A stretch of DNA of 40,816 nt from Bacteroidales bacterium (lineage in GTDB: Bacteria > Bacteroidota > Bacteroidia > Bacteroidales > UBA932). The stretch lies in assembly GCA_017455065.1 (NCBI GenBank), contig JAFTBU010000058.1, positions 1 to 40,816 of the forward strand, written 5' to 3'. Below the pieces are notes generated by a model. The model was given only the letters and a program-made list of their open reading frames with translations. It was not told the origin of the DNA and did not search any database. This document shows, one piece after another, positions 1-40,816 of this stretch (position 1 is the stretch's first letter; each line of letters starts with the position of its first letter). Position numbers and translations under genes: made by a program.

Positions 1-61
1 CGCGATCCGGCTTCGCGTATGAAAACAGCCTTATTTGTTCGCGAACCCGGGGACGCAGTGA

Positions 62-92
62 CGGTAGTGGTCCATTCGGTGGACCACTACCG
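62..92. repeat. Perfect hairpin 1 of a related pair
   Basis: A 13-bp perfect inverted repeat with arms CGGTAGTGGTCCA and TGGACCACTACCG encloses a 5-base loop (TTCGG). No T-run follows, so it is not a simple intrinsic terminator. The same arm core recurs in the next hairpin 19 bases downstream. Confidence 0.85.
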
Positions 93-111
93 CCAATATA
101 CCCGGGAAAAC

Positions 112-146
112 GATGGTAGTGGTCCACCAGATGGACCACTACCATC
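112..146. repeat. Perfect hairpin 2 of a related pair
   Basis: A 15-bp perfect inverted repeat with arms GATGGTAGTGGTCCA and TGGACCACTACCATC encloses a 5-base loop (CCAGA). It shares the 12-base core GGTAGTGGTCCA with hairpin 1, while the loop and outer arm bases differ. Four copies of the core therefore lie within 85 bp. Confidence 0.85.
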
Positions 147-212
147 ACCTATCCCCTGCCGGTTCCGCGGCGCAAACGAAATGGCCGTCCAGCGGTGGTG
201 GTGCCGCAACCC

Positions 213-244
213 CCGCCGCCGCAGGGCGTATATTGCGGCGGCGG
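213..244. repeat. GC-rich hairpin
   Basis: Perfect 11-bp arms (CCGCCGCCGCA / TGCGGCGGCGG) flank a 10-base loop (GGGCGTATAT). It is strongly folding but has no T-run on either side. Function unknown. Confidence 0.7.
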
Positions 245-298
245 CCCCCTCCGGAATGTGCCCTGCGTCGCGCCCTGGCAGCACCCCAGGCCGGTACG

Positions 299-333
299 GC
301 CGCAGCAGAAATGCCCCTGAGCAACGCTGCGGC
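299..333. repeat. Hairpin with 8-bp arms
   Basis: Arms GCCGCAGC (299-306) and GCTGCGGC (326-333) are perfectly complementary, with a 19-base loop between them. It is part of the structured block between 150 and 640. Confidence 0.55.
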
Positions 334-425
334 TCCGTAGCAGCCATTTTGCCCCGGCCCAGGTCGTTAATGAACTCGCCGGGAGCACGACCCCCTCCCA
401 GAGTGCGCTGTAGGGCATACCCGTA

Positions 426-458
426 CTCCAGGTGTCGGGTCGGAGCCTACACCTGGAG
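426..458. repeat. Hairpin with 10-bp arms
   Basis: Arms CTCCAGGTGT (426-435) and ACACCTGGAG (449-458) are perfectly complementary around a 13-base loop. The right arm overlaps an alternative stem (455-461 with 496-502), so two mutually exclusive folds are possible. Confidence 0.65.
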
Positions 459-515
459 CGCTACCACCCCATGGAGGCCACTCTGTGGCACCCCCGCGCT
501 CCCGTGATGTTCATT

Positions 516-553
516 AAGGTTCAACTCGAAAATCAAGGATCAACCCGAAATTC
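516..553. repeat. Two adjacent 19-bp direct repeats
   Basis: AAGGTTCAACTCGAAAATC (516-534) is followed directly by AAGGATCAACCCGAAATTC (535-553), which match at 16 of 19 positions. The unit is not a multiple of three and is not in a credible gene. An iteron-like protein-binding site or a chance duplication are both possible. Confidence 0.55.
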
Positions 554-599
554 AGAGGCACGCCGCCCCACAACAGAAGCCGCTAGAAGCGGGGTCGGC

Positions 600-634
600 T
601 TGCCTTTCGAGAACCAAATGGCGGCGGAAGGCAA
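600..634. repeat. Hairpin with 7-bp arms
   Basis: Arms TTGCCTT (600-606) and AAGGCAA (628-634) are complementary with a 21-base loop. A competing 6-bp stem (577-582 with 596-601, AAGCCG/CGGCTT) shares its left arm. No T-run follows. Confidence 0.45.
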
Positions 635-715
635 CCCTATACCCTCTGGAGGGCCGTAGAAGCCATGGTCGCCGGGCTTACGAATGTCATAATCGCAGTC
701 GCAGCGGGAGCGGGG

Positions 716-808
716 GAAGCTCCGCGGGCAACAACGGGCGGAACTCCGCGGGCAACAGCGGGCGGAACTCCGCGGGCAACAGCGGGCGGAACTCCGCGGG
801 CAACAGCG
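716..808. repeat. 24-bp tandem repeat, about 3.8 copies
   Basis: The unit begins GAACTCCGCGGGCAACAG and ends CGGGCG. Copies lie at 716-740 (25 bp, one extra base and one change), 741-764 and 765-788 (identical), and 789-808 (partial). The array stops about 28 bp before the -7 box of the phosphatase promoter. The length is a multiple of three and one frame would encode a GGTPRATA repeat, but no start site or family supports a gene. Confidence 0.9.
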
Positions 809-835
809 CCGGGCGAGTATGTCGGAAACATTTCG

Positions 836-843
836 TATATTTG
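836..843 (+). promoter_or_regulatory. Bacteroidetes -7 box of the phosphatase gene
   Basis: TATATTTG fits the TAnnTTTG consensus used by the Bacteroidetes primary sigma factor. It ends 6 bases before the ATG at 850, which predicts a transcript starting at or almost at the start codon. No clear -33 TTG is seen upstream, where the 24-bp repeat array lies. Confidence 0.6.
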
Positions 844-849
844 TTAGTT

Positions 850-2169
850 ATGAAAAAAGCAGCCATCATCGTCATCGCAGTTCTGTGCCTGGGCGCCATG
901 CAGCTCGGCACTCAGCAGGCCAACGCTCAACAGCCGAGCGCACAGCAGGCTGGGGCCAAGCACTTCGACCCCAAGGCGGCGGAGTATCTCAAGGAGAATC
1001 TCCCCCGCACCGGAAACAACATCCACTCCTACGAGACCGTCCCCGATGTGGAGAGTCCGGCGCCCGCCGGGTTCAAGGCTTTCTACATCAGCCACTACGG
1101 ACGCCACGGCTCCCGTTCCACCAGCGGGCAGGCGCAGTTCCAGGAGCTGGTGGACATCCTGACCAGCGCGAAGAACGTGCAGATCCTGACCCCGCAGGGA
1201 GATTCGCTGCTCAACGAAGCCGCACTTGTCCTCAAGTACCATGACACCATGGACGGAAGGCTCACCCAGAGAGGTGTACGCGAGCACCGCGAGATTGCCG
1301 CCCGCCTGTATGACCGCCATCCAGAAGTGCTCGGCGGCGCCAAGAAGATACGCGCCATTGCCAGCACCTCCCAGCGATGCATTGTCAGCATGAACAGCTT
1401 CACCGTATCCCTGGGCCAGAAGAACCCAGATCTGTTCTTCTACCTGGACTCCGGTTCCAAGATGATGAGCTACATCAGCAACACCGGCGACGCAAACCGC
1501 CTCACCTTCGGCACCGAGCAGATGATAGCCGAATGGACCAAGGACTGGCCGGTGGACACCGTCTCCATCATGAAGACCCTCTTCACCAGCGAGAAAGCCG
1601 CCCGCATACTTGTGCCCAGCTCCTCGCATCTGCAAGACCTCATCTTCCATGCGGCCCAGGTCGCTGAAGACTTCGACATCCCCACCACACCATACCGCTT
1701 CCTCCCCTTCGACGCCATATACAAGAGATGGAGCGAAAACAACCACTACCTCTACATGCACCACGGCAACTCCGCGGAATTCGGTGACCAGAGGGTACCC
1801 CTCGCCGAATCCCTCGTGCAGGATATCATTGACAAGGCGGAAGAAGCCATCGCCGGAGGTGAGTGGGCGGCAGACCTGAGGTTCGGACACGACTACCCCA
1901 TCCTGGCCCTCGTCAGCTACCTCGGCCTCGACGGCGTGAGCAAGAGGCTGAGTTTCGACCAGGTGGACTCGGAGTGGTACGGATGGGAGAACCTCTGCAT
2001 GGGCAGCAACCTCCAGATGATATTCTACCGCAACGATGCGGGGGTGGTCCTCGTGAAATTCCTGTACAATGAGCACGAGAAGACCGTCCAGGGGCTGAAG
2101 CCCTACCAGGGTTGCTACTACCGCTGGGACGACATCAAAGCCGATCCCGCCGGATACCGCAGATACTAA
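850..2169 (+). CDS. Secreted histidine-type phosphatase
   Basis: A 439-residue exported phosphomonoesterase of the histidine acid phosphatase branch (phytase/MINPP-like). It probably releases phosphate from organic phosphates outside the cytoplasm. Residues 1 to about 27 form a signal peptide ending near QANAQ. The catalytic signature RHGSR lies at 85-89, with His86 the expected phospho-acceptor. A GHDYP segment gives the proton-donor His347-Asp348. Length fits the family. I chose ATG 850 over the in-frame TTG at 841 because it begins a clean MKK signal peptide and the TTG lies inside the promoter -7 box. mutS follows 69 bases downstream on the same strand with no obvious terminator between. 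Substrate (phytate or another phosphate ester) cannot be decided here. Confidence 0.88.
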   Translation: MKKAAIIVIAVLCLGAMQLGTQQANAQQPSAQQAGAKHFDPKAAEYLKENLPRTGNNIHSYETVPDVESPAPAGFKAFYISHYGRHGSRSTSGQAQFQELVDILTSAKNVQILTPQGDSLLNEAALVLKYHDTMDGRLTQRGVREHREIAARLYDRHPEVLGGAKKIRAIASTSQRCIVSMNSFTVSLGQKNPDLFFYLDSGSKMMSYISNTGDANRLTFGTEQMIAEWTKDWPVDTVSIMKTLFTSEKAARILVPSSSHLQDLIFHAAQVAEDFDIPTTPYRFLPFDAIYKRWSENNHYLYMHHGNSAEFGDQRVPLAESLVQDIIDKAEEAIAGGEWAADLRFGHDYPILALVSYLGLDGVSKRLSFDQVDSEWYGWENLCMGSNLQMIFYRNDAGVVLVKFLYNEHEKTVQGLKPYQGCYYRWDDIKADPAGYRRY

Positions 2170-2238
2170 GATACCGCGAACCGGCAGCGCAGCAATGCAG
2201 CAAAGCAGCAGGACGCCGGGCAGGAAATATACTGGACA

Positions 2239-4851
2239 ATGGCAGGAAAAAGCAGTGAAGATACCCCGATGCTGAAGCAGTATTTCAGCATCAAGGCGCA
2301 GCACCCCGAGGCGCTGCTCCTTTACCGCGTCGGCGATTTCTACGAGACCTACAGTGACGATGCGGTGCTCGCGAGCAAAGTCCTGGGACTGGTGCTGACC
2401 AAGCGCTCCAACGGCGACAAAGGGACCACGCCCATGGCGGGATTCCCCCACCACGCCATCGACGGGTATCTCCAGAAGCTCATCCGCTCCGGCTACAAGG
2501 TCGCCATCTGCGACCAGCTCGAAGACCCCAAGCTCTCCACCTCCAAGCTCGTCAAGAGGGGCGTCACCGAAATCCTGACCCCCGGCATCGCCTTCGGCGA
2601 CGGCATGATGGAGCAGAAGGAGCACAACTACCTCGCCGGCCTCCATTTCGACGGCGACGAGTGCGGAGTGGCCTTCCTGGACGTCTCCACGGGCACTTTC
2701 CTCGTGGCCCAGGGCTCCCCGGACTACATAGGGACTCTCGTGTCGTCATTGTCCCCGAAAGAACTGGTGGTCAATCACGACTGCCTACGCATGGTGAAGG
2801 AGCGCTACCCGGAGTACTACACCACCTCCCTGGACGAATGGGCCTTCGTGTACGACGCCGCCCGGGAGAAGCTGCAGAAGCAGCTGGGGGTCAGCTCCCT
2901 CAAAGGCTTCGCCATCGACTGTTTCCCCCTGGCCATATGCTCCGCCGGCGCACTCATCGTGTACCTGGAGCAGACCCAGCACGTGGGGCTCAAGAATATC
3001 TGCTCCATCTCCCGCATCGACGAAGGCAAGTTCGTGTGGATGGACAAATTCACCTTCCGCAACCTCGAAGTCTTCGCCTCGAACTCCGGCCGTGAGGGCG
3101 TGAGCCTCGTGGACGTGATGGACCGCTGCTGCTCCCCCATGGGAGCGAGGCTCCTGCGCCAATGGCTCGCCATGCCCATCATGGATATCCCGGAGCTGGA
3201 GCGCCGCTACGGCACGGTCGGCTGGTTCCTGGACAATGAAGACGCCCTAGACAGCCTCCAGGCCATGATTTCTGATGTCGGCGACCTCGAAAGGATCATC
3301 TCCAGGGCCGCGACCGGGAAGATACTCCCCCGCGAAGTGCTCCAGCTCGGAAGGAGCCTGGGCCGCATGGCCCCCATCGGGGAGCTGTGCAATTCCTCCG
3401 GCAATGAGAATGTGATGAAGGCGGTCAAGGGGATGAAGGACTGCGACGCCCTGCTCCGGCAGATTCTCGCCACCATGGACCAGAGCGCTGCGGCGGCCAT
3501 AGGCAAGGGCGACGTGATCGCCGCCGGGGTGGACAAGGAGCTCGACGAGCTCAGGGCCATCTCACGCGGTGGCAAGGACTACCTGCTCCAGATGCAGCAG
3601 CGGGAGATAGAACGCACCGGCATCAGCTCCCTCAAAATAGGGTACAACAATGTCTTCGGCTACTATATCGAAGTGCGCAACACCTTCAAGGAGCTCGTCC
3701 CCCCGGAGTGGATACGCAAGCAGACCCTGGTGAGCGCCGAGCGCTACATCACCGAAGAGCTGAAGGAATACGAAGAGAAGATACTCGGAGCCGAGAACAG
3801 CATATACGAAATAGAGTCCAGGATCTACGCCTCGCTGGTGGCGGACATCCAGAAACGCATACGCGACATCCAGGAAAACTGCCGCATCATCTCCCGGCTC
3901 GACGTCCTCTCGGGCTTCGCTGCCCTCGCCGCCGAAAGGCACTACTGCCGCCCTGTCGTGGACAAGAGCAACACCCTGGACATAAAAGCCGGACGGCATC
4001 CCGTCATCGAGACCCTGATGGCCCCGGGCGAAGAATACGTCCCCAACGACATCCATCTGGACAGCCGCAACGAGCAGATCATGATACTCACCGGTCCCAA
4101 CATGGCAGGTAAGTCGGCGCTCCTCCGCCAGACCGCCCTCATCGTGCTGATGGCCCAGGTGGGCTCCTTCGTGCCGGCCGACAGCGCGGTGTTCGGCTAC
4201 TTCGACAAACTGTTCACCCGCGTCGGGGCCACCGACAACATCTCCCGCGGCGAGTCCACCTTCATGGTGGAGATGTTGGAGACCTCGATGATCATGCACA
4301 ACCTCTCCCAGCGCTCCCTGGTGCTGCTGGACGAGATAGGCCGCGGCACCTCGACCTACGACGGCATGTCCATCGCCCGCGCCCTGGTGGAGTACATTCA
4401 CGAATACGGCAAGGGAGCCAAGACCCTGTTCGCCACCCACTACCACGAACTCAACGACATAGCCGACAGGTTCAAGAGGGTGCGCAATTACCATATCACC
4501 GTCAAGGAAGAGGGCAAGCAGGTGATTTTCCTGCGCAAACTCGCCCCCGGCGGAGTCGCGCACAGCTTCGGTATCCATGTGGCAAGGATGGCGGGCATGC
4601 CCCGGGAAGTCACCGACATCGCCGAGAAGACCCTGAAGGATCTCGAAAGGAGGGAGAAGGGAGCCAAGGCCGCGGAAGAGCGCGGGGACATAGCCGAAGA
4701 CGGCAGCGTCCAACTGTCATTCTTCCAGCTCGACGACCCCACCCTGAGCGCGATTAAATCCCGGCTGGAAGCCGCAGACCTCAACAACATGACGCCCCTG
4801 CAGGCCTTCGACCTGATACGGGAAATGAAAAAGGAACTGGGCCTGTCCTAG
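2239..4851 (+). CDS. mutS: DNA mismatch repair protein MutS
   Basis: An 870-residue MutS1 that recognises base mismatches and small loops and starts mismatch repair with MutL. The N-terminal mismatch-binding motif is intact (GDFYE, Phe34 and Glu36). The C-terminal ABC-type ATPase has Walker A GPNMAGKS at 619-626, Walker B LVLLDEIGRG at 694-703 and the following TST signature. Length matches bacterial MutS1 (about 850-880). The start at 2239 leaves the usual short lead before TPMLKQYF. The stop overlaps the stop of the convergent transporter gene in a shared CTAG (4848-4851), so there is no room for a terminator between them. Confidence 0.98.
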   Translation: MAGKSSEDTPMLKQYFSIKAQHPEALLLYRVGDFYETYSDDAVLASKVLGLVLTKRSNGDKGTTPMAGFPHHAIDGYLQKLIRSGYKVAICDQLEDPKLSTSKLVKRGVTEILTPGIAFGDGMMEQKEHNYLAGLHFDGDECGVAFLDVSTGTFLVAQGSPDYIGTLVSSLSPKELVVNHDCLRMVKERYPEYYTTSLDEWAFVYDAAREKLQKQLGVSSLKGFAIDCFPLAICSAGALIVYLEQTQHVGLKNICSISRIDEGKFVWMDKFTFRNLEVFASNSGREGVSLVDVMDRCCSPMGARLLRQWLAMPIMDIPELERRYGTVGWFLDNEDALDSLQAMISDVGDLERIISRAATGKILPREVLQLGRSLGRMAPIGELCNSSGNENVMKAVKGMKDCDALLRQILATMDQSAAAAIGKGDVIAAGVDKELDELRAISRGGKDYLLQMQQREIERTGISSLKIGYNNVFGYYIEVRNTFKELVPPEWIRKQTLVSAERYITEELKEYEEKILGAENSIYEIESRIYASLVADIQKRIRDIQENCRIISRLDVLSGFAALAAERHYCRPVVDKSNTLDIKAGRHPVIETLMAPGEEYVPNDIHLDSRNEQIMILTGPNMAGKSALLRQTALIVLMAQVGSFVPADSAVFGYFDKLFTRVGATDNISRGESTFMVEMLETSMIMHNLSQRSLVLLDEIGRGTSTYDGMSIARALVEYIHEYGKGAKTLFATHYHELNDIADRFKRVRNYHITVKEEGKQVIFLRKLAPGGVAHSFGIHVARMAGMPREVTDIAEKTLKDLERREKGAKAAEERGDIAEDGSVQLSFFQLDDPTLSAIKSRLEAADLNNMTPLQAFDLIREMKKELGLS

Positions 4852-6164
4852 AGCAGATTGCTCAGGAAGATGAGCAGTATCACCACCGGAGCGGCATACC
4901 TCACGAAGAAATAGAAAAAGCCGAAGATCCGGGCATTGCCCCGCTGGCCCCCTTCACCCGTAAACTCGCCCCACACGTCGCTGCGCTTCATCTTCCAGCC
5001 CACGAATAGCACGAACAGCAGACCGCCGAAAGTCATCAGGTAGTTGGAAGTGAGGATGTCGCAGAAATCGAAGACGGCCGGGGACACGGCACACAGGCTG
5101 CCCAGGGCCCAGGTCCCCAGGAGTATGTACAGCACGGCCCTGCGCCTGGACAGATGCCTCTCCTCAACCAGATAGGCCACGCCCACCTCGAACATCGATA
5201 TCGAGGAAGTCAGGGCGGCGATCACCACCGTCAGGAAGAAGATGATCGAGATCAGGCGGCTTATGAAAGGCAGCTGCTCTCCCATGCTGGCGAAGACGAA
5301 GGGAAGGGTCTCGAAGATGAGTCCCGGTCCGGCGCCAGGCTCTATGCCGGCGGCGAAGACGGCAGGGATCACGGCGAAACCCGCGAGCACCGCGAATGCC
5401 AGGTCAAACATGGCCGTCCCCATGCCGGAGCGGACTATATTGTCCTCCTTCTTCATATAGGAGGAATAGGTCAATATGGTCCCGACGCCCAGCGAGAGCG
5501 AGAAGAACGCCTGCCCCATGGCATCGGCGAGGACCCTCGGGCTCATGCGGGAGAAATCAGGCTTCAGCAGGTAGCGCACCCCCTCCGAGGAACCTTCCAG
5601 GGAAAGGGAATAGACCATGATGGTGACGATGAAGATGAAAAGCAGCGGAAGGGAGATGCGGTTGAAGCGCTCGATGCCCGATTTCACGCCCGCTGCGACC
5701 ACCCCCGCGGTGGCGAAGATGAAGAGGGTGTTGCACACCAGGGGCATCCACAGAGAGGAGGTGAAGGCGGCGAAATTGCCGGTATCCCCGACGCAGAATC
5801 CCCGCGACAGGGATTGGAAGAAGAAGCCTATGGACCAGCCGCCCACGACGCTGTAGAAGGACAATATTATGAGCGGCGAGATGACGGTGAGTATGCCCAG
5901 CCATTTCCAGCCGGTCCCGGGGGCCAGTTTCTCCATGGCTCCGATGGTGCCCGCCTGGGCCCGGCGGCCGATGATGGTCTCGCAGAGCAATATCGGCACC
6001 GAAAGGAACACGACGCAGAGCAGGTACACCAGCACGAAGGCAGCCCCTCCGCCCTGCCCCACCATGTAGGGGAAGCGCCAAATGTTGCCGAGCCCTATGG
6101 CCGAGCCGGCCATCGCCATCACCGCAGCCATGTTGCTGCCGAACTGTTCCCTGCCTGAAGCCAT
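4848..6164 (-). CDS. Sodium-dependent transporter, NSS/SNF family (copy 1)
   Basis: A 438-residue inner-membrane symporter of the neurotransmitter:sodium symporter family, whose bacterial members import amino acids with Na+. The TM1 signature GSAIGLGNIWRFPY (about residues 20-33) holds the Na+ and substrate backbone ligands. About 11 hydrophobic segments follow, as in MhsT-like members. It is the last gene of a minus-strand operon, 4 bases after the paralogue that starts at 7536; the two are clearly related along their length. The substrate cannot be assigned from sequence. The TAG stop overlaps the mutS stop on the other strand. Confidence 0.93.
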   Translation of the reverse strand: MASGREQFGSNMAAVMAMAGSAIGLGNIWRFPYMVGQGGGAAFVLVYLLCVVFLSVPILLCETIIGRRAQAGTIGAMEKLAPGTGWKWLGILTVISPLIILSFYSVVGGWSIGFFFQSLSRGFCVGDTGNFAAFTSSLWMPLVCNTLFIFATAGVVAAGVKSGIERFNRISLPLLFIFIVTIMVYSLSLEGSSEGVRYLLKPDFSRMSPRVLADAMGQAFFSLSLGVGTILTYSSYMKKEDNIVRSGMGTAMFDLAFAVLAGFAVIPAVFAAGIEPGAGPGLIFETLPFVFASMGEQLPFISRLISIIFFLTVVIAALTSSISMFEVGVAYLVEERHLSRRRAVLYILLGTWALGSLCAVSPAVFDFCDILTSNYLMTFGGLLFVLFVGWKMKRSDVWGEFTGEGGQRGNARIFGFFYFFVRYAAPVVILLIFLSNLL

Positions 6165-6168
6165 GCAG

Positions 6169-7536
6169 CTAAAGTATGAAATTGGTGACGAAGATTATGG
6201 CAATGAAGACAGGCGCCACCCATTTGATGAGGAAATAAATGAAGCCGAAGAGCTTGACATTCACCGGGCGGGTGCCCCCGTTGGTGATTTCGTCATAGAC
6301 GTCCTGCCTGGGCAGGGCGAAGCCCACGAAGATTACGGTCAGGAAGGCCAGGAGCAGCAGCAGGATGTTGGATGAGAACCAGTCGAGCAGGTCGAATATC
6401 GCCTTCCCGGAAATCTGGATGTGCGCCAGGGGGCCGAAGGACAGCGAGCAGACCACGCCCAGCAGGCCGCAGGCAAGGAAGACCGCCAGGGTCGCCTTGG
6501 GGCGGGACCAGCGGGAGCGGTCGATCAGGAACGACACTCCGACTTCGAAAAGGGAGATGCAGGAAGTCAGGGCCGCCATCAATATCGAAAGGAAGAAAAC
6601 GACGGAGAACAGGGTGCTGAGCCAGGGGACCTCCTGTCCGAGGCTGGAGAACACATAGGGTATGCTCTGGAAAATAAGGCCTGTACCCGCTCCGGGGGCT
6701 ATCCCTGCGGCGAACACGGCCGGCATCACGGCAAAGCCGGCAAGTATGGCGAAGAGCAGGTCGGAGACTGCAGTACCTGCGCCCGACAGGACTATGTCCT
6801 CCTTTTTGCTCACATAAGAGCCATAGGTGATGATCGCTCCCATGCCCAGCGAGAGGGAATAGAAACTCTGGCCCAGGGCGAAGGCGAAGGAGCGCGGGGT
6901 GATCTGGCTGAAGTCGGGCTTCAGCAGGTACCGGACCCCGTCCATGGCCCCGGGAAGGGACACGGAATAGACTATCATGGCGATGATCAGGAAAAACAGC
7001 GTGGGGATGGTGATCTTGCTGAATTTCTCTATCCCGGACTTGACGCCGAAGAGCACGACCAGGGCGCAGATGCCCAGGAACACCAGGTGGCAGACTATGG
7101 GACCCCAGACAGAGCTGATGAATCCCCCGAAGATGCCGCTCGCCGCCGATGGCTCCACGCTGACGAACTGCCCCGTGCAGGCCCTCAGGAAATAATCCAG
7201 GGACCAGCCGCCTATGACGCTGTAGTAGGAGTTGATGATCAGGGGGGTGAACACGGCCAGGAAGCCCGCAAATTTCCAGACCTTGTGGCCGGGACGGAGG
7301 CTGTGCATGGCCCCGTAGGCGCTCTTGCGGCTGCGGCGTCCCACCGTTACCTCCGCGACGAACACCGGAAGCGACACGATCAGAGTCGAGAGTATGTATA
7401 TCAATATGAATGCGGCGCCGCCGTATTCCCCGACGATGTAGGGGAAACGCCAGATGTTGCCGAGGCCGATAGCGGAACCGGCCATCGTCAGAACTACCGC
7501 AGCGCGGCTTCCGAAATGTTCTCTTTTGGTGCTCAT
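6169..7536 (-). CDS. Sodium-dependent transporter, NSS/SNF family (copy 2)
   Basis: A 455-residue Na+-coupled symporter with the same TM1 signature (GSAIGLGNIWRFPY) and a similar order of membrane helices to the neighbouring copy. The tandem pair probably arose by duplication followed by clear divergence, for example FGSRAAVVLTMAGS here against FGSNMAAVMAMAGS in copy 1, which suggests different substrates. It lies 32 bases after folA and is likely read from the upstream operon. Amino-acid import is the family role; the actual solute is not known. Confidence 0.93.
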   Translation of the reverse strand: MSTKREHFGSRAAVVLTMAGSAIGLGNIWRFPYIVGEYGGAAFILIYILSTLIVSLPVFVAEVTVGRRSRKSAYGAMHSLRPGHKVWKFAGFLAVFTPLIINSYYSVIGGWSLDYFLRACTGQFVSVEPSAASGIFGGFISSVWGPIVCHLVFLGICALVVLFGVKSGIEKFSKITIPTLFFLIIAMIVYSVSLPGAMDGVRYLLKPDFSQITPRSFAFALGQSFYSLSLGMGAIITYGSYVSKKEDIVLSGAGTAVSDLLFAILAGFAVMPAVFAAGIAPGAGTGLIFQSIPYVFSSLGQEVPWLSTLFSVVFFLSILMAALTSCISLFEVGVSFLIDRSRWSRPKATLAVFLACGLLGVVCSLSFGPLAHIQISGKAIFDLLDWFSSNILLLLLAFLTVIFVGFALPRQDVYDEITNGGTRPVNVKLFGFIYFLIKWVAPVFIAIIFVTNFIL

Positions 7537-7568
7537 ACTACTACTAACCGATCTTCAAGCCTGGGGCT

Positions 7569-8057
7569 TCACCGCCGTCGGTAGACGGTGAATTCGAAAC
7601 GGTAGCCCGTTTCGGGGTCCGTGTGCGTCTCGGAGCGGGACTCCACTTCCCAGACCTCGGGGTCTATCTCGGGGAAGAATGCGTCCGCATCCTCCACGAC
7701 CGTGTGCACATGGGTGATGTACAGAAGGTCCATGTCCGGGACCGCAGCCCTGTACACGGATGCGCCGCCCATGATGAAGCACTTCTCGGCGGGACGGGCC
7801 GCCTTGTAGGCCTCATCGAAGGAATATACGCACTCGACCTCGGGGATGGGGTCTCCGCCGAGATTGAGGACTATGTTCTTGCGGCCGGGCAGCGGGCGCC
7901 TGGGCAGCGAAAAATATGTGGTGCGGCCCATGATCACGGGATACCCGCGCGTCGTCTCCTTGAAATACTTCAGGTCCTCGGAAAGATGCCAGGGGAGGTC
8001 TCCCTTGACTCCTATCGCCCAGTTGTCGGCGACGGCGACTATCAGACATTTTTGCAT
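7569..8057 (-). CDS. folA: Dihydrofolate reductase
   Basis: A 162-residue cytosolic enzyme reducing dihydrofolate to tetrahydrofolate with NADPH. It shows the family N-terminus (IVAVADNWAIG), the substrate-site block GDLPWHLSEDLKYFK with the catalytic acid at Asp28, the VIMGRTTYFSLP segment and the NADPH-binding FIMGGASVY. An alternative ATG at 8072 would add five residues (MRRRR); I prefer 8057, which starts at the conserved strand, but 8072 directly follows the thyA stop (TAAATGA) and may be the coupled start. The position after thyA is functionally sensible: thymidylate synthase oxidises the folate that this enzyme regenerates. Confidence 0.95.
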   Translation of the reverse strand: MQKCLIVAVADNWAIGVKGDLPWHLSEDLKYFKETTRGYPVIMGRTTYFSLPRRPLPGRKNIVLNLGGDPIPEVECVYSFDEAYKAARPAEKCFIMGGASVYRAAVPDMDLLYITHVHTVVEDADAFFPEIDPEVWEVESRSETHTDPETGYRFEFTVYRRR

Positions 8058-8072
8058 ACGGCGTCTTCTCAT

Positions 8073-8867
8073 TTATACAGCTACTGGGGCTTTGATAGCA
8101 GGCCACGGGTCGTAGCCTTCCAGGGTGAAATCTTCGTATTTGAAATCGAACAGGTCCTTCACTGCAGGGTTGATCTTCATGACAGGAAGCGGCCTGGGCT
8201 CGCGGGAGAGCTGCTCGGCCACCTGGTCGAAATGGTTTACATACAGGTGCGTGTCGCCGGTGGTGTGTACGAACTCCCCGGGCTCGAGACCGCAGACCTG
8301 AGCGATCATCATGGTCAGGAGGGAGTAGGATGCGATGTTGAACGGGACACCGAGGAAGGTGTCGGCGCTGCGCTGGTACAGCTGGCAGGAGAGTTTCCCC
8401 TCGGCCACGTAGAACTGGAAAAGGCAGTGGCAGGGCGGCAGGGCCATCTTGTCCACCTCGCCGGGGTTCCAGGCGCTGACCAGGATACGGCGCGAGTCGG
8501 GATTGTGCTTGATGGTGTCGATGACCTGCGAGAGCTGGTCTATGCTGCGTCCGTCGGGAGCGGGCCAGCTGCGCCACTGGTGTCCGTACACGGGACCGAG
8601 GTCTCCGTTTTCGTCGGCCCATTCATCCCAGATGCTCACTCCGTGCTCCTTGAGGTAGCGGATGTTGGTGTCGCCGGAGATGAACCACAGCAGCTCGTAG
8701 ATTATGGATTTCAGATGGACTTTCTTGGTGGTGAGCAGGGGGAAACCCTTCTGCAGGTCGAAACGCATCTGGTAGCCGAACACGCTCTGCGTGCCGACTC
8801 CGGTGCGGTCGCTCTTCATGACTCCGTGCTCCCGGATGTGCCTCAACAGATCCAGATATTGTTTCAT
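8073..8867 (-). CDS. thyA: Thymidylate synthase
   Basis: A 264-residue ThyA, which makes dTMP from dUMP with methylene-tetrahydrofolate as donor and reductant. The nucleophile Cys146 lies in [11 protein letters not shown]. The dUMP-binding segment [17 protein letters not shown] and a [10 protein letters not shown] block are intact. Length is the same as in many bacterial ThyA proteins. It overlaps galM by 4 bases (ATGA at 8864-8867), and its stop is immediately followed by a possible folA start, so translation of galM, thyA and folA is probably coupled. Confidence 0.98.
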
Positions 8868-9886
8868 TTCTTTACTGAAAATGCGAATATTATAGCCTGC
8901 TCATACGTGTCCCCGGGCAGCAGCAGGGTGCTGGGATAGTCGGGATGGTTGGGTGAATCGGGGAAATGCTGGCACTCGATGGCCACGCCGGCGTAGTCCT
9001 CGTAGATGTGGCCGTGCTTGCCGGGAGCGCAGCCGGAGAGCCAGTTGCCGGTATAGACCTGGACGCCGGGCTGGGTGGAGACCACCTCGAGACGGCGCCC
9101 TGATTTCTCTGACCAGAGCTCCGCTACATCCTGCAGCTGACCTTCGCTGGCACCGTCCACCACCCAGCAGGCGTCATAACCCTTGCCGTAGCGGATGGCG
9201 GGGAAATCGGCCTCCAGGTCACGTCCGAGCTTCTTGGGCATGAGGAAATCCATTGGGGTGCCGGCCACGGGCTCGGAGTCGCCCAGGGGGATGAGCCCCT
9301 CGTCGGTGGGCAGGTACTCGGAGGCGTTGAGGCGCAGGAAATGGTCCCGGATGTCCCCGCTGCCCTCGCCGTCCAGGTTGAAATAGGCGTGGTTGGTCAG
9401 GTTGATGACCGTGGGGGCGTCGGTGCGGGCGGTGAAAGTGAGGCGGAGCTCGTTCTGCTCGCTCCACTCGTAGCGGGCGACCACTTTGAGATTGCCGGGA
9501 TAACCCATCTCGCCGTCAGGCGAAAAATACATGAACTCCACGGCATCGCCGTCCACGCGGGCGTCCCAGACCTTGTTCTGGAAGCCTTCGGGGCCGCCGT
9601 GCAGGTGGTTGGGGCCGTTGTTGACGGGGACGCTGTACTGCTTGTCCCCTATGCTGAAGCGACCCAGGGCAATGCGGTTGGCGTACCTGCCGGGGCACTT
9701 GCCTATGCAGGGGGCGTCGCCGATGTAGCTTTGGGGGTCGTCGTAGCCCAGGGCCACGTCGCCCAGCTGTCCGTCCTTGTCGGGAACCACCACGGATACT
9801 ATGGCCGCGCCGATGCGGGACAGGGTCACGCTGGCACCGGAGGCGTTGGTGATGGTGTAGAGGTATTCGCTGACTTTGATATCCAT
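8864..9886 (-). CDS. galM: Aldose 1-epimerase (galactose mutarotase)
   Basis: A 340-residue mutarotase interconverting the alpha and beta anomers of galactose and other aldoses, feeding galactokinase. Family blocks are present in order: [20 protein letters not shown] with a conserved His, a [10 protein letters not shown] motif with the second catalytic His, PVAGTPMDF, and near the C-terminus a [16 protein letters not shown] block with the catalytic Glu. I chose ATG 9886, 4 bases after the upstream lipoprotein stop, because the longer frame from 9940 would run into that gene. There is no signal peptide, so it is cytosolic. galK lies in another transcription unit about 7 kb away. Confidence 0.95.
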
Positions 9887-9890
9887 GTCT

Positions 9891-10841
9891 TTACTGTTGT
9901 ATTTCGTCAAGGAATGCCAGCACCCGCTCCACGGGGGCATCCTTGAATATCACTTTCTTGTCTGTATCCAGCAGATAGAGGGACGGGATGGCCCTCACGC
10001 AGTAGAGTTCGTTGTTACGTATGACCAGGTCGGGGTCGTAGCCGGTGCTCCAGTTGCGGGGATAGTTGGGCTCGTACTCCTTCCAGGCCTTCCAGTCTTC
10101 GTCGATGTAGATGTTGACCACGGCGAGGGATCCGGACTTGATGGCGGGATCCAGATACTCCCTCGAAGTGAGGGTGTTGATGATATCGCGGCAGTCCTGG
10201 CATCCGGGATTGCTGAAAAACAGGATGGTGTAGTCCGCCTTGGTATCGTAGAGACGGTGGCTGCGGCCGCGGGCGTCCACATAGCGGAAGTCCGGGACCT
10301 GCTGCCCCCATTGGTTCATGGCGCACATGGCTGCCTCATACTCATAGGCGTGCCGCACGTTCTCGGCGGTGCATTCCGACGCCGCCATGCCCCGCACGAA
10401 AGGAAGATAGAGGTCCTCGTCGCGGTAGGGGGAGTTGGGGTCGTACAGATAGCTGGAGACTATCTCCGTCATGCGCAGGTACAGCAGCCCATTGGGTTCC
10501 TGCTTCTGGGCCGTCTCGAGTTTGGAGAAAAAGGCGGCGACCTGGGCCTGGGCCGTGGCCTTGGGTTCCATATTCAGCAGGTAGATGTAGTTGGAGACAG
10601 CCTGCTCCACATCCTGGTTGGGCACTCCGCAGACCAGGGAGGAATCGGTGACCTGGCCGGGGATGAAGAACTTGTCCCAATAATGCTCCGCCCCGTAGGC
10701 TATCCTATCGTCCGGAGAGGAGTACATCGCCGGCACCTCGCACATGGGGAAGGGTCTGGGTGCCGCTTTGCTCCCTGTACCCGTCTTGCAGGAAGAGAGG
10801 AGCAGCAGGGTCAGGGTCAATATGGGAAGGATATTTTTCAT
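9891..10841 (-). CDS. Thioredoxin-fold lipoprotein (DUF5106-like)
   Basis: A 316-residue predicted lipoprotein. Residues 1-17 are a hydrophobic signal with lipobox LSSC (lipidated Cys18). The C-terminal half is thioredoxin-like, with a redox pair CQDC at Cys214 and Cys217 preceded by the strand YTILFFSNPG. The N-terminal half resembles the DUF5106 domain found with thioredoxin folds in Bacteroidetes (recognised by pattern, not by search). It probably acts as a thiol-disulfide protein in the periplasm. ATG 10841 gives the clean signal peptide; the frame extends 5 residues upstream. It is the first gene of the operon leading to galM, thyA and folA; the link to those genes is unclear. Confidence 0.8.
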   Translation of the reverse strand: MKNILPILTLTLLLLSSCKTGTGSKAAPRPFPMCEVPAMYSSPDDRIAYGAEHYWDKFFIPGQVTDSSLVCGVPNQDVEQAVSNYIYLLNMEPKATAQAQVAAFFSKLETAQKQEPNGLLYLRMTEIVSSYLYDPNSPYRDEDLYLPFVRGMAASECTAENVRHAYEYEAAMCAMNQWGQQVPDFRYVDARGRSHRLYDTKADYTILFFSNPGCQDCRDIINTLTSREYLDPAIKSGSLAVVNIYIDEDWKAWKEYEPNYPRNWSTGYDPDLVIRNNELYCVRAIPSLYLLDTDKKVIFKDAPVERVLAFLDEIQQ

Positions 10842-10882
10842 TTCACACAGGGCCAAAGTCGGGTAAAGTTAATTAAAAATAT

Positions 10883-10890
10883 TAGATTTG
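10883..10890 (+). promoter_or_regulatory. -7 box before the HExxH/barrel protein gene
   Basis: TAGATTTG matches TAnnTTTG and ends 7 bases before the ATG at 10898, so the leader would be only a few bases. No convincing -33 element is seen. The short gap (10842-10897) must also hold the promoter of the divergent lipoprotein operon. Confidence 0.5.
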
Positions 10891-10897
10891 TGAAAGA

Positions 10898-13792
10898 ATG
10901 AGACTGCGTACTACCATAGCCGCCATAGTTTTGACCTGTCTTTCCGCCTTGACGGCCAAGGCGCAGTTCATGACCTACGGGACGGAGCCGGCCTCGGTAA
11001 GATGGTCCTTCGTCGAGACGGAAAACTACCGTGTCATATACCCCCGCGGCCTGGATTCCCTGGCCCGGGTGTACGCACACAATCTCGAGGCCTGCAGGGA
11101 AGCCGTCTCCGGCAGCATAGGGATGGCCCCCAACGAGTTTTCCCGCCGCCGTCTCCCGGTGGTACTCCACCCCTACACCGCAGCCTCCAACGGCATGGTC
11201 ACATGGGCTCCGCGCAGGATGGAGCTGCTCACCGTCCCGGACACCTTCGACCCCGAGCCCCTGCCCTGGGTGACCCAGCTCAGCATCCACGAGTCCCGCC
11301 ATGTGGCGCAGATGCAGGCGGGTCATCTCCCTAAATACAAGGTTTTCAACATCCTGGTCGGAGAGCTGTTCTCCGGAGGGATGGCCGGCATCTACAGCGG
11401 TCCCGCCATACTGGAAGGTGACGCAGTGGTGGCGGAGACGGCGCTGACCCGCTCTGGAAGGGGGCGCAGCCACGATTTCCTCTCTTACTACCGCGCCAGC
11501 TACGCCCAAGGGGAGAGCCGGGATTATTGGCAATGGAGATGGGGGTCGCTGCGGCGCTACACTCCCGACTACTACAAGATAGGGTACCTGATGGAAGCGG
11601 GCCTGGACGGCATCTGGGGCGGCCCCGGCTTTGCCCGGAGCTATTACGGCAACATACGTGACCGCTTCTTCCCCCTCTTCAATTTCCAGAAGACGATAAA
11701 AGGCATCACCGGGAAAAACCTGAGGGACACTTTCACCGAAATCATTGACAGCCTGACGGCATACTGGGCCGCCGACGCGGCTTCCAGGGCTCCATACACA
11801 GCGCTGGAGCAGCTCACCCCCACCCCGAAACACTTCACTTCCTTCTACGGCTCGGCAGAGCTGGGAGGACAGCTCTATTCCATACGCTCATCCCTGACCG
11901 ACGCCTCCCAACTGGTAAGGATCGCCCCGGACGGCAGCGCCAAGGTGGTCTCTTCCTTCGCTGCGGGCACTTCCCGCCTGCAGCCGGACAGGACCCTCGG
12001 AAGGCTCTACTGGAGTGAAAACATAGCTGACCCGCGCTGGGAGATAGCCTCGAGCTCCGACATACGCTACTTCGACGGCCATGACACCAGGTTCCTGACC
12101 CGCGGCGGCCGGTACTTCCACCCCGCACCCTCGCAAGACGGCAGCGTCGCCGCCACATTCTTCCCTGTCGAGGGCGGCTCGGAGGCGGTGGTGCTGGACG
12201 GAGGAGGGCAGGTGCTCTCTCGCTTCCCCGCCCCCGGGGACATACAGATCGTGGAGACGGCCTGGGCGGGAGGACAATTGTACTGCAGCGGCATCTCCGA
12301 AGAAGGCTTCGGCATCTACAGGGCGGAGGATTTCCAGCCCGTGCTCCCGCCGGTGCACACCCACATAAAGCAGCTCGGCAGCCACGAAGGCCGGCTGTAT
12401 TTCATAAGCGACAGGGACGGAGCCGGGGAGCTGTATTCATTGTCCCCGCAGGACGGGAGCGTGCTCAAGCACAGCTCCACCCCCAACGGCATCTCCGAAT
12501 GGCTGTTCGCCGGGGAGCAGCTGCTGGTCACCCGCGTCGACGCCGACGGGAAGATGCTGCACCGGGCGGCGGCATCGGAAGGGACGGCCGTCGAATTCGG
12601 GGAGCTGAAGCCCTTCCCCTTCGCGGAGACCCTCGCCGGCAGGGAGCATCCCGCCGCTCCCGCGGAAGTGTCGGTGAGCGCTCCGCGCCGCTACTCCAAG
12701 GCCGCCCACCTGCTGCACTTCCACTCCTGGGCTCCCGCCTATGTCAACATTGACAATATCTCAGCGCTGAGCTTTTCGAACATGAGCCAGAACCTGGGGC
12801 TCGGTCTCACCGGCTTTTTCCAGAATGACCTGGGGAGCATGTCGGGATTTGTCGCCTACTCTGGCTGGACGCCGATGTACGGATTCCGCCACGGCCTCCA
12901 CGCGGGATTCAAATACAGCGGGCTGTACCCCGTCATCGAGGCCAAGCTGAACGTCAACAACAGGGAGCGCTTCGACCATCAGGTCGAATCCGGGAAGGTG
13001 ATTTCCACGCCCGGGACGAAGCCCTATGTGAGTCTGCAAGCCCAGCTGTACATACCCTGGACATGGAACTGGGGTGGCTGGAACCGGGGGGTGCTGCCCA
13101 AATTGTCCCTGGACACCGGCAACGACGGTTTCATCGCCGGCCGCACCCGCCCCATCACCAAACTGTCCTTCAGCACCAGGGCCTACATCATAAGGTCGCT
13201 CTCGCAGAGCCAGGTGTACCCCCGCTGGGGCATAGGGCTTGAAGCCGGATACAGGATCCATCCCGGGCTGGACGACCTCTACAATGACAATCTCTACGCC
13301 TACCTGTACGGCTACATACCCGGCCTGGCGCCGACCCACGGCATACGCCTGACCGCCCTGGCCGAGACCACGCCCCACACGAGGTTGCTGGCTGACAGCT
13401 ACATCAATACGTCCCCGCGCGGCTTCAATTCCGCCTCCCTGCCCCATCTGCTCTCCGCCTACCCGTACCGGGGTAAAGTCACGGTGGACTACGCCCTGCC
13501 TTTCGCTCCGGTGGACTGGTCTTTCCTGTGCCCGGTAGCCTACATAAAAGGGTTCGAACTCATCCTGCATTTCGACCATGGTTTCGCCTACGGCGGTTCC
13601 CGCCCCGGAGGCACGCTGGACACGGCCGGAGTGGATTTCGACGTGCGTCTCGCCAATCTCGCGTGGATCCCGTATGACACCCGGATAGGCGTTTCTTACA
13701 ATTACAATTTCGGATCCCTGTTCGAGCATTTCGACGAGACCCTGCCGATCAAACGGCATTTCGTAGGTATGATATTCTCCATTTCTCTATAG
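10898..13792 (+). CDS. Exported HExxH metallopeptidase-like protein with propeller-like middle and C-terminal beta-barrel
   Basis: A 964-residue exported protein that I cannot place in a named family. A signal peptide covers residues 1-23 (ending AKAQ). Next is a gluzincin-like region: HESRH at 131-135 fits HExxH, and EGDA at 173-176 looks like the downstream glutamate ligand motif. About residues 300-590 contain repeated strand-rich segments with SDRDGAGELYS-type motifs, like a TolB/WD40-type propeller. From about 615 to the end, alternating aromatic strands and a final MIFSISL suggest an outer-membrane beta-barrel. This order suggests a surface or periplasmic peptidase anchored in the outer membrane, but activity is an inference. 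The CpXC gene follows after 2 bases. Confidence 0.7.
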   Translation: MRLRTTIAAIVLTCLSALTAKAQFMTYGTEPASVRWSFVETENYRVIYPRGLDSLARVYAHNLEACREAVSGSIGMAPNEFSRRRLPVVLHPYTAASNGMVTWAPRRMELLTVPDTFDPEPLPWVTQLSIHESRHVAQMQAGHLPKYKVFNILVGELFSGGMAGIYSGPAILEGDAVVAETALTRSGRGRSHDFLSYYRASYAQGESRDYWQWRWGSLRRYTPDYYKIGYLMEAGLDGIWGGPGFARSYYGNIRDRFFPLFNFQKTIKGITGKNLRDTFTEIIDSLTAYWAADAASRAPYTALEQLTPTPKHFTSFYGSAELGGQLYSIRSSLTDASQLVRIAPDGSAKVVSSFAAGTSRLQPDRTLGRLYWSENIADPRWEIASSSDIRYFDGHDTRFLTRGGRYFHPAPSQDGSVAATFFPVEGGSEAVVLDGGGQVLSRFPAPGDIQIVETAWAGGQLYCSGISEEGFGIYRAEDFQPVLPPVHTHIKQLGSHEGRLYFISDRDGAGELYSLSPQDGSVLKHSSTPNGISEWLFAGEQLLVTRVDADGKMLHRAAASEGTAVEFGELKPFPFAETLAGREHPAAPAEVSVSAPRRYSKAAHLLHFHSWAPAYVNIDNISALSFSNMSQNLGLGLTGFFQNDLGSMSGFVAYSGWTPMYGFRHGLHAGFKYSGLYPVIEAKLNVNNRERFDHQVESGKVISTPGTKPYVSLQAQLYIPWTWNWGGWNRGVLPKLSLDTGNDGFIAGRTRPITKLSFSTRAYIIRSLSQSQVYPRWGIGLEAGYRIHPGLDDLYNDNLYAYLYGYIPGLAPTHGIRLTALAETTPHTRLLADSYINTSPRGFNSASLPHLLSAYPYRGKVTVDYALPFAPVDWSFLCPVAYIKGFELILHFDHGFAYGGSRPGGTLDTAGVDFDVRLANLAWIPYDTRIGVSYNYNFGSLFEHFDETLPIKRHFVGMIFSISL

Positions 13793-13794
13793 CC

Positions 13795-14418
13795 ATGTCA
13801 CAAACCGTCAATACTTCCATCCGCTGCTCCCGCTGCCATCAGGATTTCTCTTGCGAATGCTACACATCCATCAATGTAGCCGGGGACCCCGAACTCAAGG
13901 CCAAGGTCAAATCCGGAGAAGTTTTCGTCAAGGAATGCCCCTGCTGCGGGACGGTCAACCTGGTCACCTCCCCTGTGCTCTACCACGACCCGGAGGAGAT
14001 GCTGATGATCTGGCTTACCGACGGCAACCCGGCCACTGAAAGGGCTGCACGCGAGGTTTTCATCTCCACTCCCGGGCTGGAGCACTACACGGGACGGCTG
14101 GTGAGCGATGTAGGCAGCCTGATGGAAAAGGTGAAGATTTTCGACGCCGGGCTGGACGATGTGGTGGTGGAGCTGAGCAAGTTCGTCACCGCACAGGAGC
14201 TCGGGAAGGACGTGAAGCTGAAATTCGTCAGCCTGGACGGGGCGGACAACACCATCACCCTGACCTATCCCAAGGACGGGAAGATGGAGATGGTGGAGAT
14301 AGGTTTCAACGTGTACGAAGACTGCCGCGGCATAGTGAAGCGCAACCCTTCGATGCAAGAGCGCTCAAAAGGCCTGGTCAGGATAGACGCTGACTGGGTG
14401 GCGGGATTTATACGTTGA
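13795..14418 (+). CDS. CpXC domain zinc protein
   Basis: A 207-residue cytosolic protein with the N-terminal CpXC domain: a zinc-ribbon-like set of cysteines (Cys11, Cys14, Cys48, Cys51) separated by an INVAGDPELKAKVKSGE segment, then VLYHDPEEMLMIWL, all typical of the family. The C-terminal 100 residues are alpha/beta with no motif I recognise. The function of the family is not established. The gene starts 2 bases after the large exported protein and is almost certainly co-transcribed with it. Its 3' end overlaps the convergent ychF by 11 bases. Confidence 0.8.
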   Translation: MSQTVNTSIRCSRCHQDFSCECYTSINVAGDPELKAKVKSGEVFVKECPCCGTVNLVTSPVLYHDPEEMLMIWLTDGNPATERAAREVFISTPGLEHYTGRLVSDVGSLMEKVKIFDAGLDDVVVELSKFVTAQELGKDVKLKFVSLDGADNTITLTYPKDGKMEMVEIGFNVYEDCRGIVKRNPSMQERSKGLVRIDADWVAGFIR

Positions 14419-15508
14419 AAAGGAAGTGCATGATGTCGCCGTCCTGGACGACATACTCCTTGCCTTCGGTGGCCAGGCGGCCGGCGGCGCGGCATCCGGC
14501 TTCGGACTTGTAAGTCACGAAATCCTCATATTTGATCACCTCGGCACGGATGAAGCCCCTTTCGAAATCGGTGTGGATGACTCCTGCGGCCTTGGGCGCC
14601 TTGTCCCCCCTGTGGATGGTCCAGGCGCGGCATTCGTCGGCGCCTGCGGTGAAGAAGGTCTGGAGGCCGAGCAGGCGGTAGGCGCCCTGGATGAGACGGA
14701 CGACACCGGATTCGCTCAGACCCATTTCCTCCAGGAACATCTGGCGGTCTTCGTATTCTTCTATCTCGGCTATCTCGGACTCTGTCTTCGCGGCGATGAC
14801 CAGGATCTCGGCGTGTTCGTCGGCGACGGCCTTGCGGACAGCTTCCACATAGGCATTGCCGGAGGCGGCAGACGCGTCATCCACATTGCAGACATACATC
14901 ACGGGCTTGTTGGTGAGCAGGAACAGGTCGTGGGCGAGGCTTTCTTCCTCTTCGTTCAGCAGGGCGACGCTGCGGCAGGACTTGCCCTGCAGCAGGGCCT
15001 CGCGGTAACGGGTCAGGAGCTCGGCGAGCTTGCGGGCGTCCTTGTCTCCGGCCTTTCCGGCCTTGTCGGCCTTGGCCAGGCGGTTTTCCACTGTCTCCAG
15101 ATCCTTTATCTGGAGCTCGGTATCGACCACTTCCTTGTCGCGGACAGGGTCCACGCTGCCGTCCACATGGACCACATTGCCGTCTTCGAAGCAGCGGAGC
15201 ACATGCAGTATGGCGTCGCACTCACGGATGTTGGCGAGGAACTGGTTGCCCAGACCCTCTCCCCTGCTGGCCCCTTTGACCAGACCGGCGATATCCACGA
15301 TATCCACGGTGGCTGGGACCACGCTCTTGGGTTTGCACATGTCCACGAGGACTTCCAGACGTTTGTCCGGGACATTGGTCGAACCGAGGTTGGGCTCTAT
15401 GGTGCAGAACGGGAAATTGGCGCTCTGGGCCTTGCCTGAACTTATGCAATTGAAAAGTGTCGATTTACCGACGTTGGGAAGACCCACTATACCGCATTTG
15501 AGAGACAT
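14408..15508 (-). CDS. ychF: Redox-regulated ATPase YchF
   Basis: A 366-residue Obg-like P-loop protein of the YchF/OLA1 family, which binds ribosomes and prefers ATP to GTP. The G1 loop GLPNVGKST lies at about residues 8-16, [19 protein letters not shown] is the G3 region, and the [11 protein letters not shown] segment replaces the GTP-specific NKxD motif as expected for ATP use. A TGS domain occupies the C-terminus ([18 protein letters not shown]). I chose ATG 15508 because it starts [12 protein letters not shown]; a longer frame begins at 15529 but crosses the likely transcript start. The gene is transcribed alone. Confidence 0.97.
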
Positions 15509-15526
15509 AATCTTTATTTTAGCCTT

Positions 15527-15534
15527 CAAATTTA
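15527..15534 (-). promoter_or_regulatory. -7 box of ychF
   Basis: On the minus strand TAAATTTG fits TAnnTTTG, about 18 bases before the ATG at 15508. No clear -33 element is visible. The position supports the shorter YchF start. Confidence 0.45.
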
Positions 15535-15598
15535 CTCATTAAAAAAGATATTTCTTTTTCTTTGGCCGATTTACTTCGATTTTTCGCAGTTTGCGGGC

Positions 15599-16477
15599 AT
15601 GAAAAAACTGCTTGTCATCTGCCTGGGGGTCTTCGCCGTGTTCTGGAACCTGGAGAATTTCTTCGACTGGAGGATGGCGGACGAGGGAGGGAAACACTGG
15701 ACCTATGGGCGTTTCCATGCCAAATGCCACGGCATCGCCAAAGCCCTGCTGGACCTCTCCGCCGGGGCGGGCGGGGACTTCCCCGACCTCATCGGTTTCT
15801 GCGAAGTGGGAGACGCTTACGTGCTGCGACGGCTGCTTTCACAGACGGTGCTGCGGAAGCTCGACTACGACATCATCCATTTCGATTCCCCGGACACCCG
15901 CGGCATCGACTGCGCCCTGCTGTACCGCCGGGGGAAGCTCCGGCCATTGTCCTGCGAAGCCGTTCCCCTGCTTTCTGACAATGGCGACACCATCCCCACC
16001 CGGAGCCAGCTGCGCTGCCTCTTCGAGGACGCCGGCGGCGACACACTCGGTGTGGTCGTGGTGCACCACCCTTCCAAAGTCGGCGGGGCGGCAGCCGAAG
16101 GGCGGAGGAAGGCCGCCATTGCCCTGACGCGGGAGCTGTGCCTCTCGACCGGTCCCCGGTGCCTCTGTATGGGGGATTTCAACGAAGTCGCCGATTCGGA
16201 AAACCTCTCCGCCCTCGCTCCTCTGCAGGATCTTTCCCTGCCTCTGCGGGACGAAGGCAGAGGCAGCATCAAATACGACGGGGCGTGGGAGCTGATAGAC
16301 CGGGCCCTGGTGTACGGAGCTTTCTCGTTCGCCAGGATGGGCCTTTTCGACGACAGGTCGCTCAGCACCCGTGACAAAGGCTTCGGCGGCACAAAGCCTC
16401 TCCGCACCTTTACGGGGCCTGCCTACCTCGGCGGGATCAGCGACCATTATCCTATATGGGTAATGCTGGATTATTGA
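15599..16477 (+). CDS. Endonuclease/exonuclease/phosphatase family protein
   Basis: A 292-residue metal-dependent phosphodiesterase-fold (EEP) protein. First-strand motif FWNLEN at 15-20, then PDLIGFCEV with the metal-binding Glu, VVVHHPSK, the GDFNE motif around residue 195 and the terminal SDHYP with catalytic His283 are all present. The N-terminus is hydrophobic (MKKLLVICLGVFAVF) but merges directly into the first EEP strand, so it is not a normal cleavable signal; the start could lie slightly elsewhere. It may act on nucleic acids or on phosphoesters; similar Bacteroidetes proteins are annotated only by family. galK follows 24 bases downstream but has its own -7 box. Confidence 0.88.
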   Translation: MKKLLVICLGVFAVFWNLENFFDWRMADEGGKHWTYGRFHAKCHGIAKALLDLSAGAGGDFPDLIGFCEVGDAYVLRRLLSQTVLRKLDYDIIHFDSPDTRGIDCALLYRRGKLRPLSCEAVPLLSDNGDTIPTRSQLRCLFEDAGGDTLGVVVVHHPSKVGGAAAEGRRKAAIALTRELCLSTGPRCLCMGDFNEVADSENLSALAPLQDLSLPLRDEGRGSIKYDGAWELIDRALVYGAFSFARMGLFDDRSLSTRDKGFGGTKPLRTFTGPAYLGGISDHYPIWVMLDY

Positions 16478-16488
16478 AAGGAAAATGC

Positions 16489-16496
16489 TACATTTG
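16489..16496 (+). promoter_or_regulatory. -7 box of galK
   Basis: TACATTTG fits TAnnTTTG and ends only 5 bases before the galK ATG at 16502. This predicts a leaderless or nearly leaderless galK mRNA from this promoter. No strong -33 element is visible. Confidence 0.5.
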
Positions 16497-16501
16497 TAGA
16501 T

Positions 16502-17644
16502 ATGAGAAACTCAATCCACCAGAAATTCGTCTCTCTTTTCGGAACTTCAGGAGAGCAATATGCCTCAGCCGGGCGCATAAATCTTATCGGAGAACATACT
16601 GACTACAACGGGGGCTTTGTCTTCCCCGGGGCCATCGACAAAGGCATAGTGGTGGAAATCAAGCCCAACGGCACCTCGATGGTGAGGGTTTTCGCCCTGG
16701 ACAGGGACTCTTTCGCCACCTTCGACCCCAACTTTGAGGATATACCTGACAAAGGTTGGGTGCGATATGTGTTCGGCGTGTGCCGCGAGTTCATCAAGAG
16801 GGGCGGCCGGGTGGAAGGCTTCGACGCCGTCTTCGCCGGAGACGTTCCCCTGGGAGCCGGACTTTCCAGCTCCGCCGCCCTCGAGGGGGCCTTCGCCTTC
16901 GCGATCAACGACCTGTTCGGATCTGGCTTCGACGGCGCCACGCTTGCGCGTATCGGCCAGTCCACGGAGCACAATTACTGCGGGGTGAACTGCGGCATCA
17001 TGGACCAGTTCGCGTCCATCCATGGCAAGAAAGACCATCTGATGTTACTCAATTGCAGCACCCTCGAATACAAATATTTCCCTTTCCACGCCGAAGGTTT
17101 CCGCCTGGTGCTGGTCAATACCGGAGTCGAGCACGAACTCGCATCTTCGGCATACAACAGGCGCAGGCAGTCCTGTGAGACGGCAGTGGCCGCCATACAG
17201 AAGAACCACCCGGAGGTGAAAACCCTGAGCGACGCCAAACGTATCTGGCTCGAAGAGGTCCGTGAAGACATATGCGCCGAGGATTTCCTCAGGGCCCAGT
17301 ATGTGATAGGCGAAATGCAGAGGGTCCTCGACGTGTGCGACGCCCTGCTGAGGGAAGATTTCGAGACTGTCGGCGAAATGATGTACCAGACCCATTTCGG
17401 CCTCAGCCGCCAGTACGGTGTGAGCTGCCCCGAGCTGGATTTCCTCAACCATCTGGCCCGCAAGATGGATGTCACCGGCTCCAGGATGATGGGCGGCGGT
17501 TTCGGCGGATGCACCATCAACCTCGTGAGGGATGAACTGTACGACAGTTTCGTGGCCGCCGCAAAAGAAAAGTTCGCGGCCGAATTCGGCCACGAACCTC
17601 AAATCTATGATGTCGTCATTTCTGACGGCGCCAGGAAACTCTAG
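16502..17644 (+). CDS. galK: Galactokinase
   Basis: A 380-residue GHMP kinase that phosphorylates galactose at C1 with ATP, the first committed step of the Leloir pathway. The galactose-binding signature GRINLIGEHTDYNGG lies at 24-38, the ATP loop PLGAGLSSSAALEG at 116-129, the catalytic base is Asp168 in NCGIMDQF, and the third GHMP motif GGGFGGCTINLV is near the C-terminus. Length fits the family. The partner galM is in the window but in a different unit, and galT is not seen here. Its TAG stop overlaps the ppiD stop in a shared CTAG (17641-17644). Confidence 0.97.
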   Translation: MRNSIHQKFVSLFGTSGEQYASAGRINLIGEHTDYNGGFVFPGAIDKGIVVEIKPNGTSMVRVFALDRDSFATFDPNFEDIPDKGWVRYVFGVCREFIKRGGRVEGFDAVFAGDVPLGAGLSSSAALEGAFAFAINDLFGSGFDGATLARIGQSTEHNYCGVNCGIMDQFASIHGKKDHLMLLNCSTLEYKYFPFHAEGFRLVLVNTGVEHELASSAYNRRRQSCETAVAAIQKNHPEVKTLSDAKRIWLEEVREDICAEDFLRAQYVIGEMQRVLDVCDALLREDFETVGEMMYQTHFGLSRQYGVSCPELDFLNHLARKMDVTGSRMMGGGFGGCTINLVRDELYDSFVAAAKEKFAAEFGHEPQIYDVVISDGARKL

Positions 17645-19728
17645 AAGAATCTTGCCCTGTTGTCCTTGACTCCGGCCTCTTCTGCCATCTGGTCCATGAT
17701 GGTCTGAGCCTGGTACTGGGCTTTCTGTGCCTCGTAGTTCTTGGCATCATCCTCGGTGTAGAAGCTCTCCTGACGACGGTCTTTCACCTTCACCACATAG
17801 ACACCCATCTGGCCTGCGACAGGCTTTCCGATCTGTCCGACAGGGAGGGATGAAGCGGCTCCGAAGACCACGCCTTCTGCGAGGGATGAGCTCCTGAAGG
17901 AGACTGCATCCAGGGAGATGACCTCAGACTCGAGGGCGTCGGCGATCTCCTGCATGTCGGTGAGACCTGCGATCTTGGCGGCGACCTCTGCCTTCACCTT
18001 CTCGTCACGCTTCTGGTTGTAGAGCTGCTGCTGGATGGACAGAGCCACATCCTTGACAGGAGCATAACCTTCCTCGTGGATGTTCTTCACGGTGGTGATG
18101 AAGAAGTAGTTGTTGTTTACGGTGATGATGTTGGAAGCCTTGCCGACTTTGTTGTCGAAGATCCAACGGGTCACTTCCCTGGCCTGGTCGATGGCGCCGT
18201 AGGAAGCGACGTTCTCGAGGACATTGTTTACAGGGTGGGAATAGACACCGGTGGAATCCACGGCCTTGAGGTAACCCTCATAGGTTCCGTTCGCGATGGA
18301 AGCGAACCTGTTGGCCTGTGAATAGTAGTTGTTGTAAGTCTCCTTGCTGGCCAGGGCGGTCTTCTCGAAGATGGCGACCTGCTTCTTGGCTACGGGCTTG
18401 GTGGCCTTGGTGACCACGACCACGTGGGAACCGTACTGGGTTGTGAGCACGAAGGGCTTGCCGAGAGGAGCGGTGATGACCGACTCAAATCCGGGGATCA
18501 TGTAGTTCTGGGTCATCCAGCCGATGTTTCCGAGCTCTCCGTCAGCGGCGGAGGACTGGTCGGAGGACCACTGGGCTGCCACTTCTGAGAAGTTGGCGCC
18601 ACGGGCGATGACGTTCTGGAGGCTGTCAGCCTTGGCCTTGGCGTCGGTGCCCTGAAGCAGGATGTGCCTCACGTACACGGAGTCGGGAATCATAGCATTG
18701 GCCATGATCCTGCCGGCGAAGAAGGAGTTTCCGGACTGATAGACAGGGGAAACGCCGGTCTTGTTGGAAGACACGAACTCGTCGAGCTCGGTGTTGACGG
18801 TGAAGAGCTCGCCGTCCTTGTACCAGTACTCTGAGTAGGGACGGTCGGAGTTCTTGAGGAGGAAATTCCTCATGTTGGTGGTGGTGCCGAACTCGTCCAT
18901 GGCGGCGATCATCTCGTCGCTGGTGGCAGCGATGTCAGACTCTGAAGGGATCACCTCGAAGACGACATACTCTATGTCACGGCTGGCCTTCTGCTTGAAG
19001 AAGTCCTTGTGGGCGTTGTAAAAATCAGTGATTTCCTTGCTGGACACCTGGATGGTGGTATCGGTGCTGAAGTCGAACCTCTTGAGGACGAAATCGATGT
19101 CGGCCACGCTGTTGTTCTCAGCGAGAGCGGCGGCGAGACGGACGGGGTTGACCACGTCGGACTGGATGAAGAGCGAACCGTACTTGCTGTAGAACTGCTG
19201 GGTATAGACAGAGTTCTGCAGATAGTTCCAGTAATTCTTGTAGGATCCGGTGGGATCTGCGTCAAGACTCTGGACGAAGTTTACGAGATTCTGGGAAGAG
19301 AAAGTTCCGGTCTCGTCCATGAACACCTGGTTCTGGGCAAGGACGGGGGAGATGTTCTCACCGGTGGTGAGCTCTACCATCTCTTCCTCACCGACGGTGA
19401 GTCCGGCTGCCTTTGCGTTCTTGAGGAACATGTACTTGTCCAAGAAGGACTGCCATGCAGCCTCGTTGATCTGGTTGCGTACTTCCTCGGTCTGGGAAGT
19501 GGTGCCGGAGATGAGCTCGTTGACATCATTGATCTTGTCGACCTCATCCACGAAATCGTTATAGGAAACTCTCTTTGATCCGATCTGACCCACATCATAC
19601 TTCTTGGACATGGACTGGAGAGCCGATTCCAAAGTGCTCGGGTCGATGATAAATGATAAAAGTGCGAGAGCGATGATGATGGAAATCAGCACTCCGAACT
19701 TAACGCGAATTTTTTCAAGAACCGCCAT
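17641..19728 (-). CDS. ppiD: Membrane-anchored peptidylprolyl isomerase (PpiD/SurA type)
   Basis: A 695-residue periplasmic folding factor tethered to the inner membrane. One transmembrane segment lies at about residues 12-30. A SurA-like N-terminal chaperone region follows (GSKRVSYNDFVDEVDKIND, then helices). The parvulin domain runs at about 345-460 and begins VYVRHILLQG, with ELGNIGWMTQNYMIPGFE. The C-terminal region to 695 looks like a further, degenerate parvulin-like or chaperone part. It probably assists outer-membrane protein folding. It is the last gene of the coaX-OMP-TPR-lptC cluster but has its own promoter in the 69-base gap. I chose ATG 19728 since MAVLEKIRVKFG gives the usual short cytoplasmic lead. 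Confidence 0.93.
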   Translation of the reverse strand: MAVLEKIRVKFGVLISIIIALALLSFIIDPSTLESALQSMSKKYDVGQIGSKRVSYNDFVDEVDKINDVNELISGTTSQTEEVRNQINEAAWQSFLDKYMFLKNAKAAGLTVGEEEMVELTTGENISPVLAQNQVFMDETGTFSSQNLVNFVQSLDADPTGSYKNYWNYLQNSVYTQQFYSKYGSLFIQSDVVNPVRLAAALAENNSVADIDFVLKRFDFSTDTTIQVSSKEITDFYNAHKDFFKQKASRDIEYVVFEVIPSESDIAATSDEMIAAMDEFGTTTNMRNFLLKNSDRPYSEYWYKDGELFTVNTELDEFVSSNKTGVSPVYQSGNSFFAGRIMANAMIPDSVYVRHILLQGTDAKAKADSLQNVIARGANFSEVAAQWSSDQSSAADGELGNIGWMTQNYMIPGFESVITAPLGKPFVLTTQYGSHVVVVTKATKPVAKKQVAIFEKTALASKETYNNYYSQANRFASIANGTYEGYLKAVDSTGVYSHPVNNVLENVASYGAIDQAREVTRWIFDNKVGKASNIITVNNNYFFITTVKNIHEEGYAPVKDVALSIQQQLYNQKRDEKVKAEVAAKIAGLTDMQEIADALESEVISLDAVSFRSSSLAEGVVFGAASSLPVGQIGKPVAGQMGVYVVKVKDRRQESFYTEDDAKNYEAQKAQYQAQTIMDQMAEEAGVKDNRARFF

Positions 19729-19767
19729 TTTGTTGTATACTTATTAATTAATAATCAAATTGGGCTG

Positions 19768-19775
19768 CGAAGATA
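19768..19775 (-). promoter_or_regulatory. -7 box of ppiD
   Basis: On the minus strand TATCTTCG, a near match to TAnnTTTG, lies about 40 bases before the ppiD start. It suggests that ppiD is also transcribed separately from lptC. Confidence 0.45.
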
Positions 19776-19797
19776 GCAAATTTCTATCTAATGTGCA

Positions 19798-20424
19798 TTA
19801 TTTTTTAGGAAAAGGACCTATAAAATTGACCGAATCCACAAAAACGACCGTAGTATCCTGCTCCGCATAGCCGTAGCTGTTGAAAGGTTTGAGCAGGATG
19901 GCCTGGCGGGCGTGGTCGTCGGAGCGCATGCCGTATCCCTGCATGAAACCGTCCGGAGAATACATCTTGACGTAGCAGTCGGTGTAGATTTCCTTCAGGG
20001 TTTCATCCCAGTAGATGGTGTCGGTCTCCATGGTCTGACGGTTGATCACATTGTGTATGACCACGTTGCCGAAAGCGGACCAGGTCTCGCTGTATCTGCG
20101 GTTGCGGGGGGTGAAATGTATGGCCCCGTCGGATATGACCAGGGTCTCGAGGGCCCCTTCTTCATTGTATCCGAAAACTTGCAGCCCTTCGGGGAACTTC
20201 TCAAATGACGCAGTGTCGTTGGTGTATCTCTCCATCACCGGTGCTTCCATCCTGTCCTTTATCACCCCGTTCTCGCTCTCCACGGCGAACATGTTGTTCA
20301 CCACCTGCTGGGGGAGGTCTCCGGTGGGCAGGGGGTCGGCCTCCTGCCTGTCGCAAGAAACGACAATGCTGGCAACCACAGCAGTGATTGCCAGCACAAG
20401 CGTCTTATGTGTCCTCGATGTCAA
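19798..20424 (-). CDS. lptC: LPS export protein LptC (putative lipoprotein)
   Basis: A 208-residue LptC-like component of the LPS transport bridge, linking the LptBFG transporter to periplasmic LptA. The strand-rich jellyroll pattern is visible (QVFGYNEEGALETLVISDGAIHF, then a FGNVVIHNV strand and later TDCYVKMYSPDGFMQGYGM). Instead of a plain membrane anchor it has a signal with lipobox VVSC (Cys24), as seen in Bacteroidetes LptC-like proteins. There is no ATG before the lipobox: the start must be TTG 20424 or GTG 20397, because the TAA stop of the TPR gene lies in the same frame one codon upstream of the TTG. TTG gives a better basic N-terminus (TSRTHK). Confidence 0.85.
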   Translation of the reverse strand: MTSRTHKTLVLAITAVVASIVVSCDRQEADPLPTGDLPQQVVNNMFAVESENGVIKDRMEAPVMERYTNDTASFEKFPEGLQVFGYNEEGALETLVISDGAIHFTPRNRRYSETWSAFGNVVIHNVINRQTMETDTIYWDETLKEIYTDCYVKMYSPDGFMQGYGMRSDDHARQAILLKPFNSYGYAEQDTTVVFVDSVNFIGPFPKK

Positions 20425-20427
20425 ACC

Positions 20428-21753
20428 TTATTTCTGGGTTCTGACGGTGGTGGTAGCCCTCATGGCACCGCAGGTCACGGTGTAGGACTGACCGTCGGTA
20501 AGGTCATACATGAAGGCCTCTGCGGTCTGGGGATAGTAGCGGGCGCACTGGCTGATCATCCTGGCGGCCTCCTCTGCGAGGGACTCGTCGGCGTTCCTGG
20601 CCCTGTTGAAATAATCCACTGCCACCCAGTAAGGTGCCCTGCGGCTGATCTCGTCGCCTCCGCAAGATGCGGTGCTCCAGATGGTTCCCATCAGGAAGTT
20701 GGCCTTGCCGGCGAGGCTGGGATCGCCTTCAAGAGCGGCGCGGGCGTACTCGAGAGCACGTGCGGACTGGCCGGACTTGTAGCAGAATGCTGCAAGCTCA
20801 TAGGAGTACTGTGCGTCGGTCTTGGCGTCGGACTCGGGGGATTCGATAGCCTCGGTCATGTACTTGATGGCGTCGGCGGTATTGCCCCTGGAAGAGTTCA
20901 GTCTGAACAGACCGTAGGCGGAAGTATAGGAAGGATCGAGTCTGTACATGGTGGTGGCGGCCTTCAGGAAGAGGTCGTTGTCGGTGCAGCCCTCGGTCAG
21001 ACCCATCATCCTCACGATGTTGGTAGCGAGCTGGAGATCCTCGGGAGCGGCTTCAAACCTGGGGGTGAAGAGCTCGAGAAGGTTTTCGCAGCTGGCGACC
21101 TTGCTGGAGATGAAGATGCTCTCGATATCGGTGCGGATATTGGCCTTCTGCTCCTGCTCTGCCTCGTTGGCGGCAGCGGTCTTGTCCTCAAGCTCGATGT
21201 TCCTCTGGTAGATGTTGATCACCTGCTCGGCGTCGAGCTTGCCTTCCTGGTAGAGGGCGACTGCGGCGTTGAGGTCGAAGAGGAAGGTGGAAGCCTTCGC
21301 CTTCTCCTGGTTGGCCGCGATGATGGCCTCATACTCCTTGAAAAGGTACTCGTTGTCGTCCTTTACATAGTTGGAGAGGTCCACTGCCTTGTTGTTCAGG
21401 GCGACGACCTTGTTGGCGGGATAATACTCTGCCCTGAGGTTGTGGAGGGTCATCAGGGTATCGATGAGGGCCTTCCTGTATTCAGCGTTCCTGGCATTCT
21501 GGGAGATGAGCCTGCGCATGAGGGTGGTACCGTTGATGAGCAGATTCTGGCTTGCCTGAGGAGGGCAGAGCCTGTATGCCTCACGCCAGTTGGGGAGGGC
21601 GTCGTCATAGCTCTTGGACTTGAAATACTCGTTGTAGTAGGAGAGGTACTTGAGGCATTCCGCGCTGTCCGCTCCGTACTTGGACTGGGCTGAAAGCTGG
21701 GTGCCCAGCATCATCATTGCAACTCCTGCAATAGCGACAATAAGTTTTTTCAT
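20428..21753 (-). CDS. Exported TPR-like repeat protein
   Basis: A 441-residue exported, largely helical protein. Signal peptide at residues 1 to about 22 (MKKLIVAIAGVAMM, ending LSAQ). The rest consists of helix pairs with TPR-like spacing, for example SYDDALPNWREAYRLCPP, DPSYTSAYGLFRLNSSRGNT and KSGQSARALEYARAALEGDP. It probably forms a periplasmic scaffold. ATG 21753 is chosen for the signal peptide; the frame extends 19 residues further without one. It sits between an outer-membrane protein and lptC, so a role in envelope assembly is likely, but no partner is known. Confidence 0.83.
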   Translation of the reverse strand: MKKLIVAIAGVAMMMLGTQLSAQSKYGADSAECLKYLSYYNEYFKSKSYDDALPNWREAYRLCPPQASQNLLINGTTLMRRLISQNARNAEYRKALIDTLMTLHNLRAEYYPANKVVALNNKAVDLSNYVKDDNEYLFKEYEAIIAANQEKAKASTFLFDLNAAVALYQEGKLDAEQVINIYQRNIELEDKTAAANEAEQEQKANIRTDIESIFISSKVASCENLLELFTPRFEAAPEDLQLATNIVRMMGLTEGCTDNDLFLKAATTMYRLDPSYTSAYGLFRLNSSRGNTADAIKYMTEAIESPESDAKTDAQYSYELAAFCYKSGQSARALEYARAALEGDPSLAGKANFLMGTIWSTASCGGDEISRRAPYWVAVDYFNRARNADESLAEEAARMISQCARYYPQTAEAFMYDLTDGQSYTVTCGAMRATTTVRTQK

Positions 21754-21775
21754 GATACTATCGGTTTTTAAATTA

Positions 21776-23101
21776 TTAATCATACTGTATTCTCTGGAAC
21801 CAAATGTCAAAGAAGTTGAATCCGACGGAGAAGTTTACGTATCTCTCGCGTATGAGATTGTCCTTCAATGTTCCTCTCTGTCCAATTTCCATGCCTAAAG
21901 TGATTCCGTTGTTCCTGCGGAAGACCGGAAGGGTGATTCCTAGCGTGATTCCGGTGGAGGAAATCCGGTTTCCGTCGAGGGCGAAATACTCTTTCTTGTG
22001 ATAGACTCCGGCCCTGTAGGAACAAGTGTTGAAATAGTAGCGGACATCGTTGGGATTGGGGACGATCTCCACTCCGACGCGGTAGGATTCCGCCACGGTA
22101 TTGGTGAAAATGGAGCTGCCCTTGCCGGGGATGAGGTTGCCGGCGAAGCCCTTGGTGACGTCCAGTCCGGACTTGGTCCAGTCGGCGCGGGTGTAGTCGG
22201 CGGTGAGCAGGAAACGGTTGCCGGAGCGGAAGCTCAGGCCCACGCCTATCTCGTCGGCTATCTTCACGCCGGAGATGCTGCCGGCGCTGTGCGAGATGGT
22301 ATCCACCACCGCGGCGCTGCCGGAAGAGTATTTGTAATTTTCAATCTCTCCGCGGAGGTCCGTGCCGAGGCGGTAGGTGGCTCCCAGGGTCAATGAGGAA
22401 TTGGCTCCCAGAGGCTGCTCATACTGCAGGCCGAACTTCCAGGTGAAGGCGCGCATGTCAAGGTCTATACCGTTCTGCACTCCGTTGAAACTGCTGTCGG
22501 TGAATGTTTCGGTGAAGGTCCTCTCGTTCTGGCCGAAGAGGAGTGTGGCCTGTGCACCCAGCGAAAGCCGCTTCCATAAGGTGACGCCCGCCGCGGCGAA
22601 GCCCTGGTAGATGCTTCCGTGGCCGTTGGCGGTATAGGCGACGGGGCCGGTCTGGGCGATCAGCGCGGGGTCGGTATAGTAGTCTCCGTAGCCGTAGCCG
22701 GTGCTGCTGAAGGGGGCGATGCCCACCATCATGGCGGAGTGGTGATAAATCGGGAAAGTGATGATCAGGTCGGAAAGGCTGAGAGTATTGCCCACGGACT
22801 TGCGGCCGCCCTGGGCGAAATACTTATTGTCCTGATACATCGAGAAGTCGGACATGAATGCCAGGGAATCGCGGGCGGTGACAGCCGCGGGATTGAGGGC
22901 ATTGATGAAGCGGTTGCTGCGGACAGCTATGCCGGCGCCGCCCATGGTCCTGTTGTACGCCGAGCCCCCTTCCATGATGTCGCCCAGCCCGAACATGGAA
23001 TACGGGGTGAAGCTGCCGTAGGACTGGGCCCCGGCCACGGCTCCCCCGAAGAGGAGAAGCAGCGTCGCGACGCACAATCTATTGAATATGTTTCCTGACA
23101 T
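21776..23101 (-). CDS. Outer-membrane beta-barrel protein (FadL/OmpP1-like)
   Basis: A 441-residue outer-membrane protein. A signal peptide ends near GAQS (residue about 27). An N-terminal GGAGIAVRSNRFINALNPAA segment resembles the hatch region of FadL/OmpP1-type transporters, whose members carry hydrophobic compounds. The remainder is alternating amphipathic strands and ends in an aromatic C-terminal strand (FNFFDIWFQRIQYD). The gene overlaps the 3' end of coaX by 23 bases, so the start at 23101 is plausible but translation must begin inside coaX. The first downstream gene encodes the TPR-like exported protein. Cargo unknown. Confidence 0.8.
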   Translation of the reverse strand: MSGNIFNRLCVATLLLLFGGAVAGAQSYGSFTPYSMFGLGDIMEGGSAYNRTMGGAGIAVRSNRFINALNPAAVTARDSLAFMSDFSMYQDNKYFAQGGRKSVGNTLSLSDLIITFPIYHHSAMMVGIAPFSSTGYGYGDYYTDPALIAQTGPVAYTANGHGSIYQGFAAAGVTLWKRLSLGAQATLLFGQNERTFTETFTDSSFNGVQNGIDLDMRAFTWKFGLQYEQPLGANSSLTLGATYRLGTDLRGEIENYKYSSGSAAVVDTISHSAGSISGVKIADEIGVGLSFRSGNRFLLTADYTRADWTKSGLDVTKGFAGNLIPGKGSSIFTNTVAESYRVGVEIVPNPNDVRYYFNTCSYRAGVYHKKEYFALDGNRISSTGITLGITLPVFRRNNGITLGMEIGQRGTLKDNLIRERYVNFSVGFNFFDIWFQRIQYD

Positions 23102-23807
23102 AATCTTCAGTCATTATGGCCAATCCCATCAGAACCATGTTCGGGACTACGAAGACGGAATACTTCATCTGCCTGGCAAAATACACTGCATCTCCGCCCG
23201 TGAAAATCACGATGTTCTCCGGATAACGGCCTATATATCCTTCAATTTCAAACATTATGCCTGAAATCACACCGGCCTCGACGGCACTCTGTACGGAAGT
23301 GCCTATGGCCGGAACGGTTTCCGGCGTATTCACCACAGGAAGGGATTTCGAATACCTGCCCAGGGATTTGAATCTCGTCCTGCAGCCGGGAGAAATCATT
23401 CCCCCGCAATAGCGGCCCTGCGCGTCGAGGAAATCCACCGTCAGCGTAGTGCCGAAGTCAAAGATGGAGCAGGGTTTCTCTTTGAAGAGATATCTCGCGG
23501 CAATGAGTACAGCCGCCCTGTCGTAGGAAAGATATTCCGGGAGGGAATATCCCAACAAGGGGGCCGTGTGCACACGGTCGAGCACCACCAGGTGCCGGCA
23601 CTCGCCGCCGAGAAGTTTCTCTTCCTGCTCCGTCAGGTCTCTTGCCGATGCCACGCAGAGGACCTCGGGCTTTTCCTTTTCAGTGATGGAAAGGATGTAT
23701 TCCATGGTCTTCTCTCCCTGATATCTGTAGGTTTTGCCGAGAGTAGTGCCTTCGCACCAAGCGGCTTTCAGGGCAGTATTGCCTATTTCAACCAACAGAT
23801 TGGGCAT
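23079..23807 (-). CDS. coaX: Type III pantothenate kinase
   Basis: A 242-residue CoaX that phosphorylates pantothenate, the first step of coenzyme A synthesis. It has the acetate/sugar kinase fold motifs: an N-terminal VEIGNT loop (residues 6-11), YDR at 95-97, IFDFGTTLTVDFLD at 115-128 with Asp117 and Asp125, and the later VIFTGGDA. The usual first Asp of the DxGN phosphate loop is Glu (Glu7) here. Length is normal. The first gene of the OMP-TPR-lptC cluster, it has its own -7 box. Confidence 0.92.
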   Translation of the reverse strand: MPNLLVEIGNTALKAAWCEGTTLGKTYRYQGEKTMEYILSITEKEKPEVLCVASARDLTEQEEKLLGGECRHLVVLDRVHTAPLLGYSLPEYLSYDRAAVLIAARYLFKEKPCSIFDFGTTLTVDFLDAQGRYCGGMISPGCRTRFKSLGRYSKSLPVVNTPETVPAIGTSVQSAVEAGVISGIMFEIEGYIGRYPENIVIFTGGDAVYFARQMKYSVFVVPNMVLMGLAIMTEDYVRKHIQ

Positions 23808-23828
23808 CGTTCAAAAAGTTGTATCTCG

Positions 23829-23836
23829 CAAAATTA
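23829..23836 (-). promoter_or_regulatory. -7 box of the coaX operon
   Basis: On the minus strand TAATTTTG fits TAnnTTTG, 21 bases before the coaX start. It lies in the 34-base gap after mfd and would drive coaX and the envelope genes behind it. Confidence 0.5.
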
Positions 23837-23841
23837 GCAAT

Positions 23842-26800
23842 TTATCTCAATTTTATCAAAAGCGCATAGGCTTTTTCCAAGGTATCGATGCCGCGGGCCA
23901 CTATTTTGAGCTTCGAATCGCTCTGTTTCAGAGTCATTTCCGAAGGGAGTTTCTCTATCTTCTGCAGCAGGTTCTCGAAGGTCTTGGACTTGTAGTAGGG
24001 GGACATCGGATTGGATATGAAGAAGGCTATGAACATACCGTTCTTCACTATGATCTTCTCGAATCCGAGTTTCGATCCGGCGTTCCTGATCTTGACCACC
24101 CTGAAGAGATTGTCCACCTCTTCGGGAGCGGGGCCGAAACGGTCTGCGAGCTGATCGTAATAGATATTTATCTCCTTGTCGGTGGTGCTGGCGTCGAGCT
24201 GTTTGTAGATACGTATCTTCTCCGCCGTCACGTCCACGTATTCGTCGGGGATGTGCGCAGGCTTGTCCGTCTCCACGGTGCAGTCCACATTGAACGAGCC
24301 CCGGACGGTCTTGCCGGACAACCCTGTCTCCACGCCCAGTTCCTCCATGGCCTCGGCGAGTATTGTCTGGTATGTCTCGAAGCCCATTTCGGAGATGAAG
24401 CCGCTCTGCTCCGCTCCGAGCAGGTTTCCCGCTCCGCGGATGTCGAGGTCCTGCATGGCAATATTGAAACCGCTTCCCAGGTCGGAAAATTCTTCTATGG
24501 CCTTCAGCCTCCTGCGGGCGTCGTCGGTGATGGTGACCAGCGGGGGAACGATCAGATAGCAGAACGCCCTGATATTGGACCGCCCCACCCTGCCGCGGAG
24601 CTGATGCAGGTCGCTCAGGCCTATGTTCTGGGCCTGGTTGATGATGATGGTGTTGGCGTTGGGGATGTCCAGTCCGTTCTCTATGATGGTGGTGCAGAGG
24701 AGCATGTCATAGTCCCCGCGCATGAAATTCAGTATCCTGTTTTCGAGCTCTTTGGACTCCATCTGGCCGTGTGCTATGCATATCTTCATGTCCGGGATCA
24801 GACCGTGGAGTATGTCGTGGATGGACTGGAGTTCTTCCACTTTGTTGTGCAGGAAAAACACCTGTCCGCCGCGGTTCAGCTCGTAGTTTATTATGCTGCG
24901 TATCTCTTCCTTGTCGAAAAGTATGATTTCCGTCTGCACCGGTATCCTGTTGGGCGGCGGGGTGTTGATGATGCTGAGGTCCCTGGCGCCGAGCAGGGAG
25001 AACTGCAGGGTCCTGGGGATAGGGGTGGCCGTGAGGGTGAGGGTATCCACGTTGGAGCGGAGCTGGCGGAGCTTCTCCTTGGCGGATACTCCGAATTTCT
25101 GCTCTTCATCTATTATCAGCAGGCCGAGGTCCTTGAAATCGAATCCCGCCCCCAGTATCTTGTGGGTACCTATCAATATGTCGATCTTGCCTTCTGCGAG
25201 CCTCTTCTTGATGTCGCTCAACTCCTTCGCCGTCCTGAGCCGGCTCACGTAATCCACCGTGCAGGGGAAGCCTTCGAGGCGGGAGCGGAAGGTAGTATAG
25301 TGCTGCAGGGCCAATATGGTCGTGGGTACCAGGACCGCCACCTGCTTCCCGTCCACCACCGCCTTGAACGCCGCCCTGATGGCGACTTCAGTCTTTCCGA
25401 AGCCTACGTCGCCGCAGATGAGACGGTCCATGGGGCAATCATCCTCCATGTCGTGCTTGACCGCGATGGTGGCAGCCTCCTGGTCCGGGGTGTCCTCGTA
25501 CATGAAAGATGACTCCAACTCTTCCTGGAGGTAGGTGTCGGCCGAGAATGCGAAACCCTTGGATGCCTTGCGCTTGGCATAAAGCTGGATGAGGTCCTTG
25601 GCTATGTCCTTGACCTTGGATTTGGCTCCCGTCTTGAGGGTCTGCCAGGTCTTCGATCCGAGTTTGTTTATCCTCGGGGCCTCGCCTTCCCTGGAGCGGA
25701 AGCGGGAAATCTTGTGCAGGGCATGGACGGACACGAAGACCACGTCCCCGTCTTTGTAGGTGATCTTGACGACTTCTTTCATACGGCCGAAGTCGTCCCT
25801 CATCCTGACCAGACCTCCGAAAATACCCACGCCGTGGTCTATGTGGACCACGTAATCTCCTATGTTGAAGGAGTTCAAGTCATTGATAGTGAGCTGCTCG
25901 CTCTTCTCTACCGAGCGTCTGATGCTGACCCTGTGGAAGCGGTCGAAAATCTCGTGGTCGGAGTAGCAGCAAATCTTGTCCTGGTGGTCTATGAAGCCGT
26001 TGTGGATATTGCGTCTGGCTACCAGTTCCGGAAGATGTCCCCCTTCCTGGACCAGGATGGATTTTATCCTTTCCAGCTGGTTTTCCTTTTCGGAGAAGAT
26101 GAATACTTTGTAGCCGCCTTCGATCCTGCTGTTTATGTCCTCGGTGAGGAGTTCGAAGTTTTTGTTGAAGACAGGCTGGGGGGCGATGTTGAACTGGACG
26201 GGAGAACTGTCTTCCTTGGAAAGGGGGGTGTCCAGGAACACCCGCTTGAAGGGGCCGAGGGCCTTGAAAAACTCCTCCTGCCTGTACATATCCGAAGAGT
26301 CCAGCCACACGGTCGCCGCTGGGGGAAGGATGGAAATCAGGCTGCAGCCGTTCTCATTGTCCTCGGTGAGGATGGAGGATACTATCTCCACTTTGTCGAA
26401 GGATTCCCTGGAGAGCTGGGTGTTGCAGTCGAAGGATCCTATCTTTTCTACTTCGTCGCCCCAGAAGGAGATACGGTAGGGATTGTTGTAGGAATAGGAG
26501 AATACGTCCACCAGCGAGCCCCTGACGGCGAACTGTCCGGGAGCGGAGACGAAATCCACTTTTTCGAAGCCTGATTCTATGAGTTTGTGGGTGAGGAATT
26601 CGTGGCTGTATTCCTTGCCGACGGATATTTCCAGTATCCCTTCGCTTATTTTCTTGCTGTCGGGTATGCCTTCGGAGATGGCTGCAGGATAGGTGACTAT
26701 GATGCAGAGTTCTCCGGGGGCGGAGGTGAGTATCTTTTCTATGGCCGATGTCCTCTGGACGCTGAGCGAGGATTTGTAGTTGCTCCTCTCTATGCTGGTG

Positions 26801-27030
26801 CCGACGGCGGGGAGGAAGAATACCCTGTCCCCTTCCACGAGGTTGTAAAGGTCTGCGCTGCAGTATTCGGCGGCTTCCTGGGTGGGGAGGATGACCAGAT
26901 GGGTGCCTTGGTTTGCGATCTGGCTCAACACGAACCAGCGGGCGGACAGAAACAGCCCACGGCAGAATACTTCATCGGAAGAAAGTATCCTGTCGCGCAA
27001 AAGTTCGGTGGACTTTTGACTTATCAACAT
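23842..27030 (-). CDS. mfd: Transcription-repair coupling factor Mfd
   Basis: A 1062-residue DNA translocase that removes stalled RNA polymerase at lesions and recruits UvrA. N-terminal UvrB-like module, then the RNA-polymerase-interacting domain starting near FNIGDYVVHIDHGVGIF, then a RecG-like motor with Walker A GDVGFGKTE at about residues 540-548, PTTILALQHY, a DEEQ box (IIDEEQKFGV) near 640 and the TRG-like RGAGNLLGAEQSGFISEMGF. The C-terminal D7 domain follows. Slightly shorter than the E. coli protein, as I would expect for the phylum. The start at 27030 (MLISQKSTELL) is the only reasonable one. Confidence 0.97.
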   Translation of the reverse strand: MLISQKSTELLRDRILSSDEVFCRGLFLSARWFVLSQIANQGTHLVILPTQEAAEYCSADLYNLVEGDRVFFLPAVGTSIERSNYKSSLSVQRTSAIEKILTSAPGELCIIVTYPAAISEGIPDSKKISEGILEISVGKEYSHEFLTHKLIESGFEKVDFVSAPGQFAVRGSLVDVFSYSYNNPYRISFWGDEVEKIGSFDCNTQLSRESFDKVEIVSSILTEDNENGCSLISILPPAATVWLDSSDMYRQEEFFKALGPFKRVFLDTPLSKEDSSPVQFNIAPQPVFNKNFELLTEDINSRIEGGYKVFIFSEKENQLERIKSILVQEGGHLPELVARRNIHNGFIDHQDKICCYSDHEIFDRFHRVSIRRSVEKSEQLTINDLNSFNIGDYVVHIDHGVGIFGGLVRMRDDFGRMKEVVKITYKDGDVVFVSVHALHKISRFRSREGEAPRINKLGSKTWQTLKTGAKSKVKDIAKDLIQLYAKRKASKGFAFSADTYLQEELESSFMYEDTPDQEAATIAVKHDMEDDCPMDRLICGDVGFGKTEVAIRAAFKAVVDGKQVAVLVPTTILALQHYTTFRSRLEGFPCTVDYVSRLRTAKELSDIKKRLAEGKIDILIGTHKILGAGFDFKDLGLLIIDEEQKFGVSAKEKLRQLRSNVDTLTLTATPIPRTLQFSLLGARDLSIINTPPPNRIPVQTEIILFDKEEIRSIINYELNRGGQVFFLHNKVEELQSIHDILHGLIPDMKICIAHGQMESKELENRILNFMRGDYDMLLCTTIIENGLDIPNANTIIINQAQNIGLSDLHQLRGRVGRSNIRAFCYLIVPPLVTITDDARRRLKAIEEFSDLGSGFNIAMQDLDIRGAGNLLGAEQSGFISEMGFETYQTILAEAMEELGVETGLSGKTVRGSFNVDCTVETDKPAHIPDEYVDVTAEKIRIYKQLDASTTDKEINIYYDQLADRFGPAPEEVDNLFRVVKIRNAGSKLGFEKIIVKNGMFIAFFISNPMSPYYKSKTFENLLQKIEKLPSEMTLKQSDSKLKIVARGIDTLEKAYALLIKLR

Positions 27031-27287
27031 ATCTTTTGAATTCTTGTTGAAAAGCGGTTTAAAGCATTGTTTATTTCAGGCCTCGCCGGAGTTGATAACT
27101 TTCATGGCTGAGTTTTCAACTGTCCGCCAAACTCTCCGGGCACCGGTTTTTCAACAGGAATTTTTTTTTCAATAGTTTCAATTATAACTGATTATGGATG
27201 TTTTAACAATTTCAACAGCTAAATAAACATAACCAGATTATAAAAATAAAAAAGTATATTTGTATTTGGATTACAAACTGGGGCTAT
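27031..27287. promoter_or_regulatory. mfd-ruvB divergent intergenic region with TT(A/T)TCAAC motif cluster
   Basis: This 257-base AT-rich gap separates two divergent genes. Exact TT(A/T)TCAAC copies lie at 27113-27120 and 27148-27155 on the plus strand and 27046-27053 and 27091-27098 on the minus strand; a fifth (27021-27028, plus strand) lies just inside mfd. Near matches are at 27166-27173 and 27209-27216. The motif differs by one base from a typical DnaA box (TTATCCACA). A strongly AT-rich stretch follows (27181-27265) and holds the ruvB -7 box. DnaA binding, a local regulator or chance are all possible. Confidence 0.45.
27255..27262 (+). promoter_or_regulatory. -7 box of ruvB
   Basis: TATATTTG fits TAnnTTTG and ends 25 bases before the ruvB ATG. 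No clear -33 TTTG is seen at the expected distance. Confidence 0.5.
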
Positions 27288-28328
27288 ATGGCTGACTTCA
27301 ATCCTCATACCTCAATCGAGGACAAAGATAAGGATTTAGATGGAATAATAAGACCGCAAAGGATCGATGATTTTACCGGACAGGATGAAATCATCTCCAA
27401 TCTGTCAGTGTACATCAAGGCCGCGAAAATGAGGGGGGACACCCTGGACCACACTCTTTTCCATGGTCCTCCGGGTCTCGGCAAGACCACCCTCGCCCAT
27501 ATCATAGCCAACGAACTCGGTGTAAATATAAAGGTGACTTCCGGTCCCGTCATCACCCGTCCGGGAGACCTGGCGGGTCTGTTGACTTCGCTGGAGACCG
27601 GGGACGTGCTTTTCATCGACGAGATACACCGCCTCTCCCCCGAAGTGGAGGAGTACCTGTATTCTGCCATGGAGGACTTCGTCATCGACATCATGATAGA
27701 CAAGGGTCCGGGAGCGAGATCCGTCCGCATTGCCCTTAATCCTTTCACCCTCGTGGCGGCCACCACCCGGAGCGGACTGCTGACGGCGCCGCTGCGGGAA
27801 AGGTTCGGCATAAATTGCGCCCTGGAGTACTACGATACGGAGCAGATCTTCCGCATTGTCCTGAGGAGCGCCGGCATACTGGGAGTGGGGATAGACGACG
27901 AGGCGGCGAGGGAGATAGCGCTGCGCAGCCGCGGTACGCCGCGTATTTCTAACGCTCTGCTGAAGAGGGTCAGGGATTTCGCGCAGGTGATGGGAGAGGG
28001 CCATATCGACTTGAAGATCACCAAGTACGCCCTGGACAAGCTCAAGATAGATACCAGGGGACTGGATGCCATAGACAACAAGATCCTCCGGTCCATAATA
28101 ACCACTTTCAAGGGAGGTCCTGTGGGTGCAAATACCATAGCTTCGGCTATCAGCGAGGATGTGGGCACCTATGAGGAGGTGTATGAGCCTTTCCTTATCA
28201 AGGAGGGTTTCATAGTGAGGACTTCGAGGGGCAGGGTGGCCACGAATATGGCCTACAAGCATCTCGGATTGGACCAATATATACCTGAAGAGGAGAACTC
28301 TCTTTTTAGTTTGACTAAAAATGACTAA
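27288..28328 (+). CDS. ruvB: Holliday junction branch migration ATPase RuvB
   Basis: A 346-residue AAA+ hexameric motor that, with RuvA, drives Holliday junction branch migration. Walker A GPPGLGKT at 60-67, Walker [11 protein letters not shown] at 108-117, sensor 1 in [11 protein letters not shown] and the arginine-finger region APLRERFG are all present. A winged-helix C-terminus ends near [14 protein letters not shown]. Length is normal. ruvA is not adjacent: it lies about 7 kb downstream on the opposite strand. sdhA follows after 32 bases with a -7 box in the gap. Confidence 0.98.
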
Positions 28329-28337
28329 ACTTGCCAT

Positions 28338-28345
28338 TATTTTTG
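28338..28345 (+). promoter_or_regulatory. -7 box of sdhA-sdhB
   Basis: TATTTTTG fits TAnnTTTG and ends 15 bases before the sdhA ATG at 28361. It suggests that the two dehydrogenase genes are transcribed from their own promoter rather than only with ruvB. Confidence 0.45.
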
Positions 28346-28360
28346 ACAATCCTAACAAAA

Positions 28361-30307
28361 ATGACAGATAAACTTAATTCCAAGATTCCTGAAGGACCCC
28401 TTGCGGAAAAATGGACCAAGCGCAAGTCGGAAATTCACCTTGTAAGCCCTAACAACAAAAGAAAACTTGAAATCATTGTGGTAGGAACCGGTCTCGGCGG
28501 CGCTTCTGCAGCTGCTTCCCTCGGTGAACTCGGCTACAATGTGAAGATTTTCTGCATCAGCGATTCTCCCCGCAGGGCTCACTCCATCGCAGCCCAGGGA
28601 GGTATCAATGCGGCCAAGAATTACCAGAACGACAACGATTCCGTCTACCGTCTCTTCTATGATACGATCAAGGGCGGAGATTACCGCAGCCGTGAGGCCA
28701 ATGTGTACCGTCTGGCAGAGGTCAGCGCCGCCATCATCGACCAGTGCGTCGCTCAGGGCATTCCTTTCGCGAGGGAATACGGCGGATATCTTGCCAACCG
28801 CTCTTTCGGCGGCGTGCAGGTGAGCCGTACTTTCTACGCCCGCGGTCAAACCGGACAGCAGCTACTCCTCGGTGCCTACGCCGCACTGAACAGGCAGATT
28901 GCCGCCGGCACCGTGAAGAGCTATCCCCGCCATGAGATGCTCGACCTGGTGATTGTGAACGGCCAGGCCAAGGGTATTATTGCCAGGAATCTCGTCACCG
29001 GACAGCTCGAAAGGTTCGGAGCGCACGCCGTCGTGATTGCCACCGGAGGCTATGGAAACACTTATTTCCTTTCCACCAACGCTATGAACAGCAACGGATC
29101 CGCCGCGCTGCAGTGCTACAAGAAGGGCGCCTTCTTCGCCAACCCCTGCTTCGCCCAGATCCACCCTACCTGCATCCCCGTGCACGGAGAGCAGCAGTGC
29201 AAGCTCACCCTCATGTCAGAGTCCCTGCGTAACGACGGACGTATCTGGGTGCCCAAGAAACTCGAAGATGTGGAGAAACTCCGCAAGCATCAGATAAAGG
29301 CTTCCCAGATCCCCGAGGAGGACAGGGATTACTATCTCGAGCGCCGCTATCCCGCATTCGGAAACCTCGTCCCCAGGGATGTGGCTTCCCGTGCAGCCAA
29401 GGAGAGGTGCGATGCCGGTTTCGGTGTCAATGAGACAGGCAAGGCCGTATTCCTCGATTTCGCCGACGCCATCAAGAGGCTGGGTCACCAGAGGGTGGCC
29501 GAGAGGTACGGAAACCTGTTCGAGATGTATGAGAAGATCACAGCTTCTTCCCCTTGGGAGGAGCCTATGATGATATATCCCGCCATCCACTACACCATGG
29601 GCGGTATATGGGTCGACTACGATCTCCAGACCACCGTTCCCGGTCTGTACGCCATCGGTGAGGCCAACTTCTCCGACCACGGTGGAAACCGTCTCGGCGC
29701 TTCAGCTCTCATGCAGGGTCTTGCCGACGGTTATTTCATTCTGCCTGTGACTATAGGCGACTATCTGTCCAAAAAGTTCGCCGAGCCCAAGACCGATGTG
29801 GACACCAAGGAATTCATCGAGGCTGAAAAGGCAGTGCAGGCCCGTATAGACAGGCTTTTCGCTATCAAGGGTAAGAAGACCGTGGATTCCATCCATAAGG
29901 AACTTGGTCATATCATGTGGAACAATGTCGGCATGGCCCGTGACAAGAAGGGTCTTACCGAGGCCATCAAGCAGATAGCCGAGCTCCGCAAGGATTTCTA
30001 TGAGAATGTGAATGTGCCCGGCTCACAGTTTGAGTTCAACCAGGAGCTTGAGAAGGCTCTCAGGCTCGAGGATTTCTTCGAGATAGGTGATCTCATGGCC
30101 CGTGACGCCCTCCAGAGGGAGGAGTCCTGCGGCGGACATTTCCGTGTGGAGAGCCAGACCGAGGAAGGCGAGGCCAAGAGGGATGACGAGCACTTCATGT
30201 ATGTGGCCGCCTGGGAATACAAGGGCGAAGGCAAGGAGCCTGAACTTCACAAGGAACCCCTCAAATACGAATTCATCAAGGTTGCTACCAGAAACTATAA
30301 AGACTGA
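28361..30307 (+). CDS. sdhA: Succinate dehydrogenase/fumarate reductase flavoprotein subunit
   Basis: A 648-residue catalytic subunit interconverting succinate and fumarate; in anaerobic Bacteroidales it usually works as fumarate reductase (frdA). Nucleotide-binding GTGLGG lies at 42-47, the covalent FAD site is expected at His73 ([10 protein letters not shown]), the active-site block is [13 protein letters not shown], and [11 protein letters not shown] is near residue 445-455. The long form matches the Bacteroidetes B-type enzymes. I chose ATG 28361 over an in-frame ATG at 28331, which would start before the -7 box. sdhB follows 5 bases later. No cytochrome b subunit gene lies beside it. Confidence 0.97.
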
Positions 30308-30312
30308 TCGAA

Positions 30313-31092
30313 ATGGAATTCAACTTGAAAATATGGCGTCAGAAAAACGCCAAGACCAAAGGTCACTTCGAGACTTATCATATCTCGGGTATAGAGGAAG
30401 ATGCTTCTTTCCTGGAGATGCTCGATATACTCAATGAGCAGCTCATCAGGGAGGGAACAGATCCGGTAGCAGTCGAAAGAGGATGCCAGAGCAGCGGTCC
30501 CGTGTCGTTCGACCATGACTGCCGTGAGGGTATATGCGGAGCCTGCTCCCTGTATATCGACGGCAGGGCCCATGGTCCGGATGACCATGTGACCACCTGC
30601 CAGCTCTTCATGAGGCATTTCAAGGATGGCGCCACCATCACAGTGGAGCCCTTCAGGAGCGCAGCTTTCCCTGTGATCAAAGACCTCGTGGTGGACAGGA
30701 CGGCATTTGACAAGATACTCCAGGCAGGCGGCTTCATTTCAGTCCGCACCGGTTCCGCCCAGGATGCCAACAATATTCTCATACCTCATGACAAGGCTGA
30801 GGAGAGTATGGACGCCGCCGCATGCGTAGGCTGCGGTGCCTGTGTGGCTACCTGCAAGAACGGATCTGCAATGCTGTTCGTCGCCGCCAGGGTGAGTTCA
30901 CTCGCCCTCCTGCCTCAGGGCCGTCCCGAAGCCAAGCAGAGGGCAAAGGCTATGGTGGCAAAGATGGACGAGCTGGGCTTCGGCAACTGCACGAACACCC
31001 GTGCATGCGAGATGGAATGCCCCAAGGGCATCACCGTCGCGCATATCGCAAGGCTCAACAGGGAGTTCCTCAAGGCCAAGTTCTCAGACTAA
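30313..31092 (+). CDS. sdhB: Succinate dehydrogenase/fumarate reductase iron-sulfur subunit
   Basis: A 259-residue electron-transfer subunit that carries electrons between the flavoprotein and the membrane quinone site. The 2Fe-2S ligands are Cys70, Cys75, Cys78 and Cys96; the 4Fe-4S set is Cys171, Cys174, Cys177 with Cys181; the remaining cluster uses Cys226, Cys232 and Cys236 ([14 protein letters not shown]). All cysteines are intact. It is the last gene of the pair: hflX converges from the other strand after a 4-base gap, so no third subunit follows. Confidence 0.97.
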
Positions 31093-31096
31093 GCCT

Positions 31097-32281
31097 CTAC
31101 CAAAGGAAATTATTGAACGGATAACGTCCGGCATGAATCTCCGCAACCATCTTGTAGATGTCGTTGCGGAGTTTTTCCAACCCCTCCTTCTTCTTGGCTG
31201 ACATGAAGATGCAGGGGATTTTCTTTTCGTCTATCCACCTGTGTTTCAAGTCTTCCAGGGTTTCGTTCTTGCGCGAACGGGGCTCCAGTGAGAATTCGTC
31301 GTATTCTTCATAGGTGAAGGCATCCGTCTTGTTGAAAACTATATAGACGGGCTTGTCCTGGGCGCCTATGTCTTTGAGGGTCCTGTTCACGACTTCCACC
31401 TGCTCCTCGAATCCGGGATGGGATACGTCCACCACATGGATGAGGATATCGGCTTCACGGACTTCGTCCAGGGTGCTCTTGAAGGCTTCTATCAGCTGGG
31501 TGGGCAGTTTGCGTATGAATCCTACGGTGTCGCTCAGAAGGAAAGGCACATTTTCTATGACCACTTTACGCACTGTGGTGTCGAGGGTGGCGAAGAGTTT
31601 GTTTTCTGCGAAGACGTCGGATTTGGCCAGCAGATTCATCAGAGTGCTCTTTCCGACGTTGGTGTACCCCACCAGGGAAAGCCTTACCAGCTGGCCTCTG
31701 TTGCTTCTCTGGGTGGCCATCTGGCGGTCGACTTTCTTAAGCTGCTCCTTGAGTTTGCTGATCTTTTCGTTGACTATACGGCGGTCGATTTCTATCTGGG
31801 TCTCACCCATACCGCCTCGGGTGCCTATACCACCTCTCTGCCTCTCCAAGTGGGTCCACATACCGGCCAGTCTGGGCAGCATGTAGTTGTATTTGGCGAG
31901 GTCCACCTGCATCTTGGCATATGAAGTCTTGGCCCTCTGGGCGAAGATTTCCAGGATAAGGCTGGTCCTGTCCACGACAGAGGAAGTCTTGATGACCCTT
32001 TCTATGTTTCTCTGCTGCATCCCGGTCAATTCGTCATCGAATATCACGTATTTGATGCAGTTTTCCTCGCAGTAATCTGCAATCTCCTGCAGTTTACCAC
32101 TCCTTATATAAGTAGCTTTCTCGGGCTTATCGAGTCTTTGGATGAACTTCTTGTCTCCGGTCACACCGGCAGTCTCCGCAAGGAACTGAAGTTCGTCCAG
32201 ATACTCCATTATCTTTTCCTCATCATCATTCTTTTTGATGATTCCTACAAATACTGCTGTTTCCTCTCTGTTGATATCCAT
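31097..32281 (-). CDS. hflX: Ribosome-associated GTPase HflX
   Basis: A 394-residue GTPase that binds and splits stalled ribosomes in other bacteria. The N-terminal HflX domain is followed by the family hallmark GGIGTRGGMGETQIE at 150-164, a coiled-coil linker (about 165-195), G1 GYTNVGKST at 205-213, G3 DTVGFIRKLP, and NKTD in VFNKTDAF. Length fits the family. The start codon lies only 8 bases after the T-run of the upstream tonB terminator, so there is no room for a separate promoter between the two; expression probably comes by read-through or from a promoter inside the tonB end. Confidence 0.96.
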   Translation of the reverse strand: MDINREETAVFVGIIKKNDDEEKIMEYLDELQFLAETAGVTGDKKFIQRLDKPEKATYIRSGKLQEIADYCEENCIKYVIFDDELTGMQQRNIERVIKTSSVVDRTSLILEIFAQRAKTSYAKMQVDLAKYNYMLPRLAGMWTHLERQRGGIGTRGGMGETQIEIDRRIVNEKISKLKEQLKKVDRQMATQRSNRGQLVRLSLVGYTNVGKSTLMNLLAKSDVFAENKLFATLDTTVRKVVIENVPFLLSDTVGFIRKLPTQLIEAFKSTLDEVREADILIHVVDVSHPGFEEQVEVVNRTLKDIGAQDKPVYIVFNKTDAFTYEEYDEFSLEPRSRKNETLEDLKHRWIDEKKIPCIFMSAKKKEGLEKLRNDIYKMVAEIHAGRYPFNNFLW

Positions 32282-32288
32282 AAGCCGT

Positions 32289-32319
32289 TAAAAAAAGGCT
32301 ATCCGTCGGGACAGCCTTT
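32289..32319 (-). terminator. Intrinsic terminator after tonB
   Basis: On the minus strand the stem AAAGGCT...AGCCTTT (32294-32319, with an inner TCC/GGA pairing past one A-C mismatch and a 4-base loop) is followed by a run of seven or more T. It lies 21 bases after the tonB stop and reads in the tonB direction. The hflX ATG follows 8 bases later. Confidence 0.8.
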
Positions 32320-32340
32320 AATCTTAAAAGTTTGTTTCTT

Positions 32341-33030
32341 TTAGCGAAGCTGGAAGATCACGGGGAAGGTGTAGGTAACCTTCACAGCACGGTCTCTCTG
32401 CTTGCCGGGTTTCCACTTAGGTGAGCTGGAAACGACCCTGACAGCCTCTTTGTCGAGAGCGTCATCAACGCCACGGACCACCTTTACGTTGGACACGCTG
32501 CCGTCGGGATTTACGGTAAACTGAAGCATAACCCTGCCCTGTACACCGTTTTCTTTGGCGATTTCAGGATAGTTGAGCCTTTCGTTCACCCACTTTGAGA
32601 AAGCATTTGCGTCACCGCCCTGGAATGTAGGCTTTTCCTCCACCAACTGGAAAGGAATAGCTTCTTCTTCCACTGTCTCTTCGACGACTTCCTCGACGTA
32701 GTCAATGATATCGACACCGAGGTTTGCATCGTCCTCAAGGTTAACGAAATTATCCTCTACCTGGATGTCATCGTCGATGATGTCAATCTGGTCGGAAAGA
32801 ACAGGAATCTTGTTGATTTCCGGCGGCGGGGGAGGAGTCTCTTCAGTGATGGGAACCATCTCATCTTCAATGATTTCCTCGCTCACAGCTTCGAGCACGG
32901 AGACTTTCTTATCCTTGCTGCTCCAGTTGAATGCGCCGAGGACGATCAGAAGTGAGATCACGAAACCAATCTCCGTGAAAAGGAGTCTCTTGTTGTTGAG
33001 ATCGGCCTTGGGTGATTTTTTAACTTCCAT
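32341..33030 (-). CDS. TonB family energy transducer
   Basis: A 229-residue TonB-like protein that transmits proton-motive force from the ExbBD complex to outer-membrane receptors. A short cytoplasmic lead is followed by one membrane anchor (about 20-37, LFTEIGFVISLLIVLGAF), a proline stretch (EETPPPPPEINK), an acidic linker rich in D and E, and the C-terminal TonB domain (YPEIAKENGVQGRVMLQFTV... KWKPGKQRDRAVKVTYTFP). I chose ATG 33030 because the frame above it would include the promoter and overlap ybeY. No exbB or exbD is seen in the window. Confidence 0.9.
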   Translation of the reverse strand: MEVKKSPKADLNNKRLLFTEIGFVISLLIVLGAFNWSSKDKKVSVLEAVSEEIIEDEMVPITEETPPPPPEINKIPVLSDQIDIIDDDIQVEDNFVNLEDDANLGVDIIDYVEEVVEETVEEEAIPFQLVEEKPTFQGGDANAFSKWVNERLNYPEIAKENGVQGRVMLQFTVNPDGSVSNVKVVRGVDDALDKEAVRVVSSSPKWKPGKQRDRAVKVTYTFPVIFQLR

Positions 33031-33060
33031 ATTTCTAAAATTATATTTCTTTCCAAGTCG

Positions 33061-33091
33061 TAAAGATAGAAATAAATATTTCAAAAAACAA
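33061..33091 (-). promoter_or_regulatory. Promoter of tonB
   Basis: On the minus strand TTG (33089-33091), a 20-base spacer and TATCTTTA (33061-33068) fit the Bacteroidetes -33/-7 arrangement, about 30 bases before the tonB ATG. It is divergent from the ybeY promoter only about 20 bases away. Confidence 0.55.
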
Positions 33092-33110
33092 TTATTTGAT
33101 TTAAAAGCAG

Positions 33111-33118
33111 TAGATTTG
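33111..33118 (+). promoter_or_regulatory. -7 box of ybeY-mnmG
   Basis: TAGATTTG fits TAnnTTTG and ends 15 bases before the ybeY ATG at 33134. It lies back to back with the tonB promoter, so the two could interfere or share control. Confidence 0.5.
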
Positions 33119-33133
33119 CTAAAATTTTCAGAA

Positions 33134-33559
33134 ATGGTCAGATATTTTACCGAGGATACGGATTTCAAGTTCAAGGGAAAACTCCTGAACAACAAGTGGT
33201 ATAAGTTCGTCGCGGAAAGCGAGGTCCGGAAGTTGGGCGATATCAATGTGATATTCTGCTCAGACAACTATCTGCTCGATATTAATATAAAGTATCTGCA
33301 TCACGACTATTTCACTGATATCATCACTTTCGATTATTCGGAAGGCAAGACCATTTCAGGAGATCTTTTCATCAGTGTCGATTCCGTCAAGGAGAATGCG
33401 GTATTTTATAAGACAGAGTTTGAGGAAGAATTGAACCGTGTCCTGGTGCACGGCGTACTTCATCTTATCGGCTACGATGATCATAGCGAAGATGAAATCG
33501 CCACCATGCGATCCAAGGAGAATTATTATCTGGGCATCCGTAAAGTCATAGCCGGTTAG
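33134..33559 (+). CDS. ybeY: rRNA maturation endoribonuclease YbeY
   Basis: A 141-residue metalloprotein needed for 16S rRNA 3' maturation and ribosome quality control. The signature is [12 protein letters not shown] at 106-117. The first two ligands (His106, His110) are as usual, but the third position (normally His at the tenth residue after the first) is Asp116, with His117 just after. A longer frame runs from 32705 through tonB on the other strand; the real start is ATG 33134, which has a promoter and gives normal family length. mnmG follows after 1 base, so the two are translationally coupled. Confidence 0.92.
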
Positions 33560-33560
33560 G

Positions 33561-35447
33561 ATGGACTATTCTTATGACATAATAGTCGTGGGCGGAGGTC
33601 ATGCCGGCTGTGAAGCAGCCATGGCCGCTTCCAATCTCGGAGCCTCTGTGCTGCTGGTCACCGCCGATATGACTTCTTATGCCAAGATGTCCTGCAATCC
33701 TGCGGTTGGAGGTATTGCCAAGGGTCAGATAGTCCGCGAGATCGACGCGCTCGGAGGCTATACCGGAATAGTCACTGATATGTCCACCCTCCAGTTCCGC
33801 ATGCTGAACCGCTCAAAAGGTCCCGCAATGTGGAGCCCTAGGGCCCAGTGCGACAAAATCCAATTTTCGCTGAATTGGCGTAAAATACTTGAAAGTAATT
33901 CAAAATTAGATATTTACGCTGATTTTGCCACAGAATTCCTCTTCGAGAATTCAAAAATCTGCGGAGTCATGACCAATACAGGCGCTATTTTCAAGTCTCG
34001 GGCAGTTGTTTTGACTGCAGGAACTTTCCTCGGAGGCAAGCTTTTCATCGGCCGGACCAGGATGGAAGGAGGAAGAATCGGCGAATTTGCCTCTTACGGA
34101 CTCACTCAGCAGCTCTCTTCTTACGGTATAAACACCGACAGAATGAAGACCGGGACCCCTCCGAGGATAGATATTTCGTCTGTCGACACCTCTACATTGA
34201 CTCAGCAATTCGGCGATGTAGAGCCTGAGCGTTTTTCGTACCTTTTGTCTCCGTCATCTATTCAGGCAGGATTGCCTCAAATGGCCTGCTATATCCTTCA
34301 TACAACTGAAAAGGTGCATGATATTTTACGTCAAGGATTTAGCGACTCGCCACTTTTCTCCGGAGCCATACATGGCAAAGGCCCCAGATATTGCCCAAGC
34401 ATAGAAGACAAACTTCGTGTATTTCCGGATAAGTTGTCTCATCAACTTTTCCTCGAGCCTGAGGGTCGGAACACTACAGAATTCTACCTTCAGGGCTTCT
34501 CTTCTTCGCTCCCTTTACAGACCCAGTTGGATGCTCTTCATGCCATTCCCGGTCTAGAGTCTGTCAAGATTTTCCGTCCTGCTTACGCTGTCGAGTACGA
34601 CTATTTCGATCCTCGTCAACTTTACAAAACTCTCGAATCCCGCTGCATCGAAAATTTATATCTCGCCGGTCAGGTCAACGGAACTACAGGATACGAAGAA
34701 GCCGCAGCACAGGGTTTGGTAGCCGGCATCAATGCTGCGCTTAAACTTCAGGGAAAAGAGCCTTTCATACTCTCCAGAGATGAATCTTACATAGGTGTTT
34801 TGATAGATGATCTCATCACAAAGGGTGTGGATGAACCTTACCGTATGTTCACTTCCAGGGCCGAATTCCGCATTCTGCTGCGCCAGGACAATGCTGATGA
34901 ACGGCTTACAGCCAAGTCCCATGCTATAGGACTGGCCTCTGATGAGAGGTACGAGACTATGCTGAACAAGTATTCTCAGGTCAATAAACTACTCGAGTTA
35001 TCTTCTTCAGCGAAGATCACTGCAAAGTCTGTCAATAGTTATCTTGAATCTGTATCTTCGACGCCTTTGACTGATTCCAAGAAACTGTCTGAGTTGGTTA
35101 CTCGCCCAGAGCTCTCCCTTACCTCTTTGCTCCCTTTTGTTCCACGTGGAACATTTGATATATTTGGAGTTAAACTTCCTGTAGATAAGGAAGTTACGGA
35201 TTCTGTGGAAATCTCTATCAAGTATAAAGGATATATTGAAAGGGAGATTCAGTTGGCTAAAAAGCTGAACCGACTTGAGGATCTTGCCATTCCTGATACC
35301 TTCGACTTTTCCAAGGTTTCAGGCCTCACTATAGAGTGCCGGCAGAAGCTTGAGAGATATAAACCCCGCACCATAGCAGATGCTTCCCGTATTTCGGGAG
35401 TCTCTCCTTCTGATATAGCTGTGCTTCTGGTGTATTTCGGCCGCTGA
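33561..35447 (+). CDS. mnmG: tRNA uridine-5-carboxymethylaminomethyl modification enzyme MnmG
   Basis: A 628-residue FAD enzyme that, with MnmE, modifies wobble uridine 34 of certain tRNAs. FAD-binding [10 protein letters not shown] at 11-20, [11 protein letters not shown] near 46-56, a GTPPRID motif and the C-terminal helical domain ([23 protein letters not shown]) are all present. Length is typical. The coding sequence uses clearly more A/T-ending codons than mutS or glyS. Its 3' part contains a perfect parS-like palindrome (35138-35153) encoding V-P-R-G-T, and a second copy follows the stop directly. In many bacteria this gene lies near the replication origin. Confidence 0.98.
35138..35153. 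promoter_or_regulatory. parS-like centromere site inside mnmG
   Basis: The perfect 16-bp palindrome TGTTCCACGTGGAACA matches the bacterial chromosomal parS consensus bound by ParB (TGTTnCACGTGAAACA and its symmetrical forms). It is embedded in the mnmG reading frame and encodes V-P-R-G-T. An identical copy lies 310 bp downstream. No parA or parB gene is present in the window. Confidence 0.8.
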
Positions 35448-35463
35448 TGTTCCACGTGGAACA
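35448..35463. promoter_or_regulatory. parS-like centromere site between mnmG and ruvA
   Basis: An identical palindrome TGTTCCACGTGGAACA fills exactly the 16 bases between the mnmG TGA (35445-35447) and the ruvA stop (TTA on this strand, 35464-35466). Nothing else lies in the gap. The palindrome could also fold as a bidirectional hairpin in both transcripts. Confidence 0.85.
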
Positions 35464-36057
35464 TTAGAGCATTTTCAGGGCTTCTTTGATTATGTCCTCC
35501 ACCTTTGCAGCGGGGTTCTTTTTCAGTATAGCCTTGATGGCCTTGTCGATGTTCTGCTTGTTGAACCCAAGTATTTGGAGGGCAGAAGAAGCTTCTTCCA
35601 CATTCTCGTTTTTCTCCGCAAAGAACAGTGCCTCAGCATCTGCGCTGCCGCCTTTGATTATCTTGTCCTTAAGCTCCAAAATTAGCCTCTGGGCACTCTT
35701 GAGGCCTATTCCTTTGACAGATTTGATGGTGTTGGTATTCTCCGAAAGTATCGCCTCCCTGAGTTCATCCGGCGACAGCGAAGACAAAATCATCCTGGCC
35801 GAAGCGGCTCCGATACCGGACACGCTGGTGATCTGGCAGAACAGTTCTCTTTCGCTCTTGGTCGCGAAGCCGTAATCTACCGTAGTCCCTTCCCGTGGGT
35901 TGGCCTGCTGCTGGATATACACCGTCCCTTCGCTTTTTCCTTCAAATGCCGCGTAGGTCTGCAGGGATATTTCTACTGCGTAGCCAATACCCTGATTGTC
36001 AATTACTAAGCGAGTCGGCGTGAGCTCCGCCACCCTGCCTGAAATGTAATCTGTCAT
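35464..36057 (-). CDS. ruvA: Holliday junction DNA helicase subunit RuvA
   Basis: A 197-residue junction-binding protein that loads RuvB rings on Holliday junctions. An N-terminal OB-fold (MTDYISGRVAELTPTRLVIDNQGIGYAVEIS), two helix-hairpin-helix motifs (ITSVSGIGAASARMIL and IKSVKGIGLKSAQRLILELKDK) and a C-terminal domain that contacts RuvB (SALQILGFNKQNIDKAIKAIL) are in order. I chose ATG 36057, giving normal length; a longer frame begins at 36108 but crosses the -7 box. It is a single gene, divergent from sufS. Confidence 0.96.
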   Translation of the reverse strand: MTDYISGRVAELTPTRLVIDNQGIGYAVEISLQTYAAFEGKSEGTVYIQQQANPREGTTVDYGFATKSERELFCQITSVSGIGAASARMILSSLSPDELREAILSENTNTIKSVKGIGLKSAQRLILELKDKIIKGGSADAEALFFAEKNENVEEASSALQILGFNKQNIDKAIKAILKKNPAAKVEDIIKEALKML

Positions 36058-36086
36058 AAACTCGATATTTCTTGATCTTATCTGTA

Positions 36087-36094
36087 CAAATATA
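36087..36094 (-). promoter_or_regulatory. -7 box of ruvA
   Basis: On the minus strand TATATTTG fits TAnnTTTG, about 29 bases before the ruvA start. It lies back to back with the sufS -7 box 24 bases away. Confidence 0.5.
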
Positions 36095-36117
36095 GGATTT
36101 TTGGCCAAGAAAAATGC

Positions 36118-36125
36118 TATCTTTG
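36118..36125 (+). promoter_or_regulatory. -7 box of the sufS operon
   Basis: TATCTTTG fits TAnnTTTG and ends 9 bases before the sufS ATG at 36135. It excludes the upstream in-frame ATG at 36114 as a start from this promoter. Confidence 0.55.
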
Positions 36126-36134
36126 CGTTTCAAT

Positions 36135-37364
36135 ATGAATCAGATAGAGTTCATAAGAAGCCAATTCCCCCAGCTGGGCGAGAAAGTGTACGGCAAGGAC
36201 CTGGTCTACCTGGACAATGCCGCGACCTCTCTCCGTCCCCGCAGCGTCGTGCAAAAATGGGAGGAGATGTCGCTGAGGTACAATTCAAACCTCCACCGGG
36301 CCGTGCACCGTATCGCGCAGCTCGCTACGGAGGAGTATGAGGCCACCCGCGAGGCAGTAAGGGCCTTTATCAATGCTGAAAGCGCTTCGGAGATAGTTTT
36401 CACCTACGGCGCCACGGCATCTCTCAACCTCGTTGCATTCTGTTTCGGTGAGGCTTTCGTCTCCGAAGGCGACGAGATCCTGGTTTCCGAGGCGGAGCAC
36501 CACTCCAACATTGTCCCCTGGCAGCTTATGTGCGAGCGCAAAGGCGCCGTCGTCAAGGTGCTTCCTGTCGATGAGCGCGGAGAGCTCCGACTAGACCTCC
36601 TGCCTTCGCTCATCACCCCCCGTACCAAGCTCGTCTGCGTCAGTCACATCTCCAACGTACTGGGTATAGTAAATCCTCTGAAACAGATAGTAAATATTTG
36701 TCATTCAATGAATTGTCCCGTCCTCACCGATGGCGCGCAGGGGATAGTCCACGAGGATGTCGATGTCCGCGAGACCGGCTGCGATTTCTATGTGTTCTCG
36801 GGTCACAAGCTTTTCGCCGCACCCGGCACGGGAGTGCTCTACGCCAAGCGTTCCTTCCTGGACAGTTTCCCTCCTTACATGGGCGGCGGTGAGATGATCG
36901 ACACGGTCCGCTGGAGCGGGACGACCTACGCCCTCCCTCCGCACAAGTTCGAGGCCGGCACCCAGAACATCTCCGGCACTCCTACACTGGTGCCTGCGAT
37001 AGAGATGGCTGAAGCATTGAGACAGAATGAGATAGACCAGCTTCAAACAGCCCTCAGGGACTATGTCTCGAGCGAGTTGAAAGCTATTTCCGGACTCAGG
37101 ATTTTCGGAGAGCCCTGCTCGGATGAAAACAAGATCCCCCTCTTTTCGTTCAGCGTGGAGGGAGCCCACCACGAAGATCTCGCCCTGCTCCTGGACAAGA
37201 TGGGAGTGGCGGTCCGCTCCGGCCAGATGTGCGCCGAGCCTCTTATGGACCGGTTCGGCGTGACAGGGATGCTGAGGGCATCCTTCGCCCCCTACAACAC
37301 CATGCAGGAGGCGGAATATTTCATAGCTTCTCTCAGAAAAGCGATAACGATGCTGAGAGGATAA
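36135..37364 (+). CDS. sufS: Cysteine desulfurase SufS
   Basis: A 409-residue pyridoxal-phosphate enzyme that takes sulfur from cysteine for iron-sulfur cluster assembly. The PLP-binding lysine is Lys225 in SGHKLFAAPGTG; the persulfide cysteine is Cys366 in RSGQMCAEPLM, the group II pattern. It begins YLDNAATSLRP near residue 25. The start at 36135 follows the -7 box. sufE follows after 11 bases, so sulfur transfer SufS to SufE is encoded as a unit. sufB, sufC and sufD are not in the window. Confidence 0.96.
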   Translation: MNQIEFIRSQFPQLGEKVYGKDLVYLDNAATSLRPRSVVQKWEEMSLRYNSNLHRAVHRIAQLATEEYEATREAVRAFINAESASEIVFTYGATASLNLVAFCFGEAFVSEGDEILVSEAEHHSNIVPWQLMCERKGAVVKVLPVDERGELRLDLLPSLITPRTKLVCVSHISNVLGIVNPLKQIVNICHSMNCPVLTDGAQGIVHEDVDVRETGCDFYVFSGHKLFAAPGTGVLYAKRSFLDSFPPYMGGGEMIDTVRWSGTTYALPPHKFEAGTQNISGTPTLVPAIEMAEALRQNEIDQLQTALRDYVSSELKAISGLRIFGEPCSDENKIPLFSFSVEGAHHEDLALLLDKMGVAVRSGQMCAEPLMDRFGVTGMLRASFAPYNTMQEAEYFIASLRKAITMLRG

Positions 37365-37375
37365 ACAAGACAGAA

Positions 37376-37792
37376 ATGAAGACCCTTGAAGAAGCAAAAC
37401 AGGAAATTACTGATGAGTTCGGCCTGTTCGACGACTGGCTGGACAGATACGAATATCTAATAAGTCTCGGAAAGAATCTGGAACCCTACCCCGAGTCCGC
37501 CAAGACTGATGACAAGCTGATAAAAGGCTGTCAGTCACGGGTTTGGCTGGACTGGAAGGTAGAGGACGGGAAGATGTATTTCAGCGCCGACAGCGACGCG
37601 ATCATCACCAAGGGCATCATCTCCCTGCTGGTGAGCGTCTATTCCGGCAGGACTCCCGCTGAGATCGCGGGGGACGACTTCGCCTTCCTGGACGAGATCG
37701 GCCTGAGGGAGAATCTCTCTCCCACCAGGTCCAACGGTCTGGTTTCGATGATTTCCACCATACGCACCGCAGCATCCCGGCAACTATCATGA
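37376..37792 (+). CDS. sufE: Sulfur acceptor protein SufE
   Basis: A 138-residue protein that accepts persulfide sulfur from SufS and boosts its activity. The acceptor Cys52 lies in KLIKGCQSRVWL, the family hallmark. The later ADSDAIITKGIISLLVSVYSG and the NLSPTRSNGLVSM block are also typical. The frame extends upstream into sufS, but ATG 37376 gives the usual length and start (MKTLEEAKQEI). Its stop overlaps the sufT start by 4 bases (ATGA at 37789-37792). Confidence 0.95.
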   Translation: MKTLEEAKQEITDEFGLFDDWLDRYEYLISLGKNLEPYPESAKTDDKLIKGCQSRVWLDWKVEDGKMYFSADSDAIITKGIISLLVSVYSGRTPAEIAGDDFAFLDEIGLRENLSPTRSNGLVSMISTIRTAASRQLS

Positions 37793-38151
37793 GTGAGGAG
37801 AACAAGGAAGTGTTGACAGCGGAGGACGTCAAGAACCTGGCGCCGCTGTACGAAGATGTAGTCCTGGCCCTGAAGCAGGTCTACGACCCCGAAATACCCG
37901 TAAACATATACGATCTCGGACTTATCTACGAACTTCACATAGACAAGTCCGGCCACGTCAGCATCAAAATGACCTTCACAGCCCCCACCTGCCCCATGGC
38001 GGACGATGTGATGGCCGAGGTCAAGCATAGCGTCGAGCTCACGCCCGGCGTCACCGGCTGCGACATCGAACTGGTTTTCGAGCCTGTCTGGGACCAGAGC
38101 ATGCTTTCCGACGAAGCCCGGGTGGCCCTGGGCATGGACCCGGACATGTGA
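37789..38151 (+). CDS. sufT: SUF-associated MIP18/DUF59 protein SufT
   Basis: A 120-residue MIP18-family (DUF59) protein that helps mature iron-sulfur proteins. The motif VYDPEIPVNIYDLGLIYEL (about 31-49) and TAPTCPMADDV with conserved Cys68 are present, as is the terminal EPVWDQSMLSDEAR segment. It overlaps sufE by 4 bases and folK by one base at TGATG (or four if folK uses GTG), so it belongs to the suf operon. Whether it is a scaffold or a carrier is not settled for the family. Confidence 0.9.
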   Translation: MSEENKEVLTAEDVKNLAPLYEDVVLALKQVYDPEIPVNIYDLGLIYELHIDKSGHVSIKMTFTAPTCPMADDVMAEVKHSVELTPGVTGCDIELVFEPVWDQSMLSDEARVALGMDPDM

Positions 38152-38579
38152 TGGCCGCGGTGGATGTCACATTGGCCCTGGGGACCAATCTCGGGGACAG
38201 GGAAACCAACATCAAGGTGGCCCTGACGCTGCTGGACCTGGCATTCGGCTCCCATTACACAGCCATCACCCCGGTGATGGAAACGGCTGCGGTGGGCTTC
38301 GACGGTCCGGCGTTCCTGAATTGCCTCGTACGCTACAGAACCTCCCGCAGACCGCTGACGGTGCTGAAGCTCTGCAAAGGGGTGGAGAAGGCCATGGGCC
38401 GCACCGACGCCCCGGAATACGACGCCGACGGCCGCAGGATATACCACGACCGTATCATCGACGTGGACATCCTGTACTACGGAAAGACGCACATGGACAC
38501 CCCGGAGCTCAAAATTCCTCACCCTCAAGTGGAAACGCGTGCGTACATAAAGGAACTTTTACTATTTTTGCACGATTAA
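38151..38579 (+). CDS. folK: 2-amino-4-hydroxy-6-hydroxymethyldihydropteridine pyrophosphokinase
   Basis: A 142-residue enzyme that transfers pyrophosphate from ATP to the hydroxymethyl pterin in folate synthesis. LALGTNLGDRETNI at the N-terminus, the Mg/ATP motif IIDVDILYYG, and IPHPQVETRAYI near the C-terminus define the family. The start is ATG 38151, overlapping the sufT stop (TGATG); a GTG three bases earlier would add one residue. Its place behind the suf genes links it by transcription, not function. The folate partners thyA and folA are elsewhere in the window. Confidence 0.95.
   Translation: MAAVDVTLALGTNLGDRETNIKVALTLLDLAFGSHYTAITPVMETAAVGFDGPAFLNCLVRYRTSRRPLTVLKLCKGVEKAMGRTDAPEYDADGRRIYHDRIIDVDILYYGKTHMDTPELKIPHPQVETRAYIKELLLFLHD
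38563..38570 (+). promoter_or_regulatory. -7 box of glyS
   Basis: TATTTTTG fits TAnnTTTG and lies inside the end of folK, 19 bases before the glyS ATG. It suggests an additional promoter for glyS within the suf-folK unit. Confidence 0.45.
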
Positions 38580-38589
38580 AAACAAAGAT

Positions 38590-40128
38590 ATGACTCAGGA
38601 CGAATTATTCAAGGTACTCGTAGCTCACTGCAAGGAGTACGGATTTATTTTCCCTTCCAGCGAGATTTACGACGGACTTGCCGCCGTGTACGACTACGGC
38701 CAGATGGGCGTTGAGCTCAAGAACAATATCAAGCAGTACTGGTGGAACGCCATGACCCGCCTCAATGAAAACATCGTGGGTATCGATTCCTGCATCTTCA
38801 TGCACCCCAAGATCTGGGAGGCTTCCGGCCACGTGAGCGCATTCAACGACCCCCTCATCGACAACAAAGACTCCAAGAAACGCTATCGCGCCGACGTCCT
38901 GATCGAGGATTATCTCGGCAAGCTTGAGGAAAAGGTCAACAAGGAAGTGGAGAAAGGCCGCAAGAAGTTCGGCGAGAGCTTCGACGAGGCCCAGTTCCGC
39001 GCCACCAACCCCAACGTGCTCCGCGAGCAGGCCAAGTATGACGAGATCCACAACCGCTACGTCGCAGCCGAGCAGGCCTCCGATTTCGCCGAATACCGCC
39101 AGATCATCTACGATTGCAACATAGTCTGCCCCATCAGCGGCACCTGCAACTGGACCGAAGTGCGTCAGTTCAACCTGATGTTCTCCACCTCCATGGGCAG
39201 CACCTCCGAGGGCGCCAACATCATCTATCTGCGTCCCGAGACCGCCCAGGGCATCTTCGTGAACTACCTGAACGTACAGAAGACCGGCCGCATGAAGATT
39301 CCCTTCGGCATCGCCCAGATAGGCAAGGCCTTCCGCAACGAGATCGTCGCCCGCCAGTTCATCTTCCGCATGAGGGAGTTCGAGCAGATGGAGATGCAGT
39401 TCTTCATCAAGCCGGGCACCGAGCTCGACTGGTTCGCAAAATGGAAGGAGCAGCGTATGAAGTGGCATGTCAATATCGGCATGGGTGCGGAGAATTACCG
39501 CTTCCACGACCATGAGAAACTGGCCCACTACGCTAATGCCGCGACCGATATCGAGTTCAATTTCCCGTTCGGATTCAAGGAGCTGGAGGGTATCCACAGC
39601 CGCACGAACTTCGATCTGGGCAATCACCAGAAGTTCTCCGGAAAGAAGATCGAGTACTTCGATCCCGAAGAGAATCAGGCATATACGCCGTATGTGGTGG
39701 AGACTTCCATCGGCGTGGACCGCATGGTCCTGGCCGTCCTGTCACACTCGTTCCACGAGGAACAGTTGGAGAACGGCGAGACCCGCGTGGTGATGAGCAT
39801 CCCCGCTCCTCTCGCCCCGGTGAAGGCCGCAGTGCTGCCGCTAGTGAAGAAAGACGGTCTGCCCGAGCTGGCTCAGGAAATCATGAACGACCTGAAATAC
39901 GATTTCAATTGCCAATACGAGGAGAAGGATTCCATCGGCAAGCGTTATCGTCGCCAGGATGCCATCGGAACGCCGTTCTGCATCACCGTGGACCACGATT
40001 CCCTGAATGACCGCTGCGTGACCGTGCGCGACCGTGACACGATGGAGCAGCAGCGCGTTCCCATCGCCCAGCTGCGTGCGATGATCGATGAAAAGGTGAA
40101 TCTGAACAACCTGCTCAGGAAACTTTAG
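38590..40128 (+). CDS. glyS: Glycyl-tRNA synthetase (single-chain class II)
   Basis: A 512-residue alpha2-type glycyl-tRNA synthetase that charges tRNA-Gly with glycine. It has the GFIFPSSEIY N-terminal block, LRPETAQGIFVNY, class II motif 2 (GKAFRNEIVARQFIFRMREFEQMEMQFF region) and motif 3 in VETSIGVDRMVLAVL. The C-terminal anticodon-binding domain starts near IPAPLAPVKAAVLPL. This is the single-chain form, not the separate alpha and beta chains of E. coli. The next gene starts 7 bases after the stop. Confidence 0.97.
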   Translation: MTQDELFKVLVAHCKEYGFIFPSSEIYDGLAAVYDYGQMGVELKNNIKQYWWNAMTRLNENIVGIDSCIFMHPKIWEASGHVSAFNDPLIDNKDSKKRYRADVLIEDYLGKLEEKVNKEVEKGRKKFGESFDEAQFRATNPNVLREQAKYDEIHNRYVAAEQASDFAEYRQIIYDCNIVCPISGTCNWTEVRQFNLMFSTSMGSTSEGANIIYLRPETAQGIFVNYLNVQKTGRMKIPFGIAQIGKAFRNEIVARQFIFRMREFEQMEMQFFIKPGTELDWFAKWKEQRMKWHVNIGMGAENYRFHDHEKLAHYANAATDIEFNFPFGFKELEGIHSRTNFDLGNHQKFSGKKIEYFDPEENQAYTPYVVETSIGVDRMVLAVLSHSFHEEQLENGETRVVMSIPAPLAPVKAAVLPLVKKDGLPELAQEIMNDLKYDFNCQYEEKDSIGKRYRRQDAIGTPFCITVDHDSLNDRCVTVRDRDTMEQQRVPIAQLRAMIDEKVNLNNLLRKL

Positions 40129-40135
40129 TTAGCAT

Positions 40136-40816
40136 ATGAAAACGATTATCTGTGGCCTCACCGCGCTCTTTTCCGCGATGTCGTTCGCGGCTTGTAACCA
40201 ATCTGACCCGATAAGTGGCTCTGACCCGCGGGCAAAGATCACTATCGGCACACTTCTGGAGGAAATGGTGGACCGTGATGCCGTGGCCCGCTATCCCATA
40301 CCGGAGTATAAGCAGGCTTCTTTCAGCAGTTATGACCGGACTTCCGTTTCGAAGGACCAGAACTGGTTTGCCAATGGCGACAACAACTGGTTTCTTCGTC
40401 GCGAAACCAACTCGGGGCGTGAAGAATATGTGCTTTTTGACGCAGACGGCCCGGGAGTGATTACACGTTGGTGGATGACCTTCGCCGGAACGGGCGGAGG
40501 AGAGGGAGGACTCCGCATATATATTGACAATGCCGAAGAACCGGTCATTTCGGGCACTCCGTTCCGTCTTGTCAGCGGGGATAAAATCACGGTTTCGCCT
40601 CTGGCGAGTTCCATCTCCGTTCTGACACCGCGGGAGCAGCGCGGACACAATCTCTTTTACCCCATCCCTTATAGTAAGCATTGTAAGATTACATATTGTT
40701 CCCAGAATATTACCCCGGACGGAGACAGACATGTCCTCGGCGGGGAGTGTATTTATTACAATATAGAATACCGTACATATGCGCCCGGAACGGAAGTAGA
40801 GTCCTTTTCCCAGGAG
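40136..40816 (+). CDS. Lipoprotein with DUF2961/GH172-like domain (partial, cut by window end)
   Basis: The first 227 codons of an exported lipoprotein; the frame is open to the last base. Signal peptide with lipobox FAAC (Cys20). From about residue 60 the sequence resembles the DUF2961 domain, now glycoside hydrolase family 172: ASFSSYDRTS, then a DNNWF segment and DADGPGVITRWWMTFAG, followed by a strand-rich part (RIYIDNAEEPVISGTP). Members act on fructofuranose or arabinofuranose glycans. Recognition is from memory of the family pattern. It uses a less biased codon set than glyS and may begin a separate glycan-use locus outside the window. Confidence 0.75.
   Translation, partial: MKTIICGLTALFSAMSFAACNQSDPISGSDPRAKITIGTLLEEMVDRDAVARYPIPEYKQASFSSYDRTSVSKDQNWFANGDNNWFLRRETNSGREEYVLFDADGPGVITRWWMTFAGTGGGEGGLRIYIDNAEEPVISGTPFRLVSGDKITVSPLASSISVLTPREQRGHNLFYPIPYSKHCKITYCSQNITPDGDRHVLGGECIYYNIEYRTYAPGTEVESFSQE

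Follow-up and report, generated by a model that had tools for sequence, protein, structure and literature searches.

The end of mnmG in this member of the Bacteroidales carries the same 16-bp palindrome twice, once within the reading frame and once between the gene and its convergent neighbour, ruvA. The question raised by this arrangement is whether the two palindromes are centromeric parS sites and, if so, why one of them lies inside a protein-coding gene. The window, by which we mean the whole stretch of 40,816 nucleotides that was analyzed, has the following features at this place.

33561..35447, + strand: mnmG (gidA), host of copy 1 (TIGR00136, 801.5 bits, cut-off 524.85)
35138..35153, no strand assigned: copy 1 of the probable parS, inside mnmG, codons 527-531 (VPRGT); exact palindrome; in-gene site in 79/81 rows (≤2 mismatches); synonymous constraint
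35448..35463, no strand assigned: copy 2 of the probable parS, filling the mnmG-ruvA gap between the convergent stop codons; exact palindrome
35464..36108, - strand: ruvA, convergent neighbour (TIGR00084, 178.2 bits, cut-off 85)

Two identical parS-like palindromes at the end of mnmG

The word TGTTCCACGTGGAACA is a perfect palindrome of 16 bp, and the window holds two exact copies of it, at 35138-35153 and 35448-35463, with a start-to-start distance of 310 bp. In copy 1 a leading T is followed by the codons GTT, CCA, CGT, GGA and ACA, which encode VPRGT, residues 527-531 of MnmG. The stop codon of mnmG (TGA) occupies 35445-35447 and that of ruvA (TTA on the + strand) 35464-35466, so the gap between the two genes is exactly the 16-mer. 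The initial annotation had described two identical palindromes 310 bp apart, the first in the mnmG frame and the second taking up every base between the convergent stop codons, and all three points were confirmed.

Dinucleotide shuffles of the window gave an expectation of 0.16 matches at ≤3 mismatches, and none of 100 shuffles reached three matches; a third place in the window, 39749-39764, matches at 2 mismatches. When the whole assembly was searched (2,099,707 bases in 64 contigs, 96.68% complete), the two copies in the window were the only exact copies of TGTTCCACGTGGAACA, and no copy at 1 mismatch was found anywhere in it. Two further places matched at 2 mismatches, the one at 39749 of the window and one at position 164107 of contig C49, and both were excluded from the parS set. 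The word is thus not scattered round the genome, and both exact copies lie at the mnmG end.

Chromosomal parS sites (consensus TGTTTCACGTGAAACA) are likewise 16-bp palindromes with copies clustered near the origin; TGTTCCACGTGGAACA departs from this idealised consensus at 2 positions, with C5 and G12 for T and A. To judge from sequence, the two palindromes are very probably parS and would be bound by ParB. We hold it highly likely that they act as ParB nucleation sites of a ParABS system, that they are the only good centromere candidates in the assembly, and that the in-gene copy is kept for its DNA.

The ParA and ParB proteins

One ParB-family gene was found in the genome of the window, on contig C61 and outside the window itself, with a parA frame directly upstream. 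The parB gene that the centromere reading of the initial annotation calls for is therefore present, as a single family member with an adjacent parA. Its product has ParB_N and HTH_ParB domains, aligns with solved ParB chains and exceeds the parB_part cut-off; its best NCBIfam score, 226.4 bits, was to nucleoid_noc and lies below that model's cut-off of 315. Residues that separate ParB from Noc are described in the available sections of Jalal et al. 2020 (PMC7383237). With positions counted by hand on the alignment, the equivalents of R173 and G201 are kept, which is the ParB type, and the equivalents of S172 and R204 are K, unlike the consensus.

The sites might instead bind a Noc-like protein, or another regulator acting on mnmG or ruvA. 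Noc belongs to the same family as ParB, and it was the Noc model that gave the highest NCBIfam score; however, the two contact residues that distinguish ParB from Noc are of the ParB type and not the Noc-type Q173 and R201, and only a single ParB-family gene was found in this genome. The Noc site (NBS), as given in the accessible part of PMC7383237, is TATTTCCCGGGAAATA, a different word, and according to the part of PMC4331003 available such sites are spread around the chromosome, as against a single locus here. Binding by a Noc-like protein or other regulator is accordingly very unlikely. The ParABS reading agrees with known chromosomal systems in that ParB has matching specificity residues and parA adjoins parB; it differs from them in that parS does not lie near parAB and is linked with mnmG in the samples from order and phylum described below.

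Six matches to PF02463 were found in the genome, in open frames of 222 to 622 aa, and there was no long Smc frame in the assembly, which is 96.68% complete. Smc proteins are about 1,100-1,200 aa long. For lack of a long Smc frame, the mechanism proposed below does not include SMC loading. The available text of PMC10197239 reports no condensin homologue in Bacteroides caecimuris, and together these two observations suggest that segregation is driven by ParA.

Distribution of the site in the family

In the family of the window, 54 of 79 genomes have a site at ≤1 mismatch, individual positions being among the matches listed. mnmG was found in 62 of the 79, and a site was present in 53 of these 62 vs 1 of the 17 genomes without mnmG. 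Finer positions were obtained from 80 named loci (the best 80 of 587). Judged by these loci, the window comes from a Bacteroidales MAG with relatives among rumen MAGs, horse-gut MAGs and Candidatus Cryptobacteroides, probably in GTDB family UBA932. Across these best 80 of 587 loci (1.46 Mb), 124 of 127 sites at ≤1 mismatch lie in mnmG or ≤2.2 kb after it. An in-gene site (≤2 mismatches) was found in 78 of these best 80 of 587, the best site being always in the same codon phase; when the window is added to the best 80 of 587, the in-gene site is present in 79/81 and a site ≤60 bp after the stop codon in 36/81.

The 3' end of mnmG was also compared in 45 of 46 family loci, the window included and one locus without a C-terminus left out. 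Both an in-gene and a downstream site (≤400 bp) were present in 23, an in-gene site only in 11, a downstream site only in 8, and neither in 3, and the 34 in-gene sites are all in the same phase. The in-gene copy is thus missing in 2 of the named loci (best 80 of 587) and in 11 of the 45 family 3' ends. One of the three loci with neither, L012, has sites farther on.

Linkage to mnmG across the order and phylum

The linkage is more general than the initial annotation supposed. From 127 genomes of the order outside the family that matched MnmG (in two cases by a weak paralogue), 68 regions were taken, comprising the 28 best matches and 40 picked by hand. A site (≤2 mismatches of TGTTYCACGTGRAACA) lies ≤300 bp after the mnmG stop codon in 62 of these 68 and is missing in 6; in 50 of the 62 it lies ≤10 bp from the stop. 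An in-gene mnmG site was found in 0 of the 68 regions. parS itself occurred in 89 of 139 genomes of the order vs 1 of 139 for a control palindrome with a swapped centre, and among the exact sites listed (56 of the 89 matching genomes) 69 of 75 are ≤500 bp from mnmG.

For the phylum, 69 of 73 sites among those listed (42 of 110 matching genomes, the window's own two sites left out of the 73) are ≤500 bp from mnmG. Among the listed phylum sites, 46 precede the mnmG start, 24 follow its stop codon and 1 lies within the gene (G231). Few listed sites, in order or phylum, lie away from mnmG. Family f134 (G277, G266, G320 and others) has exact parS on both sides of mnmG in 9 of 16 genomes among those listed, the flanking sites being 3 to 14 bp from the mnmG ends. 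To judge from the pattern in order and phylum, the pairing of parS with mnmG appears to be ancient, and the copy at codon 527 to be derived within the window's family.

The gap copy might be read as a bidirectional terminator between the convergent mnmG and ruvA, with the in-gene copy unrelated to it. Together with its flanks, the gap forms a strong RNA fold (-15.1 kcal/mol, z -4.9, 0 of 200 shuffles), and a terminator scan called the in-gene copy terminator-like (2 found vs 1.2 expected from shuffles); the gap copy, however, was not among the results of that scan, and its sequence matches parS. The would-be loop bases are conserved at 1.00, 0.89, 1.00 and 1.00 over 36 downstream copies, whereas a terminator needs no conservation there, and the same word occurs inside mnmG and, in many phylum genomes among the sites listed, before the mnmG start. 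A terminator alone is extremely improbable; since the gap copy folds as a hairpin, it is possible that it doubles as parS and terminator.

Probable selection on the DNA of the in-gene copy

The codon for V527 is GTT in 79 of 79 rows and that for P528 is CCA in 78 of 79, counted where these residues are present. When 216 four-fold columns were ranked by third-base conservation, the four core codons took ranks 1, 2, 3 and 5. Departures from the commonest codon at these four were 4 synonymous vs 18 non-synonymous, a count that takes in two rows without a site (3:12 in the 79 site-keeping rows alone) and whose rows, being related, are not independent events. In 130 conserved columns elsewhere in mnmG the departures were 6100 synonymous vs 199 non-synonymous, and the inverted ratio of the core codons was seen in none of the 130. 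The proposal that the 3' end of mnmG is under selection to keep a DNA site thus gained support from near-fixed four-fold codons and from core changes of 4:18 vs 6100:199. Nor was the palindrome lost in relatives while VPRGT was kept, the core departures being mostly non-silent.

Variation falls on the same positions whether a copy is coding or not, mainly the outermost bases and the centre. In-gene and downstream copies of the same locus share 15.09 identical positions vs 14.80 when permuted (5 of 5000, 34 rows), a sign of slight concerted change that may be shared ancestry.

Alternatively, MnmG might need VPRGT as a functional peptide, and the palindrome would then merely follow from the codons used. 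The invariant phase fits this reading (34/34 in-gene sites at the family 3' ends, and 78/78 best sites among the named loci, best 80 of 587). Against it, little variation is left in four-fold codon choice, most core changes are non-synonymous, the other families of the order have no in-gene mnmG site (0/68), and the word and peptide occur also in the unrelated SufS of some relatives; we regard it as scarcely credible. In view of codon conservation and the 4:18 ratio, a protein motif was rejected as the explanation of the in-gene copy. The VPRGT stretch of MnmG seems, on these comparisons of sequence, to be preserved for the DNA word rather than for its amino acids.

Context of the in-gene copies in MnmG and SufS

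VPRGT stands at the opening of an MnmG loop whose length varies greatly and which is otherwise difficult to align, and solved MnmG chains align at the loop without VPRGT. The other two phases of TGTTCCACGTGGAACA would encode C-S-T-W-N or F-H-V-E; the VPRGT phase may be the one tolerated because it is turn-like. The in-gene parS of mnmG is lost in L048 and L058, where the loop sequence is different. A CHSERSE-like peptide is found in the loop of L048 and L093; we take it to resemble a repeat that is often translated in Bacteroidales.

The same word is found in a second, nearby gene of some relatives.

36114..37364, + strand: sufS-type gene, name read from the translation; parS-like word at residue 332 in some relatives, absent here

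Among 77 sufS genes of relatives there are 25 parS-like sites (≤2 mismatches), of which 24 are at residue 332 and one is 4 residues away. The word and its phase are the same as in mnmG, and VPRGT is present in 18 of 74 aligned SufS rows. The residue-332 word was seen in L046, L048, L049, L080, L114 and others. In L076 the sufS word is 4 residues off, perhaps an independent gain.

A second span of synonymous constraint was found in mnmG and was not counted in the centromere.

33879..34031, no strand assigned: second synonymous-constraint span in mnmG, codons about 107-157

Smoothed excess in this span reached 0.50 at codon 113 vs a gene mean of 0.07 (81 family rows). The span is AT-rich and has short inverted repeats in relatives. 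An overlapping gene was rejected, since each of the other frames is interrupted by stop codons in 80 or more of the 81 rows. No consensus RNA fold was obtained for the span and it had no Rfam match, an Rfam search of the whole window giving zero matches. The constraint at codons 107-157 did not appear in the sets of 28 mnmG genes from the order and 29 from the phylum.

Probable position of the replication origin

The initial annotation took the palindromes for an origin-proximal centromere. Skew was fitted in the genomes of relatives, the window's own assembly being in 64 contigs, and each fit used 20 stretches of 20 kb. In three single-contig genomes of the family (G077, G003 and G010), mnmG is separated from dnaA and parB by hundreds of kb, and GC skew at third codon positions changes from negative to positive at mnmG or close to it. 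The best-fit origins vs mnmG were 1460-1505 vs 1509 kb, 630-635 vs 686 kb and 70-75 vs 1 kb. The score at mnmG was reached by 0 of 2000 permutations in each of the three, and the score at parB or dnaA was far lower. For G209, another genome of the order, the fit gave 1555-1620 kb vs mnmG at 1674 kb (0/2000), and in G309, of the same class, a weak fit gave 2860-2870 kb vs mnmG at 2765 kb (21/2000). The best-fit origins are thus off mnmG by 4 to 95 kb. Averaging the skew of 81 loci on a finer scale failed to place the origin, as codon bias tied to gene orientation dominates.

DnaA boxes of the form TTATCCACA were not enriched at mnmG, with 8 one-mismatch hits in the window vs 5.9 expected, and no exact hit was found in the bins around mnmG in 81 loci. 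A related word, TTATNNACA, pointed to the divergent gap between mfd and ruvB.

27031..27287, no strand assigned: candidate oriC in the divergent mfd-ruvB gap; AT-rich; DnaA-box-like words TTATCAACA and TTTTCAACA

Thirty homologous mfd-ruvB gaps (those of the window, 28 named loci and G010) contain 139 boxes at ≤1 mismatch of TTATCAACA vs a shuffled mean of 7.9, with a mean GC of 0.283. Because of this enrichment, TTATCAACA is taken as the probable DnaA box of the clade. The mfd-ruvB gap is likely to be oriC, which would place the origin 8 kb from parS. An origin-proximal centromere is supported both by this gap of DnaA boxes and by the skew switch at or near mnmG in relatives.

Discussion

By analogy with known systems, ParB would load at the two parS sites as a CTP-dependent clamp and slide over mnmG, ruvA and the flanking DNA, and ParA would move the ParB-DNA complexes apart soon after the nearby origin fires. 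Across the phylum, the centromere would have tended to remain with mnmG while parAB and dnaA came to sit elsewhere. In the family of the window an extra copy appears to have been fixed in the mnmG frame, in the single phase VPRGT and beside a loop of variable length. We think it likely that the attachment of parS to the mnmG ends predates the split between the sampled classes of Bacteroidota, though parAB and dnaA moved, and that in the window's family parS entered the coding sequence and remade MnmG and some SufS, the VPRGT loop existing only for the DNA word.

A coding parS as such is already known: parS-359 of B. subtilis lies inside the parB gene, according to the available part of PMC4442127. 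The host there is parB, near dnaA, whereas here it is mnmG, which in three single-contig relatives is far from parAB; the copy here also lies beside a length-variable loop, and in some relatives a second gene, sufS, carries one. The accessible text of PMC2099444 counts parA, parB, gidA, gidB, dnaA and others as 'origin genes' and places gidA (mnmG) often near the origin. That text draws no tie between parS and gidA, while here parA, parB and dnaA are gone from the locus and gidA and parS are together. For mouse-gut bacteria including Bacteroides caecimuris, the available sections of PMC10197239 describe parS clustered at the skew origin and dnaA not always there. The clustering is the same as that seen here, and those sections give neither gene context nor an in-gene copy. 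No description of parS-mnmG linkage in Bacteroidota was found in open-access PMC titles and abstract openings; Livny et al. 2007, the main survey, may list positions.

The reason for the close spacing of parS sites, and the force behind their clustering, are raised as questions in the available part of a review (PMC7333895). The Bacteroidota would offer a large natural experiment on this question: in the samples from order and phylum, parS mostly lies within base pairs of a single gene, and one family has additional copies inside two neighbouring genes. The in-gene copies would provide a clean case of selection at the DNA level overriding selection at the protein level. In fragmented genomes of Bacteroidota the origin region could be guessed from mnmG, and the question of whether parS is held by its host gene or by mere nearness to oriC is now directly testable.
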